From Falsiroseomonas tokyonensis (lineage in GTDB: Bacteria > Pseudomonadota > Alphaproteobacteria > Acetobacterales > Acetobacteraceae): a stretch of DNA of 64,000 nucleotides. Below the pieces are notes generated by a model that was given only the letters and a program-made list of their open reading frames with translations, made no database searches and was not told the origin of the DNA. Below, piece after piece: positions 1 to 64,000 of the stretch. The position numbers and the translations under genes are program-made. Positions within the stretch are counted from its first letter, which is position 1. Each line of letters begins with the position of its first letter. The stretch covers positions 310,001-374,000 of the forward strand of contig NZ_JAFNJS010000001.1 in assembly GCF_019024325.1 (NCBI RefSeq), read 5' to 3'.

Positions 1-370
1 GCTGGCGGGACGCCGCCGCCTGGCGCGTGCTGCTGCGTGCGGCACTGCGGCTGCTGGCGCGGGCGGTCGCCCGGGCGGCGGTACGCGGCGTGCTGCGGGC
101 CGCGCTGCGGGTGCTGCTGCGGGCGGCGGTGCGTGCGGCGCTGCGCGGCGTGGCACGGCTGGCGCTGCGCGGCGTGCTGCGGCTGGCCGTGGCCGGGGTG
201 GCGCGGCTGGCGGCCCGCGGCGTGGCGCGGGTGGAGGCCCGGCTGGCCGGGCTGGCGGCGAGATTCGTTCTGCTGACCGATGTGCCGCTTCGTTCATCCC
301 GCCTAGCGGCATCAGCCGACTGGGGTGCAAGGACGAGCACGGACAACAGGGCGAGCAGGATTAGCCGCAT
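1..370 (-). CDS. Exported protein with Arg-ending tetrapeptide repeats (3' end outside window)
   Basis: The reverse strand is open from an ATG to the window edge (123 codons, no stop). Residues 1-21 look like a Sec signal peptide: Met-Arg, a Leu/Val-rich core, then a small-residue cleavage site near ADA. From residue 41 to 116 the chain is a strict four-residue repeat of small residues (Ser, Thr, Ala, Pro) closed by Arg; 18 of 19 units end in Arg, for example ASTR, ATPR, SAAR. The exported part is therefore very basic and probably disordered. A GGGGGA motif lies 10 nt before the ATG. The opposite strand is also open over this stretch, but its protein is only a low-complexity Arg/Ala/Leu mirror of the repeat. 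The domain that should follow is not in the window, so no function is assigned; a linker or cell-wall-binding tail of a secreted enzyme is possible. Confidence 0.6.
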   Translation of the reverse strand, partial: MRLILLALLSVLVLAPQSADAARRDERSGTSVSRTNLAASPASRASTRATPRAASRATPATASRSTPRSASRATPRSAARTAARSSTRSAARSTPRTAARATARASSRSAARSSTRQAAASRQ

Positions 371-497
371 GCGAAGAAAGTCCCCCAATTCACCACACCG
401 GCCTGATGGCCCGGCGTGGTTCCCCCGAACCCCCAAGGGTTCCCCGAGGCCTACTAGACTGACGGCCCCGTGACCTGTCAACGCGCATTTCAGGATG

Positions 498-1655
498 TTA
501 CGTGAGGTGCTGAAGTCCAAGCCAATCCTGGCTTTGCATCTCGTTCAGCCGGCTCGCAGTACGCGCGAACATGGCAGCATTATGGCCTTCTTCATGCAGC
601 CGATCGGGGATCGCCTCCGCGCTGGCCAGCAGCTTCACGCGATGTTCGTAGAGCGTATCGACCAGCGTGATGAAGCGCCGGGCGCGGTCGAAATTCTCCG
701 GATTGAGACGCGGGATGCCGTCCAGGATCAGTGTGTGGAAATGCGTCGCGATCGCCAGGTAGTCGGCCGGGCCCAGCGGCCGGCCGCAGAGCGACTCGAA
801 ATCGAAGCGCGCCACCCCCTCCACCGCCTGCGGCACTTCCAGCGACCGGCCGAGCAGGGTCAGGCGCATGGGCTTGCCGTGCCGCTGGCCGGTCAACTCC
901 TCGAAGGCCGCATCCAGCGCCCGCGTCGCCCGCTCATCCGCCGGCACATGCCAGGTGGGCAGCGCCCGGATCCGGTCGCGGCGATAATCCCGCGCCGCCT
1001 CCAGCGTCAGCACCTCCAGCCGGCGGGAGATCAGGCCGATGAAGGGCAGGAAGGCATCGCGGCCGGGGCGGCCCTTGAACAGATCCGCCGGCGCGGTGTT
1101 GGAGGTGGCGACCACCACCGTGCCGCGGGCGAACAGCGCCTGGAACAGCCGGCCGAGGATCATCGCATCGGCGATGTCATGCACCTGGAATTCGTCGAAG
1201 CAGAGCAGCGCGGCCTCCGACGTGATGGCATCGGCCAGCGGCGGGATCGGGTCCGCCGTATCGCCGTGCTGCTTCTTCCAGGCATGGATGCGCCGGTGCG
1301 CGTCCTGCATGAATTGGTGGAAGTGGATGCGCCGCTTGCGGGTCACCTCCGCCGTTTCGAAGAACAGGTCCATCAGCATGGATTTGCCGCGGCCGACCTC
1401 GCCCACCAGGTACAGGCCCATCGGCGTGCCCGCGGGGGCTTCCTCGGCGGCCACCGGCTTGCGGCGGGTGAAGCGGGCGAAGAAGCCGCCCTTCTCCGGC
1501 TCCTCCGGATGCGGGTCGTAGCCCCGGGTGCGGCGCCAGAGATCCTGCAGCACCTCCACCGCTCGCGCCTGGGCCGGGTCGGCGGCCAATACGCCTTCCG
1601 CGAGGCGGGCACGGTAGGTCACGAGCGGACCCCCGGGGGACGGGCGATCATTCAT
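498..1655 (-). CDS. zapE: Cell division protein ZapE (AFG1-type AAA+ ATPase)
   Basis: This is an ATPase of the ZapE/AFG1 family, which in proteobacteria associates with the FtsZ ring during constriction. The product is about 385 residues, the usual family size. The Walker A loop GEVGRGKS sits near residue 85 and the Walker B stretch LLCFDEF near residue 152, with the family's HFHQFM and ATSNT segments in place. An in-frame upstream start would add 12 residues at the N-terminus; the inner ATG was chosen because the following GPLVTYRARL stretch is the usual family beginning. Neither start has a clear Shine-Dalgarno site. It is divergent from the glycosyltransferase gene and shares with it a short intergenic region that carries a long hairpin. 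Confidence 0.93.
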   Translation of the reverse strand: MNDRPSPGGPLVTYRARLAEGVLAADPAQARAVEVLQDLWRRTRGYDPHPEEPEKGGFFARFTRRKPVAAEEAPAGTPMGLYLVGEVGRGKSMLMDLFFETAEVTRKRRIHFHQFMQDAHRRIHAWKKQHGDTADPIPPLADAITSEAALLCFDEFQVHDIADAMILGRLFQALFARGTVVVATSNTAPADLFKGRPGRDAFLPFIGLISRRLEVLTLEAARDYRRDRIRALPTWHVPADERATRALDAAFEELTGQRHGKPMRLTLLGRSLEVPQAVEGVARFDFESLCGRPLGPADYLAIATHFHTLILDGIPRLNPENFDRARRFITLVDTLYEHRVKLLASAEAIPDRLHEEGHNAAMFARTASRLNEMQSQDWLGLQHLT

Positions 1656-1708
1656 GCGGCGCGCGATACCGCGATGTTGCGGGCGCGGCAATCTCGGGCG
1701 GACAGCAA

Positions 1709-1736
1709 GGACGGGGAGAAGGAATTCTCCCCGTCC
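1709..1736. other. 12-bp-stem hairpin in the zapE/glycosyltransferase intergenic region
   Basis: The sequence is a perfect inverted repeat: GGACGGGGAGAA, a GGAA loop, then the exact complement. It lies between two divergent genes, 38 nt before the glycosyltransferase ATG, so it would be part of the 5' leader on either side rather than a terminator. No T-run follows. An operator or an mRNA leader structure is possible; nothing identifies the factor. Confidence 0.5.
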
Positions 1737-1774
1737 CCCTCATCTATTTTCGGCAATTGGGGCAAGGTGCCGGA

Positions 1775-3451
1775 ATGAAGGCTGCCGCTGCCCTGCTTTA
1801 TGCGCCTGATGGCTATGACACCTCCCGGCCCAGGCTGATGGGGCGGCATGCGGCAGGCGCCGGCTTCCTCGGGGGGCTGGTGCGGCATGCGGGCTTCGAC
1901 CGGCTGGTGGCGCTGACCCGCAGCGCCGACGATGCCGCCGCCTTCCGTGCGCAGCTCAAGGACCTCGGCGCCACAGTGCCGGCGGAGACGCTGGGCGATG
2001 CGGACTTCCACCGGCTGGCGGAAACCGGCTGCCTGATGCTGCCGGGGCCGGACCTGTCCAGCTTCGCCTGGCGGCGCCGGCGCGGCGGAGCGGCCCAGGC
2101 CTTCTCCCTGGTTGGCATCACCCACACCATCGCCTCCGCCGCCGCCATGGACTCGATGGCGGAGATGCTGGTCGCGCCGGTGCAGCCCTGGGATGCGCTG
2201 GTCTGCACCTCCTCCGCCGTGCAGGCGGCGGTGCGGCGGCTGTGGCAGGCGGAGGGCGCCTGGCTCGCCCGCCGCACCGGCGCCACGCGGATCGAGGGCC
2301 CGGCCCTGCCGATCATCCCGCTTGGCGTCGATGCCACGGCGCTGGCGCCCGATCCGGCGGCGCGGGCGGAATGGCGCGCACGGCTGGGCATAAGGCCGCA
2401 GGACATCGCGGTGCTGCACCATGGCCGCCTGTCCTTCCACGCCAAGGCGCATCCCCTGCCGATGTTTCTGGGAATCGCCCGCGCGGCCGCCGCGGCGCCG
2501 GCGGGGGCGAAGGTGGTGCTGATCCTGTCCGGCTGGTTCGCCGATACGGTGCAGCGCCGCGCCTTTTCCGCCATGGCCAAGGCGCTGGCGCCGGACCTCG
2601 AGATCCGGCTGGTGGAGCGGCCCGAGACCGATACCAAGCTGCGCAGCGCGGCGGATCTCTTCACCCTGCTGTCCGACAATATCCAGGAGAGCTACGGCCT
2701 GGCGCCGGTGGAGGCGCTGGCCGCCGGCCTGCCGGTGGTTGGCACGGACTGGGACGGTCTGAAGGATACGGTGGCGCACGGCGTCACCGGCTTCCGCGTG
2801 CCCACGCTGCTGGCCGGGCCGATGGGCGACCTGGCGGCGCGGCACGATATCGGCCTCGACAGCTATGACGAATTCATCGGCGGCGTCGCGCAATTCACCG
2901 CCGTCGATGTCGGCGCGGCGGAGGCCGCCTTCGCCGCGCTGATCGGCGATGCCGCGCTGCGCGCCCGCATGTCCGCCGCCGCCCGCGCCCGCGCGGTGGC
3001 GCATTACGACTGGCAGAAGGTGATCGGCCAGTACCAGGAACTCTGGGCCGAGCTGGCCAGGCTGCGCGCCGATGGAAGGGGCGAGCGCGCGGCGCGGCTG
3101 CGCGGGGAGGATCCGGTGCCGCGCCGGCCCGATCCCTCCGCGCTGTTCGCCGACTACCCGACCCGCCGCCTGACACCGGAGACGCGGCTGCGCCTGGCGC
3201 CCGGCCTGGCCGATGCGCAGGCGGCGGTGGCGCGCATCACGGCGATGGCCGGCCTCAGCGGCGGCGCGGCGCGGCGCGAATTGCTGCCCGCGGCCGAGCT
3301 GTTCCAGGCCGCCCTCGCCCCGCTGGATGCCGGCCCGGCCACGGCGGGCACGCTGGTGGCGGGCCTGCCGCCGGGCCAGGCCTGGGCGGTGTTCCGCGCG
3401 CTGGGCTGGCTGCTGAAGATCGACGTGCTGCGGCTCGAGGAGGAAGGGTGA
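1775..3451 (+). CDS. GT4-family glycosyltransferase with C-terminal extension
   Basis: This is a retaining, GT-B fold glycosyltransferase of family 4, acting in the cytoplasm on a nucleotide-sugar donor; the acceptor is unknown. Of 558 residues, the C-terminal Rossmann half carries the EX7E donor-binding motif ESYGLAPVE (E305 and E313), followed by GLPVVGTDWDG. A segment of about 130 residues after roughly residue 430 goes beyond the usual GT4 core and is rich in Ala, Arg and Leu; it has no recognised domain. The ATG is preferred over an in-frame TTG six codons upstream; upstream spacing is compatible with a weak GGTGCCGGA site. Its GTGA junction with the next gene indicates translational coupling to a HAD phosphatase, an arrangement seen where a glycosyl phosphate product is dephosphorylated, although that role is inferred. 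Confidence 0.88.
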   Translation: MKAAAALLYAPDGYDTSRPRLMGRHAAGAGFLGGLVRHAGFDRLVALTRSADDAAAFRAQLKDLGATVPAETLGDADFHRLAETGCLMLPGPDLSSFAWRRRRGGAAQAFSLVGITHTIASAAAMDSMAEMLVAPVQPWDALVCTSSAVQAAVRRLWQAEGAWLARRTGATRIEGPALPIIPLGVDATALAPDPAARAEWRARLGIRPQDIAVLHHGRLSFHAKAHPLPMFLGIARAAAAAPAGAKVVLILSGWFADTVQRRAFSAMAKALAPDLEIRLVERPETDTKLRSAADLFTLLSDNIQESYGLAPVEALAAGLPVVGTDWDGLKDTVAHGVTGFRVPTLLAGPMGDLAARHDIGLDSYDEFIGGVAQFTAVDVGAAEAAFAALIGDAALRARMSAAARARAVAHYDWQKVIGQYQELWAELARLRADGRGERAARLRGEDPVPRRPDPSALFADYPTRRLTPETRLRLAPGLADAQAAVARITAMAGLSGGAARRELLPAAELFQAALAPLDAGPATAGTLVAGLPPGQAWAVFRALGWLLKIDVLRLEEEG

Positions 3452-4122
3452 CGATCGAGGCCATCATCTTCGATTGCGACGGCACGCTGGTGGACAGCGA
3501 GACGATCGGCGCCGCGGTGCTGGCCGAGGCGCTGGCCGAGGAAGGCCTGGCGATGACCGAGGCGGAGGTGCTGCACGCCTTCCGCGGCGCCCGCCTGGCC
3601 AGCTGCATGGCGGCGGTCTCGACGCGGCTCGGCCGGCCGCTGGCGCCGGATTTCGAGCCGCGGCTGCGCGACCGCACCGCGCTGGCGCTGCGCCAGGGCC
3701 TGCGCGAGATCGCCGGCGCCACGGCGCTGGTGCGGGCGCTGTCCCTGCCCTTCTGCGTCGCCTCCAACGCGCCGCGCGCCAAGACCGAGCTGAACCTGAC
3801 CGTCACCGGCCTGCTGCCGCACTTTGTGGGCCGCATCTTCAGCGCCTATGAGGTGGGGTCCTGGAAGCCCGATCCCGGCCTGTTCGTGCATGCCGCGGCG
3901 ACGATGGGCGCGGCCCCGGCACGCTGCCTGGTGGTGGAGGATTCAGAACCCGGCGTGCAGGCGGCGCTGGCCGCGGGCATGCAGGTGCTGGCGCTGCTGC
4001 CGGAAGGCCCGGCGCCCTGGCTGCCGGAGGGCGTGCGCCATGTGGCGGGGCTGCATGAAGTGGCGCGCCACCTCACCCCCCCTGGCTTTAACCCCGTCGC
4101 CGGAACCGCTCCACCGCGCTGA
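3448..4122 (+). CDS. HAD-superfamily hydrolase (beta-phosphoglucomutase/phosphatase type)
   Basis: This 224-residue protein is a subclass I HAD enzyme. The nucleophile motif is DCDGTLVDSE (Asp9, with Asp11 as acid/base), the Ser/Thr motif falls at VASNAPRAK, Lys is in the GSWKPDPGLF segment and the metal site is VVEDSEPGV. The family removes phosphate from small sugars or metabolites, or isomerises sugar phosphates. It starts with GTG inside the stop of the glycosyltransferase, so the pair is probably co-translated. Its last 35 nt overlap the end of the convergent iminopeptidase gene. The substrate is not evident from sequence. Confidence 0.88.
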   Translation: MTIEAIIFDCDGTLVDSETIGAAVLAEALAEEGLAMTEAEVLHAFRGARLASCMAAVSTRLGRPLAPDFEPRLRDRTALALRQGLREIAGATALVRALSLPFCVASNAPRAKTELNLTVTGLLPHFVGRIFSAYEVGSWKPDPGLFVHAAATMGAAPARCLVVEDSEPGVQAALAAGMQVLALLPEGPAPWLPEGVRHVAGLHEVARHLTPPGFNPVAGTAPPR

Positions 4123-5038
4123 CCAGCGCCGTCCGCACCCCCGGCTCCAGCGCCGAATGCCCGGCATCCGGGATCACCGTCAGCCGCGCCCGCGCCCAGG
4201 CGGCGGCGAGTTCGAAGGCGGTGTCGCAGGGACAGACCATGTCGTAGCGGCCCTGCACGATCTCCGCCGGGATATGGGCGATTTTCTCCATGTTCCCCAG
4301 CAGCCCCTCGGGCGGCAGGAACAGGTCGTGGCGGAAGTAATGCGCCTCGATCCGCGCGAGGCCGAGCGCGGTGCGGTCCTGGGCGAAGCTCGCCACCGTC
4401 TCCGGGCTCGGCAACAGGGTGGAACAGGAACCCTCATACAGGCTCCAGGCGCGTGCCGCCGGGCCGTGCACCACCGGGTCCGGGTCGCAGAGGCGCTTCA
4501 GATAGGCGCTCAGCAGGTCGCCGCGCTCCTCCGGCGCCACGTGCTCGGCGAAGGCCGCCCAGGCATCCGGGAAGACGCGGCGCAGGCCATAGAGGAACCA
4601 GTCGACCTCCGCCTTCCGGCCGAGAAAGACGCCGCGCAGCACGCAGCCCGTCACCCGCTCCGGATGCGCCTGGGCATAGGCCAGCGCCAGGGTGCTGCCC
4701 CAGGACCCGCCGAAGAGCAGCCATTTCTCGATATTGAGGAAGCGGCGCAGCACCTCGATATCCGCCACCAGATGCGGGGTCGTATTCTCCCGCAGGTCGC
4801 CGAGCGGGCGGGACCTTCCGGCGCCGCGCTGGTCGAAGATCACCACGCGCCAGTGGTTGGGGTCGAAGAAGCGGCGATGGATGGCGCCGGCGCCGGCGCC
4901 CGGCCCGCCATGCAGGAACAGCGCGGGCTGGCCGCGCGGATTGCCGACCTGCTCCCAATACATGACGTGCCCGGCCGAAAGCGGCAGCAGGCCGGTCTCA
5001 TAGGGGGCGATATCGGGATAGAGGTCGCCGCGGGGCAT
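4088..5038 (-). CDS. pip: Proline iminopeptidase
   Basis: This alpha/beta-hydrolase of peptidase family S33 releases N-terminal proline from peptides in the cytoplasm. The product is 316 residues, normal for the family. The HGGPGAG oxyanion segment, the DQRGAGRS motif and the nucleophile elbow GGSWGS (Ser) are all present; the acid lies in GRYDMVCP and the catalytic His in DAGHSA. The ATG is preceded by AAAGGGG at proper spacing, so this start is favoured over longer readings. The 3' end overlaps the HAD hydrolase gene tail to tail by 35 nt. Confidence 0.93.
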   Translation of the reverse strand: MPRGDLYPDIAPYETGLLPLSAGHVMYWEQVGNPRGQPALFLHGGPGAGAGAIHRRFFDPNHWRVVIFDQRGAGRSRPLGDLRENTTPHLVADIEVLRRFLNIEKWLLFGGSWGSTLALAYAQAHPERVTGCVLRGVFLGRKAEVDWFLYGLRRVFPDAWAAFAEHVAPEERGDLLSAYLKRLCDPDPVVHGPAARAWSLYEGSCSTLLPSPETVASFAQDRTALGLARIEAHYFRHDLFLPPEGLLGNMEKIAHIPAEIVQGRYDMVCPCDTAFELAAAWARARLTVIPDAGHSALEPGVRTALVSAVERFRRRG

Positions 5039-5155
5039 GATTGCCCCTTTACGGGGGCAGGCCGCCCGGAGTCCATAAGGCTTGTTGCGCGGCGGCACGC
5101 GAAATCCCGCAAAGGCACCCTTCGCCCCGGGCGCGATCATCCCTAGTTTGGGTGG

Positions 5156-5908
5156 ATGGCCGAGACCCCCTCGGCCGGCTCCCGTTCCGCCACCGCCGGC
5201 GCCCTGCGCTGCGGGGTCTGCGGAACCGAAAGCCGGCACCCCGCTTTCCGCCCGGCACCGCCCGAACAGGCGCCGGATCTCGATCTGCGGCCGGGGGAGC
5301 CGGTGCGCTCCACCATGGCGCGCTGGCTGCAGCAATGCCCGGGCTGCGGCTATGCCGCCCCCGATATCACCCGCGCCCATCCGGCGGCGGCGGAAGCCGT
5401 GCGCGCCGCGCCGTTCCGGGCCCTGCTGGCCGAGACCGGCACGCCGCCGCTGGCGCGCCGCTTCCTGGCCTGGGGCCTGGTGCTGGAGGAGACCGGCGCG
5501 CTGCATGCGGCCGCCGAGGCCACGCTGCACGCCGCCTGGGTGGCGGACGACCTCGGCCGGCCGGAGCTCGCCCGCGCCTGGCGGCTGGATGCCGTAGCGC
5601 TGTGGCGCAGCGGCCCGATGCTGGATGCCGAGCAGACCGTGCGCGTGATCGACGCGCTGCGCCGGGCAGAGGCCTGGGGCGATGCCAGCGCGACGGCGGA
5701 GGCGCTGGCGCTGCGCGAACCGCCGGAGGCGGTGGCCCAGGTGGTGGCGCTGGAGCGGCGGCTGATCCAGGCGCAGGATGCCGGGCGGCATACCGTGGCC
5801 TCCGCCCTGCCCCCGCCCTCCCGCCGGCCGCATGTGACGCATCAGCGGATCGAGGCGCGGGGCGAGGGCCTCTGGGCGCGACTGCGTCGCTGGCTCGGGC
5901 GGGGCTGA
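5156..5908 (+). CDS. Uncharacterised protein with two CxxC zinc-binding pairs
   Basis: This 250-residue protein opens with a probable zinc ribbon: CGVCG near residue 19 and CPGCGY near residue 61, a layout like that of DUF2225-type proteins. The rest is mainly helical and Ala/Leu/Arg-rich, with a central segment resembling a TPR-like helical repeat region. There is no signal peptide or membrane span. It is divergent from the iminopeptidase gene and stands alone. The reading frame has strong third-position GC bias and is conserved-looking, but I do not recognise a function. Confidence 0.72.
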   Translation: MAETPSAGSRSATAGALRCGVCGTESRHPAFRPAPPEQAPDLDLRPGEPVRSTMARWLQQCPGCGYAAPDITRAHPAAAEAVRAAPFRALLAETGTPPLARRFLAWGLVLEETGALHAAAEATLHAAWVADDLGRPELARAWRLDAVALWRSGPMLDAEQTVRVIDALRRAEAWGDASATAEALALREPPEAVAQVVALERRLIQAQDAGRHTVASALPPPSRRPHVTHQRIEARGEGLWARLRRWLGRG

Positions 5909-5918
5909 GGCGCGCGAC

Positions 5919-6383
5919 TTATTCCGTGCAGGCCATCCGGAAGGTGCCCGTCTGGATATAGAGCCGCGCCGGACGGGCCGGCTGCAGCGTCAACTCGCAG
6001 CTCATATTCTCCTGCATATTGCTGGAAGCCCGGGCGCGCAGCCGGACGGCACTGGTATGCGGGGCAATGAAGGTCCAGCAGGCGGACTGGCCAAGCGGCA
6101 GGCTGCCCGGTCCGCCCTGCAGCCTCTGCCAGCCCTGCGGGGCCGGCGCGCCCGGCGTGGCCAAGGCCTCCAGCGTGAAGGAGGCGAAGAAGCGGCCGCG
6201 ATTCTCGACGCAGATCTGATAGCGCGGCAGGCTGGGGTCCTGCTGGCCCGGGGGGAAGCTTTGCGCCGCCGCCGGCAGCGCCAGGCCTGCGATCAGGACC
6301 GGTGCGAAGGGGACCGGCGCGAACCGGCCGGCGCGGATCCAACCGCCGCCCGCCGTGCGCCTCGCCTCGGTGATCCTCGCCAT
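5919..6383 (-). CDS. Secreted small protein of unknown function
   Basis: The product is 154 residues with an N-terminal export signal: a basic n-region, a hydrophobic stretch ending ALPAAAQS, and cleavage likely after AAA. The mature part has paired Cys residues (ICVENRG, QSACWTF, MSCELTL, RMACTE), which suggests a small disulphide-bonded periplasmic or secreted domain. The start was set by GGGGGAG 8 nt upstream; a longer reading frame exists but has no ribosome site. It faces the zinc-uptake operon across a 173-nt intergenic region that contains the Zur-like palindrome, 142 nt from this start. I do not recognise the family. Confidence 0.72.
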   Translation of the reverse strand: MARITEARRTAGGGWIRAGRFAPVPFAPVLIAGLALPAAAQSFPPGQQDPSLPRYQICVENRGRFFASFTLEALATPGAPAPQGWQRLQGGPGSLPLGQSACWTFIAPHTSAVRLRARASSNMQENMSCELTLQPARPARLYIQTGTFRMACTE

Positions 6384-6525
6384 CGCCTGGACTCCCCCGG
6401 AATTTGGCCAAGCGATACCGCGAGGCCGGTCGCGGATGCCAGTCGGCAGGGCCTCATGGCGCAATAGGTGCAGCCTAAGGCCACCGGCGGGCGACTTGCC
6501 CTGCGGAAATCGGCTGGATATAGTT

Positions 6526-6537
6526 ATGTTATAACAT
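6526..6537. promoter_or_regulatory. Probable Zur operator upstream of znuA
   Basis: A perfect 12-bp palindrome, ATGTTATAACAT, sits 20 nt before the znuA start inside an AT-rich island of otherwise GC-rich DNA. Alphaproteobacterial Zur sites are built from the half-site TGTTATA and its complement, so the match is to a known consensus. Its position would block the promoter when zinc is plentiful. The zur gene is not in this window. Confidence 0.6.
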
Positions 6538-6556
6538 TCGAAGGATCAGACTCGCC

Positions 6557-7507
6557 ATGTTCCGGCGCAGCCTTCTCTCCCTGCCAGCCCTCCTGCTGGC
6601 GGTCCCCGCCCGGGCGCAGGCGCCGGCCACGCAGCCGCTGGTCGTCGCCTCCTTCTCCATCCTCGGCGACATGGTGGCGCAGATCGCCGGCGACCGGGTG
6701 CGGCTGCGCACCATCGCCGGGCCGAATGTGGATGCGCACAGCTTCGCGCCCCGCCCCTCCGACGCCCAGGCACTGCGCGAGGCGGCGCTGGTGGTGCGCA
6801 ACGGGCTTGGCTTCGATGGCTGGATGGACCGCATGCTGCGCGCCGCCGGCTATCGCGGCGCGGTGGCCACGGCGACGGATGGCATCACACCGCGGCAGAT
6901 GGACGGCCACGCGCACAACCACGACCATGGCGGCGCCGGCCGCCGCCACAGCCATTCGGTGGGCCCGCGCCAGGTGCCGGACCCGCATGCCTGGCAGGAC
7001 CTGCGCTTCGGCATCCGCTATGCCCGCGGCATCGCCACCGCACTGGCCGCCGCCGTGCCGGCGCAGGCCGCGGCCATCGAGGCCGGCGCGGCCGCCTATG
7101 TCGCGCGGCTGGAGGCGCTGGACGCCTGGGTGCGGGCCGAGATCGCCAAGGTGCCGGAGGCCCGCCGCAAGGTGGTCACCAGCCACGACGCCTTCGGCTA
7201 TTTCGGCGCCGCCTATGGCGTGACCTTCCTGGCGCCCCAGGGCATCTCGACCGAGGCCGAGCCCAGCGCGGCGGATGTGGCGCGGCTGATCCGCCAGATC
7301 CGCGCGGAGGGCATTTCGGCCGTCTTCCTGGAGAACATGGCCAATCCGTCCACGCTGGAGCGCCTGGCGCGCGAGGCCGGCGTGACCGTGCAGGGCCGGC
7401 TCTATGCCGACGCCCTGTCCGAGCCCGCCGGCCCCGCGCCGAGCTATGAGGCGATGTTCCGGCACAATCTCGGCCTGCTGGTCCCGGCCATGCGCGGTGC
7501 CGCATGA
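6557..7507 (+). CDS. znuA: Zinc ABC transporter periplasmic substrate-binding protein
   Basis: This 316-residue cluster A-I metal-binding lipoprotein-like receptor captures zinc in the periplasm for an ABC importer. It has a signal peptide ending PARAQA, the metal-site His in the VDAHSF segment, a His/Asp-rich loop (HAHNHDH, then RRHSHS) between residues 117 and 134 that is typical of ZnuA, a second His in DPHAWQD, one in TSHDAF, and an acidic ligand near STEAEPS. The ATG follows the Zur-like palindrome. It overlaps the next gene by ATGA. The ATPase and permease genes (znuC, znuB) are not adjacent, so the transporter is split across the genome. Confidence 0.92.
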   Translation: MFRRSLLSLPALLLAVPARAQAPATQPLVVASFSILGDMVAQIAGDRVRLRTIAGPNVDAHSFAPRPSDAQALREAALVVRNGLGFDGWMDRMLRAAGYRGAVATATDGITPRQMDGHAHNHDHGGAGRRHSHSVGPRQVPDPHAWQDLRFGIRYARGIATALAAAVPAQAAAIEAGAAAYVARLEALDAWVRAEIAKVPEARRKVVTSHDAFGYFGAAYGVTFLAPQGISTEAEPSAADVARLIRQIRAEGISAVFLENMANPSTLERLAREAGVTVQGRLYADALSEPAGPAPSYEAMFRHNLGLLVPAMRGAA

Positions 7508-8724
7508 GGCCGTTGCTCGCCGCGCTCGCTGCGTTTTTGCCCATGGCCGCCGCCGCCCAGGATACGGCCAGCGGCTTCCGCCCGCATCTGGCGACGGAGG
7601 TCGATCTCGGCCTCTACACCGTCGGCACCACCAGCGCTTCCGACGCCGCCCGCCGCGGCACCAGCACCTATCTTTATGGCGAACTGGCCGCGGGCCTGCA
7701 CCTGACGCCGAACTTCTCGCTGCAGGGCGTGCTGGCCTTCGAGCCGATCGGGGAGGGCGATGCCCTGGGCGGCACGCCGGATGGCGGCACCACCTTCTTC
7801 CGCCGGCAATCCGCCTTCCTGGAAGCGCTGTTCCTGGAATGGAAGCCGGATGCGGACACCACCCTGCAGGCCGGCCGCTTCGTCGCGCCCTTCGGCCGCG
7901 GCCACCACGACTTCCCGGGCATCCTCACGCGCATCCGCGCGCATGAGGTGAACGCCATCACGGACAGCCTGGGCGTCGCCGCGACCCACACCCTGTATTC
8001 CGACCTGACCTGGGGCGAGCACGACATCTCGGCGGCGGTCTTCACGCTGGACCGGACCTTCCTCTCCTCCACCCTGCTGACCCGCCGGTCCTGCTGCGAC
8101 GAGCGCTACGAGCGCTTCAACCGCAACACCCGCGCCCAGGGCGGGCCGGGCAATACCGGGCAGTTCGACAATGCCGTGCTGGCGCTGGATGGCGACGGCT
8201 TCGCCTTCGCCCCCGGCCTGTCCTACCACGTGGGCCTGCTGACCCGCGGCGCCGGGGATGACGGCACGGCGCGCGAATGGGGCTACACCATCGGCCTGCG
8301 CTACGAGCAGCGCTGGTCCGCCACCCAGCGCACGCTGTTCTTCGCCGAGGGCGTGCAGTTCCGCAACGCCGCCGCCCGCCCGCGCACCGAGATCACGCTG
8401 CTCGGCCTCGACCCCGATACGGGCGAGGAGATCGAGACCATGCTGGACACCAGCATCCGCGAGCGCCGCACCTTCACCACGCTGGGCGTCCAGCACCGCA
8501 TCGGGGAGTGGCGCGGGACGCTGGCCTGGCAGCGCGACCAGCGGAAGCGCAGCGTCGAGGCGCTGCCGACGGAGAATTACGTGGAGGCCTCCATCGGCAC
8601 CGACCTGCCGTACAATTTCAGCATCGATGCCGGCTACCAGTATGCGCGCTATGCGCGGGAGGAGACGGGCGGGCTGGGGACCAGCCACGCGCTGCTGCTG
8701 CGGCTGGGGTGGCGGGGGTTTTGA
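7504..8724 (+). CDS. Outer-membrane beta-barrel protein linked to zinc uptake
   Basis: The product is 406 residues with a signal peptide ending AAAAQD, alternating hydrophobic/polar strands throughout and a C-terminal aromatic residue (LGWRGF), as in outer-membrane barrels. There is no TonB box or plug domain, so it resembles a porin rather than a TonB receptor. Its start codon lies in the znuA stop (ATGA), which indicates co-translation and shared Zur control. A Cys-Cys pair (RSCCDE) in a predicted loop is unusual for a porin. Role in bringing zinc across the outer membrane is inferred from the operon; the substrate is not shown by the sequence. Confidence 0.75.
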   Translation: MRPLLAALAAFLPMAAAAQDTASGFRPHLATEVDLGLYTVGTTSASDAARRGTSTYLYGELAAGLHLTPNFSLQGVLAFEPIGEGDALGGTPDGGTTFFRRQSAFLEALFLEWKPDADTTLQAGRFVAPFGRGHHDFPGILTRIRAHEVNAITDSLGVAATHTLYSDLTWGEHDISAAVFTLDRTFLSSTLLTRRSCCDERYERFNRNTRAQGGPGNTGQFDNAVLALDGDGFAFAPGLSYHVGLLTRGAGDDGTAREWGYTIGLRYEQRWSATQRTLFFAEGVQFRNAAARPRTEITLLGLDPDTGEEIETMLDTSIRERRTFTTLGVQHRIGEWRGTLAWQRDQRKRSVEALPTENYVEASIGTDLPYNFSIDAGYQYARYAREETGGLGTSHALLLRLGWRGF

Positions 8725-8820
8725 GGGGGTAGAGCTGCCAGGGTTCTGGAGGGCACAGCCCCCACCCTCCCGCTCCGCGGGCCCCTCCCTCCCCCGCTCC
8801 GCAGGGGAGGGTTTGCTTCT

Positions 8821-8857
8821 CCCTCCCCTGCGAAGCGGGGGAGGGTCGGGGTGGGGG
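8821..8857. repeat. 37-bp hairpin/G-tract repeat, copy 1
   Basis: This element has an 11-bp stem with a GAA loop followed by TC and two further G-tracts. Copy 2 at 38122-38158 matches at 33 of 37 positions; three of the four changes are in the loop and the fourth turns a G-T pair into G-C. On the plus strand its right half has four closely spaced runs of three or more G, a G-quadruplex pattern. The rest of 8725-8893 is C-rich upstream sequence partly complementary to it, and contains no gene. Confidence 0.55.
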
Positions 8858-8893
8858 CTGCGCTGCCCCCCGCCCCCTGCCACCCTGCCCCGC

Positions 8894-9574
8894 ATGGACT
8901 TCCCCACTACCGCCGCCGCGGCTCGCCTTCTCCAGCCCGAGCTCGCCGCCCGCGTCATCACCCAGGACGCGCTCCCCCCCATCCGCGTGGTCGCCGGCGC
9001 CGATGCCAGCACGCTGCGCTTCGACCCCACCCGCACCGTCCACGCCGCCATGGTCGCCCTCGATGCCGAGACCCTCACGCCGCTCGGTGAGGCCGGCGCC
9101 ACCCGCGCCGGCGGCCTGCCCTATATCCCCGGCCTGCTCGGTTTCCGGGAAGTCCCGCCCCTCGCCGAGGCCTTCGCAAGACTCCCCGCACGCCCGGACC
9201 TGATCCTGGTGGATGGCCACGGCCTGGCGCATCCGCGCGGTCTCGGCGTCGCCTGCCTGCTCGGCGTCACGCTGGATGTGCCGACCATCGGCGTCGCGAA
9301 ATCCCTGCTGGTCGGCAGCGTGGAAGGCGCCCTTGCCGACACGGCGGGGGCGGAGGCGCCGCTGGTCTGGAAGGACCAGGTGATCGGCGCGGCGATGCGC
9401 ACCCGGCGCGGCGCCAACCCGATCTATGTCTCGATCGGCCACCGCATCTCGCTGCGCACGGCGCTCGCCTGGGTGCGCGCGCTGGGCCGCGGGCGGCGGC
9501 TGCCGGAGCCGACGCGGCTGGCGCATGAGGCCGCGACGCGCGTCCGGCTGGCGGCCCGCCCGGCCGCGGGGTAG
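8894..9574 (+). CDS. nfi: Endonuclease V (deoxyinosine 3' endonuclease)
   Basis: This DNA-repair nuclease cleaves one nucleotide 3' of deoxyinosine produced by adenine deamination. The 226-residue product is of normal length. The metal-binding Asp lies in VAGADAS near residue 37, the YIPGLLGFREVP signature around residues 76-87 is intact, DGHGLAHPR provides the next Asp and His, and GVAKS follows. An in-frame extension upstream runs through the G-rich repeat region and is not credible, so the ATG just before MDFPT was chosen. The next gene begins immediately after its stop. Confidence 0.93.
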   Translation: MDFPTTAAAARLLQPELAARVITQDALPPIRVVAGADASTLRFDPTRTVHAAMVALDAETLTPLGEAGATRAGGLPYIPGLLGFREVPPLAEAFARLPARPDLILVDGHGLAHPRGLGVACLLGVTLDVPTIGVAKSLLVGSVEGALADTAGAEAPLVWKDQVIGAAMRTRRGANPIYVSIGHRISLRTALAWVRALGRGRRLPEPTRLAHEAATRVRLAARPAAG

Positions 9575-9946
9575 ATGCGGGGCATGGCACGCTTGTGGAT
9601 GGTCTTGGGCGCCCTGTCGGGGCTGGTGGCGGTGGGCATGGCCGCCTATGCGAGCCATGGCCTGCCCCCCGAGACCGCCAGCCTCGCCAATACCGGCGCA
9701 TCCCTGCAGGCCTGGCACGCGCTGGCGCTGCTGGGCTGCGGGCTGCTGGCGGAGCGCCGGCGCGGGCCGCTGGTGCATCTGGCGGCCGGCTGCTTCCTGC
9801 TCGGCACGCTGGGTTTTGCCGGCGGCGTCTATGTGCGGGTGCTGACCGAGACCTCGCTCGGCCCGGTCACGCCGGCGGGCGGCATGCTGCTGCTGGTGGG
9901 CTGGGGCCTGCTGGCCGCCGGCGCCGCGCTCGCCCCCGAGCGATGA
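9575..9946 (+). CDS. DUF423 family membrane protein
   Basis: This small integral membrane protein of 123 residues has about four hydrophobic helices. The GALSGLVAVGMAAYASHGL opening and the central WHALALLGCG segment match the DUF423 (YgdD-like) family, whose function is unknown. The first ATG directly follows the endonuclease V stop; a second ATG three codons later is an equally good start. The end overlaps the methyltransferase start by ATGA, so nfi, this gene and the methyltransferase form a compact operon. Confidence 0.8.
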   Translation: MRGMARLWMVLGALSGLVAVGMAAYASHGLPPETASLANTGASLQAWHALALLGCGLLAERRRGPLVHLAAGCFLLGTLGFAGGVYVRVLTETSLGPVTPAGGMLLLVGWGLLAAGAALAPER

Positions 9947-10860
9947 TCGCCAGCGCCTATCTCGCCGCCGAGGGGTTCGAACACGACCTGGCCGAGGAAC
10001 TGTCCCGCGCCGGCCGCCGCGTTTCCGCCTGGCACGGGCGCCTGGCCCTCTCGCCCGACCCACCCGGCCCCGCCGCCTGGGCGCTGGAGGTCTGGACCGC
10101 GCCGCAGGAGATCCCCGTGCCCTCGGTGAAGCAGGCCGCCGATGCGCTGCGCGCCATCCAGCGCAACTGGGCCGGCTATGCCGCCGCGCATCACCGCCGC
10201 AGCGCGCTGATCACCGAAAAGCTGCCGCCGGTGAAGGCGCGGCCGCTGGCCTTTCCGGAACCGGCGCCCACCGGCCATCTCGGCGCCTGGACGCTGCTGG
10301 CGCCGGACCGGCTGCTGGCCAGCCCGACCAAGACCAGCCCTTTCGTGAATGGCGAGGTCGCCTTCCTCGAGGATCGCGAAGGCCCCCCTTCCCGCGCCTA
10401 TCTGAAATTGTGGGAGGCGCTGACCCGCCTCGGCCGCCATCCTGGCCCCGGCGAGACCTGCCTCGATCTCGGCGCCGCGCCGGGCGGCTGGACCTGGGTG
10501 CTGGCCAAGCTGGGGGCGACCGTGGTGGCGGTGGACAAGGCGCCGCTGGACCCCGCGGTGGCGGCGATGCCGGGCGTGACCATGCGCGCCGAAAGCGCCT
10601 TCGGCCTGGATCCCCGGACGGAGCCCAGGGTGGATTGGCTGTTCAGCGACGTGATCTGCTACCCGTCGCGGCTGCTGGCCCTGGTGCAGCGCTGGATCGC
10701 GGCGGATGCGGCGCGCAATTTCGTCTGTACCCTGAAATTCCAGGGCGAGACCGACCACGCGACGGCCGAGGCTTTTGCCGCCATCCCCGGCGCGGTGCTG
10801 TTCCACGGCGCGCACAACAAGCACGAGCTGACTTTCGCGCGGCTGGCGTCCGGCGTCTGA
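9943..10860 (+). CDS. RlmM-like 23S rRNA 2'-O-ribose methyltransferase
   Basis: This SAM-dependent methyltransferase has 305 residues. The Rossmann SAM loop is DLGAAPGGWTW near residue 177, followed by VAVDKAPL and the SDVICYP motif; these belong to the RrmJ/RlmM group that methylates ribose 2'-OH in 23S rRNA. It is about 60 residues shorter than E. coli RlmM, mostly at the N-terminus, so the site modified (C2498 in E. coli) is an inference. It is coupled to the preceding gene by ATGA. A run of short hairpins and a tRNA gene follow. Confidence 0.82.
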   Translation: MIASAYLAAEGFEHDLAEELSRAGRRVSAWHGRLALSPDPPGPAAWALEVWTAPQEIPVPSVKQAADALRAIQRNWAGYAAAHHRRSALITEKLPPVKARPLAFPEPAPTGHLGAWTLLAPDRLLASPTKTSPFVNGEVAFLEDREGPPSRAYLKLWEALTRLGRHPGPGETCLDLGAAPGGWTWVLAKLGATVVAVDKAPLDPAVAAMPGVTMRAESAFGLDPRTEPRVDWLFSDVICYPSRLLALVQRWIAADAARNFVCTLKFQGETDHATAEAFAAIPGAVLFHGAHNKHELTFARLASGV

Positions 10861-10874
10861 GGGCCCAGCATCGC

Positions 10875-10937
10875 GGCGCGCTGGCGCGCCGAGCGGCCGC
10901 CGCCGGACGTCCGGCGAGCCAAGCGGCCGGAGGCCGC
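10875..10937. repeat. Cluster of three short GC-rich hairpins
   Basis: Three inverted repeats occur in a row: a 7-bp stem at 10875-10890, a perfect 16-bp palindrome CGCCGGACGTCCGGCG at 10901-10916, and a GCGGCC/GGCCGC stem at 10923-10937. They lie between the methyltransferase stop and the 3' end of the minus-strand tRNA, so they could stop transcription from both sides, although no T-run is present. Confidence 0.4.
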
Positions 10938-10964
10938 GCCCGGCGGTTGAGGGCATCGCATTTA

Positions 10965-11046
10965 TGCGGGCGGCGGGGATCGAACCCGCATGGCACAAGG
11001 CCGAGGGTTTTTAAGACCCTTCCGTCTACCGTTCCGGCACGCCCGC
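10965..11046 (-). tRNA. tRNA-Leu (anticodon UAA)
   Basis: The 82-nt sequence folds as a class II tRNA. The acceptor stem GCGGGCG pairs with CGCCCGC, the anticodon stem AGGGT/ACCCT holds the loop CTTAAAA with anticodon TAA, a long variable arm follows, and the T-arm is GCGGG TTCGATC CCCGC. The discriminator is A, as expected for leucine. The CCA end is not encoded. Confidence 0.95.
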
Positions 11047-11110
11047 CTGCCCGCCACTATGCCGGCGCGCAGCCGGCCTCGCCAGGGGCGGCCGAGGCGG
11101 GTTCAGACCG

Positions 11111-11710
11111 TCAGGCGGGGGGATGGTCCGCGATGGCGTGTTCCGGCAGGGCCAGCTCTGCCTCCAGCGGGCGCAGCACGCTCCACCATTCGCATTGCTC
11201 CTCCCGCCCCCGCGCGGCGCACCAGATATGGCCGATGCCGAGCGGCCGCATGCCCAGCCCGCGCAGCACGGCGCGGGAAGCCAGGTTGTCCGTCTGCACC
11301 GCCGCCCGCGCCTCGTTGACGCCGAGATGACGGAAGGCACCGGCCAATGCCGCCGGCGCAGCCTCTCGCATCAGCCCCGCGCCATGGAAGCGATCGCCCA
11401 GCCAATAGGACATCACGGCGCGGTTCCGATCGGCCTCGGCGCGGGAGGCGCTGATCCAGCCCGCCACGTCGCCGCTGTTCCGCAGGGTGATGATCAGGGG
11501 CAGGGCCAGCCCCGCCATGGCGGCGGCCCGCGCCTCCCCAAGCTTGGCGGCAGCGGCCTCGGGCGCCAGCCGAACCGGCCAGGAGGCCAGGCGCGCACTG
11601 ATTTCGGGCCCCATCATCTCCGAAAGGGCAAGCGCATCTTCGGGGTGCGGCAGACGCAAGCACAGCCTTTGCGTGTAAATCTCACGAAAGACTTCGCCTG
11701 ATGCGTTCAT
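11111..11710 (-). CDS. GNAT N-acetyltransferase (RimJ/RimL type)
   Basis: This 199-residue protein has the RimJ/RimL-like layout: an N-terminal TQRLCLRLPHPEDA segment, a central WISASRAEADRNRAVMSYWLG strand region, and the acetyl-CoA-binding helix around HGAGLMREAA, with NLASRAVLRGLGM near the C-terminus. Family members acetylate N-terminal amino groups of proteins or small amines; the substrate here is unknown. It lies upstream of the tRNA gene on the same strand, 64 nt away. Confidence 0.85.
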   Translation of the reverse strand: MNASGEVFREIYTQRLCLRLPHPEDALALSEMMGPEISARLASWPVRLAPEAAAAKLGEARAAAMAGLALPLIITLRNSGDVAGWISASRAEADRNRAVMSYWLGDRFHGAGLMREAAPAALAGAFRHLGVNEARAAVQTDNLASRAVLRGLGMRPLGIGHIWCAARGREEQCEWWSVLRPLEAELALPEHAIADHPPA

Positions 11711-11728
11711 GCATCGAGTCTGCCACTG

Positions 11729-13075
11729 TTAACGGACCCTTACTAGCGTATCGATCAACCGAAGCGCGAGTCTTTTTCTTGGAAGATCAAAGAGGCGCGA
11801 GAGACTCCAGCGCCCATGACGAACATGTGATCGCGTATCAGAGAAGGTAAAAAATCCCGCTTTTCCGTGATACCTCCCCTGCCCCGAGGCACCTGCCCCG
11901 CCGAAGCCCAGGGCGGGAAAGGCAGCGAATTCCACCGCCCGGCCGGCCACCAGCGCGCCCGAGCGGGTGCGGGACGCGACCGTCGCCTGCTCCGCCCGCG
12001 TCGCGCCAAACAGGTAGATCGCCAGCGGAACCGGCCGGGCGGTGATCCAGGCGATGGCGGCGTCCAGGTCGGGCTGGGCCAGCACCGCCAGCACCGGGCC
12101 GAAGATCTCCTCCTCCCCCAGCGGCTGGCCCGGCGGGGGGAAGGCCAGCGCCAGGGCGCGCTGCCGGCCGGGGCCATCCGCGCCCAGCTTCTCCAGCGGC
12201 ACGGCCCCCACAAGCCGGTCCAGCCGCGCGGCCTGGGCCTGGCTGGCGATGCCCGATTCCGGCGTGGCGATGCCACTCGCCCGGCAGGCATTGAGAAAGT
12301 CCTCGGGACGGTGGCCGACCAGCAGCACGGTGTCCGGCGCGATGCAGGTCTGGCCCGCATTCACCGCCTTGCCCGCCAGAATGTCCCGCGCCGCCACGGT
12401 GAGATCGGCGCCCGGCAGCACCAAGGCCGGGCATTTGCCGCCGAGTTCCAGCGTCACCGGCACCAGGTTGCGGGCCGCGGCCTCGGCCACCTTGCGGCCG
12501 GTCGCGGTGCCGCCGGTGAAGATCAGGTGGTCCCAGGCCTGGGCGGCGAAATCCGCGGCCACATCGGGCCCGCCCAGCACGGTGGCGGCGATGTCCGGGC
12601 CCAGCGCCTGCTCCAGCACCTCCGCCATCAGGGCGGCGGTGCGCGGCACCGCCTCGCTCGGCTTCACCGCCACGCGGTTGCCGGCGGCAATGGCATCCAC
12701 CAGCGGCACCAGGGCCAGCTGCACCGGGTAGTTCCAGGGCGCCATGATGCCGACGATGCCCTTGGGCACCGGCTCCTCCCAGGCGCGGGCGGGCCAGAAG
12801 GGATAGGGCACGGCGACCCGGCGCGGCCGGGCCCAGGCCTTCAGGTGGCGGCGGGAATAGCGCGCCGCATCGACAGTACACAGCACATCTGCCAGCAGCG
12901 TTTCCAGGCGGGATCGGCCGCCGTAATCGGCATCCAGCGCGGCGGCCAGATCCTCCGCCCGCAGCAGCAGCGTCCGCACCAGGCTGTCCAGCAGCGCGCG
13001 CCGGCGCTCGAGCGGCAGGCGGCCATCCCGCGCCTCGGCCGCGCGAAGCCGGGCCAGGGCTTCCCCTGGCGTCAC
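11729..13075 (-). CDS. Aldehyde dehydrogenase, probably oxidising a carotenoid aldehyde
   Basis: This NAD(P)-dependent aldehyde dehydrogenase has 448 residues, in the size range of class 3/coniferyl-aldehyde types. The APWNYPVQL segment, the glycine motif FTGGTATGRK, the general base Glu in LELGGKCP and the nucleophile Cys in NAGQTCIAPD are all present. A GTG start overlaps the hpnE stop (GTGA), and no better upstream start fits. It is the last gene of the squalene/carotenoid cluster; in C30 carotenoid pathways an aldehyde dehydrogenase turns a terminal aldehyde into the carboxylic acid, which is the role proposed here from position. Confidence 0.84.
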   Translation of the reverse strand: MTPGEALARLRAAEARDGRLPLERRRALLDSLVRTLLLRAEDLAAALDADYGGRSRLETLLADVLCTVDAARYSRRHLKAWARPRRVAVPYPFWPARAWEEPVPKGIVGIMAPWNYPVQLALVPLVDAIAAGNRVAVKPSEAVPRTAALMAEVLEQALGPDIAATVLGGPDVAADFAAQAWDHLIFTGGTATGRKVAEAAARNLVPVTLELGGKCPALVLPGADLTVAARDILAGKAVNAGQTCIAPDTVLLVGHRPEDFLNACRASGIATPESGIASQAQAARLDRLVGAVPLEKLGADGPGRQRALALAFPPPGQPLGEEEIFGPVLAVLAQPDLDAAIAWITARPVPLAIYLFGATRAEQATVASRTRSGALVAGRAVEFAAFPALGFGGAGASGQGRYHGKAGFFTFSDTRSHVRHGRWSLSRLFDLPRKRLALRLIDTLVRVR

Positions 13076-14331
13076 GCCGGCACCGCCTGCCGGCGCGCCA
13101 GGGCATAGAGGATGGCGGCCGCCGCGGCCTCCCCCGAGCGGACCGCCGCCTCGATCGTCGCCGGCAGCTCCGCCACGGTCCAGTCGCCGGCCAGCGCCAG
13201 GTTGGCCAGCGGCCGGCGCGGCGGCAGGGCGGGCGGATTCAGCCCGTGGCGCGGCGTGGCGCGGCGCTCGCGCACGGCGCGCGCGGGCGGCGGGGCGGCG
13301 GGCCATTCGCCGGGCAGGCCGAAGCGCAGCCCGGCCTGGCGCACCTCCGGCCAGATCCGTGCCGCGGCTTCGGCATCGGTCAGGCCGATGCTGCCATCGG
13401 CCGCGCTGACGGTGACGGAAATGCCGCCCGGCCGCACCAGCACCCATTGCGAAAGCCCGCCCAGCAGACCCAGGAAACGCACCGGATGGTCCCCCACCGC
13501 ACCCGAGTCCGGGCGGCTGAAATGCAGGTTCAGGATCGGCGCATGGCGCTGCGGCACGGAAAGCCCGGGCAGCAGCCGCGCCGCCTCCCAGGGCGGCAGG
13601 GCCAGCACCACGCCATCGGCGGGACCCACCGGCAGGCTGGTGCCCGCGAATTCCAGCGCGGCGACGCGGCCGCCCGCCTGCACCACCTCCCGCAGCCGGC
13701 TGCCGGTGCGGAGATTGGCGCCGTGGCAGGCCAGCGTCGCCAGGGCCGGCGCCACCAGGTCCGGCCCGAGCCCCTGGCGCGCCACCAGCAGCCGCGCCGC
13801 GCCACGCCCGCCCAGCCGCCGCAGCACCGCCCCCAGCAGCCGGGCGGAGGCTTCCTGCACCGGCGTGTTCAGCGCCGCGACGGTCAGCGGTTCCACCAGC
13901 GCGCGCAGCAGCCTGGGATGGCCGGCGAAGGCGGCGGCGACGCTGCGGTCCGCGCCGGGCAGGGCCAGCCGCAGCAGGGCGAACAGGGCGCCCAGCGTCA
14001 TCCCCTCCGGCCGCCTGGCCGCATCGGCCCAGCCGAGCGGTGAGAGGGATACGCGCCTGGCGCTGCCGGTTTCGAGGTCCAGCACCGGCAGCCCGGCCGG
14101 CTCGGGCTCCACCCAGCCCTCCTGCGCGCCGATCTGGGCCAGGAAGCGCAGCGCCGCGCGATTGGCGCCGAGCAGCGCATGGGTGCCATTGTCCGTGCCA
14201 TCCGGCAGCGCCCGGGCGCGGCCGCCGGCGACGGGCGCGGCCTCATGCAACGCCACCCGCTGGCCGGCCCGCACCAGGGCCAGCGCGGCGGCGAGACCGG
14301 CGATGCCGGCGCCGATCACATGCACCGTCAT
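13072..14331 (-). CDS. hpnE: Hydroxysqualene dehydroxylase HpnE
   Basis: This FAD enzyme of the amine-oxidase/desaturase fold reduces hydroxysqualene to squalene, the third step of the HpnCDE route. The 419-residue product begins with the dinucleotide loop VIGAGIAGLAAAL, then GGRARALPDGTDNGTHALLGAN, a stretch characteristic of HpnE rather than carotenoid desaturases. The C-terminal FAD segment is LALAGDWTVAELPATIEAAVRSG. The ATG overlaps the hpnC-hpnD stop by ATGA, so the two are tightly coupled. An upstream in-frame extension is rich in Ala/Pro and overlaps hpnCD coding; it is not used. Confidence 0.87.
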   Translation of the reverse strand: MTVHVIGAGIAGLAAALALVRAGQRVALHEAAPVAGGRARALPDGTDNGTHALLGANRAALRFLAQIGAQEGWVEPEPAGLPVLDLETGSARRVSLSPLGWADAARRPEGMTLGALFALLRLALPGADRSVAAAFAGHPRLLRALVEPLTVAALNTPVQEASARLLGAVLRRLGGRGAARLLVARQGLGPDLVAPALATLACHGANLRTGSRLREVVQAGGRVAALEFAGTSLPVGPADGVVLALPPWEAARLLPGLSVPQRHAPILNLHFSRPDSGAVGDHPVRFLGLLGGLSQWVLVRPGGISVTVSAADGSIGLTDAEAAARIWPEVRQAGLRFGLPGEWPAAPPPARAVRERRATPRHGLNPPALPPRRPLANLALAGDWTVAELPATIEAAVRSGEAAAAAILYALARRQAVPA

Positions 14332-15950
14332 GGCCGCAAGGCCAGCCAGGCCATGCGCAGCTTCTCCACCCGCGTCAGCCGGGGTCGTGTCCGGGGATGG
14401 GCGAAGCCGCGCGCCAGCATGCGCTGCAGCAGGCGGCGATAGCCCCACATCATGATCCGTGCCGGCTTCATCGCCGCCGCATCATGGTCCTGCAATTCCA
14501 GCGCCGCTTGCGCGAAGCCGGCCTCGGCCCGCGCCGCCAGCTCCGCGCAGCAGAGCGCGAAGCCCGGATGCTGCAGCACCAGGTCGGGCGGCCCCGCCGG
14601 CACGCCGTGCCTGGTCAGCAGCGTGGCGGGGACATAGAGGCGGTCGATCGCCGCATCCTCCTCCACGTCGCGGACGATGTTCACCAGTTGCAGGGTGCGG
14701 CCGAGCGCCAGGCCGAAATCCTCCGCCGCCGGCGCGCCGAAGATGCGCACCGCCATGGCGCCGACGCTGCCGGCGACGCGGCGGCAATAGGCGTCCAGCG
14801 CCGCCTCATCCGCAATGCGCAGCCCGGGCGTCGCATCCGTCTCCATGCCCGCGATCATCGCCTCGCATTCCGCGCGGGGCAGGTCGAATTCCTGCCGCGC
14901 CCAGGCAAGCTCGGCCGAAAGCGCGCAATCCGGCGCCGCCAGCTTGGCCCGCCAGCCGGCCAGCAGGCGGCGCTTCTCCGCCTCCGGCATGGCGCCATCG
15001 GCGATATCGTCCACGGCGCGGCAGAAGCCATAGACGGCATAGAGCGCACGGCGGCGCCCGCCCTTCAGCACCGCCATGCCGCGTCCGAAGCTGCTGCCGG
15101 CGCGGTCGACGCGCGCCCGCACCACCGCGGCATCGGAGGGTGGGTCGCGCAGCAGGCTGGCGAAGGCGGCGGCGAAATCGGCGCGGCCCAGCGCCACCCG
15201 CCCCCGCACCGGATCCGCCGCCCGCAGTCTTGCCAGCAGACGCCAGCCCAGGGCCAGGGTGACGGCGGCTTGGCGGCGGAGGCGGGAGCGGAGCAGGCGG
15301 GGAAGCGGGGCCGCAACCTCCAGCTTCGCCTCCACCCGGTCCAGCGCGGCATCCAGCACGGCGCGGCGCTGGGGATTGGCGGGATCGAAGAATTCGGCCT
15401 CCCCGCCGGCCAGGGCCATCCAGGGCCCGGGCAGGTAGATGCGGTCCAGCCGCGCGCGATCCTCCACCAGGTCCTGCAGGTGGTTCAGGATCTGCAGCGC
15501 GGTGCAGAGCGCATCGGCGGCGCGCGGCGCCTCGGGATGATCCTCCCCATGCAGGCGCAGCAGCATGCGGCCCACCGGCTCAGCCGACCGGGCGCAATAG
15601 TCCTCCAGCGCCGGCCAATCCGCGTAGCGCTTCTGCACCGCATCCTGGCGGAAGGCAGTCAGCAGCTGGCGCGCCTCCTCCGTACCCACGGCGGCGAGCG
15701 GGCCGGCGGGATCGTCCAGCCGGCGTTCCAAGGCGGCCAGCCGCATCAGCTTCGCCGCGGGCGACAATTCCGGCGCATCGGCGATGTCATCGGCCATGCG
15801 GGCGAAGCGGTAGAAGGCGAGCACCTTCGGCCGCAGCGCCGGCGGCAGCAGGCGGGAGGCGACGGGGAAGTTTTCCGTCGTTTCGGTGCGGTTCGGCGCC
15901 CGGTCCGCGGGGGGGACGGCGAGCCCGTCCGCGAATTCGGGCCGGTCCAT
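14328..15950 (-). CDS. hpnC-hpnD: Fused HpnC-HpnD: hydroxysqualene and presqualene diphosphate synthases in one chain
   Basis: A single 540-residue frame contains two complete trans-isoprenyl synthase domains. Residues 27-265 are HpnC-like (NFPVAS signature at 27-32; first Asp motif DDIAD at 54-58; second motif NHLQDLVED at 156-164). Residues 275-540 are HpnD-like (DRAGSSFGRGM opening; DDIAD at 314-318; NIVRDVEED at 424-432). HpnD makes presqualene diphosphate from two farnesyl diphosphates, HpnC converts it to hydroxysqualene, and HpnE downstream completes squalene. These are normally separate adjacent genes in this order; the junction near residue 270 has no stop or internal start with a ribosome site. 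Both active sites look intact. Scaffolded carotenoid genes upstream suggest the squalene feeds pigment synthesis. Confidence 0.88.
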   Translation of the reverse strand: MDRPEFADGLAVPPADRAPNRTETTENFPVASRLLPPALRPKVLAFYRFARMADDIADAPELSPAAKLMRLAALERRLDDPAGPLAAVGTEEARQLLTAFRQDAVQKRYADWPALEDYCARSAEPVGRMLLRLHGEDHPEAPRAADALCTALQILNHLQDLVEDRARLDRIYLPGPWMALAGGEAEFFDPANPQRRAVLDAALDRVEAKLEVAAPLPRLLRSRLRRQAAVTLALGWRLLARLRAADPVRGRVALGRADFAAAFASLLRDPPSDAAVVRARVDRAGSSFGRGMAVLKGGRRRALYAVYGFCRAVDDIADGAMPEAEKRRLLAGWRAKLAAPDCALSAELAWARQEFDLPRAECEAMIAGMETDATPGLRIADEAALDAYCRRVAGSVGAMAVRIFGAPAAEDFGLALGRTLQLVNIVRDVEEDAAIDRLYVPATLLTRHGVPAGPPDLVLQHPGFALCCAELAARAEAGFAQAALELQDHDAAAMKPARIMMWGYRRLLQRMLARGFAHPRTRPRLTRVEKLRMAWLALRP

Positions 15951-16014
15951 GCTCAGGCGGGTCCGCGGAGGCCGGGCGGAGCGCAGCGAAATCCGACCTG
16001 CGACCCGAAGGGTC

Positions 16015-16051
16015 GAGCGCGCGAATGCGCGCCGCGGCTTATGCCGCGAAG
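16015..16051. repeat. 37-bp two-hairpin repeat, copy 1
   Basis: This segment holds two small stem-loops in tandem, one with an AAT-containing loop and one built on GCGGCTTATGCCGC. A second copy lies inverted at 36350-36386 and matches at 32 of 37 positions. Four of the five differences are paired changes that keep the first stem intact. The surrounding 15951-16118 stretch, between the glycosyltransferase and hpnC-hpnD, is otherwise non-coding and full of short GC-rich hairpins. Confidence 0.5.
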
Positions 16052-16087
16052 CCGAGCCGCGCGGATGCGCGGCGCCGGCGTTTGAGG

Positions 16088-16110
16088 GCGCGAAGGTGAA
16101 AGCTTCGCGC
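16088..16110 (-). terminator. Hairpin after the glycosyltransferase gene
   Basis: The 8-bp stem GCGCGAAG/CTTCGCGC with a 7-nt loop begins 8 nt after the glycosyltransferase stop on the same strand. There is no T-run, so it may be a weak or Rho-assisted terminator, or an mRNA 3'-end stabiliser splitting the cluster into two segments. Confidence 0.35.
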
Positions 16111-16118
16111 GTCTGGCA

Positions 16119-17219
16119 TCAAACCGTGCCATAGGCGCGCCCCTTCCAGCCGGCCGGCTTGCCCATCAGCCCGCGCACCAGCGCCACCCATTGGATCGCC
16201 AGCGCCATCGCCACCGTCAGCGGATGCAGCGGAATGGTCCACCAGGGCTCTCGCACCCGCAGCGTCACCGCGGCGCGCAGGGCGAAGCCGAGGGCCAGCG
16301 CCAGCAGCGCCGCGCTGCGCGGCAGGAAGACGAAGGGCCACAGATGCGCGCCGGCCAGCATCACGGTCCAGATCGGCAGGCCCACGGGGGTGGCCATGCC
16401 TTCCCGTGCATTCTTGATGAAGCCGGCCCAGCTGTCGCGGAAGTTCGTGTACATGCGGCAGGTGGCCAGGCCATGGCCCTCGACGATCTCGGTGGCCAGC
16501 CCGTGCTCCCGCATCCGCCGCGCCAGCGCCAGCCCGTCATGCAGCACGCCGCGCACAGCCTCATGCCCGCCAGCCGCAAAATACCCCTCGCGCTCCACCA
16601 GCAGCAGCTGGCCGCAGGCCGCGGCCATGCCGGGCCTGCGGGTGAAGGCGCGGCCGCCGCCCGGCAGGTAGCAGAACAGAAGAAAGTTGATCATCGGCAC
16701 GGTCAGCGCCTCGCCCAGCGAGCCGATCGCCTGGCGCGGCACGCCGGTGACCATCGCCGTGCCGGTGCGCGCCGCATGGCCCGTCATGCTGGCCGCAGCC
16801 TCCGGCGCCAGGCGCACATCGGCATCGATGAACAGGAAATGCGTGCCGCGCGCCGCCGCGGCCAGGCGCGCGCAGGCATGCACCTTGCCGGTCCAGCCCG
16901 GCGGCAAAGCCGGTGCCACCTCCAGCCGCACCCGCGCATCCTTGGCAGCGTAATCCTGCACGATCCGCGCCGTGGCATCGGTGGAGCCGTCATCCATCAC
17001 CACCACCTCCACCGCCACGCCGCGGGAAGCGAGCGCGGCATCGAGGCAGGCGGCGATATTCGCCGCCTCGTTCCGCGCCGGGACGAGGATGGAAACCAGG
17101 CTGCCCTCGGGCGGCGTGCCGCGCGGCGGGCGCACCAGGAACAGGTTCACCACGCCCATGCTGGCAGGGAACATGGCCAGGGCCAGGGCGATCCAGGCCC
17201 AGGTGAATTCGAGATCCAT
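16119..17219 (-). CDS. Family-2 glycosyltransferase, probable carotenoid glycosyltransferase
   Basis: This membrane-anchored GT2 enzyme of 366 residues has an N-terminal transmembrane helix (residues 7-29), the nucleotide-sugar fold starting VSILVPARNEAANI, the DDGST motif, the metal-binding DAD in FIDADVRL, and two or three membrane helices at the C-terminus. This is the architecture of the CrtQ-like transferases that attach glucose to C30 carotenoic acids, and of other hopanoid/carotenoid-linked GT2 proteins. It lies two nucleotides after the acyltransferase stop, with GGGGAGGGGCGG upstream of the ATG. Position in the cluster supports a role in glycosylating the carotenoid acid; the sugar is not predictable. 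Confidence 0.83.
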   Translation of the reverse strand: MDLEFTWAWIALALAMFPASMGVVNLFLVRPPRGTPPEGSLVSILVPARNEAANIAACLDAALASRGVAVEVVVMDDGSTDATARIVQDYAAKDARVRLEVAPALPPGWTGKVHACARLAAAARGTHFLFIDADVRLAPEAAASMTGHAARTGTAMVTGVPRQAIGSLGEALTVPMINFLLFCYLPGGGRAFTRRPGMAAACGQLLLVEREGYFAAGGHEAVRGVLHDGLALARRMREHGLATEIVEGHGLATCRMYTNFRDSWAGFIKNAREGMATPVGLPIWTVMLAGAHLWPFVFLPRSAALLALALGFALRAAVTLRVREPWWTIPLHPLTVAMALAIQWVALVRGLMGKPAGWKGRAYGTV

Positions 17220-17221
17220 CG

Positions 17222-18061
17222 CTAGCCCGCCCCTCCCCTGCGATCCCCTTCGGGATCGTGTCTTGGATCGAATGATTGTCCCTTCGCGGCCGAAAGCAAG
17301 CGCCTCCAGAGCTGATAGATGCCGCCCATGCCCTCCGGCCCCCGCAGCAGCGTCTCGAAGCGCGCGGGATCGCGGGCGATGGCATCCTGCGCCAGGCGGT
17401 CCATGGTGGCGGCCAGGGCATCGGACAGCACCGAAAGCCGATCCTCCCGCGGCAGGGCGGCCAGTGTCGCGGCGGTGATCGGCTCGCCGAAGGCGCAGAG
17501 CATCTCCGCCTTGCGCTCGGTCCAGAAGGGATAGTCCAGCGCCAGGGGGACGAACAGCGCATCCGGCGTCATCTCCGCCAGGCGGGACATGCCGGGGGCG
17601 ATCGGCACGGGGCGTTCCCGCACATCGCTGAAGCGGCCCGGCGCGTTCATCCACAGCATGCGGTCCGGCGCGGCCAGCACCTCCCGCGCCGTGCGCAGGA
17701 AGGCGACCGCGCCGCGCGGCGTGCCACCCTCCACGCCGAAGACGCCGATGCGGGTCATGAAGCGGTAGCGCGTCAGCGCCGCCGCATCCATCGGGATGAA
17801 CATCCGGCGGTCCGGGAACAGCCGCTGCGACAGCAGCATGAAGGCGACGCCGTCCCACCAGCCGGGATGGTTGGCAAACACCACCAGCGGCCGCGCGCCA
17901 TAGCGCTGCGGCAGGCCCCAGCTGGCCACCCGCGCCGCCCGCATATGGGTGCGGAAGAAGCGGGTGAACATGTAATGGAAGAACGCCATGCGGCGCGGGT
18001 CATAGAGCGCGATCGGGCTCCCGCCCGCCTCACCCCGGGCCCTTTCCGGCATGGCGTTCAT
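17222..18061 (-). CDS. PlsC-like acyltransferase, probable carotenoid-glycoside acyltransferase
   Basis: This 279-residue membrane-associated acyltransferase belongs to the lysophosphatidate acyltransferase fold. The catalytic HX4D motif is NHPGWWDG near residue 63, and the acceptor-side motif is VFGVEGGTPRG. In C30 and C40 carotenoid clusters a protein of this type adds a fatty acid to the sugar of the glycosyl carotenoid. A second ATG three codons in is an equally plausible start. It follows the desaturase gene by 8 nt and precedes the glycosyltransferase by 2 nt, so these three are one transcript. Confidence 0.82.
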   Translation of the reverse strand: MNAMPERARGEAGGSPIALYDPRRMAFFHYMFTRFFRTHMRAARVASWGLPQRYGARPLVVFANHPGWWDGVAFMLLSQRLFPDRRMFIPMDAAALTRYRFMTRIGVFGVEGGTPRGAVAFLRTAREVLAAPDRMLWMNAPGRFSDVRERPVPIAPGMSRLAEMTPDALFVPLALDYPFWTERKAEMLCAFGEPITAATLAALPREDRLSVLSDALAATMDRLAQDAIARDPARFETLLRGPEGMGGIYQLWRRLLSAAKGQSFDPRHDPEGDRRGGAG

Positions 18062-18069
18062 CGCAAGGG

Positions 18070-19656
18070 CTATTCGGCCGCGGCGGCCAGCTCCGCCTCC
18101 CGCCGCCCGGCCTCGCGCGCCGCATCCGACATGCCGCGGCCGCCGCGGTCGCGGTCCAGCGCGTCGGCTGCGATCCAGCCGGACATCATCACCATCGGCA
18201 TGCCCGGCCCCGGATGCGCCGCGCCGCCGCAGAGATACAGGCCCTTCACCATCTTGGACCGGTTGCCCGGCTTGAAGGCGCCGGTGAAGCTGCCATGGCT
18301 GGCCAGGCCATAGATCGCGCCATCCAGCACCTTGTAGCGGTTGTGGATATCGACCGGCGTGAGCTTGCCCTCCACCACGATCCGCTCCTCGATATCCTCG
18401 AGCCCCGCGGTGCGCTTCAGCTTGTCCAGGATGGTCTGCCGATACTGAGGAAACATCTTCGACCAGTCGTGATGCGGGCGCAGATAGGGCGTGTGCACCA
18501 GCACATAGAGCGCCTCGCCGCCCTCCGGCGCCGTGGTGTCGTCACTGCACGACGTGGCCGCGAGATAGGCGGTGGGGTCCGGCGCCGGCTCGCCCTTCTT
18601 GTAGATCGCATCGAACTCCTCCTCCGCATCGCGGGAGAAGACGAAGTCATGATGCGCCAGGTGGTCGTAGCGCTTGTTGAGGCCGAGATAGAGCACCACG
18701 CCCGAACAGGCCGGCTCGAAATTCTTCTTGGCGTATTTCCGACCGGGCTCGCCGCCGACCAGTTCCTTGTAGGTGCGGATCGCATCCATGTTGGAGATCA
18801 CCGCATCGCAGGCGATCGTCTCGCTGCCCACACGCACGCCCTTGATGGCGCCATTCTCGATGTCGAAGCCCGTCACCTCGGCATTGGTGCGCAGCTCCGC
18901 GCCCAGCTCGCCCGCCAGCTTCGCCAGCCCCTCCGCCACCGCACGCGTGCCACCCACCGGATACCAGACGCCCTCGCTGGCCTGCATGTCGCCGATCGAA
19001 CACACCACCGCCGGCGCCAGATAGGGGGAGGAGCCGATATACTGGCAGTAGTGATCGAGCATCTGCGCCAGCCGCTCATCCGGCACATGCCCGCGAATCA
19101 CCTTGGCCGCCGTCTGGCCCATCTTCAGCGACAAGACATCCCGGATCGTGCCCGGGTTCATGTTCGCCTTCATGTCGATGGTGTCCGTCACCCCCTCGAC
19201 CGGCCGCCAGAAGAAGAATTTTTCCGAAACCCCATGCAGGTGACGGCTCTCCTCCTGGAACTTGCGATAGCCCTCACCGAGCCCCCTGCCCGGCGCGAAC
19301 TTCTCGATCTCCGCCTGCATCGTGGCGACATCCGCCATCAGGTCGATGCGCGTGCCATCCTCGAAGAAACACCGCCACTGCGGATCCAGCCGGATCAGCG
19401 GCAACTCCCGCGCCTGGTCGCGCCCCGCCTCCGCAAAAATCCGCCGCAACACCCGCGGCACCGTCAGAATCGTCGGTCCCATGTCGAAGCGGAAAGACCC
19501 CGACCCATCCGGCGCATCCAGCGTCAGAACCGCCGCCTTCCCCCCCAACCAGGGATTCTTGTCCAGCAAGGTCACCCGATGCCCGCGCGCCGCCGCCACA
19601 CACGCCGCCGCCAGGCCACCCAGGCCACCCCCCACCACCACCACCCGGTCTGCCAT
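18070..19656 (-). CDS. CrtI/CrtN-type carotenoid desaturase or oxygenase (B)
   Basis: This 528-residue FAD-dependent enzyme of the phytoene desaturase family has the N-terminal ADP-binding loop VVVVGGGLGGLAAA, the LLDKNPWLGGKA segment, FDMGPTILTVPRVL, and the C-terminal CrtI signature ending CGGAAHPGPGMPMVMMSGW. Enzymes of this family either desaturate the C30 or C40 backbone (CrtI, CrtN) or oxidise a terminal methyl group (CrtP). With squalene-forming genes in the same cluster, the C30 substrates are favoured. Which of the two desaturase paralogs is CrtN and which CrtP cannot be told from sequence reading alone. It begins the three-gene segment with the acyltransferase and glycosyltransferase. 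Confidence 0.84.
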   Translation of the reverse strand: MADRVVVVGGGLGGLAAACVAAARGHRVTLLDKNPWLGGKAAVLTLDAPDGSGSFRFDMGPTILTVPRVLRRIFAEAGRDQARELPLIRLDPQWRCFFEDGTRIDLMADVATMQAEIEKFAPGRGLGEGYRKFQEESRHLHGVSEKFFFWRPVEGVTDTIDMKANMNPGTIRDVLSLKMGQTAAKVIRGHVPDERLAQMLDHYCQYIGSSPYLAPAVVCSIGDMQASEGVWYPVGGTRAVAEGLAKLAGELGAELRTNAEVTGFDIENGAIKGVRVGSETIACDAVISNMDAIRTYKELVGGEPGRKYAKKNFEPACSGVVLYLGLNKRYDHLAHHDFVFSRDAEEEFDAIYKKGEPAPDPTAYLAATSCSDDTTAPEGGEALYVLVHTPYLRPHHDWSKMFPQYRQTILDKLKRTAGLEDIEERIVVEGKLTPVDIHNRYKVLDGAIYGLASHGSFTGAFKPGNRSKMVKGLYLCGGAAHPGPGMPMVMMSGWIAADALDRDRGGRGMSDAAREAGRREAELAAAAE

Positions 19657-19779
19657 GCGTGCGTCCTCCGTGTCGTCCGAAGTCTTAGCCAAGTTTCGTG
19701 CGGATGGCTCGCAGGGAGGGCGCTGCCCTCCCTGCACCCTCCCGCGAAGGGGCAGTTGGCCCCTTCGAACCCAGGGATG

Positions 19780-19856
19780 AGGGGTGGAAGGGAGGAGGGG
19801 CACCGCGGCACCGCCGGCCCGGCGGTCGCTCCATGCCCCTCCTCCCTTCCACCCCT
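19780..19856. repeat. Long perfect inverted repeat between the two desaturase genes
   Basis: Two 23-nt arms, exactly complementary, flank a 31-nt GC-rich spacer. Smaller hairpins lie on both sides within 19657-19943, for example GGGAGGGCGCTGCCCTCCC and an AAGGGGC/GCCCCTT stem. The whole 287-nt stretch has no gene. Transcribed from either strand it would form a very stable stem, so it probably partly separates expression of the two desaturase genes. Confidence 0.6.
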
Positions 19857-19943
19857 GAACGGGATTCCAAAGGGACCACTGTCCCTTTGGCGGGGGTGCA
19901 GGGGGCAGCGCCCCCTGCGGACCACCCGCGCAGGAACCAGAGC

Positions 19944-21542
19944 TTAAGGCTCCGCCGTCACCGGGGTTGCCGCGCGGAAGCCGCTGTCGGCGGTAGGCCG
20001 GCTGGGGGCGCCGGACAGGCCGAGGTCCTGGGCGAGCAGGCCGGTGGTGATGCGGGCGCCTTCGTAGATGACGGGCAGTCCGCTGCCGGGGTGGGTGCCG
20101 CCGCCGACCAGGTAGACGCCGTCCACTTCGCGGAAGCGGTTGCCGGGGCGGAATAGCAGCATTTGCGGCAGGTCGTGGGCCAGGTTGAAGGTGGCGCCGT
20201 AGCCGACCGCGTAGTCCTGTTCCCAGTCATGCGGAGCGACGATGCGTTCGTACTTGATGTGCGGCCGCAGGTCGCCGAGGCCGAGGACTTTCAGGCGGTC
20301 GAGTGCGATGTCGCGGAAGCGGGCGGCCTGGTTCTGCCAGTCCGGTTGCACGATCAGGTTCGGCACGGGAACCAGCACGTAGAGGGCGGAGTGGCCTTCG
20401 GGGGCCAGTGTCGGGTCGGTGGCGCCGGCGTGCTGGACGTAGAGCGAGGGGATTTCCGGGATTTCGCCGGATTCGATCTGGCCGATGTTCTGCCGGTATT
20501 GCTCGGAGAGGATGACGTTGTGGTGGGCGACGCCGGGCAGGGTCCGGTCGAGGCCGAGGTAGAGCATGAAGGTGGAGCAGGAGTAGCGGGCCTTGCTGAT
20601 CTTCTTGTCGGTCCAGCCTTTGCGGCGGAGGTGGTCCGGGATCAGCTTTGGGATGGCGCCGGCGAAGTCCGCGTTCACCACCACGGCGTCGGCATCGTGG
20701 CGGGTGCCACCGATCTCGACGCCCTTGGCGCGGCGGCCTTCGAAGGCGATGCGGTCGATCGGGCTGTTCAGGCGGATATCAGCGCCGAGGCGTTCGGCCA
20801 CGCGGGCCATGGCGTTGGAGACGGCACCGCAGCCGCCGATCGGGTGGAAGACGCCGTGTTCGTATTCCAGGAAGGACAGGATGGTGAACAGCGCCGGGCA
20901 CTTGAACGGCGACATGCCCAGGTATTTGGTCTGGAAGGAGAAGGCCAGGCGGACGCGGGGGTCCTTGAAGTGGCGCGCCAGGTCGCGGTCCACGGTGGAC
21001 CAGGGCTTCATCAGCGGCAGCGCCTTGATCATGTCCGGGCGGATCATGTCGGCGGCGGTGGAGAAGGCGCGTTCCAGCACCGGCCGGAAGGCTTCCAGCT
21101 TGGCGCGGTTTTCCCGCATGAAGGGGCGCAGGCCCTTGGCGTCCTCGGGCGAGATGCGGGCGATCTCGGCTTCCATGCGGTCGAGGTCGGCGCTGGCGTC
21201 CAGCTTCGTGACGTCGCCGCCCTGTTCGAAGAGCAGCCGGTATTGCGGCTCCAGCCGCCGCATATCGACTTCCTGTTCCAGGTCCGCGCCGCAGCGGGAG
21301 AAGATCTCCTTCAGGATGCGCGGATACAGGAAGAAGGTGGGCCCCAGGTCGAAGCTGTAGCCTTCGGGGGAGGTCAGGGTGCGGGTGCGCCCGCCAACCA
21401 CCTCATCTTTTTCATAGACCGTGACCCTGGCGCCGGAGGCGGCCAGCAGCATGGCGGCGGCGAGGCCCCCGGGCCCGGCGCCGACGATAGCGACCTTGGG
21501 GCGGGAGCGGTGAAGGGCGGGGGAGGACAGGGGTGCGGTCAT
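19944..21542 (-). CDS. CrtI/CrtN-type carotenoid desaturase or oxygenase (A)
   Basis: This is the first gene of the pigment cluster, a 532-residue FAD enzyme of the phytoene-desaturase family. It carries VAIVGAGPGGLAAAM, YEKDEVVGGRT, FDLGPTFFLYPRIL and the C-terminal LVGGGTHPGSGLPVIYEGA signature. It is clearly paralogous to, but not closely identical with, the second desaturase gene. In a squalene-based route one such enzyme introduces the conjugated double bonds and the other oxidises the end group. The ATG at the MTAPLSS position is preferred over a TTG five codons upstream. No strong ribosome site is visible. Transcription may continue from the acyl-CoA dehydrogenase gene 57 nt upstream. 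Confidence 0.84.
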   Translation of the reverse strand: MTAPLSSPALHRSRPKVAIVGAGPGGLAAAMLLAASGARVTVYEKDEVVGGRTRTLTSPEGYSFDLGPTFFLYPRILKEIFSRCGADLEQEVDMRRLEPQYRLLFEQGGDVTKLDASADLDRMEAEIARISPEDAKGLRPFMRENRAKLEAFRPVLERAFSTAADMIRPDMIKALPLMKPWSTVDRDLARHFKDPRVRLAFSFQTKYLGMSPFKCPALFTILSFLEYEHGVFHPIGGCGAVSNAMARVAERLGADIRLNSPIDRIAFEGRRAKGVEIGGTRHDADAVVVNADFAGAIPKLIPDHLRRKGWTDKKISKARYSCSTFMLYLGLDRTLPGVAHHNVILSEQYRQNIGQIESGEIPEIPSLYVQHAGATDPTLAPEGHSALYVLVPVPNLIVQPDWQNQAARFRDIALDRLKVLGLGDLRPHIKYERIVAPHDWEQDYAVGYGATFNLAHDLPQMLLFRPGNRFREVDGVYLVGGGTHPGSGLPVIYEGARITTGLLAQDLGLSGAPSRPTADSGFRAATPVTAEP

Positions 21543-21599
21543 GTGAGTGGGGTGCAAATGCGTGCGCCGCCCCAGCCTGCAAGAGGTCCGGACATGGGG

Positions 21600-23222
21600 T
21601 TAATGCACCATTGGCGCAGGAACGGCTGCGCCCCCTTGGATTTCGCGGCACCGCGCCTCGGCCCGCGGCAGCAGGCGGGCCAGGTAGAAGCCGGCCAGGG
21701 GCGCATGGGTGGGGGAGGCTGCGGCGGCGCGCGCCAGCATCCAGCCGCCCAGCAGCCAGCCACAGGCATCGAGATAGGCGGCCGCCAGGGATTGCGCCGT
21801 ATCGGGGTCCTGCGCCTGCAGGGCGAGCATGTGGTCCGTCGCCTGGCTGAGGCGGGCGGTGGGCTCGGCCAGGCGGGGGTCGCTGGCGGCGACCTCCGCC
21901 AGCAGGCCGCGCATCGCGGCGCCCTCGTCGCGGGCCAGCTTGCGCACCAGCAGGTCGATGGCCTGGATGCCGTTGGTGCCCTCATAGATCGGGGCGATGC
22001 GGGCGTCGCGCAGCACCTGGGCGGCGCCGCTATCCTCGACGAAGCCCATGCCGCCATGCACCTGGATGCCGAGGCTGGCATTCTCCACGCCCCGGTCGGT
22101 GCACCAGGCCTTCACGATAGGGGTGAGCAAGGCGAGGCGGGTGGCGCCGGATTCCTCGCCCAGCAGGTGGTGGCGGTCCAGCGCCGCGGCGGCTTCCAGC
22201 GCCAGCAGCCGACCGGCCAGGGTGGTGGCGCGCATCTCGGCCAGCATGCGGGCGACATCGGGGTGCTGCGCGATCATGCGGCCGTTCTGGCTGCGCTGCG
22301 CGGCATAGGCTTCGGCCAGCGCCAGGGCGCGGGCGCCCTGGCCGACGCCCTGCACGCCGACGGCCAGGCGGGCGGCGTTCATCATGGCGAACATGGCGTT
22401 CAGGCCGCGGCCGGGCTCGCCCACCAGCTCGGCCTCGGCGCCGTCGAACAGCATGATGCAGGTGGGCGAGGCGTGGATGCCGAGCTTGTGCTCGATGCCG
22501 CCGCAACGCAGCCCGTTGCGCTGGCCATTGGGCAGGACCCTGGGCGCGGCGAACAGCGAGATGCCGCGGGAGCCTTCGGGCGCGCCGGGCAGCCGGGCCA
22601 GCACCAGGTGGAGAATGTTTTCGGTGAGGTCGTGCTCGCCCCAGGTGATGTAGATTTTTTGCCCATGCAGGGCGTAGCGGCCCTCACCCACCGGCTCCGC
22701 GCGGCAACGCAGGGCGGACAGGTCGGAGCCGGCCTGTGGCTCGGTCAGGCACATGGTGCCGGTCCAGGTCCCGGAGACGAGGTTGGGCAGCCAGCGCGCC
22801 GCCTGGTCGGGCGTCGCATGGCCCACCAGCAGGTCGATGGCGCCGGCCGTCAGCACCGGGCCGAGGAAGAAGGCCATGTCGGCGGCGGAGGCCAGTTCGG
22901 TCACGGCGATCCACAGCGCATGCGGCAGGGCCTGGCCGCCATGCTCGGCCGGCGCGGCGATACCCTGCCAGCCGCTCTCGATCCAGTCGCGCATCAGCTG
23001 GCTGTAGTGCGGCGGCACGGTGACCGTGCCATTGGCGTAGCGGGCGCCGTGGCGGTCCGCCTGCTGCCAGCCGGGCGCCATTTTTTCGCCGGTGAAGCGG
23101 GCGGCTTCCTCGACCAGGGCGGCGATATCGGCGGCGTCGAGCCGCGCGCCGGCGGCTTCCGTCAGGGAAGGCAGGTCGATCACCCGGGTCAGGCCGAGCA
23201 CCAGGTCGTCCGTCACGCTCAT
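21600..23222 (-). CDS. Acyl-CoA dehydrogenase
   Basis: This flavoenzyme of 540 residues oxidises an acyl-CoA thioester to the enoyl-CoA and passes electrons to ETF. The CLTEPQAGSDLSAL and YITWGEHD segments match the FAD-binding middle domain, and the catalytic Glu is in IAPIYEGTNGIQA. Length and the long C-terminal helical domain resemble the DmdC/long-type group rather than the 380-residue short-chain enzymes, so the substrate could be a modified propionyl-CoA or a longer acyl group. The ATG overlaps the flavoenzyme gene upstream by ATGA, so the two are translated together. Confidence 0.9.
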   Translation of the reverse strand: MSVTDDLVLGLTRVIDLPSLTEAAGARLDAADIAALVEEAARFTGEKMAPGWQQADRHGARYANGTVTVPPHYSQLMRDWIESGWQGIAAPAEHGGQALPHALWIAVTELASAADMAFFLGPVLTAGAIDLLVGHATPDQAARWLPNLVSGTWTGTMCLTEPQAGSDLSALRCRAEPVGEGRYALHGQKIYITWGEHDLTENILHLVLARLPGAPEGSRGISLFAAPRVLPNGQRNGLRCGGIEHKLGIHASPTCIMLFDGAEAELVGEPGRGLNAMFAMMNAARLAVGVQGVGQGARALALAEAYAAQRSQNGRMIAQHPDVARMLAEMRATTLAGRLLALEAAAALDRHHLLGEESGATRLALLTPIVKAWCTDRGVENASLGIQVHGGMGFVEDSGAAQVLRDARIAPIYEGTNGIQAIDLLVRKLARDEGAAMRGLLAEVAASDPRLAEPTARLSQATDHMLALQAQDPDTAQSLAAAYLDACGWLLGGWMLARAAAASPTHAPLAGFYLARLLPRAEARCREIQGGAAVPAPMVH

Positions 23223-24370
23223 GCGAGGGAGCCTTGTTCGAGATCGGCCAGCAGGCCGGGCGGGGGTGGGGTGGCGCCGGCGGCCCAGCCGGGCAGGCCC
23301 ATCGCCAGGGTGGCGTCGCCCGCGGCCCGCGCCAAAGCCAGACCGAGCAGCGCACCGAACTTGAAGCCGTGGCCCGAGAATCCGGACATGACGAAGGCGC
23401 GTTCCCCCAGCCGCTCCACCACGAATCGCTCCCCCGGTTCCACGTCGTAATAGCAGGCGGCGGCGGAAAGCACGCGATAGCTCTCGAGGTCCCGGATCCG
23501 GTGCCGCGCCAGGTGCAGGATCGCCTCCGCCTCGGCGGGGCTGGCCTCGCGCGGGGCATCGGGGTCGGAGGTCGGGGCGAAGCGGTGGTCGCCGATCTTC
23601 AGCGGCGTGCCGGCCACCGGCGGCACGGCGTAGAAGCCGCCATCCTCGGCCAGGTCCAGCAGCATGGGCGCGGTCCGCCAGCCTTCCGAATGGGCGGGCG
23701 GCGGGACCAGGCGGACGATGATCTGCCGCGTCGGGCGCACCCGTGCGGCCAGCGCGGGCAGCAGCCGCGGCGCCCAGGGGCCGGCGGCCACCACCAGCAG
23801 GTCCGCCTGCAGCCGCGTGCCATCGGCGAGCGTCACCGCCCCACGGGCGGGGTCGACCGAAAGGGCGTGGCCGCGGCGGATATCGATGCCGCGGCCGGCC
23901 AGCTGGCGGGCCAGCAGTTCCACGATGCGCCGCGCCAGCAGCACGCCGCCCGACGGCAGGTGGAAGGCGCTCGCGATGCCATCCGGCGAGAGCCAGGGAT
24001 AGCGCGCAGCCACCGTCTCGGCCCCCAGCGCCTGCACCGCATGGCCATCGGCGCGCAGGGCCGCCTGGCTTTCCGCCAGCCAGCCGCCGGGGGCATTGGC
24101 CAAGGCGAGGACGCCGGTCGGCACATAGGGCCGCTCCCCGGCCTCGGCGAAAAGCAGGTCCCAGGCGGCATGGGCGGGGTCGATCATCCGCATATAGCCG
24201 AGCGCCGCGCCATAGGCGTGGCGGATCAGACGGTGGTCGTCCACGGAGCTGCCGCGGGGATTGGGCACGGGATCCTGGTCCACCACCCGCACCGCCCAGC
24301 CGGCGCGGGACAGCGCCCAGGCGGCCGAGAGGCCCATGACGCCGGCACCAAGAACAAGAGCGCTTCGCAT
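23219..24370 (-). CDS. MSOX/sarcosine-oxidase-like FAD amine oxidase
   Basis: This 383-residue flavoprotein of the DAO family resembles monomeric sarcosine oxidase and N-methyltryptophan oxidase. It has the loop VLGAGVMGLSAAWALSRAG, the active-site region SSVDDHRLIRHAYG, and near the C-terminus AACYYDVEPGERF followed by GFSGHGFKFGALLG; the Cys aligns with the residue that holds FAD covalently in MSOX. It would oxidise a secondary amine or N-methyl amino acid with release of hydrogen peroxide. It is translationally coupled to the acyl-CoA dehydrogenase gene. The substrate is unknown. Confidence 0.85.
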   Translation of the reverse strand: MRSALVLGAGVMGLSAAWALSRAGWAVRVVDQDPVPNPRGSSVDDHRLIRHAYGAALGYMRMIDPAHAAWDLLFAEAGERPYVPTGVLALANAPGGWLAESQAALRADGHAVQALGAETVAARYPWLSPDGIASAFHLPSGGVLLARRIVELLARQLAGRGIDIRRGHALSVDPARGAVTLADGTRLQADLLVVAAGPWAPRLLPALAARVRPTRQIIVRLVPPPAHSEGWRTAPMLLDLAEDGGFYAVPPVAGTPLKIGDHRFAPTSDPDAPREASPAEAEAILHLARHRIRDLESYRVLSAAACYYDVEPGERFVVERLGERAFVMSGFSGHGFKFGALLGLALARAAGDATLAMGLPGWAAGATPPPPGLLADLEQGSLA

Positions 24371-24418
24371 GCGCGCAGTTTGGCCTGTCGCGCGCCAGTT
24401 GTGAAAGGGGGGCGACGC

Positions 24419-25261
24419 CTACAGCAGCAGCAAGGTTGCGCCGCCCCGCAGCGCCGCGCCTGGCGCCAGCAGGTGCATCGGGCCATGGGCCGCCAGCTGC
24501 GGCCGGTTCACCACATCCGGCACATGGCTGACCGGTTCCACGCAGAGCACCGGCACGCCGCGCGGGGCATAGACCTGCAGGTTGCGGGCCCAGTCGCCGG
24601 TGGCGGTCAGCGCCAGGTCCGGACCGCCGGGGCGGGTCATCACCGCCGTGCCATCCCAGCCGGTGAAATGGGTGTCGAGGCCCGCCAGCACCTCCTCCCC
24701 GCCGTTCAGCCCGGCGCAGGGGCGGGGCGCGATGGCCAGGTTGCGGGCGTCGCGGCCGAAGACGGTGCTGGCTGCGAAGCGAAGGCGGGTGCCGGGCGGG
24801 CGGGTGAAGAAGGGGTGCCAGCCGATGCCCATGGGCGTCTCGGCATCCCCGGTATTGGTCAGCTCTAGCTCCAGAGTCAGGCCTTCCGGGGCCAGCGCCA
24901 CCTCCAGCCGCGCGGCGCAGCGGAAGGGCGCGTGGTCGACGACACAGCTCATCACCGCACGCTCGGGCGCCTGGCTCTCCACCGCCCAGGCGCGGTCGCG
25001 GACGAAGCCGTGCAGCGCATGGCCTTCCAGCAGGCGGTTGATCGGCATGGTGTAGTCATGCCCGCCGACGGAAATCCGCCCATCGGCCAGGCGGTTGGTC
25101 CAGGGCGCCATCAGGAAGGCGCTGTGCAGCCCGCGGTTCGGGTTTTCCCCGTCTGGCACCGGCTCCACCACCGGCACCCCGCGCCAGGACAGCGCGCCGA
25201 GGGCCGCACCATGACTGACCAGGATGGTGGCGTCCCAGTCGCCCGAGGCAATCCTGATCAT
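24419..25261 (-). CDS. Aldose 1-epimerase-like mutarotase
   Basis: This beta-sandwich enzyme of the GalM family has 280 residues. The substrate-binding NRLADGRI segment, His in EGHALHGFVRD, His in GWHPFF and the Glu of CVEPVSH near the C-terminus match the catalytic set of the family. Mutarotases interconvert alpha and beta pyranoses. Because uronate dehydrogenase acts on one anomer, a mutarotase downstream of udh would speed the pathway; this role is inferred. It lies 65 nt after udh on the same strand. Confidence 0.85.
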   Translation of the reverse strand: MIRIASGDWDATILVSHGAALGALSWRGVPVVEPVPDGENPNRGLHSAFLMAPWTNRLADGRISVGGHDYTMPINRLLEGHALHGFVRDRAWAVESQAPERAVMSCVVDHAPFRCAARLEVALAPEGLTLELELTNTGDAETPMGIGWHPFFTRPPGTRLRFAASTVFGRDARNLAIAPRPCAGLNGGEEVLAGLDTHFTGWDGTAVMTRPGGPDLALTATGDWARNLQVYAPRGVPVLCVEPVSHVPDVVNRPQLAAHGPMHLLAPGAALRGGATLLLL

Positions 25262-25326
25262 CCCTTGTCCCCGAAAGCCGCACGCCCGCCGCCCAGACTA
25301 AAGGCCGGGCGCGGGCCCGAAAATCC

Positions 25327-26163
25327 TCAGTCCAGGTCGAACTGGTCGCGCGGCGAAAAGCCGCCTTTGCGGGAATACTCGATCGAGCAATAGCCGCCGC
25401 CCTGGTAGCGCTCCTCCACCGGATCGTCGGAGACGATCGCGCCGACCTCGGCCCGATAATCCTCGGCGGTGTCCTGCGGCTGCCAGCCCAGCCGGTCGCG
25501 ATGGTCCTCGCCCCAGAAAGTGTCGGGGTTCTTGGAGGCGCCCCAGACCACGCAATGGCCCACGCGCTCGGCCTCGATCGTGCGGGTGATCAGGCGGGCC
25601 AGGTCGGGATAGGACAGCCAGGTAGCCAGCATCCGCTTGTTGATCGGCTTCGGGAAGCAGGAGCCGATGCGGATATTGACGTTCTCCACCCCGTGCTTGT
25701 CCCAGTACATGCGGCCCATCAGCTCGCCGTACACTTTCGACAGGCCGTAGTAGCCGTCGGGCCGGAAGGCGCAGTCGGCGTCGAGCTTTTCCTGGTTGCC
25801 CTGCGGGCGGGTGTGGAAGCCGATGGAGTGGTTGGAACTGGCGAAGACCACGCGGGCGCCGAACATCCGGGCCGCCTCGTAGATGTGGTAGAGGCCATGC
25901 AGGTTGGGCCCGGCCACTTCCTCGAAGGGCTTTTCCACCGAGACGCCGCCGAAATGCAGGATGGTGCCGCAGCCTTCCGCCTGGCGGACGATGGCCAGCG
26001 ATTCGGTCAGGTTCGCCTTCACGAAGGTCGCACCCTTCGGCAGCTCGTCCGGGAAGGGCATGATGTCGGTCAGGCGCAGCCTATAGCCGGCCGCCGACAA
26101 TTCCTTCGTCAGCATGCGGCCGAGATTGCCGGAGGCGCCGGTCAGCAGGATGGGTTTGGACAT
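25327..26163 (-). CDS. udh: Uronate dehydrogenase
   Basis: This short-chain-type enzyme of the extended SDR/epimerase fold has 278 residues. It carries LTGASGNLGRML for NAD binding, GGVSVEKPFEEV, FASSNHSIGF and the catalytic YGLSK (Tyr, Lys), then RIGSCFPKPIN, a combination characteristic of uronate dehydrogenases such as that of Agrobacterium. The enzyme oxidises galacturonate or glucuronate at C1 to the aldaro-lactone with NAD. It is placed 11 nt after the SMP-30 lactonase gene, in an operon with a TRAP transporter and a mutarotase. Confidence 0.88.
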   Translation of the reverse strand: MSKPILLTGASGNLGRMLTKELSAAGYRLRLTDIMPFPDELPKGATFVKANLTESLAIVRQAEGCGTILHFGGVSVEKPFEEVAGPNLHGLYHIYEAARMFGARVVFASSNHSIGFHTRPQGNQEKLDADCAFRPDGYYGLSKVYGELMGRMYWDKHGVENVNIRIGSCFPKPINKRMLATWLSYPDLARLITRTIEAERVGHCVVWGASKNPDTFWGEDHRDRLGWQPQDTAEDYRAEVGAIVSDDPVEERYQGGGYCSIEYSRKGGFSPRDQFDLD

Positions 26164-26174
26164 GGAAGGGATCC

Positions 26175-27044
26175 TCAGTCGGCGAAAAGCGTGATGGGCG
26201 CACCCTGGCCCAGGCCTTCGGCGCGGAACAGCCCGCCGAGGGTGGGGTGCGCGGCCAGCGTCGCCGAATCCTTGCCGGCGCGCAGGCTGGTGACGAACAG
26301 GGTGGAAAGGTCCGGCCCGGCGAAGCAGGGCATGGTGGGCGCCGGCACGGGAAAGTCGAACTGGCGCAGGATCGCGCCATCGGGCGCGATCACGTTGATC
26401 CGCCCGGCGGAGACGCCGGCGGACCAGTAGTTGCCCTCGGCATCGCAGGCCCCGCCATCCGGGCGGCCCGTCGCCTCGTCCAGCTCGCGCACCCGCCGCC
26501 AGGGGCCAATGGCGCCGGTGGCAGGGTCAAAATCGGCGGCATCGAGCACCGCGCGGCGGCTATCGGAATGCCAGATGGTGCGGCCATCCGGCGACCAGGC
26601 GAGGCCGTTGGAGACGACCAGCCCGTCCCGCCTGCGCTCCACGCCGCCATCAGGCCGGACGCGCCACAGGATGCCGGTGGGGTGCTTTTCCGGCCGGTTG
26701 TCCATGCTGCCGACCCAAAAGCAGCCATCCGGCCCCACCTTGCCGTCGTTCAGCCGGTTATGCGCGGGCTCCCCGGGCATGTCGGCGAAGGGCGTGATGG
26801 CGCCGGTCACGGGGTCCAGTCGCACCACGCTGGCGCGCTGCGCCACCAGCAGCGCGCCGGACCGGCACAGCGCGAGGCTGCCACACACCTCCGGCACCGG
26901 GATGCGGCGGGTGACGCCGGTGGCGGGGTCGAAGCGGATGACGCAGGGGGCCAGGATGTCGACCATCCAGAGCAGGCCGCGCGCCGCGTCCCAGACCGGG
27001 CTTTCGCCGACCTGCGCGCGCAGGTCGGCGGCAAGACGGAACAT
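26175..27044 (-). CDS. SMP-30/gluconolactonase family lactonase
   Basis: This six-bladed beta-propeller of 289 residues belongs to the SMP-30/LRE family, whose members hydrolyse sugar lactones at a single divalent metal. Typical elements are the GESPVWD opening with its metal-binding Glu, NRLNDGKVGPDGCFWVG, SNGLAWSPDGRTIWHSDS and RPDGGACDAEGNYW. In this operon the expected substrate is the galactaro- or glucaro-lactone made by Udh, giving the open-chain aldarate. It starts 5 nt after the dctM stop. A longer upstream reading of the same frame lies inside dctM and is not used. Confidence 0.87.
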   Translation of the reverse strand: MFRLAADLRAQVGESPVWDAARGLLWMVDILAPCVIRFDPATGVTRRIPVPEVCGSLALCRSGALLVAQRASVVRLDPVTGAITPFADMPGEPAHNRLNDGKVGPDGCFWVGSMDNRPEKHPTGILWRVRPDGGVERRRDGLVVSNGLAWSPDGRTIWHSDSRRAVLDAADFDPATGAIGPWRRVRELDEATGRPDGGACDAEGNYWSAGVSAGRINVIAPDGAILRQFDFPVPAPTMPCFAGPDLSTLFVTSLRAGKDSATLAAHPTLGGLFRAEGLGQGAPITLFAD

Positions 27045-27049
27045 GCGGC

Positions 27050-28348
27050 TCAGCCCTCGTAGCCGAGCAGCAGCCGCGGCAGGGTCAGCGACACGGCGGG
27101 CCAATAGGTGGTCAGCAGCAGCGCCAAGGCGATCGCGCCATAGAAGGGCCAGATGGTGCGCATCACATCCTCGATCCGGATACGGCCGATGGCGCAGCCG
27201 ACGAAAAGCACGGCGCCGACCGGCGGCGTGGTCAGGCCCAGGCCGAGATTCATCATCATGATCATGCCGAACTGCACCGGATCGATGCCGATCGCCACCA
27301 CCACGGGCAGGAAGATCGGCGTGGTGATCAGGATCAGCGCCGCCATATCCATCACGCAGCCCAGCAGCAGCAGGCAGACATTGATCATCAGCATGATGAC
27401 GACGGGGTTGGAGCTGATCGCCAGCATCCCCTCCGTCAGCAGGTCGGGCAGGCGATACAGCGCCAGCAGATAGGCGAAGGCGGTGGCGGTGCCGACCAGC
27501 AGGAAAACGACGGCGGAGGTGCGCACGCTGGCCGCGACCGCCACCTTGAAATCCGCCCAGCTGAGGCTGCGATAGACCAGCACCGTGACCAGCAGCGCCC
27601 AGAGCGTGCCGAAGGCGGCGCTTTCCGTCACGGTGAAGACGCCGGACAGCACGCCGCCCAGGATGATGAAGGCGGTGAACAGGCCGGGCAGCGCGTCCAC
27701 GAATTTCCAGAGCAGGTGGCGGAAGCCGGCCCAGGGTTCCGCCGGATAGCCGCGGCGCACCGCCATGACATAGGCGGCGATGGCGAGGAAGCCGCACATC
27801 ATCAGCCCCGGCACGATGCCGGCGATGAACAACGCGGTGACGGAAATGCCGCCGCCCGCCGCCAGGCTGTAGAGGATCATGTTGTGGCTGGGCGGAATCA
27901 GGATGCCGGCGATGGAGGAGGTGACGGTCAGCGAGACCGCATAGTCCACGCCATAGCCCTTGGCCTTCATCGCCGGGATCAGGATGACGCCGGTGGCGGA
28001 GGTATCCGCGACCGCTGAGCCCGAGATGCCGCCGAACAGCATGGAGGTGGAGACATCGACCATGCCGAGCCCGCCGCGCATCCAGCCCACGGCGGCGGAG
28101 GCCAGCGCCACCAGCCGGCGCGCGATGCCGCCATGCAGCATCAGCTCGCCCGCGAAGATGAAGAAGGGAATCGCCAGCAGCGCGAAGATGCTCATGCCGC
28201 TGGCCATCTGCTGGAAGGCGACGGCGGGGTTGATGCCCTCATACAGGAAGCCGGCCAGCGCGGAGATGCCGAGCACGAAGGCCACCGGCACGCCGGCGAT
28301 GACGCCCAGGAAGAAGATGCCGAAGATCAGGAGAAGGCCGAATTCCAC
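27050..28348 (-). CDS. dctM: TRAP transporter large permease DctM
   Basis: This is the 12-helix large membrane subunit of a tripartite ATP-independent transporter, which uses a sodium gradient to import an organic acid delivered by DctP. The 432 residues are strongly hydrophobic, with the family segments FGGISGSAVADTSA and GLTTPPVGAVLFV near the two substrate-gating hairpins. It follows dctQ by 6 nt. The operon suggests a uronate as the substrate. Confidence 0.95.
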   Translation of the reverse strand: MEFGLLLIFGIFFLGVIAGVPVAFVLGISALAGFLYEGINPAVAFQQMASGMSIFALLAIPFFIFAGELMLHGGIARRLVALASAAVGWMRGGLGMVDVSTSMLFGGISGSAVADTSATGVILIPAMKAKGYGVDYAVSLTVTSSIAGILIPPSHNMILYSLAAGGGISVTALFIAGIVPGLMMCGFLAIAAYVMAVRRGYPAEPWAGFRHLLWKFVDALPGLFTAFIILGGVLSGVFTVTESAAFGTLWALLVTVLVYRSLSWADFKVAVAASVRTSAVVFLLVGTATAFAYLLALYRLPDLLTEGMLAISSNPVVIMLMINVCLLLLGCVMDMAALILITTPIFLPVVVAIGIDPVQFGMIMMMNLGLGLTTPPVGAVLFVGCAIGRIRIEDVMRTIWPFYGAIALALLLTTYWPAVSLTLPRLLLGYEG

Positions 28349-28354
28349 GCGCGG

Positions 28355-28882
28355 TTACTCCAGGAAGGCCGCGGCCACGCCGCGCTGTTCGGGACCGTCC
28401 TTGTTCAGGATGTCGCGCAGCACCTGCTCGATGGCGAAGAGGGTCACCAGCCCGCCGCAGACCTGCAGCGGCACATAGGTCCAGCCCTGGCTGATGCCGA
28501 GCAGCGGAATCTTGAAGTTCCAGACCATGTCCACGAGTTCCTGCGAATAGACCATCATGGCGAAGCCGAAGACACCGACGGCAGTATCGCAGCCCACCGC
28601 GATCCAGCGCTGCGCCTGCATCGGCAGGGTCTCGCGGAAGCCGAGGACGGACAGGTGGAAACGCTCCCGCACCCCCACGGCGGCGACGGGCAACGCGATG
28701 CAGAGGATGGAGAGCGTGGCGGCGCGTTCGATCCAGGTCGGCGTGTCGTTCAGCACGTAGCGGCCGAAGACCATCCAGCCCATCATCACCACCAGCCCGA
28801 CCAGCGCGATGCCGGCGACCACGACGACGATGTGGCAGAAAATATCGAGAATGCGGGAAAACATCGCCATGGCATCGGGCAC
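28355..28882 (-). CDS. dctQ: TRAP transporter small permease DctQ
   Basis: This 175-residue four-helix membrane subunit partners DctM. The FGRYVLNDTPTWIERAAT segment around residues 40-56 is the DctQ signature. The frame begins with GTG; ATG codons 4 and 6 codons later are alternative starts, and none has a clear Shine-Dalgarno site. An intrinsic terminator lies just upstream, between dctP and this gene, so less of it should be made than of the receptor. Confidence 0.9.
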   Translation of the reverse strand: MPDAMAMFSRILDIFCHIVVVVAGIALVGLVVMMGWMVFGRYVLNDTPTWIERAATLSILCIALPVAAVGVRERFHLSVLGFRETLPMQAQRWIAVGCDTAVGVFGFAMMVYSQELVDMVWNFKIPLLGISQGWTYVPLQVCGGLVTLFAIEQVLRDILNKDGPEQRGVAAAFLE

Positions 28883-28911
28883 CCAGCCAGCGGTGAGGAA
28901 CGGCGGAGACG

Positions 28912-28938
28912 AAAAAGGGGGCGGCCTTGGCCGCCCCC
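28912..28938 (-). terminator. Intrinsic terminator between dctP and dctQ
   Basis: On the coding strand a GGGGGCGGCC stem pairs perfectly with its complement around a tiny AA loop and is followed by TTTTT. It begins 17 nt after the dctP stop and ends 30 nt before the dctQ start. Partial read-through here would give more receptor than permease, a common arrangement in TRAP operons. Confidence 0.75.
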
Positions 28939-28955
28939 CCCTGTCCAGGACCCGA

Positions 28956-29963
28956 TCAGGGCAGCGCGCGGATCGCCTGCACCATGCCGGCCAACCGCGG
29001 CGTCGCCGCGTATTTCGCGTAGACCGGCTCCATCAGCGACGACCAGGGCGTGCGGTCGGCGATCTCGATCACCGTGACGCCCGCGGCCTCCACGCGCTGG
29101 CGCGAGACGCGCTCCCGCTCCGCCCAGAGCTGGCGCTGCAGGGCGGCGCTTTCGCGCGCGGCGTCGCGCAGGATCGTGCGCTCCTGCTCATTCAGCCGCT
29201 GCCAGCGCTGGCGCGAGACGGCCAGCACCTCCGGCACGTTGGAGTGTTCCGTGGTGGAGTAGAAGCGCGCCACCTCGAAATGCCGCGTGCTTTCATAGGA
29301 GGGGAAGTTGTTCTCCGCCGCATCGATCACACCGGACTGCAGGCTTGTGAAGACCTCGCCGAAGGGCAGCGGCGTGGGGTTCGCGTTCAGCGCGCGCATC
29401 AGGTCGATCCACAGGTCGCTGGTCTGCACGCGGATCTTCAGGCCGCGCATATCGGCCGGCGTGCGGATCGGACGCGTCGCATAGACGCTGCGCGCGCCGC
29501 CATCGTACCAGGCGAGTGCGATGATGCCGATCGCCTCCAGGTCCTTGGCGATCTCTTCCCCCGTCGCGCCATCGATCGCGGCATGCAGATGCGCCACGTT
29601 GCGGAACAGGAAGGGCAGCGTCACCACATTGGTGGACGGCGCCAGGTTGTTGAAGGGCGAGAGGTTGAAATTGCCGAAGTCGATGGAGCCCAGCCGCATC
29701 TGCTGGATCGCCTCGTCCTGCTGGCCGAGCTGCGCGGAGTGGTAGGTGCGCATGCGGATGCGGTTGTTGGTGCGCTGCATGACCAGCTGGCCGAAGCGGT
29801 CCAGGCCCTGGCCATTGGGATAATCCGCCGCATGGATGTTCCAGCCGCGCCATTCCTGCGCGGTGGCGGGGGTCGCTGCCCAGGGCAGCAGGGCGGCGGC
29901 GGCCAGGGCGCCTGCGCGCATGACGGTCAGGGCCTGGGCGCGAATCGCGCGCATCGCTTTCAT
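28956..29963 (-). CDS. dctP: TRAP transporter solute receptor DctP
   Basis: This periplasmic receptor binds an organic acid for the TRAP permease. Of 335 residues the first 36 are a signal peptide ending ATPATAQE. The ligand-binding signature is present: LKIRVQTSDLWIDLMRALNA, then PLPFGEVFTSLQSGVIDAAENN, where the conserved Arg pairs with the substrate carboxylate. AAGGAGAGGA precedes the ATG. It is the first gene of the uronate operon, behind an 18-bp imperfect palindrome. Uronate as ligand is inferred from Udh and the lactonase downstream. Confidence 0.93.
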   Translation of the reverse strand: MKAMRAIRAQALTVMRAGALAAAALLPWAATPATAQEWRGWNIHAADYPNGQGLDRFGQLVMQRTNNRIRMRTYHSAQLGQQDEAIQQMRLGSIDFGNFNLSPFNNLAPSTNVVTLPFLFRNVAHLHAAIDGATGEEIAKDLEAIGIIALAWYDGGARSVYATRPIRTPADMRGLKIRVQTSDLWIDLMRALNANPTPLPFGEVFTSLQSGVIDAAENNFPSYESTRHFEVARFYSTTEHSNVPEVLAVSRQRWQRLNEQERTILRDAARESAALQRQLWAERERVSRQRVEAAGVTVIEIADRTPWSSLMEPVYAKYAATPRLAGMVQAIRALP

Positions 29964-30005
29964 GGTGGTCCTCTCCTTCCCCTCCCGGCGCCTTGTGACG
30001 CAGGG

Positions 30006-30023
30006 TTATACGACATCATACAA
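30006..30023. promoter_or_regulatory. GntR-type operator upstream of the uronate TRAP operon
   Basis: On the minus strand the site reads TTGTATGATGTCGTATAA. The two 8-nt arms, TTGTATGA and TTATACGA when read outward-in, agree at 6 of 8 positions. FadR-subfamily GntR repressors of hexuronate genes bind palindromes of this kind. It sits 43 nt before the dctP start in a locally AT-rich patch. No gntR gene is in the window. The rest of 29964-30341 holds only this promoter region and a doubtful short frame. Confidence 0.5.
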
Positions 30024-30122
30024 CTGGCGCGGATGGCTTTGTCAATTCGCCGCCAGGAAGGCCGCGGACAGGAACGCCGGTGGCCCCTGCCGCGCTCGCC
30101 TTCCGTCGGCGCGGAGAGCAGC

Positions 30123-30278
30123 ATGGACCGGGACAGCACCATTGAGGAAGCCGAAGCCGGTGGCGTGCGGCTGCTGCCGGCCGGGCTGGTCGGCTACCTG
30201 GTCTATCCGGCGGTGCTGGAGCTGATCGTCGCCATCCCGCCGGCCAACGACGCCATCCCCCGCGCCCCGCACGGCTGA
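30123..30278 (+). CDS. Doubtful 51-residue frame
   Basis: A short open frame encodes an acidic start (MDRDSTIEEAEAGG) followed by a hydrophobic stretch that could be one membrane helix. A weak GAGAG sits upstream. It lies between the divergent dctP and amidase genes. Nothing else supports it, and it may be chance in GC-rich DNA. Confidence 0.2.
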   Translation: MDRDSTIEEAEAGGVRLLPAGLVGYLVYPAVLELIVAIPPANDAIPRAPHG

Positions 30279-30341
30279 GACCGCTGCGCGCGGCTTGCGG
30301 CGCGCCGGCTTCCTGCGCAGCATCCGGCCGAACTCTGCCGG

Positions 30342-31703
30342 ATGCCCTGCGCCATGCCCCCTGCCACCATCGCCGAAGCCGCCGCCGACCTCGCCGCCGG
30401 GCGCAGCACCGCCGTCGCGTTGACGGAAGCCGCGCTGGCGCGCATCGCCGATCCGGCCGGCGAGGGATCGCGCGCCTTCCTGGTGGTGCAGGCGGAGGCC
30501 GCGCGCGCCGCGGCGCGGGCGATGGATTCGCTGCGGGCCGCCGGCCGAGCGCCCAGCCCCTGGGCCGGCATCCCGATCAGCATCAAGGACCTGTATGACG
30601 AGGCCGGGCAGCAGACGCGGGGCGGGTCCCGCGCCCTGGACGATGTCGCGCCCGCCACCGCCACGGCGCCCAGCGTCGCCCGGCTGCAGCGCGCCGGCTT
30701 CGTGGTGCTGGGCCGCACCAACATGGTGGAATTCGCCTTCTCCGGCCTCGGCCACAATCCGCATTACGGCACGCCGCGCAGCCCCTGGGACCGAGCGACC
30801 GGGCGGCTGCCGGGCGGCTCCTCTTCCGGCGCCGCCGTCGCCGTGGCGGATGGGATGGGGTTGGCGGGGCTCGGGTCGGACACCGGCGGATCCTGCCGCA
30901 TCCCGGCGGCGCTGTGCGGCATCGTCGGCTGGAAGCCGACCGCGAAGCGGGTGCCGCTGACTGGCACGCTGCCGCTGTCCTTCACGCTGGACAGCCTGGG
31001 GCCGATCGCCAATTCCGTGGCCTGCTGCGCCGTGATCGACAGTCTGATGGCCGGTGGGGAGGGCTGGACCCCGGCCCCTTCCATGCCGGTGGCCGGGCTG
31101 CGCCTCGGCGTGCTGCAGGGCTATGTCACGGAGAACTGGGACCCGCCGGTGACCACCGCCTTCGAGGCGGCTTTATCAAGGCTTTCGGCCGCCGGCGCGC
31201 GCATCGAAAAACTGGTGGTGCCGGAATTGGCAGAAATCCCGAAGGCCAATGCGACGGGCGGCTTCGCGGCCTCCGAGGCCTTCGCCTGGCATCGCGGGCT
31301 GATCGAGCGGCAGCGCGAGGCCTATGACCAGCGCATTCTTTCGCGCATCCTGCGCGGCGGGCAGATGTCAGCGGCGGACTATATCCAGCTCGGTCAGGAC
31401 CGCGCGCGGATCATCGCCGCCTTCGCGGCGCGCACCGCGGCCTTCGATGCGGTCGTCTCCCCCACTTGCCCGCTAGTACCGCCGGCGATCCGCGAGATCG
31501 AGGACGAGGCGGAATACGGCCGCATCAACCTGATGCTGCTGCGCAACACGGCGGTCGGCAATTTCCTCGACCGCTGCGCCATCAGCCTGCCCTGCCACAA
31601 GAAGGGGGAGGCGCCGGTCGGCTTCCAGCTGATGGGCGAGCATGGCGGCGATGCGCGGCTGTTCGCGGTGGCGCAGGCGGTGGAGGCGGCGTTGGCCGCG
31701 TGA
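30342..31703 (+). CDS. Amidase signature family hydrolase
   Basis: This 453-residue amidase hydrolyses a carboxamide to acid and ammonia. The Ser-cisSer-Lys triad is visible: Lys in PISIKDLYDEAG near residue 83, cis-Ser in LPGGSSSGAAVA near 158 and nucleophile Ser in GSDTGGSCRIPA near 182. It resembles AtzE/GatA-type stand-alone amidases. A second ATG four codons in is an alternative start. It is coupled by GTGA to a small cupin gene. The substrate is not evident. Confidence 0.9.
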   Translation: MPCAMPPATIAEAAADLAAGRSTAVALTEAALARIADPAGEGSRAFLVVQAEAARAAARAMDSLRAAGRAPSPWAGIPISIKDLYDEAGQQTRGGSRALDDVAPATATAPSVARLQRAGFVVLGRTNMVEFAFSGLGHNPHYGTPRSPWDRATGRLPGGSSSGAAVAVADGMGLAGLGSDTGGSCRIPAALCGIVGWKPTAKRVPLTGTLPLSFTLDSLGPIANSVACCAVIDSLMAGGEGWTPAPSMPVAGLRLGVLQGYVTENWDPPVTTAFEAALSRLSAAGARIEKLVVPELAEIPKANATGGFAASEAFAWHRGLIERQREAYDQRILSRILRGGQMSAADYIQLGQDRARIIAAFAARTAAFDAVVSPTCPLVPPAIREIEDEAEYGRINLMLLRNTAVGNFLDRCAISLPCHKKGEAPVGFQLMGEHGGDARLFAVAQAVEAALAA

Positions 31704-32029
31704 CGGCCCCGCGCTTCGGAGCACTGGGGGACGGTGAGGCCCCGGCGGAAGGCGGCGAGAGCTTCGCGTCGCTGCTGACGGAAGGCGAGGTGGTGATCGA
31801 GCGCATCGCCTCCCACCGCGCCGCCAGCCCGGCGGGCTTCTGGTACGACCAGCCCGGCACGGAATTCGTTCTGCTGGCGCGCGGCAGCGCCACGCTGGGC
31901 TTTGCCGACAGCACAACGCGGGCGATGGCGGCGGGGGATTGGGCGGTGCTGCCGGCGCGCTGCCGGCATCGCGTGGTGGCGACCAGCGCGGATGCGCTGT
32001 GGCTGGCGGTTCACCTGCCGCCTGGCTGA
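31700..32029 (+). CDS. Small cupin-domain protein
   Basis: This 109-residue protein has a single cupin barrel: the GTEFVLLARGSATLGF strand pair and the DWAVLPARCRHRVVAT segment fit cupin motifs 1 and 2, with Glu and His positions for a metal. It starts with GTG inside the amidase stop. Its last 19 nt overlap the end of the convergent eutC gene. Such small cupins often act on, or sense, the product of the neighbouring enzyme; that is not shown here. Confidence 0.72.
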   Translation: MTAPRFGALGDGEAPAEGGESFASLLTEGEVVIERIASHRAASPAGFWYDQPGTEFVLLARGSATLGFADSTTRAMAAGDWAVLPARCRHRVVATSADALWLAVHLPPG

Positions 32030-32748
32030 TCCTCGATCAGCGGCAGCGCCGGCTGCTCATCCTTCAGCGCCACGCCGGTGGCGCCCAGGCCGCGGGCAGC
32101 GGCGACAAGCCACAGCAGTTTTGCCACCGCCTCCGCCAGGCTGAGCCCGCCGGGACGGATATTGCTGATGCAATTGCGCTCGGCATCGGTGCGGCCGGGG
32201 CGCGGGGCGTGAGTCAGGTAGATGCCCATGCTGTCGAGCGCGGAGAGGCCCGGCCTTTCGCCGATCAGCACCGCGACCATGGCGGCCCCCAGCGCCTGGC
32301 CGATGGCGTCACCGATGGCGACGCGCGCCTGGGTGGCGATGACCGGCGGCGCGACGTCCCACCCCGCCCTCTGCAGGCCGGTGGTCAGCGAAGCGACCAG
32401 CGCCGGCGCCTGGGCCTGCACGCCGGTGGCGCAGAGCCCATCGGCCACCACGATGGCGAAACAGCCGGGGCGCGGCGTGAAGCTGGCGCCCTCCGCCAGG
32501 CGCCGGCCGAGATCGGGGCGCAGCAGATAGGTGCGGCGATCCGGCGCGGCGCTCGCCACCACCTGCGCGCCGAGCGCCGCCTGCAGCGCCGGCACATCCA
32601 GCGTGGACCAGACGGCATCGCGCGCCTGGGCATGCGCCTCCTGGAAATCGAGATGCGCCGCGGTTGGCAGGCCATTGCCGACGCGGCCCAGCGCCACGCG
32701 CGCCGCGGTGAAGCGGCGCAGGTCGCGCCAGAGGGTCGGCGCGCTCAC
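32011..32748 (-). CDS. eutC: Ethanolamine ammonia-lyase small subunit
   Basis: This is the light chain of the adenosylcobalamin-dependent lyase that splits ethanolamine to acetaldehyde and ammonia. The 245 residues are shorter than E. coli EutC (295), mainly at the N-terminus. Family segments TAARVALGRVGNGLPT, DGLCATGVQA, RVAIGDAIG and the ERNCISNIRPGGL Cys-containing tail are intact. A GTG start overlaps the eutB stop. No eutA reactivase, eut transporter or microcompartment gene is nearby. Confidence 0.93.
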   Translation of the reverse strand: MSAPTLWRDLRRFTAARVALGRVGNGLPTAAHLDFQEAHAQARDAVWSTLDVPALQAALGAQVVASAAPDRRTYLLRPDLGRRLAEGASFTPRPGCFAIVVADGLCATGVQAQAPALVASLTTGLQRAGWDVAPPVIATQARVAIGDAIGQALGAAMVAVLIGERPGLSALDSMGIYLTHAPRPGRTDAERNCISNIRPGGLSLAEAVAKLLWLVAAARGLGATGVALKDEQPALPLIEDQPGGR

Positions 32749-34100
32749 AGCAGCCCCGCCACCGCCATGGGCAGGCGGTCCGGCGTGCGCCCGGCCAGCC
32801 CCATCCGTTGCAGCCATGCGGCGAATTCCGGCGCCGGCGACTTGCCCAGCGCGGCGCGCACGAAAAGCCCGTCATGGAAGGAGGTGGACTGGTAGGCGAG
32901 CATGGTGTCGTCCGCGCCCGGCACGCCCATCACATAGGTCACGCCCGCCACGCCGAGCAGCGTCAGCAGCGCGTCCATGTCGTCCTGGTCCGCCTCGGCA
33001 TGGTTGGTGTAGCAGACATCCACACCCATCGGCAGGCCAAGCAGCTTGCCGCACATATGGTCCTCCAGCCCCGCGCGGGTGATCTGCTTGCCGTCGAACA
33101 GGTATTCGGGGCCGATGAAGCCGACGACGCTGTTCACCAGCAGCGGGCGAAAGCGGCGTGCGACGGCATAGGCGCGGGCCTCCAGCGTCTGCTGGTCCAC
33201 GCCGTGATGCGCCTCGGCGGACAGCGCGCTGCCCTGGCCGGTCTCGAAATACATGCAGTTGTCGCCCAGGGTGCCGCGCTTGAGGGACAGCGCGGCCTCA
33301 TGCGCCTCCGCCAGCAAGGCCAGGGAGACGCCAAAACTCTCATTCACGCCCTGGGTGCCGCCGATGGACTGGAACACCAGATCCACCGGCGCGCCGCGCT
33401 GCATCGCCAGCAGCGTGGTGGTGACATGGGCCAGCACGCAGGACTGGGTCGGGATCGCATAGCGGTCCCGCACCGCATCCAGCAGGCCGAGCACGCGGCA
33501 CAGATTCTCGACATTGTCGGTGGCCGGGTTCACGCCGATCACGGCATCCCCGGCGCCCAGCAGCAGCCCGTCCAGCACCTGCGCCGCGATGCCCTTCGGA
33601 TCATCCACCGGGTCGTTCGGCTGCAGGCGGATGGAGAGCGTGCCGGGCAGGCCCAGCGTGTTGCGGAACCTCGTCACCACCCGGCACTTCGCCCCAATCG
33701 CTACCAGGTCCTGCAGCCGGCAGATTTTTGACAGTGCCGCCACCATCTCCGGCGTCAGGCCGGGGGCCAGGGCGGTGACGGCGGCGGGGTCCGCTGCCAG
33801 GAGCCAGTCGCGAAAGCCGCCGACGGTGAGGTGCGCGACAGGCGCGAAGGCGGCGGCGTCGTGACTGTCCAGGATCAGCCGCGTGACCTCATCCGCCTCA
33901 TAGGGCACCACCGCCTCCTGCAGAAAGTGCCGCAGCGGCAGGTCGGCCAGCGCCCGCTGCGCCGCCACGCGCTGCGCCGCGCTTTCGGCCGCGAGCCCGG
34001 CCAGGGCATCGCCGGACCGGAAGGGCGTGGCGCAGGCCAGGAGCTGCCGCAGATCGGCGAAGATGTGGCGCGTACCGCCCACCACCGCGGAAAAACCCAT
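32745..34100 (-). CDS. eutB: Ethanolamine ammonia-lyase heavy subunit
   Basis: This catalytic (beta/alpha)8 barrel subunit has 451 residues, nearly the same as E. coli EutB (453). Conserved segments include GAKCRVVTRFRNTLGLPG, RLQPNDPVDDPKGIAAQVLDGLL, the FQSIGGTQGVNESFG loop, DNCMYFETGQGSALSA and DVCYTNHAEADQDD. AAGGAGAGGGCGGC precedes the ATG. It works with EutC and vitamin B12. It is divergent from the ComDE-like genes, 73 nt away. Confidence 0.95.
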   Translation of the reverse strand: MGFSAVVGGTRHIFADLRQLLACATPFRSGDALAGLAAESAAQRVAAQRALADLPLRHFLQEAVVPYEADEVTRLILDSHDAAAFAPVAHLTVGGFRDWLLAADPAAVTALAPGLTPEMVAALSKICRLQDLVAIGAKCRVVTRFRNTLGLPGTLSIRLQPNDPVDDPKGIAAQVLDGLLLGAGDAVIGVNPATDNVENLCRVLGLLDAVRDRYAIPTQSCVLAHVTTTLLAMQRGAPVDLVFQSIGGTQGVNESFGVSLALLAEAHEAALSLKRGTLGDNCMYFETGQGSALSAEAHHGVDQQTLEARAYAVARRFRPLLVNSVVGFIGPEYLFDGKQITRAGLEDHMCGKLLGLPMGVDVCYTNHAEADQDDMDALLTLLGVAGVTYVMGVPGADDTMLAYQSTSFHDGLFVRAALGKSPAPEFAAWLQRMGLAGRTPDRLPMAVAGLL

Positions 34101-34173
34101 GCCGCCCTCTCCTTGCCAGCCGCCGCCACCGGGGGGAGGATGCCACAAATCAGGCTTGGGAGAGAGCGCCGGC

Positions 34174-34725
34174 ATGGATCGCCAGAAACTGGAAATGCGC
34201 CCGGATGCGGCGGCGGAATGGCCCGACGCCATCTATGAGGCGCTGAAGGCCAATGGCATCACCCAGGTCGCCCTGGTGCCGGATGCCGGGCACAGCCGGC
34301 TGATCAAGCGGTGCCTCGCCGACAATGAAATGACGGTGGTGACCCTGACGACGGAGGAGGAGGGTGTCGCCCTGCTCTGCGGCGCCTGGCTCGGGGGCGT
34401 GAAGGGCGTGCTGCTGATGCAGTCCTCCGGCGTCGGCAACTGCGTCAACATGCTGTCGCTCTCACACATTCATCGCACGCCGCTGCCGATGATCGTGACC
34501 ATGCGCGGCGATTTCGCCGAATTCAATCCGGCGCAGATCCCGATGGGCCAGGCGACGCCGGCGGTGCTGGAGGCGATGGGCACCATCGTGCATCGCGCCG
34601 ATCGGCCGGAGGATGTGGCGGCCACCGTCGATGCGACGCTGCGGCTGGCCTTCAATACCTTCCGGCCGGCGGCGACGCTGCTCGGCCAGCGCCTGATCGG
34701 CGCCAAGACCTTCGGGAAGGACTGA
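34174..34725 (+). CDS. ThDP-dependent decarboxylase alpha subunit (ComD-like)
   Basis: This 183-residue protein is the pyrimidine-binding half of a split thiamine-diphosphate enzyme. ITQVALVPDAGHSRLI, LTTEEEGVALLCGAWLGG (with the ThDP-activating Glu) and QSSGVGNCVNMLSL match sulfopyruvate decarboxylase alpha chains. ComDE converts sulfopyruvate to sulfoacetaldehyde; phosphonopyruvate decarboxylase is the close alternative. The beta-subunit gene follows 3 nt later and a 2-hydroxyacid dehydrogenase after that, consistent with an oxidation-then-decarboxylation pathway. Confidence 0.8.
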   Translation: MDRQKLEMRPDAAAEWPDAIYEALKANGITQVALVPDAGHSRLIKRCLADNEMTVVTLTTEEEGVALLCGAWLGGVKGVLLMQSSGVGNCVNMLSLSHIHRTPLPMIVTMRGDFAEFNPAQIPMGQATPAVLEAMGTIVHRADRPEDVAATVDATLRLAFNTFRPAATLLGQRLIGAKTFGKD

Positions 34726-34728
34726 GCC

Positions 34729-35322
34729 ATGGCCGAGTATCCGAACCGGCGCGACGTGGTGCGCGCTTTGCTGGAAGACCGCGGCGAGCTGCTGGTGATC
34801 GCCGGCCTCGGCGCCTCCGCCTGGGACATCACCGCCATCGGCGACACCCCGCGCAATCTGCCGCTGTGGGGCGGCATGGGCGGTGCCGCGATGATGGGCC
34901 TGGGTCTTGCCCTGGCGCAGCCTTCGGCCAAGGTGCTGGTCATCACCGGCGATGGCGAGATGCTGATGGCGCTGGGCGCAATGGCCACCATCGCGGTCCA
35001 GAAGCCCCAAAATCTCTCCATCGTCGTGCTGGACAACGAGCATTACAGCGAGACGGGCAACCAGGAGACGGCGACGCGGCATGGCGTGGACCTGGCCGCC
35101 ATGGCGCGCGGCGCCGGCCTTGCGGGCGCGCGCACCCTGACGACGCTGGAACAGGTTCCGGCGCTGCGGGCCGAAATCCATGCCGGCACGGGCACGGTCT
35201 TTGCCGTGACAAAAATCGCGCCGGGCAACCTGCCGCTGGTGCTGCCGCCGCGCGATGGCGCCATCCTGCAGGCGCGTTTCCGCGAGGCCCTGCTCGGCCC
35301 CGCCGCCCATCACCAGCTGTGA
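34729..35322 (+). CDS. ThDP-dependent decarboxylase beta subunit (ComE-like)
   Basis: This 197-residue diphosphate-binding half carries the ThDP/Mg motif that starts GDGEMLMALG at residue 74 and ends LDNEHYSETG near 110. It is the normal partner of the preceding alpha subunit. Sulfopyruvate decarboxylase beta subunits have the same length and the same GNQET sequence after the motif. The pair sits in one transcript with a D-2-hydroxyacid dehydrogenase gene. Confidence 0.8.
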   Translation: MAEYPNRRDVVRALLEDRGELLVIAGLGASAWDITAIGDTPRNLPLWGGMGGAAMMGLGLALAQPSAKVLVITGDGEMLMALGAMATIAVQKPQNLSIVVLDNEHYSETGNQETATRHGVDLAAMARGAGLAGARTLTTLEQVPALRAEIHAGTGTVFAVTKIAPGNLPLVLPPRDGAILQARFREALLGPAAHHQL

Positions 35323-35332
35323 AGGCAAGACC

Positions 35333-36313
35333 ATGCCGCATGTGATCTGCGTCCGCCCGATCCACGAGGAAGCCATCGCCAAGATGCGGGCGACGCCGGG
35401 CGTCACCGTGGACGTGCTGATGGACCTCTCGCCCGAGAGCCTTGCCGCCAACCTGCCCAAGGCGGATGCGCTGATCGTGCGTACCATCCGCATCGACCGC
35501 GCCTTTCTGGCGCATTGCACCAATCTGAAGATCCTGGTGCGGCACGGCGTCGGCTACGACATCGTCGACGTGCCGGCGCTGACGGAACGCGGCATTCCGC
35601 TCGCCATCACGCCGGAGGCCAATGCGGTCTCGGTCGCGGAACACGCGCTGATGATGATGCTGGCCTGCGCCCGCAAGCTGACCAGCTTCAACGCGAATCT
35701 GCGCGCGGAGACGCCCGTCTGGGGCGCGCAGACCAACCTTCCGACCTTCGACCTGCAGGGCAAGACCGTGCTGGTGGTGGGCTTCGGCCGCATCGGCACG
35801 CGCGTGGCGAAGCTCTGCGCCGCCTTCGGCATGCGCGTGCTGGTGCGCGATCCCAATATCGGCAAGGGCAGCATCCGCGGCCTCGGCTTCGAACCGGTGG
35901 ATGATGCGGCGACCGCGGCGGCGGAGGCGGATATCGTCACCGTCCATGTGCCGAGCGGCCCGGCCACGCGCAACATCATCGACGGCGCCTTCATGGCCCG
36001 CATGAAGAAGGGCGCCGTGCTGGTCAATACCGCGCGCGGCACCATCGTGGATCAGGTCGCACTGGAGGCTTCGCTGCGCTCTGGCCACCTCTCCGCCGCC
36101 GGTATCGATGTCTTCGAGGAGGAGCCGGTGGAAGCGCCGATCAGCCTGCTCTCCGCCCCCAACCTGATCATGACGCCGCATGTCGCCGCCAGCACGGCGG
36201 AGGGGCTGCGCCGCATGGCGCTGGACAGCGCGGCCGCCGCCCTGGCCTGCTTCGCCGGCACGATCGACCCCGATGTCATCGTCAATCCCGAGGTCCTGCC
36301 CCGAAGGAACTGA
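35333..36313 (+). CDS. D-isomer-type 2-hydroxyacid dehydrogenase (SlcC-like)
   Basis: This NAD(P)-dependent dehydrogenase has 326 residues. The Rossmann loop is VVGFGRIGTRVAKL, with catalytic Arg in NTARGTIVD, Glu in DVFEEEP and His in TPHVAAST. The family includes phosphoglycerate dehydrogenase and SlcC, the (S)-sulfolactate dehydrogenase. Being directly after ComDE-like genes, the most likely role is oxidation of sulfolactate, or a similar hydroxyacid, to the 2-oxoacid that ComDE decarboxylates. GAAGG lies before the ATG. Substrate assignment is an inference. Confidence 0.82.
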   Translation: MPHVICVRPIHEEAIAKMRATPGVTVDVLMDLSPESLAANLPKADALIVRTIRIDRAFLAHCTNLKILVRHGVGYDIVDVPALTERGIPLAITPEANAVSVAEHALMMMLACARKLTSFNANLRAETPVWGAQTNLPTFDLQGKTVLVVGFGRIGTRVAKLCAAFGMRVLVRDPNIGKGSIRGLGFEPVDDAATAAAEADIVTVHVPSGPATRNIIDGAFMARMKKGAVLVNTARGTIVDQVALEASLRSGHLSAAGIDVFEEEPVEAPISLLSAPNLIMTPHVAASTAEGLRRMALDSAAAALACFAGTIDPDVIVNPEVLPRRN

Positions 36314-36324
36314 GGCTTTGCCTC

Positions 36325-36348
36325 GCAGACATGCCAAGGCATGTCTGC
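36325..36348 (+). terminator. Hairpin after the dehydrogenase gene
   Basis: An 11-bp perfect stem, GCAGACATGCC and its complement around an AA loop, begins 11 nt after the stop codon. No T-run follows. It probably ends or protects the ComDE-dehydrogenase transcript. Confidence 0.45.
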
Positions 36349-36349
36349 C

Positions 36350-36386
36350 CTGCGCGGCATAAGCCGCGGGCCGCATTCGCGGCCTC
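36350..36386. repeat. 37-bp two-hairpin repeat, copy 2 (inverted)
   Basis: This is the inverted copy of the element at 16015-16051: 32 of 37 positions agree, with the GCGGCTTATGCCGC palindrome unchanged and paired substitutions in the other stem. A further GGCCCGCC/GGCGGGCC stem follows before the ggt gene. Confidence 0.5.
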
Positions 36387-36439
36387 GGCCCGCCTGAAGT
36401 GCGGCGGGCCGCCGGATGTTCTGGTTAAGAGGTCACGCC

Positions 36440-38113
36440 ATGCGCCGCCTGTTGCTCGCCTTCCTGATCCTCGCCGGACCCGCCGCGTCGGAGCCGGCGC
36501 GGGCCACGCGCCAAATGGCGGCCACCGCCAGCCCGCATGCGACGGAGGCGGCGCTGGCCATGCTGCGCGCCGGCGGGTCCGCGGTGGATGCGGCGATCGC
36601 GGCGCAGGCGGCGCTCTCGGTGGCGGAGCCGCATGCCAGCGGCGTGCTCGGCGGCGCCTTTATCCTGGTCTGGGACCAGGCCGCCGGACGGCTGCGCTAC
36701 TATGAGGGCATCGCCAGCGCGCCGGCGGCGAGCGCGGACCGGCTGACGGCGGGCGGCGTCGGGCCCGCCACCGTCGCGCGATCCGGCCGCGCCGTCGCGG
36801 TGCCGGGCACCATCGCCGCGCTGGCGCTGGCGCATGCGGCGCATGGAAGGCTGCCCTGGGCGGATCTCTTCGCCCCGGCCATTGCCCTGGCGGAGCAGGG
36901 CTTTCCGCTGCCGCCCTATCTGCACCAGGTGATCCGAAACCGCGCGGCGGAACTCGCCCGCGTGCCGGCGATCCGCGCGCTGTATTTCGACGCGGGCGGC
37001 CAGCCGCTGGCCGCCGGCGCGCCCTTCCGCAATCCGGAGCAGGCGGCGGCGCTGCGACTGCTGGCCACGGAAGGTCCGGCCACGCTCTATGGCGGCACGC
37101 TCGGCCGCGCCGTGGTCCAGGCGGTGCAGGACCATGCGGTGCCGGGCTGGATGACACTCGCCGACCTTGCCGGCTATCGCGCCGTCGAACGCGCGCCGAT
37201 CTGCGCCGAGGTTCTGGCACGGCGCATCTGCACCGCCGCGGCGCCCTCCTCCGGCGGTGTCGCGGTGCTGCAGACGCTGGGGCTGGCGGAGCGGCTGGGC
37301 ATCGCGCGGGCCACGCGCGACAGCGCCGAGGCCGCGCATATCTTCCTCGAGGCCAGCCGGCTCGCCACCGCCGACCGGCGCCGCTGGATGGGCGACCCGG
37401 ACCAGGTGGCGGTGCCCCAGGCCGGGCTGCTGGCGCGCGACTACCTCGATGCCCGCGCGGCGCTCGCCGGGCCAGCGCGCGCAATGGAAACCGTGGCGCC
37501 CGGCACGCCGGCGGAACGCCATGGCGCCCTGCCGACGCCCAGCGACCCGATGGCGGAGACGGCGACGACGCAGCTCTCCATCCTCGACGCCGCCGGCAAT
37601 GCGGTGGCCTTTACCACCACCAACAACCTGAATTTCGGCGCCGAGCTGCTGGCCATGGGCGTCACGCTGAACAACGGCATGACCAATTTCGCCGTGAACC
37701 CGGGCACGGCGGAGGCCCCCGCGCAGAACCGCCTGGCGCCGGGCAAGCGGCCCGTGACCACCATGGCGCCCACCATGGTCTTCGGCGCGGATGGGCGGCC
37801 GGAGCTGGTGCTGGGCGCCGGCGGCGGCGCGCGCATTCCCGATGCGGTGGCCGCCGCGGTGATCGAGGTGCTGGTCTTCGGCGGCGATGCCGAACGCGCC
37901 ACGGCGCGGCCGCGGATCGGCGCGCAGAATGGCGTGGAGGAGCTGGAACAGGGCACGCCGCTGGCGGAGCTGGCGCCCGCCTTGCAGGCGCTGGGCCATG
38001 CGCCGAGGGTGGTCGTGATGAACACCGGGCTGCAGGTGATCCGCCGGCTGCCGGATGGCCGGCTGGAGGGCGCAGCGGATCCGCGGCGGGACGGGGTGGC
38101 GGCGGGGGATTGA
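36440..38113 (+). CDS. ggt: Gamma-glutamyltransferase
   Basis: This exported N-terminal-nucleophile hydrolase cleaves the gamma-glutamyl bond of glutathione and related amides in the periplasm. The 557 residues include a signal peptide (MRRLLLAFLILAG, cleavage near EPARA). The proenzyme cuts itself before the conserved Thr of ETATTQLS, and the small subunit follows with FTTTNNLNFG and PGKRPVTTMAPTMV. AAGAGG precedes the chosen ATG; an upstream in-frame start lacks a ribosome site and would spoil the signal peptide. It is convergent with the Bug receptor gene. Confidence 0.9.
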   Translation: MRRLLLAFLILAGPAASEPARATRQMAATASPHATEAALAMLRAGGSAVDAAIAAQAALSVAEPHASGVLGGAFILVWDQAAGRLRYYEGIASAPAASADRLTAGGVGPATVARSGRAVAVPGTIAALALAHAAHGRLPWADLFAPAIALAEQGFPLPPYLHQVIRNRAAELARVPAIRALYFDAGGQPLAAGAPFRNPEQAAALRLLATEGPATLYGGTLGRAVVQAVQDHAVPGWMTLADLAGYRAVERAPICAEVLARRICTAAAPSSGGVAVLQTLGLAERLGIARATRDSAEAAHIFLEASRLATADRRRWMGDPDQVAVPQAGLLARDYLDARAALAGPARAMETVAPGTPAERHGALPTPSDPMAETATTQLSILDAAGNAVAFTTTNNLNFGAELLAMGVTLNNGMTNFAVNPGTAEAPAQNRLAPGKRPVTTMAPTMVFGADGRPELVLGAGGGARIPDAVAAAVIEVLVFGGDAERATARPRIGAQNGVEELEQGTPLAELAPALQALGHAPRVVVMNTGLQVIRRLPDGRLEGAADPRRDGVAAGD

Positions 38114-38121
38114 GCCCCTCT

Positions 38122-38158
38122 CCCTCCCCCGCATGGCGGGGGAGGGTCGGGGTGGGGG
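38122..38158. repeat. 37-bp hairpin/G-tract repeat, copy 2
   Basis: This is the second copy of the element at 8821-8857, with an 11-bp stem and ATG loop. It occupies the short gap between the convergent ggt and Bug genes, where the stem could act as a two-way terminator. Its right end has four adjacent G-tracts on the plus strand. Confidence 0.55.
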
Positions 38159-38169
38159 TAGCGCGCCCG

Positions 38170-39159
38170 TCAGTCGAAGGTGATATTCGCCCTACGAATC
38201 ACCTCGGCGTATTTCGCCGCATCCCGCCGCAGCAGGGCCGCGGCATCGGCGCTGGTGCCGCCGCCGGGCAGGTAGCCGGCATCCATTACGCGCTGGCGCA
38301 GGCCGGGGTCGGCCAGCGCCTTGTTCACCGCCCGCACCCAGCGCTCGCTGATGGCGGAAGGCAGGCCCGGCGGGCCCATCACCATATACCAGACGGCGGC
38401 GTCGAAATCCGGAAAGCCGCTTTCGGCGATCGTCGGCACATCCGGCAGCGTCGGCACGCGGGCAGGCAGGGTCGTCGCCAGCGCGCGCACCCGGCCGGCG
38501 CGAATATGCGGCAGGTAGGTGGGCAGCGTGTCGATGGCGATGTCGATGCGCCCGGCCAGGATCTCGTTCACCGCCTGGCCCGTGCCGCGGAAGGGAATGT
38601 GGGTCATGTCCAGCCCGGCCGCGAAGCTCAGCGCGGCCGCCGCCAGGTGCTGCTGCGTCGCGACGCCGGAGGAGGAGTAGTTCAGCTTGCCGCGATTGGC
38701 CCGCGCATGGGCGATGAAGCCGGGAAAATCCTGTGCGGGCGAATCCAGCGGCACCACCGCCACCAGCGGCACCGTGCCCGCCAGCACCACGGCGGTCTGG
38801 TCATTGATGATGTCGAAGGGCGGCGGCTTCATCGTTGGTGGCACGACGGCGGAGGCGCTGACGGTGGTCATCAGCATCTGGTAGCCATCCGGCCGTCCCC
38901 GCGCATTGGCCGCGGCGGCGATGGTCCCGGACCCGCCGGGGCGGCTCTCGATGGCGACGGGCTGGCCGAAATCCTCCTGCAGCGCCGGCTGCAGCAGGCG
39001 AGAGATAATGTCCGTGCCGCCGCCTGGCGCAAAACCCATCAGCAGGGTGATGGGTCGGGTGGGATAGGCGGCGGGCTGCGCCCCAGTTGCCTGGGCCCAG
39101 GCGGGCATCGGCAGGGCAAGGCCGCCCGTCGCGGCCCACAGGCTGCGTCGCGAGATCAT
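38170..39159 (-). CDS. Bug-family tripartite tricarboxylate transporter receptor
   Basis: This periplasmic receptor of the TctC/Bug family has 329 residues. It has a Tat-like or Sec signal (MISRRSLWAATGG, ending AWAQA) and the family signatures YPTRPITLLMGFAPGGGTDI, ESRPGGSG and YSSSGVATQQHLAAAAL. GGAGGAAACACC precedes the ATG. No TctA or TctB gene is present, so it would be an orphan receptor. The neighbouring D-tartrate dehydratase suggests a dicarboxylate ligand, but that is only context. Confidence 0.92.
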   Translation of the reverse strand: MISRRSLWAATGGLALPMPAWAQATGAQPAAYPTRPITLLMGFAPGGGTDIISRLLQPALQEDFGQPVAIESRPGGSGTIAAAANARGRPDGYQMLMTTVSASAVVPPTMKPPPFDIINDQTAVVLAGTVPLVAVVPLDSPAQDFPGFIAHARANRGKLNYSSSGVATQQHLAAAALSFAAGLDMTHIPFRGTGQAVNEILAGRIDIAIDTLPTYLPHIRAGRVRALATTLPARVPTLPDVPTIAESGFPDFDAAVWYMVMGPPGLPSAISERWVRAVNKALADPGLRQRVMDAGYLPGGGTSADAAALLRRDAAKYAEVIRRANITFD

Positions 39160-39202
39160 GGTGTTTCCTCCGGTCTTTCTTGGACCGGAGGATGGCCCGC
39201 GG

Positions 39203-39979
39203 TTATTTTCCCGTCCAGACCGGCTTGCGCTTGGCGAGGAAGGCTTCCACCCCCTCCCGGAAGTCATGGCTGCCGAAGCACATGGTCACCAGGTCGTCGC
39301 CCTCGATGGTGCCGCCGGCGAGCCGCAGGCGCTTCAGCGCGACCTTGGTGGCGCGCAGTGTCAGCGGCGCCATGCCGGCGATCTCCACCGCCAGCTTTTC
39401 CGCCCGTTCCGCCAGGGCCTCCGGCGTCTCCAGCATCTCGGAGATGAAGCCGGCGGCCAGCGCCTCCGGCGCGTCCATCAGCCGCGCGGTGAAGATCAAA
39501 TCCTTGAGCTTGGCCGGCCCGATCAGCGCGGCGAAGCGGGAGATGTTCATGGTGGACAGCGTATTGCCCAGCGTGCGCGCCACCGGCACGCCGAAGCGCG
39601 CATTGGCGCTGGCGATGCGCAGGTCGCAGACGCCGGCAATGCCGAGGCCGCCGCCGACGCAGGCGCCGGCGATGGCGGCCACCACCGGCTTCGGGCAGTC
39701 CTCGATGGCGGAGAGCACGCGGTCGATCCGCGTCTCGTAGTCCAGCGCGTCCTGGCCGGTGGAGAAGTGCTGGAACTGGCTGATGTCGGTGCCGGCCGCG
39801 AAGGCCTTGCCACCGGCGCCGGTGATGACCCAGCAGCGGATGTCCGGGTCCGCCGCCACCGCCGCCGCCTGTTCGAACAGCCCCTCATACATCGGGAAGG
39901 TCATGGCATTGCGCTGGTCCGGGCGGTTCAGCGTGGTCCAGGCCACCGGGCCGCGGGTCTCGTGCAGGATATCGGGCAT
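39203..39979 (-). CDS. Enoyl-CoA hydratase/isomerase family protein
   Basis: This crotonase-fold protein has 258 residues. The CoA-binding AFAAGTDISQF segment and the oxyanion-hole CVGGGLGIAGVCDLRIAS region are present, and RFGVPVARTLGNTLS follows. The two Glu residues usual in true hydratases are replaced around the active site (GVCDL, VARTL), so the reaction may differ from hydration, for example an isomerase or a CoA hydrolase. A strong AAGGAGGAAACAGCC lies before the ATG. It is divergent from the tartrate dehydratase gene. Confidence 0.88.
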   Translation of the reverse strand: MPDILHETRGPVAWTTLNRPDQRNAMTFPMYEGLFEQAAAVAADPDIRCWVITGAGGKAFAAGTDISQFQHFSTGQDALDYETRIDRVLSAIEDCPKPVVAAIAGACVGGGLGIAGVCDLRIASANARFGVPVARTLGNTLSTMNISRFAALIGPAKLKDLIFTARLMDAPEALAAGFISEMLETPEALAERAEKLAVEIAGMAPLTLRATKVALKRLRLAGGTIEGDDLVTMCFGSHDFREGVEAFLAKRKPVWTGK

Positions 39980-40061
39980 GGGCTGTTTCCTCCTTGGTCC
40001 CCTCTTGTGCGGCCAGGGCGCGGGGGGCGACAAGTCACCAACCGCAAGGAGGCCGACACGG

Positions 40062-41240
40062 ATGCGTATCGTCAGCGTCAAGCAGGGCATCGCCCCGATC
40101 GCGAGCGAGATCGCCAATGCCTATATCGATTTTTCGAAAATGACCGCCTCCATCGTCGCCGTCACGGTCGAGGGGGATGGGGGGCGCGCCACCGGCTATG
40201 GCTTCAACTCGAACGGCCGCTATGCCCAGCCCGGCCTGCTGGCCGAACGCTTCGTGCCGCGGCTGCTGGAGGCGACGGAGGCCCAGATCACCAGCGCGGA
40301 TGGAAGGCTGAACCCGCAGGGCGCCTGGGCCGCCATGATGAAGAACGAGAAGCCGGGTGGCCATGGCGAGCGCAGCGTCGCCGTCGGCGTGCTGGACATG
40401 GCGCTGTGGGATGCGGCGGCCAAGCTGGAGGGCCTGCCGCTCTGGCGCCTGCTCGCCGATCGCTACAATGGCGGCCAGGCGGATGAGGCGGCCTGGGTCT
40501 ATGCCGCCGGCGGCTACTACTACCCCGGCAAGGGCGTGGATGCGCTGGTCGAGGAGATGAAGCGCTACCTCGGCATGGGCTATGCCACCGTGAAGATGAA
40601 GATCGGCGGCGCCCCCGGCACCGCGCTGGCCGATGCGCTGTCCGAGGATCTGGAGCGGATCGAGGCGGTGGTCGCGCTGCTCGGCGGCGATGGCAGCCGG
40701 CTGGCGGTGGATGTGAATGGCCGCTTCGACCTGCCCGCGGCGCTGGCCTATGCCGAGGCCTTGGCGCCGATGAAGCTGCGCTGGTACGAGGAACCGCTCG
40801 ACCCGCTGGACTACGCCACGCATGCGACGCTGGCGGAACACTACGGGCCGCCGATCGCAACTGGGGAGAATCTGTTCTCCATGCTGGATGCGCGCAACCT
40901 GATCCGCCATGGCGGGCTGCGGCCGGATCGGGACATCCTGCAGATGGATCCGGCGCTGTCCTATGGGCTTTGCGAATATCTGCGCACGCTCGACATGCTG
41001 GCCTCCCATGGCTGGTCCCGCCGCCGCTGCGTGCCGCATGGCGGGCACCAGTTTGCCCTCAATATCGCGGTGGGCCTGGGGCTGGGGGGCAATGAGAGCT
41101 ACCCGGAAGTGTTTGCGCCCTTCGGCGGTTTTGCGGATGACGTGCCCGTCGTCGAAGGCCGCGTTGCGATGCCCGATATCCCCGGCATCGGCTTCGAGGC
41201 CAAGAACAAGCTGCATGACGTGTTCAAGGGCCTCGCCTGA
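40062..41240 (+). CDS. D(-)-tartrate dehydratase (enolase superfamily)
   Basis: This magnesium-dependent dehydratase turns D-tartrate into oxaloacetate. The 392-residue product matches the Bradyrhizobium enzyme closely in remembered landmarks: NAYIDFSKMT, YGFNSNGRY, NEKPGGHGERSVAVG, YAAGGYYYPGKG, the base region KMKIGG (Lys178, Lys180), metal ligands Asp217, Glu243 and Glu269 (ATGENLFS), and PHGGHQ (His326). AAGGAGG is well placed before the ATG. Its stop overlaps the start of the PrpF-family gene (TGATG), so the two are coupled. Confidence 0.9.
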   Translation: MRIVSVKQGIAPIASEIANAYIDFSKMTASIVAVTVEGDGGRATGYGFNSNGRYAQPGLLAERFVPRLLEATEAQITSADGRLNPQGAWAAMMKNEKPGGHGERSVAVGVLDMALWDAAAKLEGLPLWRLLADRYNGGQADEAAWVYAAGGYYYPGKGVDALVEEMKRYLGMGYATVKMKIGGAPGTALADALSEDLERIEAVVALLGGDGSRLAVDVNGRFDLPAALAYAEALAPMKLRWYEEPLDPLDYATHATLAEHYGPPIATGENLFSMLDARNLIRHGGLRPDRDILQMDPALSYGLCEYLRTLDMLASHGWSRRRCVPHGGHQFALNIAVGLGLGGNESYPEVFAPFGGFADDVPVVEGRVAMPDIPGIGFEAKNKLHDVFKGLA

Positions 41241-42379
41241 TGCCGCAGCGCGCCATTCCCGCCGTCTTCATGCGCGGCGGGACCAGCAAGGCCATCATGT
41301 TCCACGCCCGCGACCTGCCGGCAGATCGCGCGGAATGGGATGCGATCTTCATGGCGGCGCTGGGCACGCCCGATCCCTATGGCCGGCAGCTGAACGGCAT
41401 GGGCGGCGGCGTCTCCTCCCTGTCCAAGATCTGCGTGCTGGCGCCGTCGGAGCGCGAGGATGCCGATATCGACTACACTTTTGCGCAAGTGCTGATCCGC
41501 GAGGCGCGCGTGGATTGGAAGGGCAATTGCGGCAATATGAGCTCCGCCGTCGGCCCCTTCGCGGTGGATGAGGGGCTGGTGCGGCCGAATGGCACGCAGG
41601 CCACGGTCCGCATCTACAACACGAACACGAAGAAGATCATCCACAACACCTTTGCGCTGGAGGATGGCCGCGCGAAGGTTCTGGGCGACCTCGCCATCCC
41701 CGGCGTCGGCGGCACGGGCGCGCCGGTGCGGCTGGATTTCGTGCAGCCGGGCGGCGCCACCACGGGGCGGCTGCTGCCCTCCGGCCGGGTGCTGGACGTG
41801 CTCGATGTGCCGGGGTTCGGGCGCCTGGAGGCGTCCCTGGTCGATGCGGCCAATGCCTCGGCCTTCGTGCGGGCGCGGGATATCGGGCTCACGGGCCGCG
41901 AATTGCCGGAGGAGCTGGAGGCGCGGCCGGACATCCTGGCGCTGCTCGACGCCATCCGCCTGCAGGCCTCCCTCCGCATGGGCATCGGCGCGGACCTGGC
42001 GGCGGCCAGGGCGATCAGCTCCGTCCCCTATATCGGCTTCGTCAGCCCGCCGGCGGAGGCGCCGACCCTATCCGGCGAGACCATCGCGGCGGATCAGATC
42101 GACCTGGCCGCGCGCATCATCTCCAACGGCCAGCCGCACCGGGCGCTGCCGCTGACAGGCTCGCTCTGCACCGCGGTCGCGGCGCGCATCGCGGGAACGC
42201 TGGTGGCGGAGTGCCTCGGGCCGGTGGGGCCGGGGCCGATCCGCATCGGCATGCCCTCCGGCGTGCTGACCGTGGGCGCCGATGTGGTGCAGGAGGCGGG
42301 GCAGTGGGTCGCCCGCGCCGGGTCCTTCTACCGCACCGCGCGGCGGCTCTTCGATGGGCGGGTCTGGATTCCGGGCTGA
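41240..42379 (+). CDS. PrpF-family isomerase (4-oxalomesaconate tautomerase-like)
   Basis: This 379-residue protein of the PrpF/diaminopimelate-epimerase fold carries VFMRGGTSKAIMF near the N-terminus, then GGGVSSLSKIC and the active-site Cys in WKGNCGNMSSAVGPFA. Relatives tautomerise 4-oxalomesaconate, or isomerise methylaconitate or aconitate. It is translated with D-tartrate dehydratase, whose product does not obviously need such an isomerase, so the pair may handle a related dicarboxylate as well. A MITE-like element begins six nucleotides after the stop. Confidence 0.88.
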   Translation: MPQRAIPAVFMRGGTSKAIMFHARDLPADRAEWDAIFMAALGTPDPYGRQLNGMGGGVSSLSKICVLAPSEREDADIDYTFAQVLIREARVDWKGNCGNMSSAVGPFAVDEGLVRPNGTQATVRIYNTNTKKIIHNTFALEDGRAKVLGDLAIPGVGGTGAPVRLDFVQPGGATTGRLLPSGRVLDVLDVPGFGRLEASLVDAANASAFVRARDIGLTGRELPEELEARPDILALLDAIRLQASLRMGIGADLAAARAISSVPYIGFVSPPAEAPTLSGETIAADQIDLAARIISNGQPHRALPLTGSLCTAVAARIAGTLVAECLGPVGPGPIRIGMPSGVLTVGADVVQEAGQWVARAGSFYRTARRLFDGRVWIPG

Positions 42380-42384
42380 GCCTA

Positions 42385-42547
42385 GGACCTGTGGACAGTT
42401 GGGCTGCGGGCGCGTCCGGCGGTGCTTTTCCGCGCTGGGTGCTGTCCACCATGCTCGCCGATGGGTAGCCATCGGCTCCGCTGTCTTCCTTCCCAGCCCG
42501 AAAAATCCCTCGCCGGCCACATCCCGGCCCCAACTGTCCACAGGCCC
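42385..42547. mobile_element. 163-bp MITE-like element with 19-bp terminal inverted repeats
   Basis: The ends are GGACCTGTGGACAGTTGGG and the inverted GGGCCTGTGGACAGTTGGG, identical at 18 of 19 positions. A TA dinucleotide flanks both sides, as expected for a TA target duplication. There is no transposase frame inside; an internal 8-bp hairpin lies near 42457-42476. It would be mobilised by a full-length insertion sequence elsewhere, probably of the IS5 or IS630 type. The right end forms the stop codon of the adjacent hydrolase gene. Confidence 0.72.
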
Positions 42548-43581
42548 TATCGCGCCAGCCATTCCGGTGCGAAGCGATCGGCGCCGGAGGGCAGCGGCGT
42601 CGCGGGGTCGGCGGTGAAGGCCAGGATGTCGCTGACCACTTCCGCGCGGTTGCTGTCCGTCAGCAACAGATGAAACCCCTCCTCATGGATGCCGATGCGC
42701 ACTGGGCTGTCCGGCGGCAGGCGGCGGAGTGCGGCGCGGACCGGGCGGGCGGGGATCAGCGTGTCCTTGTCGCCATAGAGCAGCAGCACCGGCACGGGCC
42801 GCTGGGTGGCGTCGCGGCAGCAGGTGGGCAAAGCGGCTGTGGCCGCATCCATCAGGTCCACCAGCCCCACGGCGGCATCGACGCGGGTGCTGCGCAGCAC
42901 CAGCGGGTCCCGCCCCAGGCGGCGCAGCGCGGCCATATTGTCGCTGGCGACGATGCCCCCCACCCCGCCCTGGAAACCCAGCACCGGCATGGTCCGCGCC
43001 GCCACCCAGAGCCCGCCGCGCATCACCGCATTCATGCTGGCCCGGCCCCAGAGCGCGGGCGCGAGCAGGATATAGCCATCGACCGGCGGGGGCTCCGCGC
43101 TGGTTCCGGCCACCACCGCGACCGCCCCGCCCATGCTCTCCCCCATCAGGAACAGCGGCAGGCCGGGGTGGCGGGCGCGCAGCAGGCGGGCGGCCGTCGC
43201 GGCGTCGCTGGCCAGCGTCGCCTCCCCGGGCCAGTAGCCGCGGTTCGGGGACCGGCCGAAGCCGCGCTGGTCATAGGCGTAGACCAGAACCCCACCCGCA
43301 TTGAGCGGGCCGATGCTATCGGCCAGGAAGTTGCCCGAATGGTCGTTGAAGCCGTGCAGCGCCAGCAGCACGGCCCGCGGCGGACCCTCCGGCGGGAAGG
43401 CGCGCATCGGCAGCCGGGCGCCATCGGCGGCGACCACCGCATCGGCGGCCAGGCTGGGCGGGGCGATGGCGGGGCCCATCGGCAGCACCACCGGGGTGCA
43501 GGCCGCCCCCAGCAGCAGGGCCAGCAGGATGACGAGGGAACGCATGCCCAAGCGGTAGCGCGGCCATCCGGGCTGGTCCAT
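42547..43581 (-). CDS. Lipoprotein alpha/beta hydrolase (monoacylglycerol lipase-like)
   Basis: The product of 344 residues has a hydrophobic signal ending LLGAAC, a lipobox, so it should be a lipid-anchored envelope protein. The fold motifs are ALHGFNDHSGNF, DQRGFGRSP, the nucleophile elbow GESMGGAV, Asp in YGDKDTLIP and His in GFHLLL, as in monoacylglycerol lipases. GGGGGACGAGG supports the chosen ATG; an ATG 12 codons later, directly before MRSLVIL, is an alternative. The TAG stop consists of the TA target site plus the first base of the MITE-like element, so the natural C-terminus may have been changed. Confidence 0.82.
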   Translation of the reverse strand: MDQPGWPRYRLGMRSLVILLALLLGAACTPVVLPMGPAIAPPSLAADAVVAADGARLPMRAFPPEGPPRAVLLALHGFNDHSGNFLADSIGPLNAGGVLVYAYDQRGFGRSPNRGYWPGEATLASDAATAARLLRARHPGLPLFLMGESMGGAVAVVAGTSAEPPPVDGYILLAPALWGRASMNAVMRGGLWVAARTMPVLGFQGGVGGIVASDNMAALRRLGRDPLVLRSTRVDAAVGLVDLMDAATAALPTCCRDATQRPVPVLLLYGDKDTLIPARPVRAALRRLPPDSPVRIGIHEEGFHLLLTDSNRAEVVSDILAFTADPATPLPSGADRFAPEWLAR

Positions 43582-43635
43582 CGCCCTCGTCCCCCCTATG
43601 TTCCGCTCCGCCACACAGCCACCCTAAGGACCGCC

Positions 43636-43860
43636 ATGCGCGACCCCCGCCAGACCGGCTATACCCCGGTCGCCCTGCCCGGCGTGACGCCGGTGGACAC
43701 CCTGCCCGCCACCTCCCGCACCGTGGGCTGCGATGGCGGCGGCGGCGCGCTGGGCCATCCGCTGGTCTATCTGCGCATCGAGGACCGGCAGGTGACCTGC
43801 CCCTATTGCTCCCGCACCTATGTGCTGGCCGAGGGGGCGGGCGACGACCACGGGCATTGA
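43636..43860 (+). CDS. Zinc-finger domain protein (zf-CHCC, NDUFS6-like)
   Basis: This 74-residue protein has one zinc site: Cys in TVGCDGG, His in LGHPLVYL and CPYC near the C-terminus, the CHCC arrangement found in the complex I accessory subunit NDUFS6 and its alphaproteobacterial relatives. CTAAGGACC lies before the ATG. It is followed after 4 nt by polA on the same strand. Confidence 0.85.
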   Translation: MRDPRQTGYTPVALPGVTPVDTLPATSRTVGCDGGGGALGHPLVYLRIEDRQVTCPYCSRTYVLAEGAGDDHGH

Positions 43861-43864
43861 TCCG

Positions 43865-46699
43865 ATGAGCGACGCCACCCCCCCCACCGCCGAGGAAGCC
43901 GTCCCGCCGGTGGCGCCGGGGGAGAAGCGGCTGATCCTGGTCGACGGCTCCGGCTATATTTTTCGCGCCTTCCACGCCCTGCCGCCGATGACGCGGCCGG
44001 ATGGCACGCATGTGAACGCCGTCTTCGGCTTCACCCAGATGCTGTCCCAGTTCCTGTCGCGCCACGCCGCCAGCCATATCGCCGTGGTCTTCGACAGCGC
44101 CCGGCTGACGTTTCGCAACGACTTCTACCCCGACTACAAGGCGCACCGCCCCGAACCCCCGCCGGAGCTGATCCCGCAATTCGCGCTGATCCGGGAAGCG
44201 ACGGAGGCCCTGGGCGTCTGCCAGGCGGAGCAGCCCGGATTCGAGGCGGATGACCTGATCGCCGCCTATGCCAAGGCCTTCGTGGCGGAGGGCGGCAGCG
44301 TTTCCATCGTCTCCTCCGACAAGGACCTGATGCAGCTGGTCGGCCCCGGTGTGCAGATGCTGGACCCGATCAAGCAGAAGCCGATCCGCGAACCGGAAGT
44401 GCTCGAAAAGTTCGGCGTGACCCCGGACAAGGTGGTGGAGGTGCAGGCGCTGGCCGGCGACAGCACGGACAATGTCCCCGGCGTGCCCGGCATAGGCATC
44501 AAGACCGCCGCCCAGCTGATCAACGAATACGGCGACCTCGAGACGCTGCTGGCCAATACCGCCAAGATCAAGCAGCCGAAGCGGCGGGAGGCGCTGGAGC
44601 AGAACGCCGAGAAGGCGCGCATCAGCAAGCGCCTGGTGCAACTGGATGCGAACGCGCCGCTGCCCTGCCCGATCAGCAAGATGGAAGCCCGCGCGCCGAA
44701 CCCGGTGACGCTGGAGAAATTCCTGCGCGAAAACGGCTTTCGCAGCCTGCTGGCCCGGCTCGGCCTGGGCGATGCCAGCGCCGTCACCCGCAGCGATTCC
44801 GGCGTCTATGCCCGCAACGGCTACCGCCCGCCCCCGCCGAGCGAGACGCCCGCCCCGCCGGCCGAGGCCCCGCCCTTCGGCGGCTACGAGACCGTCACGA
44901 CGCTGGCCGAGCTGAAGGCCTGGGTGGCGGAGGCCGAGGCCGCCGGCGTCATCGGCTTCGATACCGAGACCGACAATCTGAACGCCATGAAGGCCGAGCT
45001 GGTCGGCTTCTCGCTGGCCACCGCGCCGGGCCGCGCCTGCTATGTGCCGCTGCGGCACGAGGGCAGCGGCGACCTGATGGGCAGCGGCACGCCGGAACAG
45101 ATCGCCGCGGAGTCCGCGCTGGAGGAGTTGCGCGGGCTGCTGGAGAACCCGGCGGTCCTCAAGGTGCTGCACAACGCGAAGTATGACCTGGAGGTGCTGT
45201 GCCGCATCGGCGTCGCGGTGGCGCCCGTCGATGACACCATGCTGATGTCCTATGCGCTGCGCGCCGGCAAGCACGGCCATGGCATGGATGAGCTGGCCAA
45301 GCTCCATCTGGGGCATGACTGCATCAGCTATGACAGCGTGACCGGCACCGGCCGCAACCGCATCCCCTTCGGCAAGGTGGCGCTGGACAAGGCCACCGCC
45401 TATGCGGCGGAGGATGCCGATGTGACGCTGCGGCTGTGGCATGCGCTGCGGCCGGAACTGCGCAGCGCGAAGGCCCTGTCGCTGTACGAGCAGGTGGAGC
45501 GCCGGATGGTGCCGGTGCTGCGCGACATGGAACTCGCCGGCATCAAGATCGACGCCGCGGAACTGTCCCGGATCGGCGTCGATTTCGCCGAAAAGCTGGC
45601 CCGCTACGAGCGGGAGATCCATGAGCTGGCCGGCAAGCCCTTCAATGTGGGCTCGCCCAAGCAGCTCGGCGAAATCCTGTTCGACGAGCAGAAACTGCCG
45701 GGCGGCAAGCGCAGCAAGCTGACCGGCGCCTGGGGCACGGATGCCAGCGTGCTGGAGGAGCTGGCCGCGCAAGGCCATGCCCTGCCGCGCCGCGTGCTGG
45801 ACTGGCGGCAGATCGCCAAGCTGAAATCCACCTATGTCGATGCGCTGGCCCAGGCGGCGGATGCGCAGGGGCGGGTGCATACCGATTTCGCCATGGCGGT
45901 GACCTCCACCGGGCGGCTGTCCTCCACCGATCCGAACCTGCAGAACATTCCCGTCCGCACCGAGGAAGGCGCGCGCATCCGCCGCGCCTTCGTGGCGGAG
46001 CCCGGCAATGTGCTGCTCGCCGCCGACTATAGCCAGATCGAGCTGCGCATCCTGGCGCACCTGGCCGACGTCCCCGCGCTGAAGGAAGCCTTCGCCACCG
46101 GCCAGGACATCCATTCGCGCACGGCCGCCGATATCTTCCATCTGGCGCCGGATGCGGTGGACAAGGAAGCGCGGCGGCGGGCCAAGACGATCAACTTCGG
46201 CATCATCTACGGCATGTCCGCCTTTGGCCTGGCGGCCCGCCTCGGCATCTCGCCGGGCGAGGCCCGCGCCATCATCGACGCCTACTTCGCCCAATACCCG
46301 GGCATCCGCGCCAGCATGGAAAAGCTGAAGGAGGATGCGCGCACCACCGGCTATGTGCAGACGCCCTTCGGCCGCCGGATCTGGATCGCCGATATCGCCA
46401 GCAAGGACCCCGTGCGGCGCGGCGGCGCGGAGCGGGCCGCAATCAACGCCCCCTTCCAGGGCGGCGCGGCGGAGGTGATCAAGCGCGCCATGGTGCGGCT
46501 GCCCCTGGCGCTGAAGCAGGCCGGTCTCGGCGCCCGCATGCTGCTGCAGGTGCATGACGAGCTGGTCTTCGAAGTGCCGGCGGCGGAGGTGGAGCAGACC
46601 TCCGCCCTGGTGAAGGGCATCATGGAAGGCGTGGCGCAGCTTTCCGTGCCGCTGTCCGTCGAGATCGGCCACGGCGCGTCCTGGGCCGAGGCGCATTGA
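43865..46699 (+). CDS. polA: DNA polymerase I
   Basis: This 944-residue polymerase acts in Okazaki fragment processing and repair. The N-terminal 5'-3' exonuclease starts LILVDGSGYIFRAFHAL and has the SSDKDLMQLV and GDSTDNVPGVPGIG segments. The middle 3'-5' exonuclease retains its acidic site (GFDTETDN, then NAKYDLEVL), so proofreading looks active. The C-terminal polymerase has AADYSQIELRI (motif A), RRRAKTINFGIIYGMS (motif B) and LQVHDELVFE (motif C). The start follows the zinc-finger gene by 4 nt. Confidence 0.97.
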   Translation: MSDATPPTAEEAVPPVAPGEKRLILVDGSGYIFRAFHALPPMTRPDGTHVNAVFGFTQMLSQFLSRHAASHIAVVFDSARLTFRNDFYPDYKAHRPEPPPELIPQFALIREATEALGVCQAEQPGFEADDLIAAYAKAFVAEGGSVSIVSSDKDLMQLVGPGVQMLDPIKQKPIREPEVLEKFGVTPDKVVEVQALAGDSTDNVPGVPGIGIKTAAQLINEYGDLETLLANTAKIKQPKRREALEQNAEKARISKRLVQLDANAPLPCPISKMEARAPNPVTLEKFLRENGFRSLLARLGLGDASAVTRSDSGVYARNGYRPPPPSETPAPPAEAPPFGGYETVTTLAELKAWVAEAEAAGVIGFDTETDNLNAMKAELVGFSLATAPGRACYVPLRHEGSGDLMGSGTPEQIAAESALEELRGLLENPAVLKVLHNAKYDLEVLCRIGVAVAPVDDTMLMSYALRAGKHGHGMDELAKLHLGHDCISYDSVTGTGRNRIPFGKVALDKATAYAAEDADVTLRLWHALRPELRSAKALSLYEQVERRMVPVLRDMELAGIKIDAAELSRIGVDFAEKLARYEREIHELAGKPFNVGSPKQLGEILFDEQKLPGGKRSKLTGAWGTDASVLEELAAQGHALPRRVLDWRQIAKLKSTYVDALAQAADAQGRVHTDFAMAVTSTGRLSSTDPNLQNIPVRTEEGARIRRAFVAEPGNVLLAADYSQIELRILAHLADVPALKEAFATGQDIHSRTAADIFHLAPDAVDKEARRRAKTINFGIIYGMSAFGLAARLGISPGEARAIIDAYFAQYPGIRASMEKLKEDARTTGYVQTPFGRRIWIADIASKDPVRRGGAERAAINAPFQGGAAEVIKRAMVRLPLALKQAGLGARMLLQVHDELVFEVPAAEVEQTSALVKGIMEGVAQLSVPLSVEIGHGASWAEAH

Positions 46700-46713
46700 G
46701 CCACGCCTCCGCC

Positions 46714-47880
46714 ATGGAGGCTCGGCCGAGGCCACGCGTCTGCGTCATCGGCACCTCGAACAGCGCCGGCGCCGGCAGCTATGCCGGGGCGCTGGCGCGG
46801 GATCCCTGGTTCCAGCTGGTGGAAAACCGCGCGCTGGGCTTCTGCACCAGCGACCTTTTCGCCTTCCGCCGGCCGGGCCTCGACTTCGCCGACTTCGACC
46901 TCTGCATCCTGGATTTCGCACCGAATGACGGGGCGCTGCTGGCCGGGCAGCGGCTGGATGCGGACCGCATCCAGCAGGCCATGACCTGGGCGATCTCCGA
47001 GATCACGCGCGCCGGCTGCCTGCCCGTGCTCAATATCCTGCCGATCGTCAACCTAATGCCGGATGGCCGCGGCATCCGGCGGCTCCTCACGAAGCTGGCG
47101 GAACGCTTCGCCCTGCCCTTCTTCGACGGCTATGCCTTCCTGAACCGCCTTCTGGCGCTGGATCCGGACGCGCCCCAGCCGGGCCTGTTCAAGGACCGGA
47201 TGCACTACACCCTGCCGGTGGCGCACTTCATCGGCGCATGCCTGGGCGAGGCGCTGCGCCAGCTCTGGGCCCGGCCGATCGCCTTCGACGCGCCGCCCGT
47301 CATGACCCAGGCGCAGGAACACCGCTTCCTGCCCGCCGAGACCCTGTTCGAGGGCCTGCCCAGCCTGCACAGCCGGACGGCGATGGTGGAGACCAGGCTG
47401 GTGCATCTGGCGGGCGAGGCGCGGCTACGCCTGGCGCTGCCGCCGGGCAGCGAGATCACCTCCCTGGTCGCGGATTTCGCGCGCTGCCGCGGCGTGCTGT
47501 CCCTCAGCGGGGACCGCACCGCGCGGCTCGGCATCACCGGCAAGACCTATACGGAGGATCCGGCGGCCAAGATGACGCTGGGCATCTATCCCCTGCCCGC
47601 CACGGTGGGATCGGCCAGCGGGGCCTTCGAGCTGGCGCTGACCGCCGCCGGCCCCGCCGATATCTCGATGAGCGTCCCGGCCTCCGCCGCCGACAGCCCC
47701 AGACTGATGATCGCGGGCCTGGTCGCGCGCGGCCCGCAGGCCCCGCTGCCGGTGCGCCACATGCTGCCGGAGGCGCTGGAGCTTGGCGCGCTGATCCCGG
47801 ATTCGCGCCTGGCGGAAGGGCGGGCCACCTTCCCGCCCACCACCGAATTCGTCGTCAGCGGCAAGATCGGCTACGACTGA
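46714..47880 (+). CDS. SGNH-hydrolase-like protein of unknown function
   Basis: This 388-residue protein begins with VCVIGTSNSAGAGSY, resembling block I of SGNH/GDSL enzymes, continues with DFAPNDGALL and has KDRMHYTLPVAHF near residue 165 as a possible Asp-x-x-His block V. The second half (about residues 200-388) is beta-rich and may be a carbohydrate- or partner-binding domain. No signal peptide is evident. A TTG six codons upstream overlaps the polA stop and is an alternative start; the ATG was preferred. Catalytic function is uncertain. Confidence 0.62.
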   Translation: MEARPRPRVCVIGTSNSAGAGSYAGALARDPWFQLVENRALGFCTSDLFAFRRPGLDFADFDLCILDFAPNDGALLAGQRLDADRIQQAMTWAISEITRAGCLPVLNILPIVNLMPDGRGIRRLLTKLAERFALPFFDGYAFLNRLLALDPDAPQPGLFKDRMHYTLPVAHFIGACLGEALRQLWARPIAFDAPPVMTQAQEHRFLPAETLFEGLPSLHSRTAMVETRLVHLAGEARLRLALPPGSEITSLVADFARCRGVLSLSGDRTARLGITGKTYTEDPAAKMTLGIYPLPATVGSASGAFELALTAAGPADISMSVPASAADSPRLMIAGLVARGPQAPLPVRHMLPEALELGALIPDSRLAEGRATFPPTTEFVVSGKIGYD

Positions 47881-48014
47881 CGGCGAGCGTGATGCGGCCG
47901 CCGCCGGTCTGACCCCGGCCCGGCGCGGCTGGTCGGATGGCCCGGGCCGACCATATCCTCCGCTCAAAATCCATGAGGATGCGCCATGCCAGGCTTTCGG
48001 GGCGTGCAATTCTG

Positions 48015-49220
48015 ATGTCCGCCGTCGTGCAGGATGCCGTGCCGCTGCGCTGGACCGTGCCGGAGCGGCGCACGCTGGGGGCCATCGGCGCCGCCCATGC
48101 GGTGAGCCACCTGCATATCCTGGTGCTGCCGCCGCTGTTTCCGCTGCTGCAGGCGCGCCTGGGCGTCAGCTTCATCGAGCTGGGCCTGGCGATCACCCTG
48201 TTCAGCATCGTCTCGGCCCTCACCCAGGCGCCGATGGGTTTTCTTGTCGACCGGATCGGGCCGCGGCGGGTGCTGGCGGCGGGGCTGGTGGTGGGGGGCG
48301 CGGCCTTCGGGCTGGTCGGGCTGGTGCCGACCTACACGATGGTGCTGGTGGCCGGCGCGCTCGCTGGGCTGGCGAATGCGGTCTACCACCCCTCGGACTA
48401 CGCCATCCTGAACACCGTGATGGCCGGGCCGCGCATGGGCCGGGCCTTTTCGCTGCACACCTTCGCGGGCTTCGCCGGCGGCGCGGTGGCGCCCTTCATG
48501 ATGCTCGGCCTGGCTGCCTGGCTGGGGCTGTCCGGCGCGCTGCTGGTCGCGGGCGGCATCGCCTGGCTCGTGGCCGCCTGGGTGCTGGCGACCTGCCCGC
48601 CGGACCCGGTGAAGGGCGTGGCGCCGAAGCCAGTGGCGGGGCAGCAGACGCGGGTGCTGAACCCGGCGGTGATCTCGCTGACCGGCTTCTTCGTGCTGAT
48701 CTCGCTTTCCGTCGGCGGCATGAACGCCTTCGCCATCGCAGCCCTGGTGGCCTCCGGCGGCATGAGCCTCGGCATGGCCTCCGTCGCGCTGACGGCGCTG
48801 CTGGCGGGGTCGGCCGCCGGGGTGCTGATCGGCGGCGCGCTGGCGGACCGGGCGAAGCGGCACGGGCTGGTGGCGATGGGCGGCTTCGGCATGGCCGGCG
48901 TGCTGACCATTGGTGTCGGGCTGCTGGCCATGCCGGGCTGGCTGGTGGTGCTGGTGCTGGGCGCAGCCGGCACGCTGACCGGGCTGTGCATGCCGTCCCG
49001 CGACATGATGGTGCGTGCCGCTGCGCCGCCCGGCCAAGCCGGCGCGGTGTTCGGCATCGTCTCCACCGGCTTCAACATCGGCGGCATGGTCGCGCCGCCG
49101 ATGTTCGGTTGGCTGGTCGATAGCGGTCGGCCGGAGGCAGTGTTCCTGGTCGGCGGCAGCTTCATGCTGGCGACGGCCGCCATGGCGCTGGCGCAGGAGA
49201 TGCGGCGCAGGCCTGCCTGA
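48015..49220 (+). CDS. Major facilitator superfamily transporter
   Basis: This 401-residue protein has 12 predicted membrane helices. The loop between helices 2 and 3 is [12 protein letters not shown], the MFS motif A, and [18 protein letters not shown] follows in helix 5. It resembles the FSR/NNP-like or general drug-efflux MFS branches. Upstream in-frame starts lack a ribosome site; the ATG before SAVVQDAV fits the start of the hydrophilic N-terminus. The substrate is unknown. Confidence 0.85.
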
Positions 49221-49226
49221 GAGCGC

Positions 49227-49589
49227 CTACTTTGGGTGCGCCTGTTTGAGCGGGTCGTGGCCCCAGTTCATCAGGCTGTAGCGCCAGCGGGAGGATTCGG
49301 CGTTTTCCGCCGGCCCGCCCTGGGCGAGGTGGCGATGCACGTAGCCGATGACCTTGCGCATATGCGCGTAGTCCGCCGCCGTCAGATCCGCCTGCTTCTT
49401 CCGCCGGATCTCCACGATCCGGCGGCCGGAATGATGGCCGACGGATTCCGCCTCGCCCTCCGCATGGAAGCCGACGGAGGCGCTGTCCTCCGTCGCCAGC
49501 CAGCGTTCCAGCTCGGCGGGCGCCATGTTCACCGCCTGCTGGAAATCCCGGCGGATCGCCGCCTCATCCTCTGAATCCGATTGCGCCAT
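49227..49589 (-). CDS. DUF3140 family protein
   Basis: This 120-residue protein has the DUF3140 pattern: FQQAVNMAPAELERWLATEDSASVG, then HHSGRRIVEIRRKKQADLTAADYAHMRKVIGYVHRHLAQ and a WRYSLMNWGHDP tail. The function is not known; it has many charged helices and no export signal. GGCAGGAGG precedes the ATG. It is the third gene of the minus-strand unit with the truncated haemoglobin, 53 nt after it, and could share its control. Confidence 0.82.
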   Translation of the reverse strand: MAQSDSEDEAAIRRDFQQAVNMAPAELERWLATEDSASVGFHAEGEAESVGHHSGRRIVEIRRKKQADLTAADYAHMRKVIGYVHRHLAQGGPAENAESSRWRYSLMNWGHDPLKQAHPK

Positions 49590-49642
49590 GCCGCATCCTC
49601 CTGCCCTGCGGAACGGCGGCGGCGGGGGCAGGTTCCGGCGGC

Positions 49643-50020
49643 TCAGGCGGCAGTGGCGGGCAGTCTTTCGAAGATCCCCATCCGCAGGCTGCGCGCGATG
49701 CGCCGCGCCCGGTCCAGGAACGCCTCCGCCGTCTCGTCCGGGAACAGGTCGCGGCAGCTCCGCTCGAACAGCGCCAGCCAGGTGTCGAAATGCGCTTGCG
49801 TCAGGCCGGGCAGGTGCAGATGCGCGGTGAAGGGGTCGCCCTGATAGGCGCCGCTGCGCAGCATCACCGCCGACCAGAAGCGGCGCAGCTTCTCCAGATG
49901 CGCGTCCCATTCACCGCCGATCGCCGCCTCGAAGATCGGGCCAAGGGCCGGGTCGCGGCGGATGGCGGCATAGAAATGCGCCACCAGCCGCGCGATCTCC
50001 GCCTCCGTCAGCGCCGGCAT
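49643..50020 (-). CDS. Group III truncated haemoglobin
   Basis: This 125-residue 2-on-2 globin has the group III pattern: LVAHFYAAIRRDPALGPIF, then FWSAVMLRSGAYQG and HLHLPGLTQAHFDTWLALFERS, where the proximal His falls in the QAHF segment. Such globins bind oxygen or nitric oxide and take part in NO detoxification or sensing. Its ATG shares one base with the stop of the small membrane protein gene. The NsrR-like operator ahead of the pair points to induction by nitric oxide. Confidence 0.92.
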   Translation of the reverse strand: MPALTEAEIARLVAHFYAAIRRDPALGPIFEAAIGGEWDAHLEKLRRFWSAVMLRSGAYQGDPFTAHLHLPGLTQAHFDTWLALFERSCRDLFPDETAEAFLDRARRIARSLRMGIFERLPATAA

Positions 50021-50172
50021 CAGAGGAAGGGCAACAAAGCGAGCACCGCCACCAGGTTCCAGACCAGCATGTTAACCAGCGTGCGCAGCATCACCCGGCT
50101 GTCATGGTCCTCGATATGCAGCGCGTCGCTGGCAAGGTTGCCGGGCAGCAGGAACAGGCCGATCGGGCTCAT
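50020..50172 (-). CDS. 50-residue membrane protein upstream of the truncated haemoglobin
   Basis: The frame encodes 50 residues: a hydrophobic-leaning start (MSPIGLFLLPGNL), a charged middle (HIEDHDSRVM) and a C-terminal hydrophobic helix ending LLPFL. AGGAGG lies at the correct distance before the ATG, and the stop and the next start share one base (TGATG), which makes it a real coupled gene rather than chance. It would be a single-span or hairpin inner-membrane peptide, the first product of an NO-responsive operon. I do not recognise it. Confidence 0.7.
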   Translation of the reverse strand: MSPIGLFLLPGNLASDALHIEDHDSRVMLRTLVNMLVWNLVAVLALLPFL

Positions 50173-50183
50173 CACAGCCTCCT

Positions 50184-50206
50184 AAGATGTACCGTCGATG
50201 CATCTT
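50184..50206. promoter_or_regulatory. NsrR-like operator between the globin operon and nsrR
   Basis: The 23-bp site has arms AAGATGTA and TGCATCTT separated by 7 nt; the arms match at 7 of 8 positions when one is inverted. This is the spacing and half-site (AAGATGyA) of known NsrR operators. It is 11 nt from the membrane-protein start and 48 nt from nsrR. A second TGCATCTT half-site with a poor partner lies at 50241-50248, just before nsrR. Confidence 0.65.
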
Positions 50207-50254
50207 ATGCTGGGCGCTGCTTGCAAAGCAATACCGATGATGCATCTTCTGCCC

Positions 50255-50686
50255 ATGCGTCTCACCACCCTCACCGACTATGCGCTGCGCATGCTGATCC
50301 ACCTGGCGATCACGCCGGAGGGGCGGCCGACCATCGCGGCCGTCGCGCAGGCCTATGGCATCTCGGAGAACCACCTGATGAAGGTGGCGCATCAGCTCGG
50401 GCAGTCGGGCCATGTGCGGACGCTGCGCGGCCGCGGCGGCGGCCTGACCCTGGCCCGCCCGGCGGAGACGATCACGGTGGGGGAGGTGGTGCGGTTGATG
50501 GAGCCGGACCTGGCGCTGGTGCCCTGCCTGGGCGGCGGCGCCTGCGCCATCCTGCCCGCCTGCCGCCTGAAGCAGGCGCTGCAGCAGGCGCGCGCGGCCT
50601 TCCTCGCGGTGCTGGACGACACCAGCCTGGCCGATATCGCGCAGCCCCGGGCGGCGCTGCGCGACCTGCTCGGCCTGCCCGCCTGA
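50255..50686 (+). CDS. nsrR: Nitric-oxide-sensing repressor NsrR (Rrf2 family)
   Basis: This 143-residue winged-helix repressor starts MRLTTLTDYALRML, as NsrR proteins do, with the DNA-reading helix in GISENHLMKVAHQLGQSG. Three Cys at 91, 97 and 103 match the iron-sulfur ligands of NsrR (91, 96 and 102 in E. coli). Nitric oxide destroys the cluster and lifts repression. It is divergent from the small-membrane-protein/truncated-haemoglobin operon with an NsrR-like box between, which suggests control of that operon and of itself. Confidence 0.9.
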   Translation: MRLTTLTDYALRMLIHLAITPEGRPTIAAVAQAYGISENHLMKVAHQLGQSGHVRTLRGRGGGLTLARPAETITVGEVVRLMEPDLALVPCLGGGACAILPACRLKQALQQARAAFLAVLDDTSLADIAQPRAALRDLLGLPA

Positions 50687-50687
50687 C

Positions 50688-51455
50688 TCAGGTCATGCTG
50701 GCCGTGACGCCGCCATCAACGAACAGCAGCTGCCCCGAGACGAAATCCGAGGCCGGAGAGGCCAGGAATACCGCCGTCCCCGCGATCTCCTCCGGCTGCG
50801 CATAGCGCCCGGCGGGGCAGCGGCGCTGCACCATCGCCAGCCACTCCGGATTGGTCAGCAGCGGCTTGTTCAGCTCCGTGTCGAACCAGCCGGGCCCGAT
50901 GGCATTGCACTGGATGTTCCAGGGGCCGAGTTCCACCGCCAGCGCCCGGATGAACATCTTCAGCCCCCCCTTGGCCGAGGCGTAGGGCGTGATGGTCGCG
51001 CGGCCGAGGTCGCTGGCCAGGCTGCCGGTGGCAATCACCTTGCCGCGCCGCCGCGCCTTCATCCCCGGCACCACCAGGCGGGACAGGCGCCACAGCGCGG
51101 TCAGATGCGTGTCCATCACGCTGTACCAGCCGGCTTCGGTGGTTTCCTCAATCGGCGCGCGGTGCTGGTTGCCGGCGTTGTGCACCAAAATGTCGATGGG
51201 GCCGAGGCCGGCCACCGCGGCCTCCACCGCCTTGCCGTCCGTCACGTCGAAGGCGCTGATGCGGCAGGCGAGGCCCTCGGCGCGCAGCGCCGCCGCCTGG
51301 GCTTCCAGCGTCGCCGCATCGCGCCCGTTGAGGATCACCTCCGCCCCCGCCTGCGCCAGGCCGCGCGCCATGGCGGCGCCGAGGCCGCGTGACGCCCCGG
51401 TGATGAGGGCCGTACGCCCGGTCAGGTCGAATTGGCGGCGATGCGCGTCGTTCAT
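50688..51455 (-). CDS. Short-chain dehydrogenase (gluconate 5-dehydrogenase-like)
   Basis: This 255-residue classical SDR has the cofactor loop TGASRGLGAAMA, NAGN for the central strand, and the catalytic Ser-Tyr-Lys set at ATGSLAS, YASAK. It begins FDLTGRTALITG, a pattern common in gluconate 5-dehydrogenases and related sugar-acid reductases. GGGGGAAACAGC precedes the ATG. It is convergent with nsrR; the stop codons are one nucleotide apart. Confidence 0.88.
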   Translation of the reverse strand: MNDAHRRQFDLTGRTALITGASRGLGAAMARGLAQAGAEVILNGRDAATLEAQAAALRAEGLACRISAFDVTDGKAVEAAVAGLGPIDILVHNAGNQHRAPIEETTEAGWYSVMDTHLTALWRLSRLVVPGMKARRRGKVIATGSLASDLGRATITPYASAKGGLKMFIRALAVELGPWNIQCNAIGPGWFDTELNKPLLTNPEWLAMVQRRCPAGRYAQPEEIAGTAVFLASPASDFVSGQLLFVDGGVTASMT

Positions 51456-51495
51456 GCTGTTTCCCCCGGTTGTGGGGGCAGTCTGGCGCCGGGCC

Positions 51496-51912
51496 TCAGC
51501 CCTGGTCCAGGGCGTGGGCGCGCAAATCCGCCAGGCTGACCACCGCCAGCGCCGCCACATGCGTCGCCTCCAGCAGCACCGGCGGCGCCTGTCCGGCCAG
51601 CCGCGCCTCCTCCCACCGCGCGGCGCAGAGGCACCAGCGATCGCCGGGCTTCAGGCCCACAAAACCGTATTCGGGGCGGGGGGTGGAGAGGTCGTTGCCG
51701 CGCGCCTGGCTAAAGGCCAGGAACGCCGCCGTCATCTCGGCGCAGACCACGTGCAGGCCGCGATCCTCGGGCCCGGTCTTGCAGCAGCCATCGCGGAAGA
51801 AGCCGGTCAGCGGCGCCACGGAGCAGGGCAGAAGCAAGCCGCCGAGCACGTTGCGTGCCGGCGGCGGGGTCTCGCCGCGACCGTCGCGGCGGCTGGAATC
51901 ATCGAGCGGCAT
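51496..51912 (-). CDS. DUF2237 family protein
   Basis: This 138-residue protein has the full DUF2237 pattern: NVLGGLLLPCSVAPLTGFFR, DGCCKTGPEDRGLHVVCAEMT, GNDLSTPRPEYGF and GDRWCLCAARWEEA. The many Cys residues suggest a metal or redox site. Its function is not known. It sits downstream of pckA with a stem-loop between. Confidence 0.88.
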   Translation of the reverse strand: MPLDDSSRRDGRGETPPPARNVLGGLLLPCSVAPLTGFFRDGCCKTGPEDRGLHVVCAEMTAAFLAFSQARGNDLSTPRPEYGFVGLKPGDRWCLCAARWEEARLAGQAPPVLLEATHVAALAVVSLADLRAHALDQG

Positions 51913-51926
51913 GGTCAGGCTCCCGG

Positions 51927-51954
51927 GCAGGACGGCGCAGCTGCGCCGCCCTGC
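51927..51954 (-). terminator. Stem-loop after pckA
   Basis: A near-perfect 14-bp inverted repeat centred on GCGCAGCTGCGC begins 13 nt after the pckA stop on its strand; one mismatch interrupts it. No T-run follows. It is probably a terminator or mRNA 3' stabiliser for the heavily expressed pckA. Confidence 0.4.
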
Positions 51955-51967
51955 ATATGGGGCGTGA

Positions 51968-53563
<1,596 letters not shown>

Positions 53564-53694
53564 CGCTAGCCTCCAAATGGGTGCGTCAGCTTCGCGAAAC
53601 GCGCCGGTCGCACCATGCGTCCCCTATTGGGCGCTCGTGGGGGCGAAATTAGGGCGGGTAAGCTGTCACAATCAACGCGAACCGGTTGGTTACT

Positions 53695-54420
53695 TTACAA
53701 GCTCAGCCGGGACCTGGCTTCCCGCGTCGCCGCCACCAGGGCCAGGCGCACGCCATTGGCATCCGCGACCGGCGCCGGCCAGGCCAGGCGGGCCACCGCC
53801 TCCCCGGCCGCCCCAGGAGAAGCAAGGTCGCAACCATCGGGGTCGACGCCCGTCATGCGCCAGTCGCCGGGCGCCTGGCCGAGCAGGCCGGTGGCGATGG
53901 CGGCCAGGGCGTCGGCATGGTCCTCGTTTACATGGCCGATGATGCCGGCCTCTGCCGCCGCCAGGGCCGCGACGGCGGCGGGGTCCGGCAGCAATTCGGC
54001 CTGGCGCAGGCGCGTGGCACGGGCGAACCCGCCGACCAGCAGGGCCGCCATGGGCCGGATCTGCCATAGCCGAAAATCGCCGAAATCCGCATAGAAGGCG
54101 GCATAGGGATGGCGCGCCAGCCAGCGGGACTTCAGCTCCGGCGGCGCCGGCTCGGCCAGGCCCGTCACCGTCACGCGCGGGGCGGTCTGCGGATTGACGG
54201 TTTCCGGCTGGCCCTGCACCAGCAGGGCGCAGCGCGGCTCCGTCTTCAGGTGGCGGGTGTGTTCGGACAGGTCCGACAGCAGCAGCAGCACGGTCAGGTC
54301 CGGCAGCACCGCGGGCGTGACCAGGCTGGCGAAGGGCTGGCCCTCCGTCGCGGTGGCGAGGCTGGCGGAGCCGGCGCCGCGCAGCAGGCTGCGCGCCACG
54401 AAGCCATGATCCTCTTCCAT
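53695..54420 (-). CDS. HugZ-family haem/flavin-binding protein
   Basis: This 241-residue split-barrel protein has an N-terminal pyridoxamine-5'-phosphate-oxidase-like domain (LLRGAGSASLATATEGQPFASLV) and a C-terminal DUF2470 domain beginning IGHVNEDHADALAAI, the HugZ layout. HugZ proteins degrade haem; others bind flavin. An RLWQIRPMAALLVGGFARA segment links the two. The start fits the MEEDHGFVAR opening usual for the family. It lies between pckA and the divergent chvI. Confidence 0.82.
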   Translation of the reverse strand: MEEDHGFVARSLLRGAGSASLATATEGQPFASLVTPAVLPDLTVLLLLSDLSEHTRHLKTEPRCALLVQGQPETVNPQTAPRVTVTGLAEPAPPELKSRWLARHPYAAFYADFGDFRLWQIRPMAALLVGGFARATRLRQAELLPDPAAVAALAAAEAGIIGHVNEDHADALAAIATGLLGQAPGDWRMTGVDPDGCDLASPGAAGEAVARLAWPAPVADANGVRLALVAATREARSRLSL

Positions 54421-54527
54421 CTGACCCCTTACCCTTTGCGTGACCCGTCTTTGCCACAATCTGACGTTACAGAGGCTGCCTCACGCCCTGATCGTGCCTG
54501 CCGCCTGCCAGTTTGGGAGTTGACCCT

Positions 54528-55229
54528 GTGCCGCACACCATTGCCCTGGTGGATGACGACCGCAACATCCTGACCAGCGTCTCCATGACCCTGGAGCAGG
54601 AGGGCTTCACCGTGCGCACCTATACGGATGGCGAAAGCGCCCTGCAGGGGCTGATGGCGCGGCCGGCGGATCTGGCGGTGCTGGATATCAAGATGCCGCG
54701 CATGGATGGGATGGAGCTGCTGCAGCGGCTGCGCCAGCGCAGCGCCATGCCGGTGATCTTCCTGACCAGCAAGGATGACGAGCTGGACGAGCTGATGGGG
54801 CTCCGCCTTGGCGCCGACGACTACATCACGAAACCCTTCAGCCAGCGCCTGCTGCTGGAGCGCATCCGCGCCTTGCTGCGCCGGAACGAGGCCGGCCGCG
54901 CCGAGGGCAGCGGCACCCCCGCCGGCGGCATCATCGCCCGCGGCGACCTGGTGCTGGATGAGACGAAGCACACCTGCATGTGGAAGGGAAAGCAGGTGCA
55001 GCTGACCGTCACCGAATTCCTTCTGGTGAAGGCCCTGGCGGTGCGCCCCGGCATGGTGAAGAACCGCGACCAGCTGATCGATGGCGCCTATGGCGAGAAC
55101 ATCTATGTCGATGACCGCACCATCGACAGCCATGTGAAGCGCGTGCGCAAGAAGTTCCGCCAGGTGGACGAGGACTTCGCGCAGATCGAGACGCTGTATG
55201 GGCTCGGCTACCGCTACAAGGAAGCCTGA
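54528..55229 (+). CDS. chvI: Two-component response regulator ChvI
   Basis: This OmpR-type regulator of 233 residues has the receiver site in LVDDD, Asp53 (VLDIKMP) and Lys in DDYITKPF, and a winged-helix DNA-binding half with [24 protein letters not shown] and [16 protein letters not shown]. These landmarks identify ChvI, which in rhizobia and Agrobacterium responds to acid and envelope stress. A GTG start with GGGAG 8 nt upstream is chosen over a TTG five codons earlier. Its kinase gene chvG begins 3.4 kb downstream rather than next door. Confidence 0.92.
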
Positions 55230-55232
55230 GCC

Positions 55233-56138
55233 CTAAAGATACCGCCGCAGGGCCGGCAGCGCCTGTTCGACGCAGGCGCGGCCCTCGGCGATCGCTTCCT
55301 GGCCGCGATGGAAATCCATCAGCGCCAGGTCGCGCAGCCGGGGCAGCAGCAGCACATGCGGCGGGTCGCCGGCCAGGCGCGTGCGGGTGATCTGGTCCTG
55401 CATGATATTGATGGAATTCGCCAGCACGTCGAAATAGCCGGGTGTCGCCGGCCCCGGCGGAAACAGCCGCGCGGCCAGCGCCGCCGCCTGGTCGCGCAGC
55501 GCCAGCGGCAGGTCGCGCAGGGCGCGACCCATGCCTTCCGCGCTCGGCGCGGGCGTGGCGGGCGGCGTCTCGAAGCGCCGGCCCACCAGGTCGCCGTTCA
55601 GGTTGACGGCGATGATCACCTCCGCCCCCAGCGCCCGGCAGACGGAAACCGGCACGGGGTTGCAGAGCCCGCCATCCACCAGCCAGCGGCCTTCGCGCAA
55701 TGCCGGGCTGAACAGGCCGGGCAGGGCGGCCGAGGCGCGCACCGCCTCATGCAGCGCGCCGGTCTGCAACCACATCTCGCGTCCGGAGGCGAGGTCCGTT
55801 GCCACCGCCGCGTAGCGCCGCGGCAGATCCTCGATCGCGCCAGCGAGGCCGAGGCCGTTGAGGAAGGCCAGCAGTTCCTTGCCGTCGATCAGCCCGCCGC
55901 CGGTCAGCCGCACATCCAGCAGGCCCACGATCTCCCGCCAGCCCGCGGCCTCAACCCAATCCCGCAGCTGCGGCAGGCGGCCGGCCACCTGGGCGGCGCC
56001 GACCAGGGCGCCGATCGAGGTGCCGCAGACGATCTCGGGCTCGATCCCCGCCTCGGCCAGCGCCTCCAGCACGCCGATATGCGCCCAGCCGCGGGCGGAG
56101 CCACTGCCGAGCGCGATACCGATACGGGGCTTGGCCAT
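55233..56138 (-). CDS. Patatin-like phospholipase (RssA/NTE type)
   Basis: This 301-residue lipid hydrolase uses a Ser-Asp dyad. The oxyanion loop [14 protein letters not shown], the nucleophile GTSIGA (GxSxG) and the Asp of [11 protein letters not shown] are all present. A C-terminal helical tail follows. It would hydrolyse membrane phospholipids or lysolipids. The ATG is one nucleotide past the SDR stop. It is the last of three minus-strand genes that separate chvI from chvG, and its 3' end faces chvI at 3 nt. Confidence 0.9.
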
Positions 56139-56139
56139 G

Positions 56140-56868
56140 TCAGGCGGTCGCGCCGCCATCGACGATATAGGTGGCGCCGGTGGCGAAGCTGGCCTCCGGG
56201 GACGCCAGCCAGGCCACCATCGCCGCCACCTCCTCCGGCCGCCCGTAGCGGCCGAGCGCGATGCCGGCGCGCTGCGCCTCCGCCTGCGGGCCGCTGGCCG
56301 GGTTGAGGTCGGTGTCGGTGGAGCCGGGCTCGACCAGGTTCACGGTGATGCTCCGCGCGCCGAGGTCGCGCGCCAGGCCCTGGGTCATTCCCACCAGCGC
56401 CGCCTTGCTCATGGCGTAGAGGGTCAGCCCCGGCTGGCCGACCTGGCGCGACAGCGTCGATCCGATGCTGACGATCCGCCCGCCTTCGCCCATGTGCCGC
56501 AGCGCCTGCTGCGCGGCCAAGAAGGCGGCCTTGACGTTGACGGCCAGCACCCGCTCCAGCTCCGCCTCCGTCACCGTCTCGGGCGCGCCATAGGGGAACA
56601 GGCCGGCATTGTTCACCAGCACACGCAGCCCGCCGAGCTCGCCGGCCGCGCGATCCACCGCGGCGCGGATCGCGGAGGGGTCGGCGCTGTCGGCCTGGAT
56701 GGCGAGGCCGCGGCGGCCTTTTGCCACCAGCGCCGCCACCACGCGCTCCGCCGCCGCGGCATTGGACTGGTAGGTGATCGCCACGTCATGCCCGGCGGCG
56801 CCGAGCCGCAGCGCGATGGCCGCGCCGATGCCGCGGCTGCCGCCGGTGACCAGAGCCGTGCCTGTCAT
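56140..56868 (-). CDS. Short-chain dehydrogenase/reductase
   Basis: This 242-residue classical SDR of the FabG-like group has [21 protein letters not shown], the Ser of SIGSTLS, YAMSK and [11 protein letters not shown]. It probably reduces a small 3-oxo or keto substrate with NADPH. It lies between the acyl-CoA ligase and patatin genes, and together these suggest handling of fatty-acid material, although no common pathway is proven. Confidence 0.9.
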
Positions 56869-56912
56869 GTTTTCGGGACCTCATCTGGTTCGGTCCCGAG
56901 CCTAGCCCGGCG

Positions 56913-58529
56913 TCACGGCACCCCAAAGTACCCCGCGAACTGCTCCCGCAGCTTCGTCTTCAGGATCTTGCCCGTGGCGGTGTGCGGGATTTCCTCCACC
57001 ACCACGACATCGTCGGGCAGCCACCATTTCGCGACGTTCGGCGCCAGATGCGCCACCATCGCCTCCTTCGTCACCGCCCGCCCCGGCTTCGGCACCACCA
57101 CCAGCAGCGGCCGCTCGTCCCACTTCGGGTGGCGCGCGGCGACGACGGCGGCTTCGGCCACGTCGGGGTGGCCCATCGCCAGATTCTCCAGCGCGATGGA
57201 GGAAATCCATTCGCCGCCGGACTTGATCACATCCTTGGTGCGGTCGGTGATGTGCATGTAGCCGGCGGCGTCGATGGTCGCGACATCGCCCGTCTCGAAC
57301 CAGCCATCCGGCGTCAGCGCCTCGCCGGTCCGAAAGTAGCCGCGCGTCACGGTGGGGCCGCGCACCTGGAGATTGCCGAAGGTGCTCCCGTCCCACGGCT
57401 TCTCCACGCCGTCATCGCCGACGATGCGCATGTCCACGGTGAAGGGGGGAAAGCCCTGGGTCTCCTGCAGGTCCAGCACGCCCTCCGCATCGCGGCCGGC
57501 CACTTCCGGCTTCACGCCGCAGATGGTGCCGATGGGGCTGGTCTCGGTCATGCCCCAGGCATGCACCACATGGATGCCGCGCCGCTCGAAGGCCGCGGTG
57601 AGCGCGCGCGGGCAGGCGGAGCCGCCGATCACCACGCGCTTCAGTGTGGAAAGCTCCGCCCCTGCCGCCTCCATGTGCTGCAACAGGCCGAGCCAGACGG
57701 TGGGCACGGCGGCGGTGAAGGTGACGCCCTCCGCCTCCATCAGCGCGTGCAGGGAAGGCCCGTCCAGCTTCGGTCCGGGCAGGACGAGGCCCGCGCCGGT
57801 CAGGGGTGCCACGAAGGGCAGGCACCAGCCATTGGCGTGGAACATCGGCACCACCGGCATCACCCGGTCCATGGCGGACAGCCCCATCATGTCCGGCGCC
57901 GCCACGGCCAGGGCATGCAGGACATTGGAGCGATGGGAGTACATCACCCCCTTCGGCTCCCCGGTGGTGCCGGAGGTGTAGCAGAGGCCGGCGGCGGCGT
58001 TTTCCTCGCCCGGCAGCCAGTCGAAATCGCCATCCGCCTCGGCCAGCCAGGATTCGTAGTCCACGGCTCCGGGCAGCTTCGTCTCCGGCATATGCGCCGC
58101 ATCGGTCAGCACGACATAGCGGGTGATGTGCGGAAGCTTCTCCGCCAAGCCCTCCGCCAGGGCGACGAAGGACAGGTCGAGAAACAGCAGCCGGCTTTCG
58201 GCGTGGTTCAGGATCCAGGCGATCTGGTCCGGGAACAGCCGCGGGTTCAGCGTATGGTAGACCGCCCCGGCGCCGGTGATGCCGTACCAGGCCTCGATAT
58301 GCCGCCAGGTATTCCAGGCCAGCGTCGCCACCCGATCCCCAGGCCGAACCCCCTCCCGCACCAGGCGCTGGGCGAGCGCCAGCGACCGGCGGCGCAACTC
58401 GGAAAAATCCGTGCGGTGGATCGGCCCCTCCACGCTGCGGCTGACCACCGCGCGGCCGCCATGGTGGCGGGCGGCATGGTCGATCAGCCGGTGGATCCGC
58501 AGCGGCCAGTCCTGCATCAGCCCGAGCAT
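56913..58529 (-). CDS. Long/medium-chain fatty acid-CoA ligase
   Basis: This ANL-superfamily adenylate-forming enzyme has 538 residues. The phosphate loop is [12 protein letters not shown], the A5 motif AWGMTETSP, the A7 region GWFETGDVA with its Asp, [15 protein letters not shown] and the final catalytic Lys in TATGKILK. The chosen ATG precedes [15 protein letters not shown], the usual start in this family; GGGGGGAACG lies upstream. It is divergent from chvG, 128 nt away. Confidence 0.92.
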
Positions 58530-58657
58530 TTTTGGTCGTTCCCCCCGTTTGGTTGGGGGGAAGTCTTGGCCTTCCGCGGCTGCCACGCAACCGCCATGGC
58601 CTTGCCGCAGCCTCCGGCGCTACCTTCTTCCCAGCAGCAGCAGGAATTCCCCGACCC

Positions 58658-60331
58658 ATGCCCGATGCGGGCGGCGCCCCCTCCTCCCCCGTCACCGAGA
58701 CACGGCGCCGGCGCTGGCTCTCGCCACTGCTGCGCCGCATCCTGCTGATGAACGCCCTGCCGCCGGCCCTGCTGGCGGCCACGCTGCTCTATCTCGACCA
58801 GTACCAGAACGGGCTGCTGGCGGCGGAGGTCGAGTCGCTGCGCACCCAGGCGCGCATCTATGCCGCCGCGATCAGCGAGGCCGCGGTCACCCCGCGCGAC
58901 GATCGCACCATCCTGGTGCCCGAAGCCGCGCGCCCGCTGCTGCGCCGGCTGGTCGAACCCTCCCCCAATACCCAGGCTCGGCTGTTCGACAATACCGGCC
59001 TGCTGGTCGCCGATAGCCGGGTGCGGGAGGGGCCGGGCGGGGCCATCGTGACGGAGCCCCTGCCGCCGCCGGAGCCGCGCGGCGCCTTCGCCGGCACGGT
59101 GGCCGGCCTGTATGAGCGGGTGCTGGCCCTGCTGCCGCGCGGCACGCAGGACCAGGTGCGGGTGGATGTGAATCCCAATGCGCCCTCCTTCGACTGGCAG
59201 CCGGAATTCGGCGGCAGCACCACCGATCGGCGGGAGGAGCTGCGCCTGGCGCTGGAAGGCGGCGTGCGCCCCTACATCCGCCGCACCGCGGAAGGCCGGC
59301 TGCTGGTCTCGGTGGCCGAGCCCGCACGGCGCGGCTCCGCCTCCGTCGGCATCGTGCTGCTGACGCGGGAGGCGCGGGAGGTGGATGCGCGGCTGCTGGA
59401 TATCCGCGTCTCGGTCCTCGCGCTGTTCTCCCTGGCGCTGGTGCTGACGGTGCTGCTGTCGCTCTATCTGTCGCGAACCATCGCCACCCCGATCCTGCAG
59501 CTCGCCCGCGCCGCGGCGGCGATGCGCGAAGGCGAGGGCCGCGGCGGCAGCGTGCCCGCCCCCCTGCTGCGGCGGGAGGATGAGATCGGCGTGCTGGCAC
59601 GGGACCTGCAGACGGCCGCCCGCGCGCTCTGGGCCCGGATCGACGCCAATGAACGCTTTGCCGCGGATGTGGCCCACGAACTCCGCAACCCGCTGACCAG
59701 CGTGCGCAGCGCCATCGAGACGCTGCGCCGCATCGAGGATCCCACCAAGCAGCGCCGGCTGCTGGCCATCATCTCCGACGATGCCGTGCGCATGGACCGT
59801 CTCATCAACGATATCGCCGACAGTTCACGGGTCGATGCCGAGCTGTCCCGCACCATTGCGACGCCGGTCGATGTCGCGCCCATCCTCGGCGCGCTGGGCG
59901 AGTTGCAGGCTGCGACGCGAGAGGAGGACGACCCGCGGCTGGAGATCGAGGCGCCGGCGGAGGGGCTGATCGTCCGCGGCGTGGAAGGCCGGCTGGTGCA
60001 GGTCTTTCGCAACCTGATCGGCAATGCCATCTCCTTCAGCCCGAAGGGCGGGCATGTCGTGGTGCGGGCGCGGCCGACCGGGCAGATGGTGGAATTCATC
60101 GTCGAGGATGAGGGGCCCGGCATCCCGGAGGCGAAGCTGGAATCGATCTTCGACCGCTTCTACAGCGAACGCCCGACCGGGGAGCTGTTCGGCCAGCATA
60201 GCGGGCTGGGCCTGTCGATCTCGAAGCAGATCGTGGAAGGGCTGCGCGGCCGCATCGCGGCGGAGAATCGGCGCGATGCGCAGGGGGCGATCCTGGGCGC
60301 GCGCTTCATCGTGCGCCTGCCAGCGGCCTAG
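58658..60331 (+). CDS. chvG: Sensor histidine kinase ChvG
   Basis: This membrane kinase of 557 residues has a first transmembrane helix at about 27-46, a periplasmic sensor domain to about 248, a second helix at 250-272, HAMP, then the H-box VAHELRNPLTS with His340, the N-box NLIGNAISFSPKGG and the G-boxes EDEGPGIPE and GLGLSISKQIVEGL. It matches ChvG/ExoS, the partner of ChvI. In most alphaproteobacteria chvI and chvG are adjacent; here three minus-strand genes lie between, so the kinase has its own promoter in the gap shared with the acyl-CoA ligase gene. Confidence 0.9.
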   Translation: MPDAGGAPSSPVTETRRRRWLSPLLRRILLMNALPPALLAATLLYLDQYQNGLLAAEVESLRTQARIYAAAISEAAVTPRDDRTILVPEAARPLLRRLVEPSPNTQARLFDNTGLLVADSRVREGPGGAIVTEPLPPPEPRGAFAGTVAGLYERVLALLPRGTQDQVRVDVNPNAPSFDWQPEFGGSTTDRREELRLALEGGVRPYIRRTAEGRLLVSVAEPARRGSASVGIVLLTREAREVDARLLDIRVSVLALFSLALVLTVLLSLYLSRTIATPILQLARAAAAMREGEGRGGSVPAPLLRREDEIGVLARDLQTAARALWARIDANERFAADVAHELRNPLTSVRSAIETLRRIEDPTKQRRLLAIISDDAVRMDRLINDIADSSRVDAELSRTIATPVDVAPILGALGELQAATREEDDPRLEIEAPAEGLIVRGVEGRLVQVFRNLIGNAISFSPKGGHVVVRARPTGQMVEFIVEDEGPGIPEAKLESIFDRFYSERPTGELFGQHSGLGLSISKQIVEGLRGRIAAENRRDAQGAILGARFIVRLPAA

Positions 60332-60349
60332 GGCTCGGGCTTCCCGCGG

Positions 60350-60365
60350 GTTTCATTAATGAAAC
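60350..60365. promoter_or_regulatory. Perfect 16-bp palindrome before the SGNH gene
   Basis: GTTTCATTAATGAAAC is fully palindromic and AT-rich in a GC-rich genome, 18 nt after the chvG stop and 126 nt before the next gene. A TTGACG and TATCCA pair with an 18-nt spacer at 60398-60427 could be a promoter between them. It is probably an operator; the regulator is unknown. Confidence 0.4.
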
Positions 60366-60491
60366 AAGATTGCAGCAGATCCAAGACCTTAACGTGATTG
60401 ACGCAGCTTGACCGCAAGAGCTATCCATCTTCGCAGAAATAAAATTGGTTGGCCTTTTTAAAACACCTTTTTGGAACAGTGGAGACGCGCC

Positions 60492-61148
60492 ATGTCGGGT
60501 GCTCTTGCGGGTCTGTCCCTGCTCATCATCGGCGACAGCCACTTCGTTTATCCGGGCTCGCTGATCACGCACCTGCACGACCAGCTGCGGCGCGATGGCG
60601 CCACCGTCGCCACCTACAGCGCCTGCGGCGTCGGCGCCGGGGCCTGGGTGGTGCCGCGCGACGTGCCCTGCGGCACCGCGACGCGCGCCGGCAGTGGCCA
60701 GATCCAGACCAACCGCACCAATACGGCGCGCAGCTTCGCGATCGATGAGCTGATCCAGCGCCACCGGCCCAATGTCGTCATCGTCGGCATCGGCGATACC
60801 ATGGGCGGCTATTCGCAGCGGGAGATGCCGCGCAACTGGATCACGGAACAGGTGCGCACCCTGACCGCCCGCTTCCAGGCTACGAACATGCCCTGCATCT
60901 GGTTCGGCCCCACCTGGGGGACGGAAGGCGGGCCCTTCTTCAAGACCTTCGCCCGGGCGAAGGAACTGTCCGACTATCTCTCCACCCAGGTGGCGCCCTG
61001 CGCCTATATCGACAGCACCACCTTCGCCCGCCCCGGCGCCTGGCCGACCTATGACGGCCAGCACCATACGGCGGACGGCTATGCCAATTGGGCTCGGGCG
61101 CTGAACACGCAGATCGTCGCCACCATCAACAGCGCGCGGCGGCGCTGA
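60492..61148 (+). CDS. SGNH/GDSL hydrolase-like protein in the O-acetylation cassette
   Basis: This 218-residue protein has block I LLIIGDSHFVYPG, a mid segment IVGIGDTMGGYS that replaces the usual GxND, and block V TYDGQHHTADGY with Asp and His. The fold is that of SGNH esterases and acetyltransferases. The opening is hydrophobic but not a clear signal peptide. It is followed after 4 nt by the AlgF-like gene, so it is likely to act on acetylated polysaccharide. Confidence 0.72.
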   Translation: MSGALAGLSLLIIGDSHFVYPGSLITHLHDQLRRDGATVATYSACGVGAGAWVVPRDVPCGTATRAGSGQIQTNRTNTARSFAIDELIQRHRPNVVIVGIGDTMGGYSQREMPRNWITEQVRTLTARFQATNMPCIWFGPTWGTEGGPFFKTFARAKELSDYLSTQVAPCAYIDSTTFARPGAWPTYDGQHHTADGYANWARALNTQIVATINSARRR

Positions 61149-61152
61149 GCCG

Positions 61153-61827
61153 ATGCGCCGCATCCTGCTGCTGCTCGCCGCGCTGGCGCTGACGAGCCCG
61201 GCCCGGGCCCAGGCGCCGATGCTCTACGAGCTGCGCCTGCCGGACGGCTTCGCGCTGATCCGCTACGCCAATGGGCTGGAGGCCGCGACCTCTCTGCGCT
61301 CCGAATTCGACCTGCCGCGTGAACTGGGCACCGAGGATGCGGCGCGGGTCTCGCGCTACTTCGTGGTGGAGAATGCGGCCGGGCGGGAGCTGGAGCTGCG
61401 CATCGCCAGCGGCGGCGCCACCGCCAGCGCCAGCTTCCGGGTGAACCCGAACACCTTCAACACGGTGCTGCTGCTGCGGGAGGGCGGGCGGATCGTCGCG
61501 CGCCATATCGAGGACAGCACCGAATACAACCGGCTGCGCGCGCGCCTCACCTTCTACAACGCAGCACCTGGCTGCGCGGCGGCGACCCTGGCGCTGGACC
61601 CCAGCGGCCGGCCGGTGATCCCGGACCTCGCCTTCCCCGGCATGCAGGCCCGCACCATCACCCCCGCCGCGGCGAAGCTGCGCGTGCAATGCGGCGCGGA
61701 TCGCGTCGGCCCGCTGGATCTCGGCCGGCTGGAGGCGGGGCAGCTCGCCTCCCTCTGGCTGATGGCGCCGGGGGGGCGGCCGGTCTTCTTCACCTCGCGC
61801 GACCTCATCGCGCCGCCCGGCCAGTGA
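61153..61827 (+). CDS. AlgF-like periplasmic O-acetylation protein
   Basis: This 224-residue exported protein has a signal peptide ending PARAQA. The body is beta-rich, with FALIRYANGLEA near the N-terminus and DSTEYNRLRARLTFYNAAPGC in the middle, resembling AlgF, the periplasmic helper that passes acetyl groups during alginate O-acetylation. It overlaps the next SGNH gene by GTGA. Identification rests on overall pattern and on AlgI- and AlgJ-like neighbours; polymer identity is unknown. Confidence 0.72.
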   Translation: MRRILLLLAALALTSPARAQAPMLYELRLPDGFALIRYANGLEAATSLRSEFDLPRELGTEDAARVSRYFVVENAAGRELELRIASGGATASASFRVNPNTFNTVLLLREGGRIVARHIEDSTEYNRLRARLTFYNAAPGCAAATLALDPSGRPVIPDLAFPGMQARTITPAAAKLRVQCGADRVGPLDLGRLEAGQLASLWLMAPGGRPVFFTSRDLIAPPGQ

Positions 61828-62567
61828 GGCGCCTTTCGCTGGCGCTGGGGCTGCTGGCCGCGCTGGCCGGCGCCCCGGCGATGGCCGCGCCCGGCTGCCC
61901 GGCCCTGCCGGCCCCCGCGACCCTGCCGCGGGAGGCGGTGCCGGAGGCGATGGACTTCCCCGCCTGGCGCGCGCGCGTGGCGGAAATCGACCAGGGCCTG
62001 GCGCGAATCGACCGCAGCCAGGCGGAGCTGGTCTTCCTGGGCGATTCCCTGACGCAGTCCTGGGAGCCGACCATGTACGCCCAGTTCTTCGGCGCCCGCC
62101 GGGCGCTGAACCTGGGCGTCTCCGGCGACTTCACCCAGGGGCTGCTGCACCGGCTGCGCGCCGGGCAGTGGGGCAATATGCGGCCGAAGCTGGTGGTGCT
62201 GCTGATCGGCACCAACAACTCCGCCGCCGGATCCCGCCCCGAGGATACCGCGCTCGGCATCGCCGAGATCATCCGCTTCATCCATGGCCGGTCGCCGCGC
62301 ACGCGCATCCTGCTGGTCGGCACCCTGCCGCGCGGGGCGGATCGCAGCGACCCGGTGCGCCCGGTGAATGCGCGGCTGAACGCCCTGGTGGCGCGCTGCG
62401 CCGATGGCCAGAGCACGGTCTACATCGAACCCGGCCCGCTGCTGCTGATGCCGGATGGCCAGCTGACGGAACACGTCGCCTTCGACCGGCTGCACCTGAC
62501 CATGGTGGGCTATGCCATCCTGGGCGCGGCCATCACGCCGCAGATCAACCGGATGCTGGCGCAGTAG
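61824..62567 (+). CDS. Exported SGNH/GDSL hydrolase
   Basis: This 247-residue protein starts with GTG and a signal peptide (RRLSLALGLLAALAG, cleavage after PAMAA). The blocks are complete: FLGDSLTQSW (Ser), NLGVSGDFTQG (Gly), LLIGTNNSAAG (Asn) and FDRLHLTMVG (Asp, His). It resembles platelet-activating-factor acetylhydrolase-like SGNH esterases. In this cassette it may remove or transfer acetyl groups on an exopolysaccharide. It converges on the AlgJ/X-like gene with an 8-nt gap. Confidence 0.82.
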   Translation: MRRLSLALGLLAALAGAPAMAAPGCPALPAPATLPREAVPEAMDFPAWRARVAEIDQGLARIDRSQAELVFLGDSLTQSWEPTMYAQFFGARRALNLGVSGDFTQGLLHRLRAGQWGNMRPKLVVLLIGTNNSAAGSRPEDTALGIAEIIRFIHGRSPRTRILLVGTLPRGADRSDPVRPVNARLNALVARCADGQSTVYIEPGPLLLMPDGQLTEHVAFDRLHLTMVGYAILGAAITPQINRMLAQ

Positions 62568-62575
62568 GCCTCCGC

Positions 62576-63709
62576 CTACTCCGGCTGTCCGTCGAGCCAG
62601 GCCAGCAGCGCCGCATCGTCGGCGTTCAGCGGCTGGTTCAGCACCCGCTCCGGAATCTCCCAGACCAGCAGGCGCGGCGGCGTCTCGCGCCAGGCGGGGC
62701 TGCCGAAGAAGTCCCGCGCGGCGCCGGCGAAGCCGCCGCCGGCGCGGCTGAGATTGCCGACCGGGGCCGAGAGCGCCTGCTGCAGCGCGCCGTCGAAATT
62801 CGCATTCCGGGAGAAGGAGCTGCCGATCAGCACCACCTCCGGCACCGGCGCCTCGTCCAGGATCGAGGCCTCCTCCGCCTCGGCCGGCTCGGTCGTCTCG
62901 ACGAACTGGCGGTCGGGGCGCGGGCGCAGCGCATCGGGCACCTGGTCCAGGCTCATCAGCCGCAGCAGGTCGCCGACCAGCGGCGTTTCCTCCGCCGCGC
63001 GGCTGGTGCGGAAGGCGGTGTCGCGCGCGATGCCCGCGGGCAGGGCGGCGGCGATGGCCTCCGCGGCGCGGCGGGCGCCGTCCTGGTTCCAATGCGTGTC
63101 GGTGCGGTAGAACAGGGCCGGGCCCTCCGGCGCCAGGACGGGGGCGAGGTCCAGCAGCGGCAGCTGGCCTTGCAGCATCTGGCGGAAGGCGGCGCCGCGG
63201 GCCTCGGATTCGGCGCTGTACGGGATGCCACAGCGCATCGCCGCCGCGGCGCGCGCCTTGTCCGGCACCAGCACCACCTGCAGGGCAATGTCGCGCGCGG
63301 CCAGCAGCTTCGCCACCCGCGCCAGCAGTTCGGCGCGACGCGCCATGGCGGCCTGGCCTTCCGGCCCCCAGGGCCGCAGCTCCTCGGTCAGGAACAGCCA
63401 GTCCCCGCAGCCCGGCGCCACGGTCGGCCCGCCGGACCCGAAAATCTTCCAGCGCAGCACGCCGCCGGCGGCGCGCAGCAGCCCATCCACCGGCAGGTCC
63501 TGCGCCATCACCTGGTTCACCGCCGCGGCGGTGCGCCCGGCCAGGAAGGACTCGGTGTTCAGGGTCGGGGCCAGTCTTCGCGCCGCCTGCGGCGTCGCCA
63601 TGGCCGCCACCCCTTGCCAGAGGCCGAGGCCGAGGACCACGGCCATGGCGGCACCGAGTCCCGCCTCGGCCAGGCGGCGGCGGGGGTTCGGGACTTCTGC
63701 CTGGGACAT
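62576..63709 (-). CDS. AlgJ/AlgX-like polysaccharide O-acetyltransferase
   Basis: This 377-residue envelope protein has one N-terminal membrane anchor (residues 17-38) and a periplasmic SGNH-like domain. Its catalytic pieces are DTHW (Asp204, His206) and the nucleophile loop IGSSFS (near Ser298), the order used by AlgJ and AlgX. It would take acetyl groups brought across the membrane by AlgI and put them on a polysaccharide. It starts 9 nt after the AlgI-type gene stop. Confidence 0.82.
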   Translation of the reverse strand: MSQAEVPNPRRRLAEAGLGAAMAVVLGLGLWQGVAAMATPQAARRLAPTLNTESFLAGRTAAAVNQVMAQDLPVDGLLRAAGGVLRWKIFGSGGPTVAPGCGDWLFLTEELRPWGPEGQAAMARRAELLARVAKLLAARDIALQVVLVPDKARAAAAMRCGIPYSAESEARGAAFRQMLQGQLPLLDLAPVLAPEGPALFYRTDTHWNQDGARRAAEAIAAALPAGIARDTAFRTSRAAEETPLVGDLLRLMSLDQVPDALRPRPDRQFVETTEPAEAEEASILDEAPVPEVVLIGSSFSRNANFDGALQQALSAPVGNLSRAGGGFAGAARDFFGSPAWRETPPRLLVWEIPERVLNQPLNADDAALLAWLDGQPE

Positions 63710-63718
63710 CGAGGCGCC

Positions 63719-64000
63719 TCAGAACTGGAAGTAGAGGAAGGGCACCGCGGCGCGGCTGTAGAGCAGCACCATGGCGATCAGGAAGGCGGCCAGCGGCCAG
63801 GTGGCCCAGACGAAGCTGGCCACGGCGCCGCCCGCCTGGGGCCAGAACCCGCGCCGGCGCAGCCCCGCCAGCAGCAGCGGCAGGTAGACGAAGAAGATGG
63901 CGAGCCAGAGGGTGCCGATTCGGTCCGGCGTCAGCTGCCAGGCCAGCGCATCGGACAGGCCGCCGCCGTTCAGGCCCAGCATCCCGGCATAGATGGCGAA
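63719..64000 (-). CDS. AlgI-type MBOAT acyltransferase, C-terminal end (5' end outside window)
   Basis: Only the last 93 residues are in the window. They include ALAWQLTPDRIGTLWLAIFFVY and two transmembrane helices, ending FLYFQF, which is the usual end of AlgI/DltB-like membrane-bound O-acyltransferases. The frame continues upstream past the window edge. It is transcribed into the AlgJ/X-like gene. AlgI moves acetyl groups from the cytoplasm to the periplasmic face. Confidence 0.78.
   Translation of the reverse strand, partial: FAIYAGMLGLNGGGLSDALAWQLTPDRIGTLWLAIFFVYLPLLLAGLRRRGFWPQAGGAVASFVWATWPLAAFLIAMVLLYSRAAVPFLYFQF

Follow-up and report, generated by a model that had tools for sequence, protein, structure and literature searches.

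Squalene can be made in three steps, by HpnD, then HpnC, then HpnE. This three-enzyme route was reportedly described by Pan et al. in 2015, and the principal account of how C30 carotenoids arise from squalene reportedly appeared in PNAS in 2022. A stretch of 64,000 nucleotides from Falsiroseomonas tokyonensis (hereafter the window) contains a gene, hpnCD, in which HpnC and HpnD appear to be joined. Here we ask whether the join is real, what the joined protein would do and what the joining itself may add.

The fused gene and its two halves

On the minus strand of the window, hpnCD forms a single ATG-to-TGA frame of 540 codons (15950..14328) for a fused HpnC-HpnD protein of 540 aa, identified by profile matches and motifs; a plus-strand reading of 14328..15950 is not the gene. 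The Pfam model SQS_PSY matched two stretches of the protein (330.5 bits in total). Scanned whole, the protein scored 321 bits with the NCBIfam model for HpnC (TIGR03464; cut-off 250.45) and 329.2 bits with that for HpnD (TIGR03465; cut-off 278.6). The best stretch of TIGR03464 covers residues 22-263 (15162..15887, minus strand) and that of TIGR03465 residues 282-536 (14343..15107, minus strand). When the halves were scanned alone, HpnC was best for the N-terminal half (224.7 bits; HpnD 101.3) and HpnD for the C-terminal half (241.1 bits; HpnC 107.9), both scores being under the respective cut-offs of 250.45 and 278.6, since each half contributes to either score when the protein is scanned whole.

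The HpnC half contains ENFPVAS (26-32), DDIAD (54-58) and QDLVED (159-164, with its Asp motif at 160-164), the HpnD half DDIAD (314-318) and RDVEED (427-432, Asp motif at 428-432). The conserved Asp residues of both halves, which we take to be metal-binding, are D54, D58, D160, D164, D314, D318, D428 and D432. None of the eight varied among 17 chosen fused proteins, nor in a second set of 26, made up of the window's protein and those of 25 named fused loci out of 30; the two sets overlap in the window's own protein. The family and motif evidence thus gives good support to hpnCD as an HpnC-HpnD fusion that keeps the motifs of both active sites. Both halves are under purifying selection: dN/dS was at most 0.42 in either half over the 25 pairs reported, out of 66 pairs of 12 genes and restricted to those with dN below 0.2 in a half, and 0.055-0.089 in the three closest pairs. 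The preliminary description had proposed one uninterrupted 540-codon frame, with an N-terminal HpnC half bearing NFPVAS and both Asp motifs and a C-terminal HpnD half with both of its own. This is confirmed at the stated coordinates, with no Asp motif lost from either half of the aligned fused proteins, the strand being minus. Strand and C30-carotenoid setting were absent from that description.

The junction comprises residues 264-281 (15108..15161, minus strand), as placed by alignment and the predicted model, in which it would consist of two helix ends and a five-residue turn, without a long linker. The AlphaFold model of the fused protein has a mean pLDDT of 92.7 and a pTM of 0.89, and its Foldseek matches are CrtM-like, HpnC and squalene synthase folds. 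That the join might be a sequencing or assembly artefact, with a frameshift near 15140 as the preliminary description had allowed for, has practically no chance of being correct, and no evidence in its favour was found. A complete fusion, with one stop-free frame over both halves, was found in 29 of 150 family genomes, the window's included, and these genomes are independent, therefore sequencing error does not explain it. Named isolates of Roseococcus, Belnapia, Roseicella, Roseomonas and Microvirga are also fused. In 2 more genomes of the 150-genome sample the fusion is broken by contig ends.

Neighbouring genes and the proposed pathway

The fused gene is set among seven genes of C30-carotenoid type, all on the minus strand. 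An hpnE-like FAD enzyme (13072..14331) follows it, and the hpnE ATG (14331-14329) overlaps the hpnCD stop (14330-14328), a four-base overlap; TIGR03467 was its best match, with 264.7 bits when scanned without the first Met, under the cut-off of 283.05. Beyond it lies an aldehyde dehydrogenase (11729..13078, start approximate; Pfam Aldedh). On the other side are a family 2 glycosyltransferase (16119..17228; Pfam), with CruG- and HpnB-like scores far under the cut-offs, and an acyltransferase (17222..18061), putatively of lysophospholipid type by analogy, with a Pfam Acyltransferase score of 22 bits, slightly below the cut-off of 23, and no match in the NCBIfam scan. Two CrtI-family FAD enzymes complete the set, both assigned by TIGR02734 (cut-off 238.1): one is probably CrtP-like (18070..19656; 384.4 bits) and the other CrtN-like (19944..21557, start approximate; 502.2 bits), to judge from position and analogy. 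HpnC, HpnD, HpnE, two CrtI-family enzymes, aldehyde dehydrogenase, glycosyltransferase and acyltransferase thus occur together, HpnE and acyltransferase with scores below their cut-offs. The intergenic stretch 15951..16118 carries a dispersed repeat with 14 matches in the genome, itself included.

By the named families (the HpnD-HpnC-HpnE route) and by analogy with the Methylobacterium pathway, the reactions may be as follows. The C-terminal (HpnD) half would convert two farnesyl diphosphates to presqualene diphosphate, the N-terminal (HpnC) half would turn this into hydroxysqualene, and the product of the overlapping hpnE would reduce hydroxysqualene to squalene. Squalene would feed a C30 carotenoid: after desaturation and oxidation by the two CrtI-family enzymes, the aldehyde dehydrogenase would yield the acid, which glycosyltransferase and acyltransferase would decorate. 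It is very probable that hpnCD encodes such a two-headed enzyme, with two squalene-pathway steps feeding a C30 carotenoid. The three-step HpnD-HpnC-HpnE route is cited in PMC5462960, and in Azospirillum brasilense deletion of hpnCDE abolished carotenoids and left a mutant without detected squalene (PMC13274349). Literature searched for fused HpnCD yielded no measured activity or biochemical test of the fused protein.

CrtM-like structures top the Foldseek ranking and the gene sits in a carotenoid cluster, so one may consider a CrtM-type dehydrosqualene synthase that makes the C30 precursor directly, with a regulatory or degenerate second half. We regard this as very improbable: by sequence the protein fits HpnC and HpnD best, hpnE overlaps hpnCD, and neither site shows any variation in its motifs. 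Moreover, squalene-hopene cyclase, which needs squalene, was found in 20 of the 26 Roseomonas-type genomes in which the fusion is complete.

Fused and split loci, and the effect of joining

For phylogeny, thinning at 85 per cent identity reduced 142 loci to 106, and loci with one half only (4 of 80 named loci and one other) were excluded. On the resulting tree the fused rows are not one clade and the fused or separate state changes 13 times, as it does on each half's own tree; the starred branches of the joint tree force at least 11 changes. A single origin of the fusion is rejected on these counts. Some points speak against many separate events. The tree is of the 'quick' type with several long branches, it does not distinguish gain from loss, and the metagenome rows L109, L115 and L125 are unsure. 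Only 3 changes remain among 32 rows chosen by title as non-metagenome, an imperfect filter that retained only named genomes and kept the bins L096 and L102.

A CrtN- or CrtP-like match above 150 bits was found in the surrounding DNA of 20 of 30 fused named loci versus 0 of 46 split ones (21 of 31 versus 1 of 47 with two plasmid loci added). An independent-pairs test of fusion against carotenoid setting gave 4 pairs and p = 1; the association is essentially that of one clade, so we do not read the carotenoid setting as a cause of fusion. As the text pattern for squalene-hopene cyclase was too insensitive, the neighbourhood search was repeated by tblastn. With the cyclases of four loci as queries it found no cyclase near the Komagataeibacter loci L144, L148 and L149, so the numbers of cyclases counted in the neighbourhoods are minimum values.

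What the fusion most likely achieves is that two consecutive enzymes are made in equal dosage and stay together. It is rather probable that the fusion has little effect beyond equal dosage, having arisen by stop-codon loss between co-transcribed genes and persisting without special function. The fused order is the usual hpnC-hpnD gene order, and fused and split forms occur side by side in places (Acetobacter sacchari is fused, A. musti split). Against this, all 44 tree rows in the window's group are fused (the group has a support of 93 and is not starred), and both halves are conserved. Direct channelling, in which the HpnC site would receive presqualene diphosphate straight from the HpnD site, is possible but doubtful. 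Consecutive steps in one chain, the short junction in a confident overall model and the fused state in several places on the tree are consistent with it; however, co-transcribed neighbour genes can fuse through loss of one stop, and a single stop between two in-phase frames was seen in 25 of 47 split loci, a sample biased towards in-phase pairs by the ranking used. Among the literature searched for fused HpnCD, no study of what joining HpnC and HpnD does was found. This natural fusion of the steps on either side of presqualene diphosphate and its close split relatives make a ready pair for channelling tests, and hpnCD could serve as a single-gene part for making squalene.

Squalene supply and comparison with known systems

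Apart from the fusion, the window's genome encodes two SQS_PSY proteins, one for which phytoene synthase models give the best match and one distant paralogue; by the family-model scan, neither of these non-fused proteins resembles HpnC or HpnD. In all 26 Roseomonas-type genomes that carry a complete fusion there are 3 or 4 SQS_PSY domains, two of them inside the fusion, and a query with the fused protein returned the fusion and at most one other match in each. For the 25 relatives, the remaining SQS_PSY proteins were assessed solely from their number and scores. The paralogue scores 50-149 bits, a range into which some HpnC halves fall (from about 132 bits), so a separate HpnC could go unrecognised by score. 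Since a cyclase accompanies the fusion in 20 of the 26, some enzyme there must make squalene, and with one or two SQS_PSY domains outside the fusion, the fusion is probably the sole squalene source of these genomes, hopanoids included. Squalene could also come from an enzyme outside PF00494. The window's genome, which is 99.7 per cent complete, showed no squalene-hopene cyclase, with no match to PF13243 or PF13249.

A stronger proposal, that in Roseomonas-type Acetobacteraceae one carotenoid-cluster fusion is the only squalene source for C30 carotenoids and hopanoids and passes presqualene diphosphate on directly, seems unlikely to us. If true, it would account for the unclustered and partly missing hopanoid genes that PMC8776678 describes for the acidophilic group of Acetobacteraceae. 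The fusion in the carotenoid cluster, as the likely squalene source, may also explain why hopanoid producers of this group seemingly have no separate squalene genes beside the cyclase.

The join is confirmed as real and as common to many related bacteria, and its kind has been known since 2017. Fused hpnCD was then reported in most of the subdivision 2 Acidobacteria genomes examined, with BLAST relatives in Actinopolyspora, Blastococcus saxobsidens and Rhodospirillum centenum, that is, in Actinobacteria and one alphaproteobacterium (PMC5462960). At gene level the preliminary description was therefore mistaken in holding the fusion undescribed, and a new kind of fusion is rejected. In the passages of PMC12583986 considered here, the words fused, fusion and bifunctional do not occur. 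The carotenoid cluster of Palleronia is written 'crtIP and hpnCD' in PMC11638410, in a passage that leaves fused or separate unstated.

As in the fusions of PMC5462960, hpnC and hpnD of the window form a single gene, roughly double the size of either alone, for the squalene part of the pathway, with HpnC first; the published fusions are taken as HpnC-first because HpnC was taken to residue 279-339 and the rest cropped (PMC5462960). Compared by description, that hopanoid study differs from the window, where the gene lies in a C30-carotenoid cluster and a cyclase was not found. Separate HpnC, HpnD and HpnE share families, order and motifs with the window, where hpnE also follows, whereas HpnC and HpnD are then two chains and here one. 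Methylobacterium extorquens AM1 likewise combines HpnCDE squalene synthesis with CrtN/CrtP-type oxidases, a glycosyltransferase and an acyltransferase; however, its HpnC and HpnD are separate proteins, and its hpnCDE share one locus with the cyclase gene, while its glycosyltransferase and acyltransferase genes, judged by their gene numbers, lie elsewhere (PMC10448405). In the window hpnCD-hpnE lies inside the carotenoid cluster. A further close case is WP_162299269.1 from a Microvirga ossetica plasmid, fused like the window's protein and 51 per cent identical to it; its annotation reads squalene/phytoene synthase family protein only. Its cluster shares the CrtI-family pair, acyltransferase, glycosyltransferase, FAD enzyme and aldehyde dehydrogenase with that of the window, and differs in the presence of a methyltransferase and ispH.

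The fused gene and its two halves

A single gene of 540 codons, hpnCD, runs from ATG to TGA at 15950..14328 on the minus strand, which agrees with the uninterrupted frame of the preliminary description and adds the strand that it lacked. The plus strand is also open across hpnCD (frame 14040..16085); this was taken for a shadow frame of GC-rich sequence, G+C being 69-75 per cent over the window and 75 per cent at hpnCD. The two domains proposed there were recovered as well: Pfam matched SQS_PSY (PF00494) twice, and NCBIfam placed HpnC (TIGR03464) in the first half and HpnD (TIGR03465) in the second. Scanned apart, each half was still assigned to the expected family with a clear lead, yet fell under its curated cut-off. 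Aligned with each other, the halves agree at 57 of 176 positions (32 per cent). The Asp motifs, also part of the original claim, are upheld by eight key aspartates that are invariant in two chosen sets of aligned fusions (17/17 and 26/26). Constraint on the two halves is similar, with dN/dS of 0.055-0.089 for the three closest pairs; among the 25 of 66 pairs with listed values it did not exceed 0.42.

The fused protein was modelled with confidence (mean pLDDT 92.7, pTM 0.89), and the high pTM suggests a fixed mutual arrangement of the modelled halves. Predicted helices 256-267 and 273-284 flank a short junction. Foldseek ranked CrtM-like structures first, followed by HpnC (4hd1, rank 5) and squalene synthases.

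Carotenoid cluster and surroundings

hpnCD lies in a run of seven minus-strand genes, from 21557 to 11729, which encode two CrtI-family proteins, an acyltransferase, a glycosyltransferase, HpnCD, HpnE and an aldehyde dehydrogenase; the hpnE start lies within the hpnCD stop (ATGA). By analogy with Methylobacterium extorquens AM1, the CrtI-family genes may be named CrtN and CrtP. In that organism glycosyltransferase and acyltransferase were assigned to tailoring steps by deletion and complementation (PMC10448405). The stretch 15951-16118 between the glycosyltransferase gene and hpnCD is part of a dispersed repeat. It matched 14 places in the genome, its own among them, at 76-100 per cent identity over 27-171 bases; one further copy is in the window at 36350-36391. 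The window contains 119 frames of at least 200 codons. Ten further frames were scanned, of which seven match ordinary families, for instance DNA polymerase I and phosphoenolpyruvate carboxykinase, and three are without match.

Spread and history of the fusion

Sampled genomes were screened with a match threshold biased to close relatives. The family draw (150 genomes including the window's) gave 29 complete stop-free fusions and two more cut by contig ends. The order-level draw of 200 gave 46 matches at 1e-60, including the window's genome and one with an internal stop (G223); the class-level draw of 289 gave 15, again including the window's genome, four with a stop between the halves; the phylum-level draw of 299 gave three, both besides the window's own with a stop. 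The best 80 named loci of the genome collection, a ranking biased to fused or in-phase pairs, comprised 30 fused, 46 split and four with one half. Fused among the matches listed were Roseomonas, Roseococcus, Roseicella, Belnapia, Pseudoroseomonas, Microvirga, Inquilinus, Niveispirillum and Acetobacter sacchari, as well as metagenome bins named Omnitrophota and Tectomicrobia. Within one genus (g17), two genomes (G163, G227) have full-length fused matches and two (G016, G107) only matches of separate-half strength.

A joint tree was built from 106 loci, 58 of them fused and 48 split. Along it the fused or split state changes 13 times, as against 35.2 on average upon shuffling; starred branches force at least 11 changes, and each single-half tree also gives 13. 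The number of events is uncertain, since only three changes remain on a 32-row subset. The window's gene is one of 44 rows that form an entirely fused group (support 93), made up of 36 Acetobacteraceae-type rows, five Microvirga and three around Inquilinus; the next larger group, 47 rows and starred, contains one split row, Limimaricola. Microvirga belongs to the Hyphomicrobiales, another order than that of the Acetobacteraceae, which makes transfer of the cluster between orders likely. On a Microvirga ossetica plasmid (L070) fused hpnCD lies in a carotenoid cluster that also includes a methyltransferase gene and ispH, which hints at such transfer. On a Limimaricola variabilis plasmid (L071) a comparable set of carotenoid genes has hpnC and hpnD separate but overlapping; the tree places this locus with two fused ones, which makes it a natural split control for the fused form. 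Other fusions occupy hopanoid settings: in G029 a cyclase match starts about 2.4 kb from the fusion, and cyclase matches occur in DNA neighbouring the fused loci of Acetobacter sacchari, Inquilinus and the Omnitrophota bin.

Squalene supply and comparison with known systems

The window's genome has four SQS_PSY domains, of which the fusion holds two. The third is in a protein best matched by a phytoene synthase model (392.9 bits, below the cut-off of 500), the fourth in a distant paralogue, which scores 79.1 bits against the HpnD model (cut-off 278.6). Neither Pfam half of squalene-hopene cyclase was found in this genome, so that carotenoid synthesis is most likely the only pathway fed by the fused enzyme here. 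Next to the phytoene synthase-like gene (L001, contig C57, 168408-172166) is a frame that by eye looks like an alpha/beta-hydrolase, and a C40 carotenoid route may therefore exist alongside the C30 one.

The 29 genomes with complete fusions have two to four SQS_PSY domains each, two supplied by the fusion. Other SQS_PSY proteins of the relatives were judged by domain counts, bit scores and match numbers, the one-by-one scan being that of the window's genome. Beyond the fusion, each of the 26 Roseomonas-type fused genomes has one paralogue of 50-149 bits, and 14 have a second extra protein, whose score of 223-256 bits is in line with that of the phytoene synthase-like protein in the window's genome. 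The fused-protein query gives one match in the 12 three-domain genomes and two in the 14 four-domain genomes; the weak paralogue is thus invisible to this query, to which HpnC or HpnD identity would make it visible. Squalene-hopene cyclase is present in 20 of the 26. Given this remainder and these cyclases, Roseomonas-type genomes with a cyclase probably have no other HpnC or HpnD than the fused protein to supply their hopanoids as well. At the R. nepalensis locus (L084) the fusion adjoins CrtN- and CrtP-like genes.

According to PMC8776678, hopanoid genes of the acidophilic Acetobacteraceae group, in which Roseomonas and Belnapia are counted, are unclustered with typically one or more missing, and hopanoid genes occur in all type strains. 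The latter statement speaks against this reading of the squalene supply, as cyclase was not found in six Roseomonas-type fused genomes, namely the window's and five of the other 25, among them one (G087) that is only 84 per cent complete. In the papers examined from a search thin in subscription journals, we found neither a biochemical study of fused HpnCD nor any mention of it for carotenoid clusters of Acetobacteraceae. The fusion type itself is already known, a paper of 2017 (PMC5462960) having described fused hpnCD; the window gene adds a useful inference on squalene supply.
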